Below, piece by piece: positions 1 to 41,136 of a DNA stretch of 41,136 nucleotides. Source of the stretch: Deltaproteobacteria bacterium. GTDB lineage: Bacteria; Myxococcota; SpSt-1050. Where the stretch lies: the NCBI GenBank assembly GCA_026416535.1, contig JAOAFA010000111.1:1-41136 (forward strand). Reading direction: 5' to 3'. The notes beneath the pieces were generated by a model that did not search any database, was not told where the DNA came from, and worked only from the letters and a program-made list of their open reading frames with translations. Each line of letters opens with the position of its first letter. The stretch's first letter is position 1. A program made the translations under genes and the position numbers.

Positions 1-538
1 GGGAAGGATTGAGAGGAGATTCAGATTTTTTCAGGACAGGTTAATAAAAGAGATGAGACTGTTGGGTATAGATAATTATACAGAGGCTAATAAATTTCTT
101 GATGAGAAATTTCTTCCTTGGTGCAACAGGAGATATACTCATAAGGTAGAAAGCCTTTATGGGGCTATACGAGGGAATAAAGACCTTGACCTTATCTTTT
201 CAATAAAACATGCAAGAAAGGTGAATAAGGACAATACCGTTAGATTCTGTGGAAGGATTTATCAAATACTTCCAGTTAACGGGATAAGTAGTTTCTGTGG
301 GAGGTGGGTAGAGATATGCGAACTTTTGGATGGAAGGATAGAGATTTTATGGGAAGGTAAGAAATTATCCTATGTAGAGACTGCTGATAAAGATGAATAT
401 GAGGCAAGAACAGAAAGAGAAGAGGATTTCTTAGGATTTAGAACTACAGAAGTTTTAGAGAAAAAGGAGAGAAAGAAGGGATACAAACCAGCATTAAATC
501 ACCCATGGAGAAAAGGTATGAGGTATATGTCATTTTAA
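1..538 (+). mobile_element. Right-hand part of an insertion sequence, cut by the contig end
   Basis: The window opens inside a transposase reading frame with no start, so only the 3' part of an element is present. No terminal inverted repeat could be fixed. A repeated ATTGACTTTA occurs at 556-565 and 587-596 just after the gene and could belong to the element's right end. Assemblies often break at multicopy IS elements, which would explain a contig edge here. Confidence 0.6.
2..538 (+). CDS. Transposase, ISNCY-like DDE family, 5'-truncated
   Basis: The frame is open from base 2, giving about 178 residues of C-terminal transposase. It begins GRIERRFRFFQDRLIKEM, matching the conserved 'KGRIER.F...QDRLVKELRL' block that follows the catalytic core of ISNCY-type DDE transposases. 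Next comes the 'DLDLIFSIKHARKVNKDNTV' block, in family members the start of a C-terminal domain with a beta-rich 'IYQI' segment. The ATG at 53 is internal, since homology continues upstream of it. The DDE catalytic residues lie outside the window, apart from possibly the terminal Glu of the GRIER motif. The protein is Lys/Arg/Glu-rich and ends normally at TAA 536-538. Whether the full copy is active cannot be judged here. Family assignment is from recalled motifs, and IS481-like is the alternative. Confidence 0.75.
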   Translation, partial: GRIERRFRFFQDRLIKEMRLLGIDNYTEANKFLDEKFLPWCNRRYTHKVESLYGAIRGNKDLDLIFSIKHARKVNKDNTVRFCGRIYQILPVNGISSFCGRWVEICELLDGRIEILWEGKKLSYVETADKDEYEARTEREEDFLGFRTTEVLEKKERKKGYKPALNHPWRKGMRYMSF

Positions 539-587
539 ATTAGTAAAAAGATGTGATTGACTTTAGGAATACTAAATATAAAAATTA

Positions 588-616
588 TTGACTTTACAAA
601 ACTTCTGATTTAAAAA
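588..616 (+). promoter_or_regulatory. Putative sigma70 promoter of rpmE-epmA-protease
   Basis: TTGACT (588-593), a 17-nt spacer and TAAAAA (611-616), about 35 nt upstream of the rpmE start. A second TTGACT at 557-562 lacks a convincing -10. The site lies within 80 nt of the transposase stop, so the promoter could have arrived with the IS end. Confidence 0.4.
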
Positions 617-650
617 CTATAGCTCTTTTATGAGCTGGAGGTCACTAGAG

Positions 651-878
651 ATGAAAGAGAAGATTCATCCAGAATACTACGATTGTACGATTACTTGTGC
701 TTGTGGTAATGTAATCAAGACGAGATCTACGAGAAAAGACTTCTCTGTCGAAATCTGTTCAAACTGTCATCCGTTTTTTACTGGGAAGCAAAAGATAATA
801 GACACTGCTGGGAGGGTGGACAGATTTATGAGGAAATATGGAAAAAATAGGAAAGAAGAACAGAAGAAAAGCCAATAG
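651..878 (+). CDS. rpmE: 50S ribosomal protein L31 (bL31)
   Basis: A 75-residue bL31, a zinc-ribbon protein of the large ribosomal subunit. The family signature is plain: [11 protein letters not shown] at the N-terminus, a CAC zinc half-site at residues 16-18 and a C-x2-C half-site in '[15 protein letters not shown]', then a basic tail. Because the cysteines are retained, this is the Zn-binding (C+) form. The start is ATG 651: GGAGGT lies 8 nt upstream at 637-642 and the family begins with M-K-x-x-I-H-P. An in-frame ATG at 630 would add seven unrelated residues and sits before the ribosome binding site. The stop is 18 nt before epmA, so the two are probably co-transcribed. Confidence 0.95.
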
Positions 879-896
879 ATTTTTACTCAAAACTTG

Positions 897-1892
897 ATGA
901 AGGTACCTAAAAAGTTACTAAAACAGAGAGGGGACTTAATAGATACTGTAGAGCATTTTTTCAGAGAAAAGGGATTCCTGAGAGTTGAGACCCCCTCAAT
1001 ATATTTATTTGAAGAAAGCAATCCTAATATCAAAGGCATAAAGGTAATACTCGAACACAACGGTAGAACTATTAATTCTACACTCATTACCTCTCCTGAA
1101 ATATATATGAAGAGGCTTTTGGCAGAGGGATATGGAAATATATATCAAATATGTAAATTTTTTAGGAATGATGAATACGGCAAAATACATAATCCAGAGT
1201 TTTTGGGACTTGAATTTTACGAAGTGGGGAAAGACTACAATCACACGATGAATACCACGGAAGAGCTGATTAAGCATCTAGTTTTCTCTCATAATTTAAC
1301 AGTAAGAAATAAAAATAATGAGGTTATAGATTTTTCCAAACCTTTTGATAGAATTACTATAAGAGAGCTTCTAATTGATCATGGACTGAGGCTCGATTCT
1401 TTAGAAGACAGGGAAGAGTTAAAGTCAAAACTAAAAGGGAAGATTAACATAAGTGAAAATGACAGTTTTGATGATATATTTTTCAAATTCTTTTTCACTT
1501 ATATTGAACCATTTCTAGGTATTAACCGCCCTATATTTTTATATGATTACCCCCCTTCGATGTGCTCCATGGCTAAGATAACAAATAAGAAAGGTATAAG
1601 GATAGCAGAAAGGTATGAGCTCTATATAAATCAGATAGAGATATGTAATGGATTCTCAGAACTTATAGATTCGGAAGAGCAGGCAAAAAGAATGTTAAAC
1701 GATCTTAGTTCAAAAGGGATATCGATGGGTTATGATAAAGTATTTGTCGAGGCACTGAAAAAAGTCCCTGAGTGTTCTGGAAATGCAGTTGGACTTGATA
1801 GATTATTTGTTGTGCTTTTAAACTTGGAAAGCATAAAAGACATAATACTTTTTCCATTAGACGAAGAGATTGCGCTCTATGAAAAATGGTAA
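897..1892 (+). CDS. epmA: EpmA-type class II lysyl-tRNA synthetase paralog (PoxA/GenX)
   Basis: A 331-residue protein close to the usual ~325 residues of EpmA, which attaches (R)-beta-lysine to a lysine of elongation factor P. It is a stand-alone class II catalytic core without the OB-fold anticodon-binding domain of true LysRS. Motif 1 is 'FLRVETPSI', motif 2 is 'FRNDEYGKIHNPEFLGLEFYE' (about residues 91-111), and motif 3 is 'CSGNAVGLDRL' near residues 291-301. ATG 897 is preferred; a TTG three bases upstream is the only other nearby option and no good Shine-Dalgarno decides it. EF-P and EpmB are not in the window, so which lysine form is used is unknown. It follows rpmE by 18 nt, and its last 14 nt overlap the next gene. 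Confidence 0.9.
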   Translation: MKVPKKLLKQRGDLIDTVEHFFREKGFLRVETPSIYLFEESNPNIKGIKVILEHNGRTINSTLITSPEIYMKRLLAEGYGNIYQICKFFRNDEYGKIHNPEFLGLEFYEVGKDYNHTMNTTEELIKHLVFSHNLTVRNKNNEVIDFSKPFDRITIRELLIDHGLRLDSLEDREELKSKLKGKINISENDSFDDIFFKFFFTYIEPFLGINRPIFLYDYPPSMCSMAKITNKKGIRIAERYELYINQIEICNGFSELIDSEEQAKRMLNDLSSKGISMGYDKVFVEALKKVPECSGNAVGLDRLFVVLLNLESIKDIILFPLDEEIALYEKW

Positions 1893-2541
1893 GATCATAA
1901 TTTTTATAATTATTACAGCTCAACTACTTTATTCATACGAAAGAGAAAAAGCTGAAATCTCTGGAAAGCCCTTAAAATGGGAAAAGTTACCTATAAAATA
2001 CCACATAAACAAATTTTGTTATAAGCCGATTGATGCGGAAAAGTGTAAAGAGGCAATTGTAAGATCGTTTAACACATGGGAATCTCCAAAGTGTACCTCT
2101 CTTAGATTCGAAAGAAGTGAAGATACGGAAGAAGCTAAGGGTTCATTTAATTCATTGGATATCAAGGCCAATAAAAATATTATTGTGTGGTATTACAAAG
2201 ATTGGCCATACGAGCCAAATGGAGTTGCGCTCACAACCATAACATATGATGACAAGACTGGCGAAATATATGATGCAGATATAGAGTTAAATGGGGTTTA
2301 TTACAGATTTGATGTCGTAGAGACACTTCCATCAACATACACGGATATACAAAATACTATGACACACGAAATTGGACATATGATAGGACTTGACCACAAT
2401 TATGATCCACATAGCGTTATGTATCCTACTGCAAAAGCGGGGGAGATCAAGAAGAGAATTTTATCCCAGGACGATATTGAGGGTGTTTGCGATATTTATA
2501 GAGAAGAAAATGGATGTAGTTGCTCTATTCTCTCTTATTAA
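1879..2541 (+). CDS. Secreted matrixin-like (M10) zinc metalloprotease with GCSC tail
   Basis: A 220-residue exported protease. An N-terminal hydrophobic stretch (KIIIFIIITAQLLYSY, residues 4-19) looks like a signal peptide. The zinc site HEIGHMIGLDH (HExxHxxGxxH, about residues 161-171) is followed by SVMYP, the Met-turn of metzincins, so the catalytic machinery is intact. A 'KWEKLPIKYHIN' strand and 'SFNTWE' are typical of matrixin-fold N-termini. No propeptide cysteine switch was recognised. The C-terminus is NGCSCSILSY, a GCxC ending shared with the unrelated protease at 38079-39497. ATG 1879 puts the signal peptide at the extreme N-terminus; a TTG at 1870 is possible. The start lies inside epmA and the last 17 nt overlap the convergent lipoprotein gene. 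Substrate unknown. Confidence 0.85.
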   Translation: MKNGKIIIFIIITAQLLYSYEREKAEISGKPLKWEKLPIKYHINKFCYKPIDAEKCKEAIVRSFNTWESPKCTSLRFERSEDTEEAKGSFNSLDIKANKNIIVWYYKDWPYEPNGVALTTITYDDKTGEIYDADIELNGVYYRFDVVETLPSTYTDIQNTMTHEIGHMIGLDHNYDPHSVMYPTAKAGEIKKRILSQDDIEGVCDIYREENGCSCSILSY

Positions 2542-3514
2542 GAACAATTATTCCAAGATCATTATTTCCTTTTCTGAGTTCTACATTTCTTTGTGAACTA
2601 CTATAAGTAATATTGCCTCCTATATCGATTCCATACATTATAAAACTATATACGCCCTCACTCAGATCTTGGTTCATATATTGCTGGGGAACGCAAGATA
2701 TTGTTTTGTCCAAAAAGACCGCCCCACCTGAGGGTGCAGAGAAGATCAATCTAACATTTACAACGCCCACTTCATTGCAATTCTTATTATCAGGAGCAAA
2801 CGTCCAACCTACGCTAAAAATTGCCTTGGTATATACCCTCTTTAAGACAATTACACCAAGGTTATTTTCACCAAAATTTAGTGTTTTCTCTACCTCGGCA
2901 AAGTATAATGCAACTCCAGCTACATCATATCCAGTTAATTGAATTAAATATCTTTTCTTTGGCGCAAATGCAGTTATTGTGCCTCCTTTATCAGAGCACT
3001 TCACCACCTCATCAAACTCGATTGTTCCATCAGCGTTTATAATTTTTATTCCTATTTTTGAGACTCCAGCCTGAACACAGTCTGTATTCGACGGGGATTC
3101 AAACGCCCAAGAAAAAGTTATATCAGATAACACATATTCTAGCTCAATTAATACAACTCTACCATTTACGTCCACACTAGATGACCCTGAGTATCTAATC
3201 TCTCCGTTAGTACCATACCCCATTAAGACCACATCGTAAGTATCTGGTATAAAATTTGTTATCGTAACTCCCATATAATCACAAGAAAAGTTGTTTTCGT
3301 ACTCTAAACTTCCGCCTTTGTCATAGACCTCAAGACCAATCACTACCACGCCTGCATCAGCACAACTTATATTATTAGGGAATTTCCAATTAATCTTAAG
3401 TTCGCCTGAACCCCCTTGTGGAGGAGAAACTCCTCCACAAGAGATTACCCATATACAAATCACTAGTATAACTATGGACTTTACACTTCCAATAGGAAAG
3501 AAGGTCTTAAACAT
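2525..3514 (-). CDS. Lipoprotein with three ~95-residue Cys-pair modules
   Basis: A 329-residue predicted lipoprotein. A signal peptide (IVILVICIWVISC) ends in a lipobox with Cys followed by GG. The mature part is three tandem modules. Each starts with a strand containing W-x-F, then an N..C...GV motif (NNISCADAGV, NTDCVQAGV, NKNCNEVGV), a second Cys about 30-35 residues later (NNFSC, VVKC, TISC), and ends with a '.Y.v.l.GyD..G...Y' strand. Each Cys pair probably forms a disulfide in an Ig-like beta sandwich. Similar modules are common in Myxococcota surface lipoproteins (family memory, not searched). ATG 3514 is chosen because an AGAGGTGG ribosome binding site sits 5-6 nt before it and overlaps an alternative GTG at 3523. 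The gene begins 12 nt after the giant lipoprotein gene stops and probably works with it. Function unknown. Confidence 0.75.
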   Translation of the reverse strand: MFKTFFPIGSVKSIVILVICIWVISCGGVSPPQGGSGELKINWKFPNNISCADAGVVVIGLEVYDKGGSLEYENNFSCDYMGVTITNFIPDTYDVVLMGYGTNGEIRYSGSSSVDVNGRVVLIELEYVLSDITFSWAFESPSNTDCVQAGVSKIGIKIINADGTIEFDEVVKCSDKGGTITAFAPKKRYLIQLTGYDVAGVALYFAEVEKTLNFGENNLGVIVLKRVYTKAIFSVGWTFAPDNKNCNEVGVVNVRLIFSAPSGGAVFLDKTISCVPQQYMNQDLSEGVYSFIMYGIDIGGNITYSSSQRNVELRKGNNDLGIIVLNKRE

Positions 3515-3526
3515 ATTAACCACCTC

Positions 3527-6500
3527 TTAATATGTAACAGTGCCAGTAATGTACCAGAGGACCTTGTCACTAATTGTTGCCTTCAAGAAAGTCTGTATTG
3601 TTCCAGTACCTTGGTCGAGCAAAGGCGCTTGCAGCGTTACATAATCACTATAACAATAATCAGAGAATAATTGTAGTGTTTTATTTAACTTAACAACTGT
3701 GTTTATATAACATATTCTGTAGTTAGAATCATTTGGATCTGTCTGGCATACAGTAACTTGAGTAGGAGACGAATATGTAAACACGAGCTTATATGGGGGT
3801 TTCTCTGGTATTACAAATTCTGAGGGTCCGCTAATAACTGGTGGTGGAGGAACTTTATCTGAAATCGGCTTTGCGGTCTCGAATTTAAGTATGGCACCCG
3901 CCTGATTTACAAAGTGTGAGTCACATACCTTAAAGTTAAACCTCATGGTCTGTCCATTACCCATCGTAAAAGCAGTATTTGGACATATAAGATTTATTCC
4001 TGGTGTAACAGGCACGTTTCCTGAACATTGACCAGTAGAGGGGAATGGATTTGCTACCTGGTCCACACTGTCAGACCACGCCATAATAGTTTCTTTATAA
4101 ATATTGGTATTTGAATCCCACCTGTTGTTACCTGCATTCCAGATACCATCACCGTTGGTATCAAAGAATTGTTCTATAGGCAGGTTTTTTGTGTTATCAT
4201 CATCTGCGTCGAAGAAAGGTTCTGCCAAATCTATAAAAGGTTCACTAACTGATATTGTATCTCCTCCAACAGTATTCAACCAATTATTACAGACAGGAGG
4301 ATCATAGGAGGCAATGTCAATCCTTCTACATTTCTTGTCTATGCCTGGATCGAACTTTTGTGGTTGTCCTTGAAAGATACTCTCTCTCCACATTTCGGAC
4401 CCTGTAAATTCACCATTACCGTCGTTATCGTAAAACTCTTCCTCACCAGTCGTAACTGAAATAATGGACACTATGGTATCTCTTGGATTATAAGTTCCAT
4501 TATAAGGCTCTCCGGAGATTGGTGCAACATCATAGGGATACGGTTCTGATGTTCTCAATCTGGCTTCAGCAGTTCCCAAATAGGACTCCCAATCGTTGGG
4601 GTATTTAGCTTGAGCTGTGGCTCTATCGTATGTTAAGGCCTGTGAGGTCATAAGGCCAGCCTCTGTCCTGAAATGAACAGTTGTAGCCTTTTCAACCTTA
4701 TTAGTATACCTATCTCCTAATGAAACTGTACAAGGTATTTCCTTTGGTGAAGAACCCAATGTAGCTACTACTTTTTTCTCGCAAGTAAAATTCATATACC
4801 TAGCAGAGGGTTTAGCTCCTATCACAGCTATGGCAGGTGAGACACCTCTAACAGTAACACCAGGTAACGACGATGTAGCTGTCACTGTGAAGGTTGTAGC
4901 AACTGTCCCTGCCTTTACCGTTGCATAGACCATTCCACTATCATCTGTGTATGCATAAGGTGGAATAATTATTAATCCTCCCGGGGCATTACTAAGAGTA
5001 AAGTCAACCCTCTGATTTTTGGGGAATCTCTGCCCAATATTGTCAAACACCTTAAACCCTATTATCGCGGTCTCATTAAACCCTGAACCTTTTGCACCCA
5101 TCACATCTGTAGTAATGAATTGATACATAATTGATCCCAGGGTAACAAAACTTACATAAGTAGAGTTAGAAATAATTTTATTGTCTGGTGTTGTAAATTT
5201 ACCCTCTACCCTTGCAAGGGCGGCGACAGGACCGCTGATTAGTTTCACTGATGCATTTCCACTATTATTCAGCTGGGCGGTCACATCCTTATGCTGTATA
5301 TCGTTATAAACACACGTTGGCGGAGGATCTATACATTCGAGTGTTCCATCTGTGGTTGTTATCTTTACGCTCCCTGATTTTACAGGTGCATTCGTATTAT
5401 CAAAGACAAAGGCTGTGATCGTTGTTCTTGAATCACCATCAGCAATCAAGGATAAATCAGATGCGACAACACTAATAAAGTACTTAGTAAGTGCATCAGC
5501 AGGTCTTATTATTACAGTAATCTTCCTTAAAGGAGCCTTATTCCCACAGAAATACTGAGCTGAAACCTCGGCAGCACCCGCCTGGGAACCACCAAACATA
5601 GTAACCGTTGCCTCACTATTATTATTTGTAAGAACTACTATTTCCTGTTCACCATTACTAAACTTGCCCAGTGTTGTTTTTATCTGCACAGGAACATTTG
5701 GTCCTATTGGCTGATTGAATTGATCCCTCATATCTTTTACAGATATAAGCGTTGAATCAGTCCCATTGGCCTGAATTACTGTACTGGATGCCTCAAGCCT
5801 AAATGCGCATGGGCCGGTTGCATTTGGATCATTCATAATGCCCAGCGAAGTAATAGTAGCACTCTGATCATAATTCTTTTCATCAGCACTAGGATCAAAT
5901 GAATATGTAACTTTTACATTGGCGGAGACATTTTGAGTCTGCCCAGAATCACCAGCCACATCGTCAAATACTGCAAAAACACCTTTGATTCCACTAGAAA
6001 AATCAGTTATAGAAGTTTGTTCACTACAAACAAATGATTGGCATGAACGGCTTACTGAGATCTTCATTCCAAGGTCATCCTTTAGCACAGGAGGTTTTCC
6101 ATCTATTCCGATCTTCCCGAGTGTGAAAAGGGTTATTATGGAGGATTTTGTAATTGGATTAAGTCTTTCGTCTTTTATCTCATAAGTAAAATCTTGTGAA
6201 CTACCATCAGCTAAATTAAAATTGGTAGGACAGATTACACTCAAATTTGGGGAATTTTGACTACACGTACTTCCAATAGCTACAGGGCCTGACCACAAAA
6301 TATAAGTTTTTACCCAGACAAGTGAATTGTCATTTGGATCAGAGTGTGCATCCCATACTCCATTCGAAGGTGTATATTTAGCATCATTATTTGTATCTAT
6401 ATAAAGTTCAGCGCAGTTGTAGGGTTTATTTTGTTGCCTTAGAGCCTCATCTGCGGCTGTAGAGCCATCGCAATACCCATTATCATTTTCATCTACGAAC

Positions 6501-9500
6501 GGTTCACCTTGATCAACAAATGGCTCACCGTTATCATATTTCCCATTACCATTTATATCATCGAATTCTTCTTCTCCCTTAAATGCCGCTATTATGGTCA
6601 CAAGTCCATCTCTGGGATTATATGTCTTACCCCCAGAGACGTAGCTTGGTTCTTTTGAGATCGGTGCTACATCGGCCGGTTTTCTCACATTATTCGTTAT
6701 ATAAGCTGCATATGCATTCCCTTCCTCAGTTATGTTTGACACATTCGTAATAATCCCAGCCTCTGCCATAAATCGCACGGCAACAGGCATTTTTACTATA
6801 TTAGTATACCTATCTCTTGCTGATGCAACGCAATTAGTTCCCACTTTTTCACTGCCAAACCCACCTAAATTTTTGTGCTCGCAACTGAGAGTGACATATT
6901 TTCTGTTGGGTTTTGCTCCTATTATTACGATTGGTTCTGAAGATGCGGTTACTATTTGTGTCCCCATTTGAGCCCTTGCCAATACATTGACCGTTTGCGC
7001 TAATGTCCCAGTTCTAATGATTGTCTTGACAAGCCCATCTTCCGCAGAGACAGACGAAGTTGGATTAAGAGTAATAGCACTTGAGCCGCTCTGAGCACCA
7101 GTAAATGTAAAGTCAACATTCTGGCCAGATAGAGGTCTTCCGGCAGTATCTACAACCCTAAATATTACCTCGGCTGATTCATTATATCCGGAATCTTTTA
7201 CTCCTAAAGGAGATTTTGAGACTGATAGAAATTTAATATCTGCGAGTTGAACTACATTTACTTTAACCTCAGATTTCAATTCTGGGTTGCTCTGGAAGAG
7301 TGAGGCACTAACAGTAGCTTCACCAGTAGAATATCCACCCACCATATCAACGGTTGCCACTCCACCTGAGGTTTGAGTAACACATATATTGGTTGTATTA
7401 ATCTTCGTATTTACACACTTATAACCATTCGGGCTGCCTATATCGGGGGGGTTCTTGAAATAACCCAGGTTAGTAGCAAATTTTACCAGAGCTCCATCTG
7501 CTACCGGCATTCCACTATCATCAATTAAGGTTGCATTAAACTTTACACTATCTATCCCATCAGCCATTATACTAGTCTTCCCGGATTCTGGCTCAACAAC
7601 TATATTAACACCTATAAATGTTATTTTAACCTCATCGGTGACCTTCGTCCCATAAGAATCATTACATATGAAGCTTGCCTGAACAGTAGCCGTTCCTCCC
7701 CGTTCTCCATTCACCATTTGAACAGTAGCCTGTTTATTACTTGAATTAACAACTAAATATTTTGACCCACCAGCTGTGAACTTGCCTATATCAGTACTGA
7801 ATGTAATAGTTGTATCCCATGGTAATCCGTCTTTATCAAGTGGTTCTGCCTTTATCAAAACTTGAGATACACCATCCGCTGCTACAGGCAAAGAGGGTGT
7901 GAAGGAGAGCTTGCTGCGGCAGGCGCCCGAACTAATAGTCGAATCCATCCTCCCACTTGAAGATATAACTGTCTTCTCAGAACCCGTTGATGTCTTTGTT
8001 TCGATGGTTACTGATACATAGGAAGGTTTCATAACTTCTTTTTCTGGATCTTCATCCGCGAGGGTAAATCCACCTGAATACCCGGTTCCAAATTTAAATT
8101 CATTGACCTCGTAAGATATCTTAGGATTGGTCTGATTTGCCTTTCTTACTTTGAATATGCTGATACCCGTCATAGCAGGAACTGTTTTACTCGTATCTCC
8201 CAACAGTTTACCAGCGCCGTCCACTTTAACCTCTATCATTGAACCCGGGATTGGAGGTAATAGATTAAAGTCCTTGAACGAATAATAAAAAGGCATTGAG
8301 CCTTTATTAGGAATATCAAATCTTTCAGGGCAAATAACTGATGCAGAATTTGGATCCGGTGTTGCTCCAAGGCATTTCCCACCGGTAGCAATATTTCCAG
8401 TCCATACTACCCATGTGGGTTTCCAAATAACTGTGTTTCCATCCCATTTTCCATTTGGACCATCATAATTTCCATTTAAATTTACATCTATAAATGCCTC
8501 ATCAGAATCCCATTGATTATTATCATTCATATCTACAAATGGTTCACCCAAGTCCACAAAAGCCTCTCCAAGGTCATACTGTCCATTTCCATTTTCATCA
8601 TCGAATTCCTCTTCTCCTGTAGTGGCTGCTATGATTGTTACAAGTCCATCCCTTGGATTTCTGGCTAAACCAGTTCCAACCCTTGGCTCATCTGTAAGGG
8701 GGGGAACATCTTTTGGTCTTGGATCCTGCGTCCTCAGTGTAACTGTTGCTATACCTATTTTATCGCCCTCCTCACTTGTCTCAGCAGAAGGTGTGATCGC
8801 CCCTGCCTCTGTTCTAAAGAATATTTTTGTTGCAAACGGTATCTTGTTTGAAAATCTATCAGCAATTGCTACAGCACAATTTTGTTCGAGTAAATCATAT
8901 ACAAATCCTTGAACATTTATATCTGTTGGGGAGCAGCTAAAATTCAGATATTTTGCATTTGGCACACCAGTTGTCATTACCACGGGACCACATCTTGCCT
9001 CACCTACTTTTGAAGAACCTTTCACCCATACTGTTGTAGGAACTGTACCGGCATAGAGAACTGTACATGCCAATCCGCTATCATCAGAGACCATGCTCGT
9101 AGGATTAACATAGATTCCCCCAGGTGCATCGGATGGAGCGAAATTTAAAGTTATTTTGGAAATTGGAGCCCCCTGATCATCAACTACCTTAAAACACATA
9201 GAAGTAAAATCTTTGTGTCCGGAATTTTTCAAGCCAAGATGTTTATCGCCTATATAGTTGCATGAAATTGTGGCATTTCTAATAAGCCTGATATCTATTG
9301 ATTTCGAGAGCTGCTTATCAGAGACCTTCGTCTGAATATTCACCCTCGCAATACCCATATCTCCATCTGACTTTAACTGGGCACTAGCCTTCCCTCCCTG
9401 AGTCTTTACAATTATATTCTTGGGTTTTGAATTATCACTTGCCACAAAATAGCCCAGAACAGTATCAAATATTACATCAACCTCATTTGTAACAGGATTG

Positions 9501-10390
9501 ACGCCATCAGATGTAACTATCGCTTCGATTTTCAAAGAATCAATCCCATTGGCAATGAGATATTCATACTCTGAAGTTACTTTCAGTGTTGGCGTCTTTA
9601 TAGGCTCTTTCATAGATATTAAAAGAGGTTCTTTCGTGGAGGAGGTAATTTCGTTTCCCTGTGCATCTTTACACTTAAAACTAGCGTTTACCTGTATGTC
9701 AGTATTAGCATAGGTCAAGGCGTATAGCCTAACCTTTGCAATCCCCTGAGCATTCGTAAGTACGGATATATTAGTTACAGGGGTCTCTACGTTGCCTTGG
9801 AAAGAACCCGGAGAAGTAGCAGTAAATACAATCTGCGTCCCTGATGCCACTGGTTTTCCTTCGAAATCTGTAGCAATAGCCTCTATCTCCACGAAATCCT
9901 CCCCGTTAGCTATTACCTCCCTATCCTTTGCTGTGAGAATTATTAGACAAGGTTCACCTGTTTCAACGGGAACCTTCACAAATGCAACAGAGGCAGATTT
10001 TTTGTACTCTTTATTTGTGGAGGGATCTTGATACACTGCTGTCACCGTTACAGTTCCTTCTTCCTCAGATGTCAGTGTTTCCGTTGCCTGTCCATTACTT
10101 GTATATAATACAATATTATTTGACTTGTTTGAGAACTTCCCCTTACCAGTAGCTATTAAGGAGATTTCAGTTTCATCCTCTGCATTTTCACCACCTATTG
10201 TCAGTTTGACCGTGATTTTAGCAGAAGATTTACCGTCGGCAGGAATGTTAGAATTCGGGGAGATTGTCAGAACAAGCTTCACAGTCTTAGGACCCGATAC
10301 ATCCTCAGTAGTGGTCTCTCCTTCTCCACCGCAAGAATAAAATCCTAATAAGCTAATCAGTACAACGAAAGACAAATACACATATCTCAT
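3527..10390 (-). CDS. Giant repeat lipoprotein: Ig-like (Big_1/invasin) modules plus Ca-binding loops
   Basis: A 2287-residue predicted surface lipoprotein. The signal peptide MRYVYLSFVVLISLLGFYSC ends in a lipobox (Cys 20, then GGEGE). The mature chain is three super-repeats of about 680-710 residues. Each contains bacterial Ig-like modules of the intimin/invasin type, recognisable by 'PADGKS', 'IANGED', 'IANGID', 'AADGVS', 'MADGID', 'QANGTD' and 'IADGDS' (seven in total). Next is a 'GAKP..KY..(F/L)(S/T)C' segment with a second Cys, then 'NPRDG(L)V(T/S)II' leading to EEEFDD and three D-x-N-x-N-G type loops per unit (starting near residues 593, 1272 and 1982). The unit ends in a 'W.G....C......ICP' Cys pair. 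The loops resemble dockerin/EF-hand Ca-binding loops. The RBS AGGAGG is 7 nt before ATG 10390. A role in adhesion or cell-surface architecture is inferred, and no enzyme domain was seen. Confidence 0.85.
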   Translation of the reverse strand: MRYVYLSFVVLISLLGFYSCGGEGETTTEDVSGPKTVKLVLTISPNSNIPADGKSSAKITVKLTIGGENAEDETEISLIATGKGKFSNKSNNIVLYTSNGQATETLTSEEEGTVTVTAVYQDPSTNKEYKKSASVAFVKVPVETGEPCLIILTAKDREVIANGEDFVEIEAIATDFEGKPVASGTQIVFTATSPGSFQGNVETPVTNISVLTNAQGIAKVRLYALTYANTDIQVNASFKCKDAQGNEITSSTKEPLLISMKEPIKTPTLKVTSEYEYLIANGIDSLKIEAIVTSDGVNPVTNEVDVIFDTVLGYFVASDNSKPKNIIVKTQGGKASAQLKSDGDMGIARVNIQTKVSDKQLSKSIDIRLIRNATISCNYIGDKHLGLKNSGHKDFTSMCFKVVDDQGAPISKITLNFAPSDAPGGIYVNPTSMVSDDSGLACTVLYAGTVPTTVWVKGSSKVGEARCGPVVMTTGVPNAKYLNFSCSPTDINVQGFVYDLLEQNCAVAIADRFSNKIPFATKIFFRTEAGAITPSAETSEEGDKIGIATVTLRTQDPRPKDVPPLTDEPRVGTGLARNPRDGLVTIIAATTGEEEFDDENGNGQYDLGEAFVDLGEPFVDMNDNNQWDSDEAFIDVNLNGNYDGPNGKWDGNTVIWKPTWVVWTGNIATGGKCLGATPDPNSASVICPERFDIPNKGSMPFYYSFKDFNLLPPIPGSMIEVKVDGAGKLLGDTSKTVPAMTGISIFKVRKANQTNPKISYEVNEFKFGTGYSGGFTLADEDPEKEVMKPSYVSVTIETKTSTGSEKTVISSSGRMDSTISSGACRSKLSFTPSLPVAADGVSQVLIKAEPLDKDGLPWDTTITFSTDIGKFTAGGSKYLVVNSSNKQATVQMVNGERGGTATVQASFICNDSYGTKVTDEVKITFIGVNIVVEPESGKTSIMADGIDSVKFNATLIDDSGMPVADGALVKFATNLGYFKNPPDIGSPNGYKCVNTKINTTNICVTQTSGGVATVDMVGGYSTGEATVSASLFQSNPELKSEVKVNVVQLADIKFLSVSKSPLGVKDSGYNESAEVIFRVVDTAGRPLSGQNVDFTFTGAQSGSSAITLNPTSSVSAEDGLVKTIIRTGTLAQTVNVLARAQMGTQIVTASSEPIVIIGAKPNRKYVTLSCEHKNLGGFGSEKVGTNCVASARDRYTNIVKMPVAVRFMAEAGIITNVSNITEEGNAYAAYITNNVRKPADVAPISKEPSYVSGGKTYNPRDGLVTIIAAFKGEEEFDDINGNGKYDNGEPFVDQGEPFVDENDNGYCDGSTAADEALRQQNKPYNCAELYIDTNNDAKYTPSNGVWDAHSDPNDNSLVWVKTYILWSGPVAIGSTCSQNSPNLSVICPTNFNLADGSSQDFTYEIKDERLNPITKSSIITLFTLGKIGIDGKPPVLKDDLGMKISVSRSCQSFVCSEQTSITDFSSGIKGVFAVFDDVAGDSGQTQNVSANVKVTYSFDPSADEKNYDQSATITSLGIMNDPNATGPCAFRLEASSTVIQANGTDSTLISVKDMRDQFNQPIGPNVPVQIKTTLGKFSNGEQEIVVLTNNNSEATVTMFGGSQAGAAEVSAQYFCGNKAPLRKITVIIRPADALTKYFISVVASDLSLIADGDSRTTITAFVFDNTNAPVKSGSVKITTTDGTLECIDPPPTCVYNDIQHKDVTAQLNNSGNASVKLISGPVAALARVEGKFTTPDNKIISNSTYVSFVTLGSIMYQFITTDVMGAKGSGFNETAIIGFKVFDNIGQRFPKNQRVDFTLSNAPGGLIIIPPYAYTDDSGMVYATVKAGTVATTFTVTATSSLPGVTVRGVSPAIAVIGAKPSARYMNFTCEKKVVATLGSSPKEIPCTVSLGDRYTNKVEKATTVHFRTEAGLMTSQALTYDRATAQAKYPNDWESYLGTAEARLRTSEPYPYDVAPISGEPYNGTYNPRDTIVSIISVTTGEEEFYDNDGNGEFTGSEMWRESIFQGQPQKFDPGIDKKCRRIDIASYDPPVCNNWLNTVGGDTISVSEPFIDLAEPFFDADDDNTKNLPIEQFFDTNGDGIWNAGNNRWDSNTNIYKETIMAWSDSVDQVANPFPSTGQCSGNVPVTPGINLICPNTAFTMGNGQTMRFNFKVCDSHFVNQAGAILKFETAKPISDKVPPPPVISGPSEFVIPEKPPYKLVFTYSSPTQVTVCQTDPNDSNYRICYINTVVKLNKTLQLFSDYCYSDYVTLQAPLLDQGTGTIQTFLKATISDKVLWYITGTVTY

Positions 10391-10404
10391 AATTAAACCT
10401 CCTA

Positions 10405-10421
10405 AAATCCTGAAAGGATTT
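10405..10421 (-). promoter_or_regulatory. Leader hairpin just upstream of the giant lipoprotein ribosome binding site
   Basis: AAATCC-TGAAA-GGATTT is a perfect 6-bp stem with a 5-nt loop. In the mRNA it ends one nucleotide before the AGGAGG of the giant lipoprotein gene. A stem here could modulate ribosome access or protect the 5' end, and that role is inference. Confidence 0.35.
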
Positions 10422-10428
10422 GCTAAGA

Positions 10429-10457
10429 AATTTACATTAAAAAAAATACATTTGCAA
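10429..10457 (-). promoter_or_regulatory. Putative sigma70 promoter of the two-lipoprotein operon
   Basis: On the minus strand TTGCAA (10457-10452), a 17-nt spacer with eight consecutive T, and TAAATT (10434-10429). This is 38 nt before the start codon. Spacing is ideal but each hexamer matches only 4/6. Confidence 0.4.
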
Positions 10458-10993
10458 CTGAAATTTTAAAAATGAAAATTATGAGCTCACAAAAGCCGTA
10501 TGTAAGGAGGATGCATTTTCCCCCCAATCTACTACCCTTCAAAACAAGTCCTATTAAGTATATTGCCAAAACTCTAGTAAAGATAATTAACTGAAGATCT
10601 GTAGTCATTGATAAGTAGATATCCCATAGTTCAACTTAAGCAAAAAGCCTCGAACTTACATTGAGTAAGTAGAATTTTTTAAGTGCTGTTCACTGAGGGA
10701 TGAGGGTAAAAGAGATAAAGAACCGGTCTAGAGTTTACTCTTTTCGTGCACACTAAAGGATTTGGGAATTTTTCGCGTTTTGAGATTAAAAACTCAACTA
10801 CAAATAGTAAAATCAGTAGCTTAATGGCAAAAGGCTCGTCTATTGTCTTATGTTAAGACATGAGCAAGACCGTTTTAATTCACAATTAAATACGAGTTCG
10901 TCTTAAACGACTCATAGTGATATCTTGTATTTAAGTGTGTGAAGAAAGACAACATTCCCTCCACAAGTGTGTACGTAAAAGATCAAGAAGCTT
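10458..10993. other. Non-coding, hairpin-rich intergenic block
   Basis: No reading frame with a plausible ribosome binding site, and no tRNA or rRNA signature. It holds a run of inverted repeats. ACTTAC/GTAAGT (10654-10659/10665-10670) lies within a longer imperfect stem from about 10634 to 10687. AAAAGAG/CTCTTTT is at 10708-10714/10738-10744 and TTGAG/CTCAA at 10780-10784/10793-10797. TGTCTTA/TAAGACA is at 10844-10850/10854-10860, closed by GCTC/GAGC at 10834-10837/10862-10865. TTTAATT/AATTAAA is at 10874-10880/10884-10890, and a bulged GAG-TCGT/ACGA-CTC follows at about 10895-10912. The cupin operon ends at 10994 and reads into this block, so some stems may act as terminators, but none has a strong T-run on the minus strand. 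A structured RNA is possible. Confidence 0.4.
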
Positions 10994-11353
10994 CTACTTA
11001 TTAATATCTTTATCTACTCTTCCGTATTTGTCTTCAAGCCTTACAACATCGCCTAGGTGGGGCGTTGATACCTCAAGCACATCACAATCGCTAATTGCTT
11101 CCATTCTATGTTTGGTTAAAGGCTTTATATGATAAGGTTCATAAGCTTTCAGAATCAATACAATCATTTTGCCGCCCTCCTCGACCTCAAACCTCATCTC
11201 TCCAGAGATAACCATGATTGTCTCATCTTTTATTCTATGATATTGAAGACTTAATTTTTCTCCTTTATTTATATGAAGGATTTTACCAACATAGTATTCC
11301 GTTTCGGCCCATAGCAGTTCATAACCCCATGGTTTATCAATCTTCGTAATCAT
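10994..11353 (-). CDS. Cupin of the mannose-6-phosphate isomerase type II-like family
   Basis: A 119-residue single-domain cupin. The N-terminal 'KPWGYELLWAETEYYVGKILHI' and 'LSLQYHRIKDETIMVISGEM' match the C-terminal cupin domain of type II mannose-6-phosphate isomerases/GDP-mannose pyrophosphorylases. The usual HxH of cupin motif 1 is only partly present (YHRIKDE), while the second half keeps 'YHIKPLTKHRM'. Stand-alone versions often sit beside nucleotide-sugar genes, which fits its neighbour, the RmlD-type reductase. The two genes overlap in an ATGA, and GGGAGAG lies before ATG 11353, so translation is probably coupled. It is last in the argS operon. The exact sugar substrate cannot be read from the sequence. 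Confidence 0.7.
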   Translation of the reverse strand: MITKIDKPWGYELLWAETEYYVGKILHINKGEKLSLQYHRIKDETIMVISGEMRFEVEEGGKMIVLILKAYEPYHIKPLTKHRMEAISDCDVLEVSTPHLGDVVRLEDKYGRVDKDINK

Positions 11354-12207
11354 ATTTCTCTCCCATATCTGTACATTATATATTCTTTGACTTCATCCTT
11401 CCAGTGTGGTAAGCGAAAACCTGTCAATTTATACAGTCTCTCTGTATTTAACTGAATATGATGAGGTCTAATAGCAGCACACTTAAAATTACCCCATTTC
11501 TTTTTTCTGACAAGCCCAGCCTGTAATTTAAGTAAATCGCATATAAACATCAGCTGTTCATACCTAGAGCACACTCCATCTGAAGAAATGTGCACTACAC
11601 CTATATAATCTGTATTCAAAAGCCTGCCCACTGCATATACTACATATTTTACATAGGTGGGGGAACCGAACTGATCGATGACCGCATCTACTTCCTCTCC
11701 TTGCTTCAATTTTATAATGGATTTATCAATAAATGTCTCTCTAAACTCCCCAAAAAGCCATTGGACCCTTGCAATCAAGTAATTGGCTCCGGAGAATTTT
11801 ACAAGTTGTTCACCTTCGTATTTGCTTTTAGCATATGTATTTAGGGGATTTACCTCTTCATCCTCGCTATACAAACCCTCTTTACTTCCATCAAAGACAT
11901 AATCAGTAGAAAAATGGATCAGCCTAGCTCCATAATCTCTCGCTATTGATGCAACGTAACCAGCCCCTGCTGCATTAACAATAAATGCCTCCTGCTGATG
12001 AGTCTCACAATAATCTACATCGGTAATAGCCGCCGCGTTAACTATGATAGTAGGGGAATATTCGGCGACTATTTTTCTTAACCCCTCTACATTCATGATA
12101 TCGCATTCCCGATGAGAGATAATGCGCCTTTCAAAATTCTGTGGTAGATAGCTCCCTAATGCCTTACCTAACAAACCACTACCAAAAATAAGTATTTTAT
12201 CGTTCAA
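11350..12207 (-). CDS. rmlD: dTDP-4-dehydrorhamnose reductase-like SDR (RmlD family)
   Basis: A 285-residue extended short-chain dehydrogenase that by family reduces dTDP-4-keto-L-rhamnose to dTDP-L-rhamnose with NAD(P)H. The nucleotide-binding loop is 'ILIFGSGLLGKAL' (GxxGxxG, residues 5-17). 'NAAAITDVDYCE', 'HFSTDYVFDG' and the catalytic Y-x3-K in 'YAKSKYEGE' are all present, as in RmlD. The start is a TTG at 12207: GGAG sits 7 nt upstream and no ATG or GTG precedes the Rossmann strand. The stop of the SPOR gene falls within that ribosome binding site. rmlA, rmlB and rmlC are not in the window, so substrate identity rests on family only; another 4-keto-sugar reductase is possible. Confidence 0.8.
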   Translation of the reverse strand: MNDKILIFGSGLLGKALGSYLPQNFERRIISHRECDIMNVEGLRKIVAEYSPTIIVNAAAITDVDYCETHQQEAFIVNAAGAGYVASIARDYGARLIHFSTDYVFDGSKEGLYSEDEEVNPLNTYAKSKYEGEQLVKFSGANYLIARVQWLFGEFRETFIDKSIIKLKQGEEVDAVIDQFGSPTYVKYVVYAVGRLLNTDYIGVVHISSDGVCSRYEQLMFICDLLKLQAGLVRKKKWGNFKCAAIRPHHIQLNTERLYKLTGFRLPHWKDEVKEYIMYRYGREI

Positions 12208-12210
12208 AAT

Positions 12211-12894
12211 CTACTCCATTGGTGTTATAAATGAATTATATCTCTCCTTTTTATCAAATTGCTGCTTAAACTTTTCAGCCTCTTGTTTGGTGGCGAATTT
12301 ACCTACCCTTACTCTGAAGATATCCTTATCTTTGCTCCTTGCTCTCTGAATCCAACTCTCATACCCTCTCTTTTCTAACTCAGCTGCGATCTTCAATGCC
12401 TGAGAGCGATCTGGAAAGGCACCTACTTGAAGGGTAAACTTTGCCTCTGTAATCTCTTCCCGTTTAGTATTTGGTGAAGGTTCTAACTTTGTAGATATCT
12501 TCTGCCTCTCTCCTTTTTTATCCTCCTTTCTTTCTTTAATAATAGGTGTATCAGGAACAATCTTCTTTTCAACCTGCTCTACTTTAGTAGCCTCGACATT
12601 TTGGCTGGCTACTTTTACAGTCTCTTCCTCTTTTTTCCCAAGATTTTTATCTACAGAGACTACTGCCTGTTCTCCTATATCAACGACTCCTGTATCAACA
12701 ACTGAGGTATAAGGCCTAATTTCATGATCCTTTACCTTTATTACATCATTAGGTTTGTCACTAGAAACGGCCACACCTGACAATTTCTTTCCGAAAAAAA
12801 CCCCTGCCCCAAAGACTAGAATCATTATAATAATTGAGGAGAAAAATAGTAGAAATACCTGTCTTTTATCTACTAATACACTGTCATTCTTCAT
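12211..12894 (-). CDS. SPOR-domain inner-membrane protein
   Basis: A 227-residue bitopic protein: a short cytoplasmic start, one transmembrane helix ('VFLLFFSSIIIMILVFGAGVFFG', residues ~13-35), and a charged Lys/Glu/Thr-rich periplasmic linker (residues ~45-145). A C-terminal SPOR domain follows, from 'FTLQVGAFPDRSQA' through 'FRVRVGKFATKQEAEKF' (residues ~150-218). SPOR domains bind denuded glycan strands at division septa, so a DedD/FtsN-like role is likely but not shown. The architecture equals DedD and many SPOR proteins downstream of argS in delta-proteobacteria. ATG 12894 overlaps the argS end by 11 nt and is preceded by AAAGGAG. Confidence 0.85.
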   Translation of the reverse strand: MKNDSVLVDKRQVFLLFFSSIIIMILVFGAGVFFGKKLSGVAVSSDKPNDVIKVKDHEIRPYTSVVDTGVVDIGEQAVVSVDKNLGKKEEETVKVASQNVEATKVEQVEKKIVPDTPIIKERKEDKKGERQKISTKLEPSPNTKREEITEAKFTLQVGAFPDRSQALKIAAELEKRGYESWIQRARSKDKDIFRVRVGKFATKQEAEKFKQQFDKKERYNSFITPME

Positions 12895-14608
12895 CTTCCT
12901 CTCCTTTCAAGCTCATTCTCTCAGGTGCATCTATACCCATTAAATCAAATGCATTTTTAAGAACATTTTTTAATGCCAGTACCAAAGCTAATCTACCCTT
13001 CATCTTCAGAGGATCATCAGATAACACCTTCTCTGTTTTTTTATATTTAGTATAGTACTGATGAAACATTGACTGCAATTCTTGAATATAATATACAAGT
13101 AGATGTGGTTCAAGTGATTTCGCAATAGTATCAAGCAGGTCAGGATATTCTCCCATTTTCTTGATAAGATCAAGCTCTTCTTGTAACCTAAGTCCGTCAA
13201 ACTCATCTTCTGGAGATACAATCTCATCTATCTTAATTCCACATTCAGATGCCCTTCGTAAAATAGAACAGATCCTGGCATATCCGTATTGGGCATAATA
13301 TACTGGGTTATTCAATGAATGACTTTTTAATATATCAATATCAAACTCCAACTGAGCATCACTTTTACGCATTAAAAATGTATATCTCGTGGCATCTTTC
13401 CCCACCTCTCGGATAATCTCATCAAGAGTAACAAAGTCTCCTTCTCTCTTTGACATCTTTATAGGTTTTCCACTTTTTAAAACCTTTACCATTTGAACTA
13501 AGACTACAATAAAGCTGTCTGGATCATATCCTAACAATCTAATTGCACTCCTCATCCTGGGTATGTATCCGTGATGATCTGCACCCCAAACATTGATAAG
13601 CTTTTTATATCTACCACCCTCTCTTTCAAATTTATCTTTATGATATGCAATATCCGAAGCAAAATAGGTATAATGCCCGTCAGATTTTCTAAGTACCCTA
13701 TCCTTATCCCCCTCAGCTGAATCTATCTTTAAAAACAGAGCTCCATCCTTTTCAAAAACCTTTGATTCTCTTTCGAAATCTTGAATGCACCTCTCTACCA
13801 ATCCCTTATCAAAAAGGGACTTTTCAAAATAAAAAGAATCAAATTTCACACCTAAATCTGCCAGGGTCTTTTTTATCTTTGTAAGCATATAACCAATAGA
13901 AAAATCTCTAATTTTATCAAACTCTTTATCAACCATCTCATAACTTATCCCCTCTCTTAATATCAACTCTTTTGCTATCTCCTTTACATATTCCCCTTTA
14001 TACCCGTCATCAGGGATCAAGGCCTCTCCTTTGCCCTCAATCTCTTTCATCCTTTCAATAACAGAGACAACAAGATTCTTGACCTGTGCACCTGCATCAT
14101 TAACATAGAATTCCCTTAATACATCGTATCCCTGTGAGATGAGTATTTTTGAGATTACATCCCCAAATACGGCCCCACGTCCATGTCCAATATGTAAAGG
14201 ACCCGTAGGATTTGCACTGACGTACTCTATTAAATATCCCAAGCCTTTTTTCTCGCTACAGACGCCAAATCCTTCCCTCTCTTTCAGAATAACTCTAAGT
14301 ATTTTTATTATAAATTTCCTTGAAAAAAATATATTTACAAATCCTGGTTCTGCAAACTCTATTTTTGAGGCAAAGCTATTATTTAAACTATCATTAATCT
14401 CGTTAAGCCTTAAAATTAATAAGTTAGCTGCCTCCTTTGGGGGAATCTTCATGACCTTAGACATAATCATAGGTGCATTTGTAGAGATATCTCCCCACTC
14501 TGGTTTCCTCGGCTTTAGAATGTCAATCCTAAGGGCCTCAGTATCAACTTCTGAAAAGGCTTCTCTAACTGCCTTTAAAACAATGTCGTAAAAATGATTC
14601 TTTATCAT
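12884..14608 (-). CDS. argS: Arginyl-tRNA synthetase
   Basis: A 574-residue class Ia synthetase that charges tRNA-Arg. The N-terminal Add-1 domain (residues ~1-105) precedes the catalytic 'SANPTGPLHIGHGRGAVFGD', which carries the HIGH motif. 'REFYVNDAGAQV' follows, then 'WGADHHGYIPR', and the KMSKS equivalent is 'IKMSKREGDFVTL'. The C-terminal DALR anticodon-binding domain runs from about residue 445 and includes 'NNPVYYAQYGYARI' at its border. Length is typical and no residue appears to be missing. It leads the argS-SPOR-rmlD-cupin operon. A possible promoter is TTGTTG (14676-14671), 17 nt, TAATAT (14653-14648), 40 nt before the start. Confidence 0.97.
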   Translation of the reverse strand: MIKNHFYDIVLKAVREAFSEVDTEALRIDILKPRKPEWGDISTNAPMIMSKVMKIPPKEAANLLILRLNEINDSLNNSFASKIEFAEPGFVNIFFSRKFIIKILRVILKEREGFGVCSEKKGLGYLIEYVSANPTGPLHIGHGRGAVFGDVISKILISQGYDVLREFYVNDAGAQVKNLVVSVIERMKEIEGKGEALIPDDGYKGEYVKEIAKELILREGISYEMVDKEFDKIRDFSIGYMLTKIKKTLADLGVKFDSFYFEKSLFDKGLVERCIQDFERESKVFEKDGALFLKIDSAEGDKDRVLRKSDGHYTYFASDIAYHKDKFEREGGRYKKLINVWGADHHGYIPRMRSAIRLLGYDPDSFIVVLVQMVKVLKSGKPIKMSKREGDFVTLDEIIREVGKDATRYTFLMRKSDAQLEFDIDILKSHSLNNPVYYAQYGYARICSILRRASECGIKIDEIVSPEDEFDGLRLQEELDLIKKMGEYPDLLDTIAKSLEPHLLVYYIQELQSMFHQYYTKYKKTEKVLSDDPLKMKGRLALVLALKNVLKNAFDLMGIDAPERMSLKGEEDEE

Positions 14609-15217
14609 AATCTAAGCATACTCAAATATAAATCAAACCTTAGCTTAATATTACCGTATTTTTATTATATCAACAAAAAACTGCTAAGGAATAAAACAGT
14701 TAATTTTTATGATGCACTGTGGTATAAGGAAAATCCCCTCACCATTTCTCAATGAAATATATATAACCGTTTTAGAGTATCAAAAAAATTTGAATATTCA
14801 GAGGACGAGAATCTTATGAGACTCCCTGAGAGAATAATGTATAAAAGTAGAATAAATACTCCTCCCATAAGGGTCAAATAAATGGCCTTCCGGTGATATC
14901 CTGACATAGCACAAAAACACCAGTTCATTGAAAGAGGAGTTAATAAGGCATCCATCATCAAGATACATATACGAATTTGAGGTTAGGGGGAAAAGTGGAA
15001 GAAGTGTTTAGTAAATTAGTTGCAGATTATACTCCATTTTTTCTATACTGGATATTTGCTCGCAAAAAGTGTTGCACAAGCAAAATATAATGCCTTAAAT
15101 TAAAAATAGCTTGCATATGGACTTTTTTAAGAAAATAAACATTTTTTGCAAGTTTCATTCTTTTCTATCCCTTGGGATCAAAAAATATGGTAAGGAATAA
15201 ACCTAAATAATAAACTT
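14609..15217. other. Divergent intergenic region without a convincing gene
   Basis: Separates argS (-) from the TPR gene (+). The argS promoter candidate lies at 14648-14676. A dyad ATCCC-TT-GGGAT at 15167-15178 is flanked by TTTT (15161-15164) and AAAA (15181-15184) and sits just before the TPR promoter, so it could be an operator. TTTGCT/AGCAAA at 15055-15060/15079-15084 is a weaker inverted repeat. A minus-strand frame at 14749-14961 encodes one hydrophobic segment but lacks a ribosome binding site. Confidence 0.4.
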
Positions 15218-15246
15218 TTGACTATATCTCTAAAAGATGATATTAA
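15218..15246 (+). promoter_or_regulatory. Putative sigma70 promoter of the TPR-rsmI-kelch operon
   Basis: TTGACT (15218-15223), 17 nt, TATTAA (15241-15246). The expected transcription start is near 15253, about 22 nt before ATG 15275. This argues against the longer in-frame TTG start at 15218, which would be the -35 box itself. Confidence 0.55.
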
Positions 15247-15274
15247 TAGGCATGCAAAACTATGGAGATTACAA

Positions 15275-18200
15275 ATGAAAATAAAATGTAATAAGTGTAA
15301 CAGCGAATATAATATAGACTCATCACGAATTGGCCCATCTGGTATAAAAATTAAGTGTCCAAAATGTTTAAATTCATTCTTTGTTAAACAGGACGGGACC
15401 ATATCAAATGGGTCTTCTACTGGGCATACACCACCACCTCCTCCAAAGGAGGCTATTGAGGAGAGCAAAGCTATCAAACCACCTACTAAAGATGTCCCAT
15501 CTCCACCCAAACTAACAAGGACCGAACCAGTAAAAGCTACTGACAAACCACCAGCAACAAAAATTGAACAAAAAACCACGATATCCGTTGATAATCTTCC
15601 AGATTTACCAGATCTACCGGAATTACCAGATTTACCAGAACTTGGAACGGATACAAGCGAACTTTTGAATACTCTTGACAAAGAGATAGGAACAATAACT
15701 TCAGGGTCTATTCCACCTAAAACAGAACAACCAAAAACTCAAGACACAGGTGTTGGGGGACTCGACTTTGGCCTGGTCAACTTAGAAGAGGCCATCAAAG
15801 ATTCAATAACCATATCTACTGTCGAACAAGACAAGCCAAAGGAGTCTGTTTTAAAAATAGAAGAGAAAAAAAAAGAAGTACCTCAAACAGCTCAACATAC
15901 TCAATCGGTAGAAAAGACACCTTCTAAAAGATACAAAGTAAAGCGAAAATCCGGAAAAATATTTGGTCCCTTTGATGAAGAGACTATAGTAAGAATGCTA
16001 ATCGAGAACAAACTTTTGGGAAATGAAGAGGTATCAGAAGATGGTATTAATTGGCAATCAATATCAAAAATTCCAGAGTTTCAAAAAGCAATACAAAGTA
16101 TGCTTGAGAACATCTCGAGTTCATCCCCTTCTGTTACTAAACACATAGAAAAAACTCAACAAGAGGTACCGCCCAGTGAAGTTAAGAAAAAAATAGACGT
16201 AAGAAAGGATGGAGTAAAAGAGCCCACTAAATTAGACGAATTAAGAGATGTTATAAAGGAAAAATCAAGAGAACTCAGAGAGAGATTCTTAAATCTACCT
16301 AAAAGTATAAAGAGAGTTATAATTGCTGGAATTATTTCAATCTGCGTTCTTATTCTTGGTATTTCTGGATATAGTATATACTTGAAGTTTTTTGGTGTAA
16401 GGCTAACAAACGAAGAAAAACAATTAGTTACAAATGCTATGAGTAGTCTATATTCAGGGAACTTTGCAGAGATAAATGCGTCTCTAAACTCTCTTAAGAT
16501 CCTATACAAGAAAATTAAAGTAAAAACCCCAATTTGTGCAGTTATTACAAGAATCATATTTTATCAACGAAGTTTCTTAATGACTGATAATGAGAACGAA
16601 GAGCTCTTTGCAAAGTGTATTAAAGACATTAAGAAAGAAAAAATAGACTCTCCGGATAGCTTATTGGCGCTTGGATTATATCACGTTGTAACAAAGGATG
16701 CAGAAACTATTAAGGTCATCAACAAATCCCTTAATTCACATCCTAATTACCAAAGTTATTTAAATGCGTTTTTAAATTTGCATTCTAATAATTATACCCA
16801 GGCTGTTAATGATTTTGAAAATTATCTCAAATTCAACCCACAAGATTCTCTAATTATGGAGATCATGGGTGAGATATTCTTGGTACAGAATGACAGGGCA
16901 AATGCCCTTAAATGGTTTAAGAGAGCTGTAGAAACAAGTTCAAAAAATATTAGAGCAGCTATCGAATTAAATAACATCAACTTTTTGGAATCAGACGACC
17001 CAAAATCAAGTATAAAAGCTCTAGAAAATATTATCTCATCCTCTGCTACATCATTACATCCTCTTGAACTAGCAAGGGCAGAGTTCTTATTAGCCAAAAT
17101 GCTCTTTTCAACAAGAAAAAACGAGGAGGCAGATAAATATTTCAAGGCATCTATTTCTCATTCTCAAGAGAAGATTGAATACAGGCTAGCTTATGCAGAT
17201 TTCTTGTATAATATTGAGGAGCTTGACAGGGCATTTGATGAATTCAATTCCATAACTAAAAAGGAACCCAATAATTTAAATGCTAAAATTGGACTAATAA
17301 AAGTTATGATAAAGCAAAGAAAGATACTAAATGCTCATAAGACAATAATGGAACTCTACTCTCAGAATCCATCAAATCCTTTAGTACTGCTATTTAAGGG
17401 AAGAATTGAAGAAGAACTTGAAAAATTCGATGATGCAGAACAATCATATAATCAAATCTTATCAATTCATAAGGATTACATGGATGCTAAACTAGCTCTT
17501 GCAAATCTTTACATTAAAAAGAAAAAGATTGAGGAAGGACTTTCTATTTTAGAAGGTATAAAAAAAGAAAATCCCAAAAATACTGATGTGCTAATGATGA
17601 TAGGTGAGACTTACCTAAATCTCAAAAAGGTAGATTTGGCTATTGAAAACCTACGTAATCTTATAGAAATAGATAATTACAACACACATTCAAGATTTTT
17701 ACTTGCAAAGGCTTATATTGAAAAACAGGAGTATGAAGAAGCACTAAAACATTTAGAAGTTGTTAAAATTCAGATAAGTAAGATGCCTCAATTAAAATTT
17801 TATTTTGGCAAGGCATACTTTGGCTTAAAAAAATACCCAGAAGCCATCAGCAATCTCGAAGATGAACTAAAATCTAATAAAAATTCAGTAGATGTTATGA
17901 TCATGTTAGGTAAAGCATACAGTATGAACAATGACCATCAAAAAGCAATTGAAACCCTAAATGATGCCATTACTATTGAAAGTGGAAATGCTATTGCCTA
18001 TTTTGAGCTTGGAATGGCATATCTAAGGAAAGGGGATAAATCAAGCGCAGTAGAATCCTTCAAACAGGCTACAAACAAATCAAAGGACAATCTAGAGTTT
18101 AGGTTTATTTTTGGCAAGACTATGATCGAGAATAATATGTTTAATGAGGGTATAGAAGAACTAAAAAATGTTGTTAAGAAAGACCCAGAAAATCCAGAGT

Positions 18201-18718
18201 ATAGGTATTACCTTGCCATGGGATATTATCTCTCAAAGAACTATAAAGCAGCTATTACGGAGTTTACAAAGGTATATAGTATCGATCCATCTAATGAATC
18301 AGCCCTGTTCTATACAGCCAAAAGCCATCAGGGCAAAAAAGAATATGATAAGGCTTTAAGAGTCTTCAAAGAATGCCTTGAAAAAAATAGTGGAAACGAC
18401 AAGGCACTATTTGAAATAGCCAGAACATACGAATTTATGGAAAAATATGATCAGGCTATTGAGTATTATGAAAAAACTATCTCTAAAAATCCAACATTGT
18501 CATTGGCTTATTATAGATTAGGGTATATTTACAAAGGGAAAAATAATTATTCCAAGGCCATTAAATATTTTGAACAGTTCTTGAAGATCGCCCCAGAAGA
18601 CGAATTAGCTCAAGAGGTAAAGGATGAAATCTTTGACCTCAAAGAGGCTATGAGATTATCTGAAGAAGAAGAAAAAATGAAAAAGGATAAAGATAAAAAA
18701 GAGGATGAAGAAGAATAA
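15275..18718 (+). CDS. MJ0042 zinc-ribbon / GYF_2-like / single-TM / TPR scaffold protein
   Basis: A 1147-residue multidomain protein. Residues 1-38 form an MJ0042-type zinc ribbon (C-N-K-C and C-P-K-C pairs). A Pro/Thr-rich linker follows with a 'DLPDLPELPDLPELG' repeat. Residues ~220-280 ('GPFDEETIVRMLIENKLL', then 'EDGINWQSI') match GYF_2/DUF4339-like domains. One transmembrane helix lies at ~347-373 (VIIAGIISICVLILGISGYS). I count 17 TPR-like helices pairs after that, e.g. 'KYDQAIEYYEKTISKNPT', and the C-terminal tail is Glu/Lys-rich. The cytoplasmic ribbon and extracytoplasmic TPRs suggest a membrane scaffold; partners are unknown. ATG 15275 has GGAG 7 nt upstream and begins exactly with the zinc ribbon (MKIKCNKC). 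The stop TAA is immediately followed by the rsmI ATG. The domain set is typical of delta-proteobacteria and myxobacteria. Confidence 0.85.
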   Translation: MKIKCNKCNSEYNIDSSRIGPSGIKIKCPKCLNSFFVKQDGTISNGSSTGHTPPPPPKEAIEESKAIKPPTKDVPSPPKLTRTEPVKATDKPPATKIEQKTTISVDNLPDLPDLPELPDLPELGTDTSELLNTLDKEIGTITSGSIPPKTEQPKTQDTGVGGLDFGLVNLEEAIKDSITISTVEQDKPKESVLKIEEKKKEVPQTAQHTQSVEKTPSKRYKVKRKSGKIFGPFDEETIVRMLIENKLLGNEEVSEDGINWQSISKIPEFQKAIQSMLENISSSSPSVTKHIEKTQQEVPPSEVKKKIDVRKDGVKEPTKLDELRDVIKEKSRELRERFLNLPKSIKRVIIAGIISICVLILGISGYSIYLKFFGVRLTNEEKQLVTNAMSSLYSGNFAEINASLNSLKILYKKIKVKTPICAVITRIIFYQRSFLMTDNENEELFAKCIKDIKKEKIDSPDSLLALGLYHVVTKDAETIKVINKSLNSHPNYQSYLNAFLNLHSNNYTQAVNDFENYLKFNPQDSLIMEIMGEIFLVQNDRANALKWFKRAVETSSKNIRAAIELNNINFLESDDPKSSIKALENIISSSATSLHPLELARAEFLLAKMLFSTRKNEEADKYFKASISHSQEKIEYRLAYADFLYNIEELDRAFDEFNSITKKEPNNLNAKIGLIKVMIKQRKILNAHKTIMELYSQNPSNPLVLLFKGRIEEELEKFDDAEQSYNQILSIHKDYMDAKLALANLYIKKKKIEEGLSILEGIKKENPKNTDVLMMIGETYLNLKKVDLAIENLRNLIEIDNYNTHSRFLLAKAYIEKQEYEEALKHLEVVKIQISKMPQLKFYFGKAYFGLKKYPEAISNLEDELKSNKNSVDVMIMLGKAYSMNNDHQKAIETLNDAITIESGNAIAYFELGMAYLRKGDKSSAVESFKQATNKSKDNLEFRFIFGKTMIENNMFNEGIEELKNVVKKDPENPEYRYYLAMGYYLSKNYKAAITEFTKVYSIDPSNESALFYTAKSHQGKKEYDKALRVFKECLEKNSGNDKALFEIARTYEFMEKYDQAIEYYEKTISKNPTLSLAYYRLGYIYKGKNNYSKAIKYFEQFLKIAPEDELAQEVKDEIFDLKEAMRLSEEEEKMKKDKDKKEDEEE

Positions 18719-19537
18719 ATGCCACTTTTTATAGTTGGAACTCCAATAGGAAATTTGAAAGATATCTCCCAAAGAGCCATTGAAACGCTTACAACTTCTG
18801 AGATCATTCTATGTGAATCAAAAGAAAGGGCAAAAATTATTTTCGAAAGCTTAGGAATAAAGAACAAGAAAGTTATAACTTTCAGGGAAGACAACAAGAT
18901 AAGACTTACCCCCGAAATAATCGATTATTTGAACAGTAATTACCACATTTCACTCATATCAGACGCAGGGATGCCGTCTATATCAGATCCCGGTTCCTAC
19001 CTAATAAACGAAGTGATCTCAAAGAATCTTCCAATAACAGTAATTCCTGGACCTACTGCATTTTCCGCTGCCCTATCACTGTGCGGATTCAATGCCAAGG
19101 AGTATGTCTTCATTGGTTTTTTACCAAGAAATAAAAAAGAAGTAGAAAATATTATAAATTTTTATAGAACAAGGGAGGTACTCCTTATATTCTATGAGTC
19201 CCCATACAGAATCCTAAATTCACTAAAAATAATTGACGAGATGGATCCATCATCTTCTATTTTTATAGCTAGGGAGATGACAAAAAAACATGAAGAATTC
19301 ATAAGAGGTAGTCCCTCTCTTTTGATTGAAATATTGAATAAGAAAGAAATAAAAGGAGAGATTACGGTTGTTGTAAAATTTTCTCCAAAGACGATCAAGA
19401 CGCTATATGATTATGAATTATTAAAAATTCTCAAACGAGAGAAACTAAAAACAAAAACTATAGCGAAAATATTAGCAAGTTATTACAAGGTGCCCATTCG
19501 GAGTATATATAATGAAATCATCAAAGATAATAATTAA
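18719..19537 (+). CDS. rsmI: 16S rRNA (cytidine1402-2'-O)-methyltransferase
   Basis: A 272-residue tetrapyrrole-methylase-fold enzyme that 2'-O-methylates C1402 in the ribosomal P site using SAM. Diagnostic RsmI blocks are in order: 'LFIVGTPIGNLKDIS' at the start, 'CESKERAK', 'ISLISDAGMPSISDPG', 'VIPGPTAFSAALSLCGF', 'FIGFLPR', 'LIFYESPYRI' and 'IAREMTKKHEE'. The usual length is 270-290, so it is complete. Its ATG touches the TAA of the TPR gene with no spacer, so translation probably depends on reinitiation. The 3' end overlaps the kelch lipoprotein gene by 26 nt. Confidence 0.97.
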   Translation: MPLFIVGTPIGNLKDISQRAIETLTTSEIILCESKERAKIIFESLGIKNKKVITFREDNKIRLTPEIIDYLNSNYHISLISDAGMPSISDPGSYLINEVISKNLPITVIPGPTAFSAALSLCGFNAKEYVFIGFLPRNKKEVENIINFYRTREVLLIFYESPYRILNSLKIIDEMDPSSSIFIAREMTKKHEEFIRGSPSLLIEILNKKEIKGEITVVVKFSPKTIKTLYDYELLKILKREKLKTKTIAKILASYYKVPIRSIYNEIIKDNN

Positions 19538-21164
19538 CTTTCTCCATATCACTTGCCTAATTATTTTAGGATGTTCTTCGGAAACCAATACAATACTCAG
19601 TACCAATATTGAGTTTCTATCTGAAGATTGCATAACTTCTCCAATTAAGCACTCAACTACCATACCTCCAAATATCAATAGCATCAAAGTCACTCTATTA
19701 AGAGATAATAAGGTTATTTTGGAACAAGAGATTGAAAATAAAGACACCTCTACGACGGCAATCATAAAAAATATTGAGCCATATGAAAACTACAAACTCT
19801 TAGTTAGAGCTATATCAAAAGACAACATAAATTGGTCTGGATTTGCTGATAATGTAAATATCAAACCCAATAGTAAAACTTTTGTGCAGATAAATCTTGC
19901 AAAAGAGAGATCACTAACCTGCACTGATTTTCTAAACCACAAAAGATTCATGCATAGCTCAGAGAAACTTCTTGACGGGCGAGTACTTATATTTGGAGGG
20001 GTAAATTCCGCCACAAAGGGTTTCAGTGTATATCACTTAGAATCAACAACCAAAGCTGAAATTTTCTACCCCTATAAAATAGAAAATTCAGACAATGTTA
20101 ATCCCCGAGTTGTCGCTGGCTCATTTTATACTATTACCTCACAAATGGCATCAGGTAGAATAGGGTATATATATGAAGTACTTCAAGATGGCAAAATTGT
20201 GATCATAGGTGGTATCGACAAAGCAGACTTAATAAAAAATCCCGATGATTTTTTTATCTGTATCAATGATAACACAAGTTTTGTAACTGATATTGAAATA
20301 TTTGACCCAGCAAATGACACATTTACAACTATCGGCAAATTGAATACTCCATTTGCGTTTGCACAATCTGCAATATTTGGGAATAAGATTTATATCCTAG
20401 GGGGTATAACTTTAGGATTTAATTGTAATGACCCCTTCTCATCAACTACAGGTATCAATAGAAAGATCATAACAATAGATCTAACTAATTTAAAAAACCC
20501 TTTTATAACTGAAAGGAATATGGATGAGATAATTACATTTGCTGGAGGAAAGATAAAACTCTCCGATAGCAAATATCTTTTCTATGGTGGAGGAAATGAG
20601 CACGGATTGATTCTCTTTGACAATGGTCAGATTAACAAAGTTAATTTTAATGTTGCTCCAGAAATTGCACCAGAATCTCCTCAAAAGGAATATTTCCCGA
20701 AGGCATTCAAGATAGGAGACAACCTTTATTTAAATGTAACAGGCTATTACAGAAAGAATAAAACAGAGAATATCTCTGAAAATTTTTATATTAAATATAT
20801 CACTGATAACAATATTAGAATTGAGCCAGACAGAAAACCACAAAATTTCATTTTTGGAACAAGTGAGATTTTGATTGGAAATTATATCTTTCAGAGTGGC
20901 GGAATTAAAGAAATACCTTTTGTTATGAGCGATTTATTTTTAGCAAGAAGAATCTCACAAAACGACTATAAAATTGTTACCAAGGAAGAGCTCGGTTTAG
21001 AAAAACTGAAATTAGAAAGGGCATTTCACTCCGTGGTAAAAATAGAAGATAACATATTCTTGATGACAGGTGGAATTACCTTTAGTAATGCCCAAGAAGC
21101 ACTTATATTAGGTATAGCAGAAATCTACAATGGCTATGGAGTGACTACTAATCAAAAAAACTAG
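19512..21164 (+). CDS. Kelch-repeat lipoprotein
   Basis: A 550-residue predicted lipoprotein with signal peptide 'IIINFLHITCLIILGC' and lipobox L-G-C-S-S. Residues ~25-130 form an N-terminal beta domain that ends in a Cys and resembles the modules of the lipoprotein at 2525-3514. The rest contains kelch motifs of the form 'G.(V/I).(I/L)(F/I)GG': 'DGRVLIFGGVNS', 'DGKIVIIGGIDK', 'GNKIYILGGITL' and 'EDNIFLMTGGITF', consistent with a beta-propeller. Proteins of this type are abundant in Myxococcota outer envelopes, and ligands are unknown. GGAG lies 8 nt before ATG 19512, inside rsmI. Its stop TAG shares the tetramer CTAG (21161-21164) with the stop of convergent tatC. Confidence 0.8.
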   Translation: MKSSKIIINFLHITCLIILGCSSETNTILSTNIEFLSEDCITSPIKHSTTIPPNINSIKVTLLRDNKVILEQEIENKDTSTTAIIKNIEPYENYKLLVRAISKDNINWSGFADNVNIKPNSKTFVQINLAKERSLTCTDFLNHKRFMHSSEKLLDGRVLIFGGVNSATKGFSVYHLESTTKAEIFYPYKIENSDNVNPRVVAGSFYTITSQMASGRIGYIYEVLQDGKIVIIGGIDKADLIKNPDDFFICINDNTSFVTDIEIFDPANDTFTTIGKLNTPFAFAQSAIFGNKIYILGGITLGFNCNDPFSSTTGINRKIITIDLTNLKNPFITERNMDEIITFAGGKIKLSDSKYLFYGGGNEHGLILFDNGQINKVNFNVAPEIAPESPQKEYFPKAFKIGDNLYLNVTGYYRKNKTENISENFYIKYITDNNIRIEPDRKPQNFIFGTSEILIGNYIFQSGGIKEIPFVMSDLFLARRISQNDYKIVTKEELGLEKLKLERAFHSVVKIEDNIFLMTGGITFSNAQEALILGIAEIYNGYGVTTNQKN

Positions 21165-21898
21165 GCAAGTTTTTTATAAAGTATAGAAAAGATAATCCCA
21201 AGTTCATACAAAAAGATAAGAGGGATACTTAACAAAATAAGTGTTAGAGCATCCGTAGTTGGCGTAACTATTGCAGCAAAGATTATTATTGTTACTACTG
21301 CATATCTTCTGTTCTTCTTAAAAAAATCGATAGGCAGAATATCAAGAATAATAAGAAAACACATTACTAATGGAAGCTCAAATAGAAACCCAAATATTAA
21401 TAGTAGTGATACAGCTAATGAAAAATATTCATTTATTGTTATGATTGGACTCATAAATGAGGAGCTAAAACCAAGAAAAAATCTAAAAACATTAGGGAAA
21501 ATTATAAAATAACCAAATAATGCCCCTCCAATAAAAAACAATGTTCCAAAGCTAACAAAAAGGATAGTAAATTTTTTCTCCTTCTCGTAAAGACCTGGCC
21601 TGATAAAAAGCCACAGTTGATATAAAATGACTGGACTTGCAATGAATATTCCAGATATAAATGCCAGCTTTAGGAACAAAAAAAATGGTTCGGCTATACC
21701 TGTAAAATAAAGATTTTTTGAGCCTTCGGGTAATACACTTTTTAGTGGTATAAATAAAAAGTTGAATATTTTGTCTGCATATATATAAGAAAAAACAAAA
21801 CCTATCAACACTGCAATTAGAGATATAATGAGTCTCTTTCTAAGCTCTTTAATATGTAAAAGGAATGGGATTTCTCTATCCTGCTCTGTTTGATCCAT
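21161..21898 (-). CDS. tatC: Sec-independent protein translocase subunit TatC
   Basis: A 245-residue inner-membrane protein with six transmembrane helices, the twin-arginine signal receptor of the Tat pathway. Family blocks are all visible: 'HIKELRKRLI', 'EPFFLFLKLA', 'SPVILYQLWLFIRPGLYEKEKK', 'FGYFIIFP', 'NEYFSLAVSLLLIFGFLFELPLVM' in part, 'RRYAVV' and 'AIVTPTTDALT'. The N-terminal E-L-R-x-R-L and the F-Y-x-P-like P-G-L-Y-E-x-E motif are intact. Two starts exist: ATG 21904 (MAMDQ) lies 2 nt from AAAGG and ATG 21898 lies 8 nt from it, so 21898 is favoured. The 5' end lies within tatA, overlapping by about 23-29 nt. Confidence 0.95.
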   Translation of the reverse strand: MDQTEQDREIPFLLHIKELRKRLIISLIAVLIGFVFSYIYADKIFNFLFIPLKSVLPEGSKNLYFTGIAEPFFLFLKLAFISGIFIASPVILYQLWLFIRPGLYEKEKKFTILFVSFGTLFFIGGALFGYFIIFPNVFRFFLGFSSSFMSPIITINEYFSLAVSLLLIFGFLFELPLVMCFLIILDILPIDFFKKNRRYAVVTIIIFAAIVTPTTDALTLILLSIPLIFLYELGIIFSILYKKLA

Positions 21899-22142
21899 TG
21901 CCATTGCCTTTTATGTCATCATAAATGTCATTCATACCCTCTGTCCCTCTCGAAGATTCACCATCTTTATCACAGAACAGATCTTCCCTCAGAATCTCAT
22001 TCTTGATATTTTCTTGAGCAGATTTTATTTCACGAAATATCTTCCCAACACCCTTCGCAAACTCTGGTATCTTCCTATAATCAATCAATAAGAGTATAAC
22101 TATCGCTATTACTACGATCTCTTGTATTCCTAATGAAAACAT
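21876..22142 (-). CDS. tatA: TatA/TatB-family translocase protein with a non-canonical hinge
   Basis: An 88-residue Tat pore or assembly subunit: a single short N-terminal transmembrane helix (LGIQEIVVIAIVILLLI), an amphipathic helix (IPEFAKGVGKIFREIKSAQ), and a charged, partly disordered tail. In TatA/B/E proteins the hinge between the helices normally reads F-G-P-x-x-L-P; here it reads I-D-Y-R-K-I-P, so the otherwise near-invariant F-G is absent. The rest of the amphipathic helix is typical. No other tatA/tatB lies nearby. Whether it acts as TatA or TatB cannot be told from 88 residues. Its ATG overlaps the ihfA stop in TGATG, and its end overlaps tatC. Confidence 0.85.
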   Translation of the reverse strand: MFSLGIQEIVVIAIVILLLIDYRKIPEFAKGVGKIFREIKSAQENIKNEILREDLFCDKDGESSRGTEGMNDIYDDIKGNGNGSNRAG

Positions 22143-22435
22143 CAGGCATTGTTATTTATTTTTGATCTAAAAGCTGGCGAAGGATGAAATGTAACGACCT
22201 TTCTTGGGGTTATCATAACCTCTTTACCTGTCTTCGGGTTTCTTCCTACTCGCTCCTTTTTATGTCTGATTGAAAATTTACCAAAATTAAATATCAACAC
22301 ATTCTCCCCATTTGCAAGCTTCTCCGTCATTATATTTATTATGTCATTGACATACTTAAGAGCCTGGACAGGATCCAATTCAACACCTATTTTTAAGAAA
22401 TGATTTGCGATATCTTTTCTTGTAACATTAGGCAT
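22142..22435 (-). CDS. ihfA: HU/IHF-family DNA-binding protein (IHF-alpha-like)
   Basis: A 97-residue histone-like protein that bends DNA as a dimer. The N-terminal helices 'TRKDIANHFLKIGVELDP', then 'FNFGKFSIRHKKERVGRNPK' and the DNA-binding arm 'TGKEVMITPRKVVTFHPS' with 'F.PS..FRSKIN' fit IHF-alpha better than HU. ATG 22435 is chosen because GGAGG is 7 nt upstream and the longer ATG at 22462 lies inside the -10 box of the mapped promoter. The gene leads the ihfA-tatA-tatC operon, an unusual pairing with Tat genes. Whether it dimerises with itself or with an IHF-beta elsewhere is unknown. Confidence 0.93.
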   Translation of the reverse strand: MPNVTRKDIANHFLKIGVELDPVQALKYVNDIINIMTEKLANGENVLIFNFGKFSIRHKKERVGRNPKTGKEVMITPRKVVTFHPSPAFRSKINNNA

Positions 22436-22460
22436 TCTAAAACCTCCAAATCGAGAGATC

Positions 22461-22489
22461 ATTATATTTATCCAGATGAATTAAGTCAA
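22461..22489 (-). promoter_or_regulatory. Strong sigma70 promoter of ihfA-tatA-tatC
   Basis: On the minus strand TTGACT (22489-22484), a 17-nt spacer and a perfect TATAAT (22466-22461). This is the best promoter in the window. Predicted transcription starts near 22454, giving a leader of about 20 nt that contains the GGAGG. Confidence 0.8.
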
Positions 22490-22522
22490 TAAATATGTAA
22501 TATTTATTAGTGTGATATAAAA

Positions 22523-23710
22523 TCAACCGTTATTTTTTAAGTAGTTTTTCTTATTAATACCAAACCATATGTATATAATTGGAGTTGAAAATATGGTTAT
22601 AATACCTGAGACTACCATTGAAAAGCCGGAACCAAAGTTTTCTCCTAAGTAACCAAATATAATAGAACCCAAAAGCATACCTGCCATCATTACAAAATTT
22701 ACAACCGCGTTGAGTCCGCCAATTCTCTCCTTTGAAAAATTCTCAGCTATTATCATGTATAAAATGATTACTAAAAGTCCATCGCCTATACCATGTATTC
22801 CTCTAAAAATGAGGGAGATAAGCACATCATTATTGACCATAAAGATATGCCCAATGCCTGATAGGATTATAGCGATAGGAGTAGAGTATTCAATTCTTGT
22901 CTTTTTATATGCCTTGCCAAATATTGGAAGAATAATTCCTATGATTAAGAATTCAACAGATATGTATATCGCAGATTGACTGTCTGAGAGGAGAAGCTCA
23001 TTTTTTAAAAATAATCCGTAGTTTACATATTCAGCTCCCCAGTGAGAGGTAAATATAAAGCAGAATAACATAAAAACGATTATGGATGGTCTGATGAGTT
23101 CTTCTTTATACTCTTTAGGAGTTGATCTTGATATTGGAACATCTGGTAGATAAAATACGAGTATAAGTGGGAGTAGAAGTGATACCGCAATAATGAGAAA
23201 TAGCAGATTAAAGTTGAAGTTTTGTAGAATAAATGAGGCTATGATCATTCCTAAGAATAGACCTATCATCCTAGGTCCATGAAAATTGCCAAGTGATTCT
23301 GGCATCTGGTTCAGATCATTTGCTTTGAATACAAAAGTTTCAAGGGAAATTCTAAATAGTTCTCTGGCACTACCAATGAAAACCATAACCAACAGTATTG
23401 ATAGGAACGTCCTCAAAAAATATAGTAATACAAATGCTATGATTAAAATTACTAGACCAATTATAGCTACTCTGCGAGAAGTAATAAAATCGTTTGATAT
23501 GCCTGATGGCAAAATAGATAGCAAGGCTGTTATTGACATAGCAGCAAGTATGAATCCAATCTCTGATGTAGAGAACCCTAGTATAGATTGAAAGTATATT
23601 GGCATCATAAAAAATGTAGATGCTATTATGATGCTATATACTGTTGCTACTATAGAATGAAGATGTTTTGTTTTTATTTTGTTTGAAAGGCTATTGTTTT
23701 CGGAGTTCAT
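22523..23710 (-). CDS. Major facilitator superfamily transporter
   Basis: A 395-residue protein with about 12 hydrophobic helices in the two-half MFS layout. The A-motif region between helices 2 and 3 is degenerate ('GISNDFITSRRVAII'), with a basic RR before helix 3. 'GSARELFRISLETFVFKAND' in the central part of the N-half and 'FRGIHGIGDGLLVIILYMII' in the C-half resemble drug- or metabolite-efflux MFS members. The substrate cannot be predicted. It starts 7 nt after the GT39-type gene upstream and has only a weak AAAGAA ribosome binding site, so translation may be coupled. It is last in the 27964-22523 operon. Confidence 0.85.
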   Translation of the reverse strand: MNSENNSLSNKIKTKHLHSIVATVYSIIIASTFFMMPIYFQSILGFSTSEIGFILAAMSITALLSILPSGISNDFITSRRVAIIGLVILIIAFVLLYFLRTFLSILLVMVFIGSARELFRISLETFVFKANDLNQMPESLGNFHGPRMIGLFLGMIIASFILQNFNFNLLFLIIAVSLLLPLILVFYLPDVPISRSTPKEYKEELIRPSIIVFMLFCFIFTSHWGAEYVNYGLFLKNELLLSDSQSAIYISVEFLIIGIILPIFGKAYKKTRIEYSTPIAIILSGIGHIFMVNNDVLISLIFRGIHGIGDGLLVIILYMIIAENFSKERIGGLNAVVNFVMMAGMLLGSIIFGYLGENFGSGFSMVVSGIITIFSTPIIYIWFGINKKNYLKNNG

Positions 23711-23717
23711 CGATTCT

Positions 23718-25373
23718 TTATTTTAACTTATAGACATTGAGTAGAGGAACTCCTTCAATTGAGATTTCATATAGATTTGGGTAGTCCTTATATTTTTTGT
23801 AGAGCTCTGGATATTCTCTCCATCTTTCCTCATGTGTTAGTACTAAGTATTCTGCATTATTCAAATCAACTATTCTAATGTCTTCCCTTAGGATCTTGTC
23901 ATTTTTATAATATGGAGCTGATCTAACATATTCTTTATTATTTGGTAGAAAAGTCACTTTTGCATTTGGTGGGAGATTTTTGTTAAACCATCTTACAAGA
24001 TCAATATAAAAGATGTCGTAGTATTGTCTTTCCATTCCGGCCTTTAATGCCCCTTTTGGTCCCCCTATGAAGATATTGTAGTAGCTAAGATTGTATGGGG
24101 TAAATTTTATTGTAGAATAGGCCGCTGGTATTATAGGGATTAACAGGATCGCGAGTGAGCTTGTGAGTTCGATTGTATTTTTCTGAGTAATCTGTGTAAT
24201 CTTCTTTTTTAAAAGTTCAAACATACTTTGGACTCCAATTCCAGCTAGAATTGCTAAAAATGGGAAAAATGGAAGGAATAGTTTAACACCTCCGTATTTG
24301 GGGACATTTGGAAGGGCAACAATTCCGATTGTGACGAGTGCATTGACTAAGACTAGTTCGTAAAAAATTTGTTGCTCCGTGTCTATATCGGCTTTGTTTT
24401 TGTAAGTCTTCAATAAGGTGGAGATTATAATGGCTGTTCCAAATACCCCTAAAATTATCGTTACTGGGGGTGTGGTTATAAATGTCATTACGAATGGTGA
24501 ATGCCAAGGAGCAAAAGGTTTTTCGTATATTGTTCCAAAATAGTAAAAGTATATACCATAGTGCTTTATATGAAAGGCCATGTATTCATTGAGTCTTTTT
24601 AGTGTATCGTCCCATATCCATGGCCACATTAGATAGAATATGAGTAGACCAATGATAGGCATAGTGATGAGGGAGAGCTCTAGTTTTGGTAGTTTGAGTC
24701 CATGTCCTTTAATATATTTAAATTCATCGATATTCTTTATCCCCCAATATGATAGAATTGCGGCGTAAAAAAATGGGGCATTATGTTTGGTTGAAAGTGC
24801 AAGCCCAAAGATTATTCCTACGAGAATCGACCACTTAATTGATCTTCTTGATGCTAGGTAAGCAGAGAAGGAGAAGAAGTATGTCGATGCTACAGCTGCA
24901 TCTAGTGTTTCTACGTGTGAATGGAAGAAAAAACTGGGCATGAATAAAAGTAAAAGTGATGAGGATATGGCTGCCAAAAACCCTACATATTTGTATACAG
25001 TGTAACAGAGAACAAATCCAAGGATTGAGACTAATATCATTATTCCTAATCTGATTCCAATGATATTGTTTGTAATATTGAGCCATTTTGTGAATATTAA
25101 GTGCGAAACTCCCATTACAAGTTTGGCAAATGGGGGATGTTCTCTATTATAACTCCAATATTTATCAATTTCTGATTGAACGAAGCCTGTAAAATCTCCT
25201 TTTAGTGCCTTTGAGAATGTCTCTGTTATCCATTCGGTGTATTTTATGGCTGCTCTCATATAGAAATCAACGTCGTCTGTGAGACCTATCTCTGATACAG
25301 TGGAAACAAGTGTAATAAAATATATTAATGAGATGGTTGTTGAAGTTAATAGGACTTTCTTTTTTTCAGACAT
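23718..25373 (-). CDS. GT39-family (PMT-like) integral membrane glycosyltransferase, copy 2
   Basis: A 551-residue GT-C-fold protein with about 11 transmembrane helices and a C-terminal extracytoplasmic domain of about 110 residues. The first periplasmic loop carries the acidic catalytic motif 'IGLTDDVDFYMRAA', and the next loop reads 'SYNREHPPFAKL', as in PMT_2/ArnT-like enzymes that take sugars from polyprenyl-phosphate donors. 'FFHSHVETLDAAVAS' and 'GLALSTKHNA' are shared almost exactly with the next upstream gene, so the two are paralogs from tandem duplication. Acceptors could be proteins or lipids. The start at 25373 is 3 nt after the upstream stop. An undecaprenyl-phosphate-sugar synthase candidate is the GT2 gene at 36828-37508. 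Confidence 0.85.
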   Translation of the reverse strand: MSEKKKVLLTSTTISLIYFITLVSTVSEIGLTDDVDFYMRAAIKYTEWITETFSKALKGDFTGFVQSEIDKYWSYNREHPPFAKLVMGVSHLIFTKWLNITNNIIGIRLGIMILVSILGFVLCYTVYKYVGFLAAISSSLLLLFMPSFFFHSHVETLDAAVASTYFFSFSAYLASRRSIKWSILVGIIFGLALSTKHNAPFFYAAILSYWGIKNIDEFKYIKGHGLKLPKLELSLITMPIIGLLIFYLMWPWIWDDTLKRLNEYMAFHIKHYGIYFYYFGTIYEKPFAPWHSPFVMTFITTPPVTIILGVFGTAIIISTLLKTYKNKADIDTEQQIFYELVLVNALVTIGIVALPNVPKYGGVKLFLPFFPFLAILAGIGVQSMFELLKKKITQITQKNTIELTSSLAILLIPIIPAAYSTIKFTPYNLSYYNIFIGGPKGALKAGMERQYYDIFYIDLVRWFNKNLPPNAKVTFLPNNKEYVRSAPYYKNDKILREDIRIVDLNNAEYLVLTHEERWREYPELYKKYKDYPNLYEISIEGVPLLNVYKLK

Positions 25374-25376
25374 GGC

Positions 25377-27059
25377 TTATTTTTTAGTGCGGATATATGT
25401 CTGCACCATTGGTGCTTCGTCAATATAGACCCCTCGTCTAGCGATTCTATTTTCAAAGCTTCGCCATGTTTTATAAAGATCCTTCATATATCCCTTTTGG
25501 AAGTGTATAGTAGCGGCTATTGCATTTTCTGGGTCACCGGCGTAGTTGATATCCCTTCTTAGGAAGCCGTCGCGTTGGTACATTCTGTATGAATCATAGT
25601 TGGTTCTATGAAAATAGACTGAAGAGTTTGGCGGCAAATTTTTATTTAGAAAATCAAGCTCGTAGTAGCCAGCAAATCCCCAAAATTTTCTCTGCATTTC
25701 GATATCTGCGGCGCCACGAGTGCCTCTAATGAATTCATTGTAAAAGCCCGTTCCGATTGGATGAATGTAGATGATCCCAAGAATACCTGTGAAGATTATT
25801 AAAGGTATTGTAACATATTGAATCTGCCTACTAAATCTGATAAGCGAAGGTTTCATTGCCATTACGAATTTAAGAAGAGTTTCAAATTCTAGTGCACCTA
25901 AAAGACAGAAGTATGGCATTGCAGGAAACCAGTGTTTAACTCCCCCAAATATTGGTACAGATGGTAGCGAGATTATGAAAATTGGGATGAACGCGTTTAA
26001 GAGAATTAATAGCATAAATGCTCTACTTTCTAATGTTGAGTAGATTTGTGGAGTCTTTTTAATCCATTGTACTATTAACCAAAAGGTGGCTCTGAATGAA
26101 CCTATGGCCCCGAGTGTCCATATCACGGCCGGGACCGTGACCATTGTTTTGAAATATGGATAGGATATGGGTAAGGGGGGTCTGTCGTATGTCACGTTAA
26201 AGTATGAAACCGGGTAGTGTTCATGATGTAGATGGAAATTAAAATAAGTGCCCAATCTGGCAAAGATGTCTGGCCATAAGTATGGCCAATGGGCAATAAG
26301 TATAATTGGTCCGAAGATAAGCATACTCAAGAATCCAATGGGTATAGTTGGAATTGAGAGGGACATCCCTCCATTAGGTTCTTTATGGAATTTGAATTCG
26401 TTGTGTCTTAAGTACAAGATGTAGATGAGTAATATGGGGGGTACAAAGTATGCGTTATGTTTTGTTGCTAGGGCAAATCCAAATATGATTCCCGTCAGGA
26501 TTCCCCATTTGAAAGAGTAAAGTGACTTTACAAAGGCATAGACAGTGAAAAACCACATGGCGGTGATTGGCACATCAAAGCAGGCGAGGTGGGAGTGAAA
26601 CCAAAATCTTGGAATAACTGCCATCATAAGAGTTGATAAAATGGCAATTCTTCTATTGAAAAATTCTGCGGCAAAGAGATACATCAAGAATAGTAAGAGA
26701 CCGGCTGAGAGCATACCGGGTATTCTAAATCCCGTCGAATTGTTTGTTAGTTTTAGAGTGTTTGTAAATAATTGCCACGAGAAGCCAAAAAGCTCCTTCA
26801 TTAAAGCAGGATGCTCGTGGTTATAAGAAAAATATCTGTCTATGTTTGCCTTTGTAAATGATGCAAGAGGTCTGCCTTTTTTAATATTTTCCCATAATTC
26901 AACAAACCATCCATTATATAATTCAGCTGCTTTGAAGTAATAACCCTCATCCCTTACAAATCCTATTTCTTTACTTGTAGCAAGAAGAATAATTATATAA
27001 AGGATTGCTATTGTTGAGGCAATTAAATAGTCTTTTTTGGTAAGTGCATTTCTGTTCAT
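25377..27059 (-). CDS. GT39-family (PMT-like) integral membrane glycosyltransferase, copy 1
   Basis: A 560-residue GT-C-fold protein, paralogous to the following gene along its length. The acidic loop motif is 'IGFVRDEGYYFKAAE' (D-E in place of the D-D of its paralog) and the loop-2 motif is 'SYNHEHPALMKELFG'. 'FWFHSHLACFDVPITAMW' and 'GFALATKHNAY' align with the paralog. A final soluble segment of about 110 residues has 'FLNKNLPPNSSVYFHRTNYD', matching 'WFNKNLPPNAKVTFLPNNKE' in the paralog. The different acidic pair suggests distinct substrates. Its ATG overlaps the upstream stop (ATGA). Confidence 0.85.
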   Translation of the reverse strand: MNRNALTKKDYLIASTIAILYIIILLATSKEIGFVRDEGYYFKAAELYNGWFVELWENIKKGRPLASFTKANIDRYFSYNHEHPALMKELFGFSWQLFTNTLKLTNNSTGFRIPGMLSAGLLLFLMYLFAAEFFNRRIAILSTLMMAVIPRFWFHSHLACFDVPITAMWFFTVYAFVKSLYSFKWGILTGIIFGFALATKHNAYFVPPILLIYILYLRHNEFKFHKEPNGGMSLSIPTIPIGFLSMLIFGPIILIAHWPYLWPDIFARLGTYFNFHLHHEHYPVSYFNVTYDRPPLPISYPYFKTMVTVPAVIWTLGAIGSFRATFWLIVQWIKKTPQIYSTLESRAFMLLILLNAFIPIFIISLPSVPIFGGVKHWFPAMPYFCLLGALEFETLLKFVMAMKPSLIRFSRQIQYVTIPLIIFTGILGIIYIHPIGTGFYNEFIRGTRGAADIEMQRKFWGFAGYYELDFLNKNLPPNSSVYFHRTNYDSYRMYQRDGFLRRDINYAGDPENAIAATIHFQKGYMKDLYKTWRSFENRIARRGVYIDEAPMVQTYIRTKK

Positions 27060-27964
27060 TGAGCTAACCTCGTATCAGCATAAAAGCAAAAGTGTCTCAC
27101 ACCATCGAGATGTGTACTTATTCTAAAGGTAACTTTGTGAGGGGAATTGCTCAGATCTTTTGTGTTAATGGTAAATCTGTGAGCACCGATTTTGTTGGGA
27201 TTTGTGTGGTAAAGAACCTCCTTGTCATCAATGCGCACACTCATAAAGACGGGAGAACCTTGTACATATCTTGTAGCTTCGTCAGTTAGTCCTGTAAAAC
27301 CACTGATATAATCTCCAAGGATTACATTCTCAAAATTTATTTCTATAATTGCATTTGTTAAGGGGTGCGCCCATATGCATTCTCTACCGGTTCCGTCTAT
27401 GTCAAGTATCTCCCTTCCAATATATTGCCATTCAGGTCCTCCACATCTCCATCTGTCATTATTGAAGTCTCTGCACTCTTTTATCTCATTACTTTTTAGG
27501 ACTCTTATTTTGGCATCTTTTATATTTTTATAAAAGTTGTAGATAATTTTTTGCGGTCTTTCGTTTTTGAAATAGTATAACGATAATTTACCAAAATCTT
27601 TTTTCTCAATGAATTTAAAATTTTTTGATAGACCATCTTTTATTTTTTCTCCATACCCAAATACAGAGAATACATAGATATTTTCATATTGTGTAAAGTC
27701 CTCCTCAAGTGGATATCTCGGATTGAGAAGATTTAAATCTCCAATGTATTCCCTAGCCCTTTCAGCCCAAAATGGTTGTAAGATAATAACGTCACGGTCA
27801 TTGTCAATTCGTTGTTTTAAATGTGAAGCTATATTTTCATAGTCTTTTAGGTCAGGTCTTGAGAGAGGACTGTATATATACCATCCAAAAGAGTAGATTA
27901 AAACTCCTATAAAAATAAATAGTGAAATCATATTTGATATTTTAAGTACCCTTTGCAAAGTCAT
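27056..27964 (-). CDS. Membrane-anchored extracytoplasmic protein of unknown function with C-terminal jelly-roll-like region
   Basis: A 302-residue protein not recognised as a named family. Residues ~10-32 are one transmembrane helix (NMISLFIFIGVLIYSFGWYIY), and the rest is presumably periplasmic. Residues ~40-135 alternate helix and strand ('DRDVIILQPFWAERAREYI'), echoing the soluble tails of GT-C enzymes. Residues ~165-302 contain a strand-rich region with three cysteines ('IKECRDF', 'WRCGGPEW', 'ECIWAHP') and a final 'RFTINTKDL', 'VTFRISTHLDGVRHFCFYAD', resembling carbohydrate-binding NPCBM/jelly-roll folds. It leads the operon with the two GT39 genes, so a role in glycan handling is inferred. 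ATG 27964 has no clear ribosome binding site. Confidence 0.6.
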   Translation of the reverse strand: MTLQRVLKISNMISLFIFIGVLIYSFGWYIYSPLSRPDLKDYENIASHLKQRIDNDRDVIILQPFWAERAREYIGDLNLLNPRYPLEEDFTQYENIYVFSVFGYGEKIKDGLSKNFKFIEKKDFGKLSLYYFKNERPQKIIYNFYKNIKDAKIRVLKSNEIKECRDFNNDRWRCGGPEWQYIGREILDIDGTGRECIWAHPLTNAIIEINFENVILGDYISGFTGLTDEATRYVQGSPVFMSVRIDDKEVLYHTNPNKIGAHRFTINTKDLSNSPHKVTFRISTHLDGVRHFCFYADTRLAQ

Positions 27965-28358
27965 AGTGAGGCATTTTTATCTAAAAAAATAAGAATTTTC
28001 AATAATAAAAGGAGTTATTTGCCAGCACTTTATCAAAAATTATGTTTAATTTGTAGACCATTTTTCTCTTATATACAAAAGATGACAACATTTGTATATA
28101 ATGTTAGAGATAAAATTAGGTTTTACACAAGATGTGGGGTGAACTTTTTGAAAGATTTTTTGTAGTGTCTTGTATATTGGGCAATAATGCAAAAGGTCTA
28201 TTTTTACTCCCAATAATACATTAATTATACTTGATAATGGATTATTTTTGATGATTACGATAATAATGTAAAGCTCCGATTTTTGAATTAGCACAATTTT
28301 ATAATGGTTGAGTTGATATAAATTATTAATTGTGATATTTTTTGTGTCAGGTTTTCCT
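27965..28358. other. Divergent promoter region with an 11-bp perfect inverted repeat
   Basis: Separates the glycosyltransferase operon (-) from ftsE (+). An 11-bp perfect inverted repeat, TTATATACAAA (28069-28079) and TTTGTATATAA (28091-28101), has an 11-bp spacer, so half-site centres are two helical turns apart. A possible ftsE promoter is TTGATA (28313-28318), 17 nt, TATTTT (28336-28341), close to the start. A TATAAT at 28300-28305 lacks a good -35. No gene is supported here. Confidence 0.45.
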
Positions 28359-29015
28359 ATGATAAGGGCTTTTCATATTTATAAATATTATCAGAAAGGG
28401 CAGGTAGCACTAGTCGATATCAACTTGAGAATTGAGAAAGGGGATTTTTTGTTTATAACAGGGCCATCTGGAGCAGGTAAAACCACACTTTTGAAGCTCA
28501 TTTATTTAAGAGAATTTCCTTCTTCAGGGCAGCTTTTGATAGAGGATAAGAATGTTCTTCACCTAAAAAGGAAAGAGCTTGAAGAATTGAGGCGGCACAT
28601 AGGTGTTGTATTTCAGGACTTTAAGTTGATTCCATATTTAACTGTTTATGAAAATGTTGCTTTACCGCTTTATATAAATAAAGAGCCAGAATATAGGGTA
28701 AGACAGAGAGTATTTTCTGCCCTTGACTATGTGGGTCTGGTTCATAAGACATCAAAGTTTCCTCTTCAATTATCAGGCGGTGAACAACAGAGAATAGGGA
28801 TTGCTAGGGCTATTGTTAGGAATCCAACATTGCTTGTAGCGGATGAGCCAACAGGTAATCTTGATTACGAGAGGGCCATTGAGATAATGGATATGTTATT
28901 AGATATGAATACGAGAGGGGCAACGGTGATAGTAGCAACTCATAATCTTGAAATTATAAAAAGATATAACAAAAACACCGTTTATTTAAAAGAAGGTCGG
29001 ATAGAAGAGCGATGA
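28359..29015 (+). CDS. ftsE: Cell-division ABC ATPase FtsE
   Basis: A 218-residue ATPase that couples ATP hydrolysis to activation of septal peptidoglycan hydrolases through FtsX. Walker A is GPSGAGKTT (residues 35-43). The Q-loop is in 'VVFQDFKLIPYLTVYENV', the signature is LSGGEQQR (~137-144), Walker B is LLVADEPTGNLD (~160-171), and the H-loop is in 'VIVATHN'. ATG 28359 fits the family start (MIRAFHIYKYY) and follows a weak AGG. An in-frame upstream start at 28332 would add nine residues overlapping the candidate -10. It overlaps ftsX by ATGA. Confidence 0.95.
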   Translation: MIRAFHIYKYYQKGQVALVDINLRIEKGDFLFITGPSGAGKTTLLKLIYLREFPSSGQLLIEDKNVLHLKRKELEELRRHIGVVFQDFKLIPYLTVYENVALPLYINKEPEYRVRQRVFSALDYVGLVHKTSKFPLQLSGGEQQRIGIARAIVRNPTLLVADEPTGNLDYERAIEIMDMLLDMNTRGATVIVATHNLEIIKRYNKNTVYLKEGRIEER

Positions 29016-29920
29016 GGATATCCTTTTTCCTGAAACGAGCTGTTCTCAACTTTTTAAGAAATAAATATAATAATTTTAGTTCCATAGTTAATGTCGCGGT
29101 AGTAAGTTTTTTCTCTATCTTAATTTTATTTGTTATAGAAAATGCAATAGAATTTGTGGATAGGCTTGTATCTGAGAACTCAGCGGTTATTGTGCTTAAG
29201 GATTCAGCTACATTAGAAGATATTAAGGGTGTTGAAGAGATCGTATCTAAACAAAAAGGGATTGAAAGGTATAGATATATATCTCCTACACATGCGTACG
29301 AGGAGTTAAAGAACGCATTCGGTTTATCAGCTGAGGTAGCAGATTTAAAACCTGAGAGATTGTTACCACCCTTATTTGAGTTGAAGTTTTCAAGGTATAT
29401 GGAAAGGGAAGATTTTGAAAGATTGAAGATGCAACTTAGTCAAAATATTGCTTTTCAAGAGATGAGAGTTAATCTAGACCTAATTATACTCTCGTTTAAG
29501 TTTAAAGAATATTCGATATACTTTAAGGGGATAATTATATTTATTGTATGTATCTCATCTTTTTATATATTGTCAAATACGATAGGATTGAATTTGAATA
29601 ATAATCGAAGGGAAGAAATAGAGCTAATAGAGTTATTGGGTGGAGATTCGTTAGATATAAAGATACCCTATATAGTTGAAGGGATAATAGTAGTAAGTAT
29701 TGGTTTTTTGTTAGGTCTATTTATAGCCTTTGGGTGTTTTATAACTGTCCTGCCCTATATTTCAAAGATGTTACACTTTGGAGTATTTTCATTTACTCCG
29801 GTAGTGGTTAAGAGTATCGATGTAGTTTTTGTTTATCTTGTTCTTGTGATTTCAGGTTTTTTTGGCGTGGTAAAATTTATTAACAGATTTATAGAAGGTC
29901 TTTATGAGGAAGGTAATTAG
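29012..29920 (+). CDS. ftsX: Cell-division permease FtsX
   Basis: A 302-residue inner-membrane protein with the FtsX layout. The first transmembrane helix is at residues ~23-45, a periplasmic loop of about 120 residues contains 'AVIVLKDSATLEDIKGVEEI', and three C-terminal helices lie within ~170-295, with the 'ELIELLGGDSLDIKIPYIVEG' coupling region between them. The large loop is where FtsX recruits EnvC-type activators, and a matching activator gene follows directly. The start overlaps the ftsE stop, and the last 17 nt overlap the envC-like gene. Length is normal. Confidence 0.93.
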   Translation: MRISFFLKRAVLNFLRNKYNNFSSIVNVAVVSFFSILILFVIENAIEFVDRLVSENSAVIVLKDSATLEDIKGVEEIVSKQKGIERYRYISPTHAYEELKNAFGLSAEVADLKPERLLPPLFELKFSRYMEREDFERLKMQLSQNIAFQEMRVNLDLIILSFKFKEYSIYFKGIIIFIVCISSFYILSNTIGLNLNNNRREEIELIELLGGDSLDIKIPYIVEGIIVVSIGFLLGLFIAFGCFITVLPYISKMLHFGVFSFTPVVVKSIDVVFVYLVLVISGFFGVVKFINRFIEGLYEEGN

Positions 29921-30962
29921 CCAATTTTACTTTGGTTTTGACAAGGTTGCTTTTATACTGGTCTTTATTTTTTCGTATTTGATCGTTCAATATGTTTTTG
30001 CTTTTGAATTTGAGAAGTATGAAATGGAGTTGAGGCGACTTGAAGATGAGGCAGGTAAAAACAAATCTGAAATTATTACCCTTGAGAGAGAGATTGATAA
30101 TATAAAAGGTCTTATTGATGAGAACAGAAAAAAATCTGAGGATATTCAAAAAGAGATAGATGGGATTGTAAAGATACTTTATTTTATTTATATCGAAAAA
30201 AAGATAAATGGCTTTTATTTGAAGGATGTAGAGGTAAAGAATAATAGATTCAGTGAGTATATAAAAAACCTCATCATAAAATACAAAAGGAATCTAAGTG
30301 ATATAACTCTGCTCACTATTGAATATGAGGATAGAGTATCGGATTTGAGTCAGAGGCGTGATAAGTTATTATTGATTAAAAAGGAATTAGATAGAAAGAT
30401 CGAAGAAATATATAGGATCATGGATATGAAGAATAGGGATTTTGCAAGGATAAGCAGGGGGAAAAAGATCTCACTTTTATTGGTGAAAGAGGAGGCAAAT
30501 AAAAAGATTGATGAGATAACGAAAAAGGGAGGGGATGTTAATATTCAGGATGGTTTTGGGAAAGAGGGTGAGTCATTTAGGATTATATGGCCGCTTAGAG
30601 AAGGTGATGTTATTAGAGAATTTGGAGTTTATTTTGATGCTAATTTGAACCTTGAGAGATATTCACGTGGGATCGCTATTAAGGCGCCGTTTCTCTCAGA
30701 GGTATATTCTGTAGCGGCTGGCAAGGTTATTTTTTCTGGTTGGTTGAAGGGTTATGGAAATACGGTGATCATCCAGCATGAAAGGGGATTTATATCGGTA
30801 TATTCGCATCTTGCTAGAATGGAAGTCTCTAAAGATGAGGTTGTGAAGGAAGGGGATATAATTGGTTTTGTTGGTGATACAGGTTCGAGTGAGGGGGTTA
30901 TTCTGTATTTTGAATTGAGAAAGAATGGGAAGGCTGTTAATCCATTTGATTATATTAAGTGA
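29904..30962 (+). CDS. envC: EnvC-like murein hydrolase activator (coiled coil plus degenerate LytM)
   Basis: A 352-residue periplasmic protein. A signal anchor (residues ~13-33) precedes a long coiled coil (~35-210, rich in E/K/R/L heptads). The C-terminal M23/LytM-like domain runs from about residue 228: 'IIWPLREGDVIREFGVYFD', 'AAGKVIFSGWLKGYGNTVII', 'YSHLARM', 'GDIIGFVGDTGSSEGVILYF'. Active M23 peptidases have H-x3-D in the 'H.GIDI' loop; here it reads S-R-G-I-A, so a zinc ligand pair is lost and the domain should be non-catalytic. That fits EnvC, which activates amidases instead. AGAAGGTC precedes ATG 29904. Location after ftsEX supports the assignment. Confidence 0.85.
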   Translation: MRKVISQFYFGFDKVAFILVFIFSYLIVQYVFAFEFEKYEMELRRLEDEAGKNKSEIITLEREIDNIKGLIDENRKKSEDIQKEIDGIVKILYFIYIEKKINGFYLKDVEVKNNRFSEYIKNLIIKYKRNLSDITLLTIEYEDRVSDLSQRRDKLLLIKKELDRKIEEIYRIMDMKNRDFARISRGKKISLLLVKEEANKKIDEITKKGGDVNIQDGFGKEGESFRIIWPLREGDVIREFGVYFDANLNLERYSRGIAIKAPFLSEVYSVAAGKVIFSGWLKGYGNTVIIQHERGFISVYSHLARMEVSKDEVVKEGDIIGFVGDTGSSEGVILYFELRKNGKAVNPFDYIK

Positions 30963-30980
30963 AGGGAAGGAGATTTTCCT

Positions 30981-32252
30981 ATGAAAAAATTTGCTATTGT
31001 TATTGTGTTTTTGGTATTCTTTCTTTTGGCGTCAAAGACGACGGATTTAGTATATAAAAAATTGGCGGTTTTTTCTCAGGTATATTCATATATAAAAAAT
31101 AACTATGTGGAAAACGTATCGGATGAAAAGCTTGTTTATGCGGCTATTCAGGGTATGATAGATGTACTTGACCCTCACTCAGCGTTTTTAACGCCTGAGC
31201 AATATTCAAATATAAAGGAGGGCACGACTGGTGAATATGTTGGGATCGGTATTGAAGTTGCAGTAAAAGAGGGTGAGGTAGTAGTTGTTTCGGCTTTTGA
31301 TGACTCTCCTGCCTTTCATGCTGGCATAAAAAGTGGGGATATAATTTTTCAAGTAGATGATAAAGTCCTTAAAGGTAGGGTCACAGTTGACGAAGTTAAT
31401 AAGATGTTGAAGGGTCCTGCGGGTTCTGAGGTGATTCTAAAGATTAAGAGGAAACCCCTTATGGAATTAATCACCATAAAGCTTATACGGGAAAGAATAA
31501 GGATGCAATCTGTGACATATGATTTGTTTGAGAGTGGTATAGGTTATGTAAGAATATCAAGCTTTCAGGATAGGACCTATGTTCAGTTAAGAGAGGCTGT
31601 TAGGTCTTTGACGGAAAAGGCAGGTGGAGAGTTAAAGGGACTCATACTTGATTTGAGAAATAACCCAGGTGGGTTATTTGAACAAGCAGTGAGGGTGGCT
31701 GATTTTTTTATATCTGATGGTGTCATCGTGTATACGCAGGGGAGAGGAAAAAAAGAGGAATATGAGCCTGAGATGGCTCACCCTGATGATACACAGCCTG
31801 ATTACCCTATGATTTGTCTTGTAAATTCCGGGAGCGCATCAGCATCTGAGATTGTTGCGGGGGCACTCCAAGACCATAAAAGGGCTATTATAGCTGGGAG
31901 TAATACATTTGGTAAAGGCTCGGTACAGACTATTTTAGAACTAGAAGATAAATCTGCCTTGAAATTGACAGTAGCAAAGTATTATACACCTAATAAAAAG
32001 TCTATTCAAGAGGTAGGTATTGTTCCTGATATAGAGATAAACGAAATCGTAGAGAAGAAAGATGAGTCTTTAAGGGAAAAAGATTTACCAAGACATTTGA
32101 AAGGCAAGAAGAAATCTACGCAAGAATCGGTACCTCAGGTGAATAAATTGCTAGAAAAAGATAGTGTCCTATTACAGGCTTATAATTATTTAAAAGCTAT
32201 CGTTGTAGTTAATGATAAGCTAAAAAAGGAAAAGACGAAGGAACAAAAATGA
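30981..32252 (+). CDS. ctpA: Carboxyl-terminal processing protease (S41A) with PDZ
   Basis: A 423-residue periplasmic serine protease. A signal anchor (~3-19) is followed by the S41 N-terminal helices with 'GMIDVLDPHSAFLTPEQY'. A PDZ domain spans ~85-165 ('GIGIEVAVKEGEVVVVSAF', 'AGIKSGDIIFQVD'). The protease core contains 'GYVRISSFQD', 'LKGLILDLRNNPGGLFEQAV', the nucleophile block 'NSGSASASEIVAGALQD' (~residues 282-298) and the general-base Lys in 'TFGKGSVQT' (~312). The Lys/Glu-rich tail after ~355 is variable. GGAG (30967-30970) lies before ATG 30981. CtpA proteins often follow envC-like genes and control peptidoglycan hydrolases. The end overlaps queH by ATGA. Confidence 0.95.
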   Translation: MKKFAIVIVFLVFFLLASKTTDLVYKKLAVFSQVYSYIKNNYVENVSDEKLVYAAIQGMIDVLDPHSAFLTPEQYSNIKEGTTGEYVGIGIEVAVKEGEVVVVSAFDDSPAFHAGIKSGDIIFQVDDKVLKGRVTVDEVNKMLKGPAGSEVILKIKRKPLMELITIKLIRERIRMQSVTYDLFESGIGYVRISSFQDRTYVQLREAVRSLTEKAGGELKGLILDLRNNPGGLFEQAVRVADFFISDGVIVYTQGRGKKEEYEPEMAHPDDTQPDYPMICLVNSGSASASEIVAGALQDHKRAIIAGSNTFGKGSVQTILELEDKSALKLTVAKYYTPNKKSIQEVGIVPDIEINEIVEKKDESLREKDLPRHLKGKKKSTQESVPQVNKLLEKDSVLLQAYNYLKAIVVVNDKLKKEKTKEQK

Positions 32253-32800
32253 GAATCTTATTGCATATATGTTGTGCGCCTTGTTCTACCTACTCTGTTA
32301 TTTATCTTAGAGAGATGGGATTTGACGTTGTGGGCTTTTTTTATAATCCAAATATATATCCTGTTGATGAGTTGTTTAAAAGGATGAGAGAGGCTGAAAG
32401 TTTTTTTTCTAAGATGAATCTTGATTTTATCTATGATACCTCGGGAGTTGAGAGCTGGTATAAAATGACGGAAAAAGTTAAGGATAGGAGAGAAGGTGGA
32501 ATAAGATGTAATATTTGCTTTGCAATACGACTAGATAGGACAGCCAGGGAAGCCTTGAATCGAAATATAGAGTACTTTACAACAACTCTTACTATATCTC
32601 CCAAAAAAAGTTCTAAAAAAATATTTAAGATAGGTAATATTATCTCAAAAAAGTATTCAGTGAAATTTCTGGAAGTAGATTTTAAGAAAAGAGACGGCTT
32701 TAGGAAATCATGTATAATGTCAAAAGAACACAATCTTTATAGACAAAACTATTGTGGTTGTGAATATAGTTATAAAGAAAGGCTTGTTAGTCTGAAATAA
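32249..32800 (+). CDS. queH: Epoxyqueuosine reductase QueH
   Basis: A 183-residue DUF208/QueH enzyme that reduces epoxyqueuosine to queuosine in tRNA, a non-orthologous replacement of QueG. All cysteine motifs are present: 'LLHICCAPCSTYS' at the N-terminus (CC..C), 'IRCNICFAIRLDRTA' (C-x2-C) and 'NYCGCEYS' near the C-terminus, which together ligate an Fe-S cluster and a second metal. 'TTTLTISPKKSSKKI' is another family block. It is the last gene of ftsE-ftsX-envC-ctpA-queH, overlapping ctpA by 4 nt. Its stop is 11 nt from that of the convergent Cys-rich gene. Confidence 0.95.
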   Translation: MRILLHICCAPCSTYSVIYLREMGFDVVGFFYNPNIYPVDELFKRMREAESFFSKMNLDFIYDTSGVESWYKMTEKVKDRREGGIRCNICFAIRLDRTAREALNRNIEYFTTTLTISPKKSSKKIFKIGNIISKKYSVKFLEVDFKKRDGFRKSCIMSKEHNLYRQNYCGCEYSYKERLVSLK

Positions 32801-32811
32801 TGATATCTAAT

Positions 32812-33192
32812 TTATTCCTTCGTGGGATTCTTGTTTTTGTGTGGACAGTTGTGTGATTTTTCTGCTTCCTTGTCTTTTTTGCTATCTGATTTGCAATTAC
32901 AACTTTCCTTTTCTTTGGAATTTTTAGGGCAATTGCAATCTTTAGAGCATGAGCAACTCTTTTCCTCTTTAATAGTGTTGTCCTCTTCTTTATCTTTGTT
33001 GCAATGGCATTTTTCCTTTTCACAGCTGCATTTTTCTTTGTCGCAATGCTGACACCTGTTGTTATATTCATTTTTACTGCAGTGCTTTGCTACCTCAGTA
33101 TTAATGGTGGAGTTATTATCTTTCTCTGAATATGCATCGAATGCCAAAAATATAAAGGCTAACAAGAAGATGCTTACAAAGAATTTCTTCAT
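32812..33192 (-). CDS. Secreted Cys/His-rich (CxC) protein, putative metal binder
   Basis: A 126-residue exported protein of no recognised family. A signal peptide (MKKFFVSIFLLAFIFLAFDAYS) precedes a Lys/Glu-rich mature chain with 14 cysteines arranged as 'KHCS', 'RCQHC', then five C-x-C pairs (KCSC, KCHC, SCSC, DCNC, SCNC) and 'HNCPH'. The spacing resembles metallothioneins and other thiolate-cluster metal-binding proteins, so periplasmic metal sequestration is inferred. Disulfide knots are an alternative. Strong AGGAGG precedes ATG 33192 and a TTGACA-17-TAAAAT promoter lies upstream. The region is Lys-codon rich, which produces long open frames in other phases (for example 32787-33071), but only this frame has a signal peptide and ribosome binding site. 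Confidence 0.75.
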   Translation of the reverse strand: MKKFFVSIFLLAFIFLAFDAYSEKDNNSTINTEVAKHCSKNEYNNRCQHCDKEKCSCEKEKCHCNKDKEEDNTIKEEKSCSCSKDCNCPKNSKEKESCNCKSDSKKDKEAEKSHNCPHKNKNPTKE

Positions 33193-33217
33193 AAAACCTC
33201 CTCAAAATAGAAAGATT

Positions 33218-33246
33218 ATTTTATACATAGTCAGGTAAAATGTCAA
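33218..33246 (-). promoter_or_regulatory. Strong sigma70 promoter of the Cys-rich protein
   Basis: On the minus strand a perfect TTGACA (33246-33241), 17 nt, TAAAAT (33223-33218). The leader is about 20 nt and holds the AGGAGG. Confidence 0.75.
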
Positions 33247-33262
33247 AATTTATTTGATAAAC

Positions 33263-33290
33263 TATCGTATAAGTGTTAATTATATCGTAT
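33263..33290. repeat. Two TATCGTAT direct repeats 20 bp apart (possible operator)
   Basis: TATCGTAT at 33263-33270 and again at 33283-33290, so the copies have the same helical face. They lie between the divergent Cys-rich and glycan-binding-like genes, 20 to 47 nt before ATG 33310, where a regulator could act on one or both. Confidence 0.35.
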
Positions 33291-33309
33291 CCATATTAAA
33301 GGAGGATTT

Positions 33310-34542
33310 ATGAGAGAGCTATGCTTTGTGATAGTTGCCTTTATTATATGTCAGTATCTGTATGCACAGGATATTGTGCCACTAAAGAGCAGTTCGTATT
33401 ACAAGGAATTGTTGAAGAAAAAAAACGAGATTATTTCGGAGGATTATGCCGAAATGGATGGGGATAGCGTGAAGGAGGTGGTGATGTTTGTAAGCCGTGA
33501 AAAAGATAAGAAGTCGTTTTTGGTGCTTAAGACAACAGATGACAAAAAAAACTATCAGGAGATGATAGAATACAAGATTAAGGAGGGATTTGCCCTTGAA
33601 AAATATGAAATAGATGATGTAACCGGTGATAAAAAAGCGGATTTGCTCATATGGCTTAGAGATGAATCACCCGATGAGAATGGAATTCATTTGGTAATCA
33701 TCTCGGCTTACGGGACAGTCTTCAAGAAGATTTTTGAGGGGAGTTATTATTTTTCTAAGGTGGAGGGGTCATCTAATTTGATGGAGAAAGTGATTCAGTA
33801 TGGGGAGATAAAAGAGGGGATTAATCTTGCTGATGAAGACAAAAATGGTTCAAAGGAAATTTTAATTCCTCGGGAGAAAAAGCTTGTTTATTTTGGACAT
33901 ACCAAACCTCCTGTTACTATAGTATATGGAGGTGTGTACGATGTATACAGATATAAAAGTGGTTCTTATGTGAAAGAAGACAGCCCTAAAGTTGTGAATT
34001 TCTTTGTCCCAGTCAAAGTTAAAGGTATTGAGGCTACGAGTGAGCTTTCACTAAGGCCTAAGAAAGCAAAAAAAGGAGGGGATTTAGAATCTGAAGTTTT
34101 GAATCCGGCAAAATGGGCGGCCGATGGAAATATCGGTTCTAGCTGGTCGCCGGATACCTCTGTTGCCAAAAAAGGTTCCAAAGAGAGTATAAGGTTTGAG
34201 TTTGACGGTAGCCAGGCAGTTAAGGCTATGATAATGATACCTGGGTGTATGGACACCGAAGACTCATGGGAGCCGAATAATAAAATTACAGCATTTTCCG
34301 TAAGACTCTCCAATGGTACGGAATCACAAATAATTAGAGGGAAATATCAGGCTGTCTCTTCTCCTATTTTAGGAGTTGTTGAGTCTGCCAGGGCAGAGAC
34401 ACAAGGTGCATTTCAATATATGATATTCTTCGAAGAAAATACGGTTACTTATTCGGTTGAAATAATTATCGATAAAATAGAGAAGGGTAGTAACAAGAAG
34501 AGTCCAAGGACCTGTATATCAGAGGTTCTCTTTTTTCAGTAA
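33310..34542 (+). CDS. Secreted protein with FG-GAP-like repeats and a NADase-type glycan-binding-like C-terminal domain
   Basis: A 410-residue exported protein. A signal peptide (MRELCFVIVAFIICQYLYAQ) is followed by three blade-like segments with Asp-rich loops typical of FG-GAP/VCBS repeats: 'AEMDGDSVKEVVMF', 'DDVTGDKKADLLIW' and 'ADEDKNGSKEILI'. From about residue 230, 'ATSELSLRPKK' leads to 'NPAKWAADGNIGSSWSPD', then 'IRFEFDGSQAVKAMIMIPGC'. This matches the discoidin-like 'NADase-type glycan-binding' fold as I recall it, found in many delta-proteobacterial secreted proteins. No catalytic domain is visible. AAAGGAGG lies a few nt before ATG 33310. It is divergent from the Cys-rich gene and monocistronic. 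Confidence 0.65.
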   Translation: MRELCFVIVAFIICQYLYAQDIVPLKSSSYYKELLKKKNEIISEDYAEMDGDSVKEVVMFVSREKDKKSFLVLKTTDDKKNYQEMIEYKIKEGFALEKYEIDDVTGDKKADLLIWLRDESPDENGIHLVIISAYGTVFKKIFEGSYYFSKVEGSSNLMEKVIQYGEIKEGINLADEDKNGSKEILIPREKKLVYFGHTKPPVTIVYGGVYDVYRYKSGSYVKEDSPKVVNFFVPVKVKGIEATSELSLRPKKAKKGGDLESEVLNPAKWAADGNIGSSWSPDTSVAKKGSKESIRFEFDGSQAVKAMIMIPGCMDTEDSWEPNNKITAFSVRLSNGTESQIIRGKYQAVSSPILGVVESARAETQGAFQYMIFFEENTVTYSVEIIIDKIEKGSNKKSPRTCISEVLFFQ

Positions 34543-34651
34543 AAGATTGGAATTTGATTTTTGCGTAAAACTTTTTGGCATTAAAAGTAATTAGAAAGCT
34601 TTATTAATTCTTCTGGCAGATTTTAGAACATTGTTATTTTGGGTTTATTGT

Positions 34652-34685
34652 TAGCCAGATTATCCCTTTAAATAAGGGTTGGCTA
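34652..34685. terminator. Hairpin between convergent genes, possible bidirectional terminator
   Basis: TAGCCA (34652-34657) pairs with TGGCTA (34680-34685) and CCCTT (34664-34668) with AAGGG (34674-34678), forming a two-part stem separated by an asymmetric internal loop. It lies between the convergent genes ending at 34542 (+) and 34710 (-). No strong T-run follows on either side, so terminator function is uncertain. Confidence 0.35.
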
Positions 34686-34709
34686 TTGTATTTGGTAACA
34701 AATAGGTAT

Positions 34710-35213
34710 TTATATTTTTGATAGTTCTAATTCTATTGGTGCTAAGTGTATTATATTTTTGCTGGTTTTGGGAATAAATTTTTTTAGTGGTAAACCTGTT
34801 TCAGGATCAATGATATTGCTATCAATCTCCAAAAGTGGTACCAAGAAGAAGTCTCTCTTTTTTAATTCTGAATGAGGTATTGTTAGTTCATCAGTTTTTA
34901 CTATTAAGTTGTCATATAACAGGATGTCTATATCTATTATTCTTGGTCCCCATCTAATATTTTTTGAACGTCCTATAGACATCTCTATATTTTTTATTGT
35001 GCGAAGCAAGTTAGTAGGTTCTAAGTCTGATATGCATTTGAATACTACGTTAAGAAAGTTCGGTTGGTGTACTATTCCATATGGTTTGGTCTCATATAGC
35101 GAAGATGAAGTGCTAATGCAAATGTTATTTGAATTTAGTAGATATGCAGCCTTTCTTATATTTTCATATCTGTTTCCTAAATTGCTTCCTAATGATAAGA
35201 AGAGTTGATTCAT
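34710..35213 (-). CDS. folK: 6-Hydroxymethyl-7,8-dihydropterin pyrophosphokinase (HPPK)
   Basis: A 167-residue enzyme of folate biosynthesis transferring pyrophosphate from ATP to hydroxymethyl-dihydropterin. Family motifs are complete: 'LFLSLGSNLGNR' at the start, 'SSLYETKPYG', 'QPNFLNVVFK', then 'RWGPRIIDIDILLYDN' carrying the two Mg-binding Asp residues, and 'IPHSELKKRDFFLVPLLEI'. The tail 'IDPETGLPLKKF' is also usual. Length is normal. It starts 3 nt after the 159-residue unknown gene with no clear ribosome binding site, so translation is probably coupled. No other fol gene is nearby. Confidence 0.96.
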   Translation of the reverse strand: MNQLFLSLGSNLGNRYENIRKAAYLLNSNNICISTSSSLYETKPYGIVHQPNFLNVVFKCISDLEPTNLLRTIKNIEMSIGRSKNIRWGPRIIDIDILLYDNLIVKTDELTIPHSELKKRDFFLVPLLEIDSNIIDPETGLPLKKFIPKTSKNIIHLAPIELELSKI

Positions 35214-35216
35214 TGT

Positions 35217-35696
35217 TTATTTATTCTTATTTTCACTTAGGAATTTTAAAATTACTTGGTCCAGGGATTCTTCACTTATTATTCCTTCTCCAAAGACCGT
35301 AAATTCCAACGGTCCACTCACTGGTTTGAAGTGGGATTGCCTTTTATATGTTTGATTGTCTCTATCTTTTATCATTGAAGCTGTGGGTTGCCTTTGAGGA
35401 TCCCCCATTTCATTAATCTTTTCTTTTGAGGATTCTAATAGTGGATGATTGTCATATTTGCCTGTAATTAATTCCTTTATTAACTCCTTGTGCTGATTTT
35501 CCATAATAGCTCTTACTTGAGCAGTAATATCCTTTTTACCTAAGAGGTGAGAATAGTCTGTCTTCTTTGTTGCAATGATGTTTCCACCAATAAATATATG
35601 TGAAATGATTAGTGGATTTTCTTCTCCATTATCTTCCGTTTGAATGTGGAATATCAGATCTTTGTATTTGATATTGTGATTAAAGCCGGGTTGCAT
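35217..35696 (-). CDS. Conserved small protein of unknown function (GFNHNI...HIQTED type)
   Basis: A 159-residue soluble protein without signal peptide. The N-terminus 'QPGFNHNIKYKDLIFHIQTED' followed by 'NPLIISHIFIGGNIIATKKTDY' matches a family I recall as widespread and uncharacterised in myxobacteria and other former Deltaproteobacteria, usually encoded next to one or two other unknowns. Residues ~80-120 are low-complexity, hydrophilic and probably disordered. The C-terminal 'LEFTVFGEGIISEESLDQVILKFLSE' looks like a short folded strand-helix unit. It lies between the 347-residue unknown (2-nt gap) and folK (3-nt gap), so the three form an operon. No function can be assigned. Confidence 0.75.
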   Translation of the reverse strand: MQPGFNHNIKYKDLIFHIQTEDNGEENPLIISHIFIGGNIIATKKTDYSHLLGKKDITAQVRAIMENQHKELIKELITGKYDNHPLLESSKEKINEMGDPQRQPTASMIKDRDNQTYKRQSHFKPVSGPLEFTVFGEGIISEESLDQVILKFLSENKNK

Positions 35697-35698
35697 GT

Positions 35699-36742
35699 CT
35701 ATTCTTTAGTTATCCTTGCGATAGCTTCTCTTTTTAATAGTAACCTTTGATTTTGTTGATTTATATAAGATTGTTCCGTCTTTCTATGGGATTCTACATC
35801 AGTTATTGTGAATTCTGTAAGAGAAAAAATAGTAAATCCAAGGTTTTCAGCAGTTTCCTCGTCGATTTTTATGCCGAGGGAGTTTATGTCGAGAGGGATA
35901 TCTACTTTCATATAGACTCTGTCTGCAAAGGAATTTATATTGGATGATTCCTTGGTGAATTGATAACGGTCAATTTTTTTTGTATATTCATCAGAGGATT
36001 TAAGAATATTTACGAGATCGATGTAATTACTACTTGAGTATCCTGGTACAACATAATTAAATGGAAAGACATTGGTTATAAGATATCTTAATACGAAGAG
36101 AACATCTTCTTTTTTCTCCGTAATAATATTGAATGATGCCTTTTCAAACATTTGAGCTGCTATTATCTCTTTTCTGGCGATAAGTTTTGTGATACGGTCG
36201 AATATATTTTCGCGGCATGTTGAGTAGTGATATATTGAGATGCCGGAACGGTTTAGTTCAGAAATAGCCTTTGATACCTTCGCTTCACATGCTGAAAAGA
36301 GATCTTCTATTGAGATACTTGAGCGGTACATAAGCTCCCTTGATTCGACATGATGTAAGACGTGCATAACTTTTAATATACTACAAGAGATTTTTGAAAG
36401 GGTTTTGCTACCTTTTATGTAAGATGCATATCTAAAAAGTTCTCTTATATCTGACAATTCTTTGAATTCCTGTGGAATATCAATCTCCAGTGATGATAGA
36501 TAGTTGATAGCGTCATTATATATGTGATAGATTCTTTTATATGCCCTTGCCTCAGTAAGGACAAAGTTGTTTAACTTCAAGAAATTGTCTATCTCACTAT
36601 CGTTGTTGAAATGCAGTCTTATAAAATCTACAACTGAATTGCCATTGAGTATTAATCCCAATGCATCAATAATGGAGTCTGATGCATTCATCTTTGGGAG
36701 GACCGTTGAAAGACTTGATTCGATTTTTACATCTGAACTCAT
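35699..36742 (-). CDS. Conserved protein of unknown function, resembling a delta-proteobacterial TIGR045xx family
   Basis: A 347-residue, mostly helical soluble protein without signal or membrane segment. The central 'SILKVMHVLHHVESRELMYR', then 'ISIEDLFSACEAKVSKAI', resembles an uncharacterised family (TIGR04552 or TIGR04562, from memory) that shows faint RelA/SpoT-like features; the match was not searched. Further blocks are 'IFDRITKLIARKEIIAA' and 'NVFPFNYVVPGYSSSN'. The His/Glu-rich 'HVLHHVESRE' could be a metal or nucleotide site, which is speculation. AGGAG precedes ATG 36742 and a weak TTGTAA-17-TAAATA promoter lies upstream. It leads the operon with the GFNHNI protein and folK. Confidence 0.6.
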   Translation of the reverse strand: MSSDVKIESSLSTVLPKMNASDSIIDALGLILNGNSVVDFIRLHFNNDSEIDNFLKLNNFVLTEARAYKRIYHIYNDAINYLSSLEIDIPQEFKELSDIRELFRYASYIKGSKTLSKISCSILKVMHVLHHVESRELMYRSSISIEDLFSACEAKVSKAISELNRSGISIYHYSTCRENIFDRITKLIARKEIIAAQMFEKASFNIITEKKEDVLFVLRYLITNVFPFNYVVPGYSSSNYIDLVNILKSSDEYTKKIDRYQFTKESSNINSFADRVYMKVDIPLDINSLGIKIDEETAENLGFTIFSLTEFTITDVESHRKTEQSYINQQNQRLLLKREAIARITKE

Positions 36743-36827
36743 AGATAACTCCTCAAATAAATTCAGTCATATTTATATCATAAAATTATAAATTACAATA
36801 TAATAAATCAGTTCTCTCTAGTGTTGC

Positions 36828-37508
36828 TCATTTTAAATTATATTTAAATATGCAGTAGATAGTCCTTAATAAGTCTTTGAGACCTATCTTTTTGCCCTCA
36901 GAATAATTACGGGGCTTGTAGCTAATGGGGACTTCTGTGATGCTGAATCTATGTTTGGCAATTTTGGCAGTAATTTCTGGTTCAATCCCAAATCCGTTCT
37001 CTTCGATTTTAATTTTATTCAATATCTCTCTTTTTATCATTTTGTAGCAGGTCTCCATGTCGGAAAGTTTTAATCCTGAAAATAGATTTGAGATTTGTGT
37101 CAGAAGCCTATTGCCTAAGTAGTGAATTATATTATCTCCATTAGGCATACCATAGTAGAACCTAGAGCCGTAGATAACATCAAAACCTTCTTTGGCTTTA
37201 CATATTAATTTATTAATATCTGATGGATCATATTCAAGATCAGCATCCTGAATTATAATGTAATCTCCTGTTGCATTTTTTATAGCGGTTTTTATAGCCG
37301 CTCCTTTGCCTTGATTTTTGGAATGATAAATTACCTTAACTCTTGCGTCACTAATTTTACTTAAAACTTCTCTGGTTCCGTCGTTTGATGCATCATCTAC
37401 GATTATGATTTCTGTTTCTGTTTCAAAAGGTGTAGATAATACTTTATTTACTAATTTTTCAACAGTACTTAGTTCATTATATACAGGTATAAGGATAGAT
37501 AATTTCAT
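36828..37508 (-). CDS. GT2 glycosyltransferase, polyprenyl-phosphate sugar synthase type (DPM1-like)
   Basis: A 226-residue GT-A-fold enzyme. 'LSILIPVYNELSTVEKLV' begins the nucleotide-sugar fold, 'EIIIVDDASNDGTREVL' and 'HSKNQGKGAAIKTAI' follow, and the metal-binding D-x-D lies in 'IIIQDADLEYDP'. The 'GSRFYYG' and 'SDMETCYKMIKREIL' blocks are characteristic of dolichyl/undecaprenyl-phosphate mannose or glucose synthases. There is no C-terminal membrane domain, as in soluble DPM1. It could supply the lipid-linked donor for the GT39 pair at 23718-27059, although the genes are 10 kb apart. The ATG lacks a Shine-Dalgarno, and the promoter spacing suggests a leaderless mRNA. Confidence 0.88.
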   Translation of the reverse strand: MKLSILIPVYNELSTVEKLVNKVLSTPFETETEIIIVDDASNDGTREVLSKISDARVKVIYHSKNQGKGAAIKTAIKNATGDYIIIQDADLEYDPSDINKLICKAKEGFDVIYGSRFYYGMPNGDNIIHYLGNRLLTQISNLFSGLKLSDMETCYKMIKREILNKIKIEENGFGIEPEITAKIAKHRFSITEVPISYKPRNYSEGKKIGLKDLLRTIYCIFKYNLK

Positions 37509-37542
37509 GCTCTGTTTATATACTTATAAAAATAATTTTCAA
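37509..37542 (-). promoter_or_regulatory. Putative promoter giving a leaderless GT2 mRNA
   Basis: On the minus strand TTGAAA (37542-37537), 16 nt, TATAAA (37520-37515). Only six nucleotides separate the -10 from ATG 37508, so transcription would start at or beside the start codon. This agrees with the missing ribosome binding site. Confidence 0.4.
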
Positions 37543-38078
37543 TCTTAAAAATGAATGTTCAGAATTTTTTGTTTTGTTTTATATTAAGGATAGGTCATAG
37601 AAGTTTTAGAGGATTTATAAGCTTAAGCTAAGGGGGCTTGTTATTTATAATTTTTATTTTTCAGTGTTATCTTAGACCAATACGAACTTTTTAAATTATT
37701 AAGTGTATACTCTTATAGTGCAGGATTACAAATATACATTATGTATGAATGTAGAGATATATGTGTGACAAGTTGATCGATGTCTAATCTATATTCAGTA
37801 ATTGTTCATATTGTGTATGTTCAAGAGGGCTTAATAAGGACTTAATCTAGTTAATGAGGAGGTATGTTGGCTTCTTAGTGTAAGATGATTATGATTTGTA
37901 AATATTTTGTTTGGTAGGATGTTTGATTAAAGTTAGTTGAGGGGATGATACAAAATGATAATAATTGAAAAGGGAGTCGTATTTTTCAAATCAGACTTTT
38001 TTGCATCACAAGAAGTTCAGAATTAGTTTGAGGTAACTTTTGTGGGAAATATAAAAAATAGATCGACATAGATCGAGG
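37543..38078. other. Intergenic region, no gene recognised
   Basis: About 540 bp, very A/T-rich. All frames are short, and those with an upstream AGGAGG-like sequence (for example near 37857-37862) stop within a few codons. The only distinct structure is a tandem repeat of ATAGATCGA (38058-38066 and 38068-38076, period 10) touching the stop of the metalloprotease gene. No clear terminator for that gene was found. Confidence 0.5.
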
Positions 38079-39497
38079 TTAATAAACAGTGGCGCAATTA
38101 CATCCAGATGGTTCGTCTGATAATGTATTTAGGTCGTTTTTTGTTTTTTTAGAATCTTCGTAGATGGCAATGTCATCTTTGATGTTAGTGTCTTCGATTT
38201 TTTCTTCACTTTCTATGTCAGATAGTATTTGTAGATCTTCATTTTTTATGTCATAGTTTGTATTTGGTATGTCTGTGGGTGCTATATCGCTTATTTCTTC
38301 ATCCATAGATGTATCAGTGATATCAATTGTTATGATGTCTTTCACATCGTCAGTTGTAATGTCTTGGATATATATATCTCCATTATCTACATCTCTATAT
38401 CCGGCATCATTTGTAAGAGATTGACCAGGACATTTCTCAGTGCCTGTTCCTCTTCCATCGAGAGTTGTATCAGCTGAGGCTCTACCATCTGTTGCCCATT
38501 CGTACCATGTTTCCCACCTTTTTCTATATCTGTCAACTTTATTGATTAGAGTTTGAGATGGGAATTGTCCTTTGGGGTATACTAAAATAAATGCAACCTT
38601 TCTATGGCACGGTTCGAGTTCTGGATTTCTTACACCTACGGCTGCAATAATATCATCCATTGAAAAACTTATCTTTTTGCCTTTCACAATTGTGCTTGTG
38701 CCATGAGGAAGTGGAAGTGATGCTGAACCAGTTATTAGATTTCCTGTATCTACAAGGAAGAGTTGACTTTGGTCCACCTCTGAGACCCTTCTCAATCCCA
38801 TAAGGTACTGGTCAAGATCTGAATATCCTACATTTGGATATGAGAATTCAAAAGTATCATTACCTAATTCCTTGATAAAACTCCCATACATTACAGATCT
38901 TGAATTGAAAAAGTAACTCCAATGTTGATTAAAGTCACCAGTGGTGTAGCCATCACAAGGTTCACCGCTTGAATTCCCGCTACTTTCCATCCCTCGGATC
39001 CAGCAGTGTAAGACTCCATTTTTTTTGTATGTTATAGATGCTAGGTATTGATGTCCGTATTCATGCCCCATAAGCTCTGCACCTGTGAGTGGATAGCCTG
39101 GAACTATTTGTGCCCTGTCGTCCGGATTATCTGGTAGACTCGGCAGACTACCCATTTTTACAGCCATTTTGAGCTTACCATTTGGAACACCGAATCTTGC
39201 TCGTTGATCTCTTAATAGATCTCGTCCAATACCTTTGACGTTAAGATAGACAGGCCATCCTTGTTGGATTCCTCCTCCAGTCGTACTATGAAATACAAAT
39301 ATGTCATCATAAATGTCTTTGTGAGTTTTATAAAATGCCTTTGCGGCTGCAGCAAGATAAAAGTCAGGTAATTGAGCATACTTGGTTATACTTCCATCTG
39401 TGTCCTCTATCAAAGCAATGTCTCCAATATCCTGTGCATAGACATATGTTGTTGGTAAGTTTACTATTATCACAAATATAAGCATTTTTATTTTCAT
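38079..39497 (-). CDS. Secreted HExxH metalloprotease with acidic linker and GCNC tail
   Basis: A 472-residue exported protein of no named peptidase family. A signal peptide (MLIFVIIVNLPTTYVYAQ within residues 5-22) is followed by a catalytic region with 'LMGHEYGHQYLAS' (HEYGH, ~residues 143-150) as the zinc site. The third ligand is not certain; 'EPCDGYTTGDFNQHW' and 'YSDLDQYLMGL' downstream are conserved-looking. Cysteines at 'LHCWIRG', 'EPCDGY', 'EPCHRK' and 'EKCPGQ' suggest disulfides. After residue ~365 comes a long Asp/Ile/Thr-rich acidic linker, then the end SGCNCATVY. Acidic linker plus terminal GCxC recalls MYXO-CTERM anchor signals, but no transmembrane segment or Arg cluster follows. 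GGAGG precedes ATG 39497. Confidence 0.75.
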   Translation of the reverse strand: MKIKMLIFVIIVNLPTTYVYAQDIGDIALIEDTDGSITKYAQLPDFYLAAAAKAFYKTHKDIYDDIFVFHSTTGGGIQQGWPVYLNVKGIGRDLLRDQRARFGVPNGKLKMAVKMGSLPSLPDNPDDRAQIVPGYPLTGAELMGHEYGHQYLASITYKKNGVLHCWIRGMESSGNSSGEPCDGYTTGDFNQHWSYFFNSRSVMYGSFIKELGNDTFEFSYPNVGYSDLDQYLMGLRRVSEVDQSQLFLVDTGNLITGSASLPLPHGTSTIVKGKKISFSMDDIIAAVGVRNPELEPCHRKVAFILVYPKGQFPSQTLINKVDRYRKRWETWYEWATDGRASADTTLDGRGTGTEKCPGQSLTNDAGYRDVDNGDIYIQDITTDDVKDIITIDITDTSMDEEISDIAPTDIPNTNYDIKNEDLQILSDIESEEKIEDTNIKDDIAIYEDSKKTKNDLNTLSDEPSGCNCATVY

Positions 39498-39556
39498 GAC
39501 TGCCTCCTTGATAATACTAAACTCTATATCATAAAGGCAATAAAGTAAAGAAGAGA

Positions 39557-39578
39557 TATGTCTTAAGTTAAAGACATA
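39557..39578 (-). terminator. Hairpin downstream of the truncated membrane-protein gene
   Basis: TATGTCTT (39557-39564) and AAGACATA (39571-39578) form a perfect 8-bp stem with a 6-nt loop, 15 nt after the stop at 39594. On the minus strand the stem is followed by a pyrimidine-rich TCTCTTCTTTACTTT, which fits a weak intrinsic terminator. Confidence 0.45.
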
Positions 39579-39593
39579 AAATTTTCTAACACC

Positions 39594-41105
39594 TTAGGAT
39601 GAAAATTTTTTATTAAGCTTTATACCTCTATTCTTGTCTTTCTCGTATATCAAGACCTCAAGCTCATCAAAATTAAATAAGTTTCTTTCTCCTTCTATCA
39701 AAAATATCTTGGTTTCTCTTATAATCTCCGGAACTTTGATTTTTATCTTTTCGCTTTTTATAATTCGGTCTCCTTTTTTATATCTTACTATTACATTAAA
39801 ATACAATCTAAGTGGAACTTTTATTTTGTTACTTCCGATATCTGCTTTCAAATAGAGAGAATATTTATCATTTTTTATAGAGATGTCTAAATCTTTGAAA
39901 TCGGTATAAGCAAAGTATCCTGTAAATTCGTAGTTCAGTGAATAAATTAAACCATCTCTATGATCGTAAATTTTGCTAATTGTGATATCTCCTGTGTTGT
40001 GTATTTTGTCAAATTTTTCTGCAAGTGACCTATCCGTTAGAACTATATATTTTATGCCCATAGCTGAGAGTATTCTGAGAGTGTCCATTTTTTCAGGGTT
40101 GTTTTCGATTTCTTTCATAATAGGATTCAAAAAATGAATGTATCCAGTGAAAGGCGTGTATGTAGGTTTGTTAATGATTGAGGAATATAAGATGTGCGAG
40201 TAAGCCTCCCTTAGTGGGAAAAATATTACAGCCCCTTTGGCTTTATTATTGAGAGTTTTTAATATTTCGGGTGGATTTGAGTATATTGGGTATTTAATAA
40301 TAGGGATTTTTGAATAATATTCAATTGCTACTAGTACAAATAGTATTATTGTGAGTGAGATTTTTAGGATTTTTACCTGGCGGTTTTGTATTAAAGCTAT
40401 TGTAGAACCTGTAAATATTGATACTGATATTATGGTGAATATATAAAATCTCATTGGAACTCTTGTCCCATCAAATGCAGGAAAGTATTCGTATAAGAAT
40501 CTATATAGAAATCCATAGTTGAATGTCATATCTTTAAATTTTATCACTGGATTAGGCCCGGAAATCACCAAAAATGAAAAGATTAAAATAAGTATCATTA
40601 TTAAATAATAAACACGCTTTAGGTTAACTAATAGAATTCCGAATATTGCCAGTGTTGACACTGAAATACCTAGGAAAAATGAGCCTTCATTAATGTCCAA
40701 GATTGAAAGATATTCTTTGTAGAGAAGATTGAACCTTGTAATCCCCATTAGATTTTTAAGGTCAGGAAGTGAGGCTATAGTTTTAATATCCCTTACAAGT
40801 CCGAATGAATCTCTTAATTCAAGGTATGGTAGAGTAAAAGGCATGAGGATCATAGATGACGAAATAGCTGCAATTATGAGAAATATGCAGAGCTTTATAT
40901 CTGTTATTTTTTTATTCCATATTACATAAGGTATACCTACTAGAGGAAGAATTAGTGCTAGATAAACAATGTAATACATGTTCATAAGAGACTGAAATAC
41001 AATAGTTAAGATTAGCATTGACAAATTTTTTATGTTTGTCTCATCTATTAGCTTAAAGAGAAAATATATGCAGATTGGGAATAAACCTGACCACAGAGTC
41101 TGTAT
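39594..41105 (-). CDS. Polytopic membrane protein (GT-C/YfhO-like), 5'-truncated at contig end
   Basis: About 504 residues from the contig end to the stop, with roughly nine hydrophobic helices and a C-terminal extracytoplasmic domain (~from residue 270: 'KGAVIFFPLREAYSHILYSS', 'TLRILSAMGIKYIVLTDRS'). This layout and the 'PPEILKTLNNKAKGAVIFFP' segment are typical of YfhO/GT-C membrane proteins that flip or transfer lipid-linked sugars. The N-terminus, which would hold the catalytic first loop, lies beyond the contig. The apparent start codon at 41123 (MCIRDS...) is adapter sequence; the first fully genomic codon is at 41103-41105. Function inferred only at superfamily level. Confidence 0.7.
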   Translation of the reverse strand: MQTLWSGLFPICIYFLFKLIDETNIKNLSMLILTIVFQSLMNMYYIVYLALILPLVGIPYVIWNKKITDIKLCIFLIIAAISSSMILMPFTLPYLELRDSFGLVRDIKTIASLPDLKNLMGITRFNLLYKEYLSILDINEGSFFLGISVSTLAIFGILLVNLKRVYYLIMILILIFSFLVISGPNPVIKFKDMTFNYGFLYRFLYEYFPAFDGTRVPMRFYIFTIISVSIFTGSTIALIQNRQVKILKISLTIILFVLVAIEYYSKIPIIKYPIYSNPPEILKTLNNKAKGAVIFFPLREAYSHILYSSIINKPTYTPFTGYIHFLNPIMKEIENNPEKMDTLRILSAMGIKYIVLTDRSLAEKFDKIHNTGDITISKIYDHRDGLIYSLNYEFTGYFAYTDFKDLDISIKNDKYSLYLKADIGSNKIKVPLRLYFNVIVRYKKGDRIIKSEKIKIKVPEIIRETKIFLIEGERNLFNFDELEVLIYEKDKNRGIKLNKKFSS

Positions 41106-41106
41106 A

Positions 41107-41136
41107 CTGTCTCTTATACACATCTGACGCTGCCGA
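41107..41136. other. Nextera transposase adapter contamination (not genomic)
   Basis: The last 30 bases begin with CTGTCTCTTATACACATCT, the reverse complement of the Tn5 mosaic end used in Nextera libraries, followed by GACGCTGCCGA of the adapter. In reverse it encodes MCIRDS, a known artefact N-terminus in databases. Confidence 0.97.

Follow-up and report, generated by a model that had tools for sequence, protein, structure and literature searches.

A short cysteine tail on secreted proteins of a Myxococcota genus, a probable helix-free descendant of the MYXO-CTERM signal

The window, i.e. the whole stretch of 41,136 nucleotides analysed here, contains two genes for secreted proteins that end in similar short, cysteine-containing tails (Table 1). 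One product is an M10 protease terminating in REENGCSCSILSY; the other, encoded on the opposite strand, is a protein with a HEYGH motif terminating in DEPSGCNCATVY. A sequence-only reading of the window had given these ends as NGCSCSILSY and SGCNCATVY, and had proposed that two metalloproteases share a sorting or lipid-attachment tail related to MYXO-CTERM. The ends are as it described; the acidic linker that it noted ahead of the second tail is present, and in both proteins nothing of the hydrophobic segment and Arg cluster usual for MYXO-CTERM follows the Cys motif. As to the proteins themselves, the M10 assignment is borne out by Pfam, while the HEYGH protein has no family match in Pfam or NCBIfam and a PDB sequence search returned no convincing relative; its motif makes it a probable metalloprotease. 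Its AlphaFold model is poor (pLDDT 28), as is that of the host myxosortase (pLDDT 47). The top NCBIfam match of the M10 protein is NF041905 ("myxosortase-dependent metalloprotease", MXAN_2677/2678), whose 250-bit cut-off lies above the score obtained; this match provided the first hint that relatives of the M10 protease carry MYXO-CTERM.

Table 1. Coordinates of the features in the window (plain numbers) and at other loci (L and C prefixes)
Feature	Position	Strand	Evidence
Secreted M10 (matrixin-like) protease, start codon ATG, carrying the short tail	1879..2541	+	PF00413, 64 bits; NF041905, 159 bits, under cut-off; G001 ortholog, 76% identity
Short C-terminal signal GCSCSILSY and stop; first Cys codon at 2515	2512..2541	+	Sequence; G001 ortholog end
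Putative lipoprotein, 332 aa	2525..3523	-	
Putative lipoprotein, 2287 aa	3527..10390	-	Inspection
Secreted Cys/Lys/Glu-rich protein, 126 aa	32812..33192	-	
Short C-terminal signal GCNCATVY and stop	38079..38105	-	Sequence; G001 ortholog end SGCGCTLLN and stop
Acidic, poorly conserved linker ahead of the tail, limits approximate	38109..38408	-	43% identity to G001 ortholog, last 30 columns
Secreted HEYGH protein, probable metalloprotease, carrying the short tail	38079..39497	-	HEYGH motif, signal peptide; G001 ortholog, 73% identity
Adapter-like contig end	41107..41136		
Apparent HEYGH paralog	L222:7698-9206		
Tail proteins with a lipobox-like Cys	L218:55-2679, L220:3117-4817, L225:50-2182, L239:1990-4590, L240:2475-4664		
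Myxosortase	G000:C109, ~18029-18685	-	NF040914 (Mrt_core), over cut-off

The host genome also encodes an apparent paralog of the HEYGH protein, which ends in GCSCSLID; the family is without a Pfam match, and the mature N-termini of the two proteins are alike (GEIALIEDTDG / GDIALIEDTDG). Elsewhere in the window, a 332-aa putative lipoprotein is encoded after a 2287-aa one, in which repeated Ig-like segments and Asp-rich loops are recognised by inspection, and the end of the shorter gene overlaps the last M10 codons on the opposite strand. A secreted protein of 126 aa, with CSCSKDCNC repeats and no significant family match, possibly binds metal. The contig ends in CTGTCTCTTATACACATCTGACGCTGCCGA, which we take to be a match to the Nextera transposase adapter; the ORF at 39594-41135 thus begins with an artefactual N-terminus, RQRQMCIRDS.

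The host genome (G000) is a draft of 2.96 Mb in 134 contigs, sampled in stretches of 686 kb in total; a second genome of the genus (G001) and one of the same order, from the sister family (G002), were used alongside it. All three are drafts, and coverage amounts to two genomes for the genus and one for its sister family. Among the ORFs of 100 aa or longer in the 686 kb, 666 in number, GCxC occurs 20 times, and 14 of these motifs lie near the stop, 12 at a distance of four residues and 2 at five, and none was found at any other distance up to 16 residues from it. This position has a binomial P of ~3e-27 in a sample that includes stretches picked for holding hits; in 375 kb of the host genome chosen blind to hits, four tails occur among 310 ORFs. 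The enrichment of GCxC near C-termini that the sequence-only reading had envisaged is thus overwhelming, and the tail, real on both proteases, proves to have a larger scope, being shared by over 30 proteins in each genus genome. When the whole genome was searched by pattern and the contexts of the matches were read, at least 31 distinct tail proteins were counted in the host and at least 36 in the congeneric genome, the latter being 34 recognised by the tail pattern and two further M10 proteins.

The shared pattern is [SG]-G-C-[SG]-C-x-x-[ILV]-x(1-2)-stop or, more loosely, [SG]-G-C-x-C-x-x-[ILV]-x(1-2)-stop. Counted from the end, the consensus has Ser or Gly at -10 and -9, Gly at -8, Cys at -7, Ser or Gly at -6, Cys at -5, Ser or Asn at -4, a mostly hydrophobic residue at -3, Ile, Leu or Val at -2 and most often Glu at -1. 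The third residue after the second Cys (+3) is I, L or V in 65 of 67 short tails of the genus and A in the other two, four- and five-residue forms being alike. In two variants, ACSCSIIE and DCSCNSLE, the Gly is missing but not the Cys pair, which is present in every tail collected, the collection itself having used the GCxC motif. The last residue is E, D, N, Y, F or a similar one, with Glu the commonest (26 of 63 four-residue tails); the terminal Tyr common to the two proteases is a coincidence, and was rejected as part of the signal.

Over the 40 residues ahead of the tail the median net acidic excess is 7. By a simple rule, a signal peptide is found in 24 of the 31 host ORFs and 21 of the 36 congeneric ones, many of the others being cut at a locus or contig edge; most tail ORFs with a readable N-terminus have one. 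Within the last 60 residues, the best 19-residue hydropathy has a median of 0.26 and a maximum of 1.73. A helix hidden by readthrough or frameshift was considered and rejected: an open hydrophobic stretch lies downstream of just 6 of 67 tails, several being the start of the next gene, and none of the 67 is followed by a helix-plus-Arg layout. The proteins that carry the tail include M10, M4, M36-like, M64 and papain-family peptidases, an amidase, a peptidyl-arginine-deiminase-like protein, phosphoesterases, a phosphodiester glycosidase, and proteins with kelch and InlB-type repeats; this cargo of secreted hydrolases, peptidases and repeat proteins resembles that described for MYXO-CTERM (PMC11980579). 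Five of the 45 signal-peptide-bearing tail proteins have an N-terminal lipobox-like Cys too (KGC, ASC, FSC, SAC), and double anchoring is possible for them; a full-tag homolog in the sister-family genome, L284, may also have such a Cys (MMRCGGG).

Both proteases keep the tail in their congeneric orthologs. That of the M10 protein, retrieved by its whole sequence without the tail, ends in SGCSCSTISY, and that of the HEYGH protein shows its tail after a diverged linker (Table 1). In 25 reciprocal pairs between the two genomes identity is 66% over the proteins and 41% over the final 30 columns of the linker, while codons have changed silently at 52 of 75 Gly/Cys/Cys positions, the residues being unchanged. 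Because most pairs were gathered by the GCxC pattern, the invariance of Gly and Cys is partly built in, which does not hold for the constraint at -2 and -3, for the silent changes or for the M10 pair. All three stop codons are in use among the tail genes.

A search found 29 loci for relatives of the M10 protease; with few exceptions the named genomes that contain them are Myxococcota or bear a delta-proteobacterial label. The myxobacterial relatives end in the tripartite MYXO-CTERM pattern of Cys, membrane helix and basic run, and the phylum of the host is thus very probably Myxococcota. The MYXO-CTERM model TIGR03901 has no match over its cut-off in the host or the congeneric genome, and four in that of the sister family. 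The latter mixes both forms, with five full tags and about ten short ones in 679 kb; its short tails have 5-10 residues after the second Cys (GCGCAQVGT, GCSCSSVKV, GCSCASVSP, GCSCTLVGFGVR and GCACSSVGIRERGM, each followed by the stop), thus the exact length is not critical there. The loci at which this mixture was noted are L286, L289, L290, L298, L301, L305, L312, L315 and L318. The +3 residue is V or L in five of six full tags (CASVG twice, CSAVG, CSSLG, CTTVR) and V, L, M or A in the short tails of this genome; the recognition core therefore appears shared between the two forms, with only the helix and the Arg residues dropped. The idea that the free C-terminus itself is read, which came from the fixed length in the genus, is weakened by these 5-10-residue tails with the same +3 residue. 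Homologous proteins also swap form: L284 of the sister-family genome, with the full tag GCGCASVGAGDDAGLLALLAVLGAALAALRRRR, corresponds to host L218, ending in GCSCNLLE (35% over 906 aa), and L291, with a full tag running from CECSAVG to RRRQ, corresponds to host L040, ending in GCECSLIF (46% over 455 aa).

Across 195 genomes of the phylum, the strict four-residue pattern gives 13 and 20 matches in the two members of the genus; the other genomes have 0-2, and several of these matches contain an in-frame stop. Since this pattern misses tails of 5-10 residues, 394 kb from seven other genomes were read as well, and contained no short tail and one full tag. Two genomes with raised loose-pattern counts, G003 and G050, were rejected as short-tail genomes, their matches being random-looking on inspection. 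The distribution forms a series: as far as the sampling goes, the remainder of the phylum has the full tag, the sister-family genome has both forms, as an apparent intermediate state, and the genus has the short form only. Taken as sequences, the tails are almost certainly a real, selected C-terminal signal descended from MYXO-CTERM.

A CPBP/myxosortase-like gene, which the sequence-only reading had suggested might accompany the tail, is indeed present: the host genome has a single CPBP protein over the Pfam cut-off, and with NF040914 it scores 108.9-110.7 bits against a cut-off of 100 bits. The congeneric and sister-family genomes, of the same class, also have one myxosortase each (119 and 139 bits). 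With the MrtP, MrtC and MrtX equivalog models the host enzyme scores 153, 132 and 74 bits, under the respective cut-offs of 250, 195 and 180 bits. The catalytic EE, H and H/N motifs are invariant across the three genomes, as PEExFxRG (PEEIFFRG), LGHF and H-x-x-SN (HWxSN); between the genus members identity is higher in the core (68%) than in the N-terminal half (50%), dN is 0.33 and silent sites are saturated, so that, judged from the gene pair, the enzyme is under strong purifying selection. Its neighbours, named by inspection, are ispDF, a DUF3108-like protein and a TPR protein in both genus genomes, and in neither do the immediate neighbours include a tail gene or obvious partner. No other substrate for it was seen in the genus genomes. 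All three genomes also encode a full gspD, of the type II secretion system. A dedicated extra Lgt as the Cys modifier was not seen: each genus genome has two tandem copies vs six matches in the sister-family genome, i.e. no expansion.

In the published model of MYXO-CTERM the protein is exported by Sec, a helix holds it, Cys is lipidated, myxosortase cuts and the type II system displays the product; the lipid is a prediction, the Cys-modifying enzyme is stated as unidentified, and TraA is cleaved only if its paired Cys residues are present (PMC11980579). The signal, its conservation, its MYXO-CTERM descent and the retained protease and secretion system appear established by the genomic data, and a sorting or lipid-attachment tail related to MYXO-CTERM, as first proposed, is well supported; its chemistry, lipid and cleavage, and the surface display we infer. 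The simplest reading would be the published pathway minus the helix, the Cys core being enough for the transferase. The protein would leave the cytoplasm through Sec by means of its signal peptide; in the periplasm a membrane-bound transferase would recognise CxC-x-x-[ILV] without a helix and lipidate a Cys; myxosortase, an intramembrane protease of the Rce1 family, would take off the residues after it, as in a CaaX box; finally, the type II system would take the protein, already folded, to the cell surface, to be anchored there by the lipid. Rce1 removes -aaX from the CaaX box after Cys lipidation. This membrane-free form of MYXO-CTERM is the best model and, as a whole, fairly likely; of its parts, lipid attachment at the tail Cys is quite likely, and trimming by the retained myxosortase is slightly favoured. 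Since eukaryotic farnesyltransferase accepts five-residue CaaaX ends (PMC11121372), a five-residue Cys end would not be chemically odd. Against the model, a helix-free tail must presumably still meet a membrane enzyme, myxosortase could be kept for unrecognised substrates, and a C-terminal lipid would be redundant where an N-terminal lipobox-like Cys exists.

The main rival is that the gene encodes a near-mature MYXO-CTERM end, with Cys lipidated, the last four to five residues staying in place and myxosortase kept for another job. The tail does stop about where myxosortase would cut a full tag, and short tails of 5-10 residues stand beside full ones in the sister-family genome; however, the residues after Cys are constrained and the length is nearly fixed in the genus, and the enzyme, with no other substrate seen, is under strong purifying selection, which makes this rival unlikely. 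Alternatively, the CxC pair may carry no lipid and act by thiol chemistry, for instance through a mixed disulfide or a thioester to a partner at the surface, or bind metal. The constancy of both Cys, also in the Gly-less variants, agrees with this, as does the single invariant Cys that defines MYXO-CTERM itself (PMC11980579), but the hydrophobic +3 residue, the MYXO-CTERM descent and the kept myxosortase are left unexplained, and such a role is improbable. Still less credible is a tail that serves export by the type II route rather than retention: the type II system is present and many of the hydrolases could act in the medium, but TraA without its MYXO-CTERM is still secreted by that system (PMC11980579), thus the homologous tag is one for retention. 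Chance or assembly artefact, which draft genomes and the adapter-like window end might suggest, has a negligible probability and is already refuted by the second genome of the genus, where the same signal recurs with silent codon changes, besides the binomial P and the use of all three stops.

Descriptions of the C-terminal sorting signals LPXTG, PEP-CTERM, GlyGly-CTERM and MYXO-CTERM give them three parts, among them a membrane helix by which the protein is kept in place for the sorting enzyme. The present lineage has the enzyme but not the helix, and a relative has both forms, so that the roles of Cys motif and helix are separable; with its roughly eight residues, the tail is a simple substrate on which to examine what enzyme acts on the Cys of MYXO-CTERM, and whether a lipidated Cys is what myxosortase reads, as is the case for Rce1. 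Helix-based annotation overlooks such proteins. No account of a helix-less MYXO-CTERM was found in the literature consulted, though a 2024 in-silico study of myxosortases may mention short forms.

Among known systems, the tail is closest to MYXO-CTERM (TIGR03901). In both, secreted proteins with a signal peptide carry, behind a flexible linker, a Cys motif that is often GCxC; such proteins number dozens per genome, myxosortase and the type II system are present, and homologs carry one form or the other; M. xanthus has 35 MYXO-CTERM proteins (PMC11980579). The short tail differs in having no transmembrane helix or Arg-rich end and in stopping four to five residues past the second Cys in the genus, 5-10 in the sister-family genome. 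The host protease resembles the MrtX, MrtC and MrtP myxosortases of the CPBP/Rce1 family in its core score and intact catalytic motifs, and differs from them in falling under the equivalog cut-offs and in that all candidate substrates seen are helix-free. Synerg-CTERM and CGP-CTERM are Cys-containing C-terminal signals paired with myxosortase relatives. The same holds for JDVT-CTERM (PMC11980579); all three are tripartite with a membrane helix, unlike the short tail. Nor does the latter resemble the lipobox of lipoproteins, read by Lgt and LspA, where a hydrophobic h-region and the motif L-[AS]-[GA]-C lead up to the modified Cys, since the tail Cys follows an acidic, Ser/Gly-rich linker. The eukaryotic CaaX box is likewise a short, helix-free Cys tag with an aliphatic residue at -2 (in four-residue tails) and a Rce1-family protease in the same cell, and farnesyltransferase recognises pentapeptides such as CSLMQ (PMC11121372). 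Conversely, the tail proteins are exported, their Cys is fifth rather than fourth from the end (in four-residue tails) and paired as CxC, and, given the variable length in the sister-family genome, the end itself may not be read as it is in CaaX. It is conceivable, though we lean slightly against it, that one Myxococcota order holds a bacterial CaaX-like system for exported proteins, in which a soluble, helix-free Cys tag, stripped of the MYXO-CTERM helix in every substrate of a genome, would be recognised and lipidated after export and trimmed by a Rce1-family protease.
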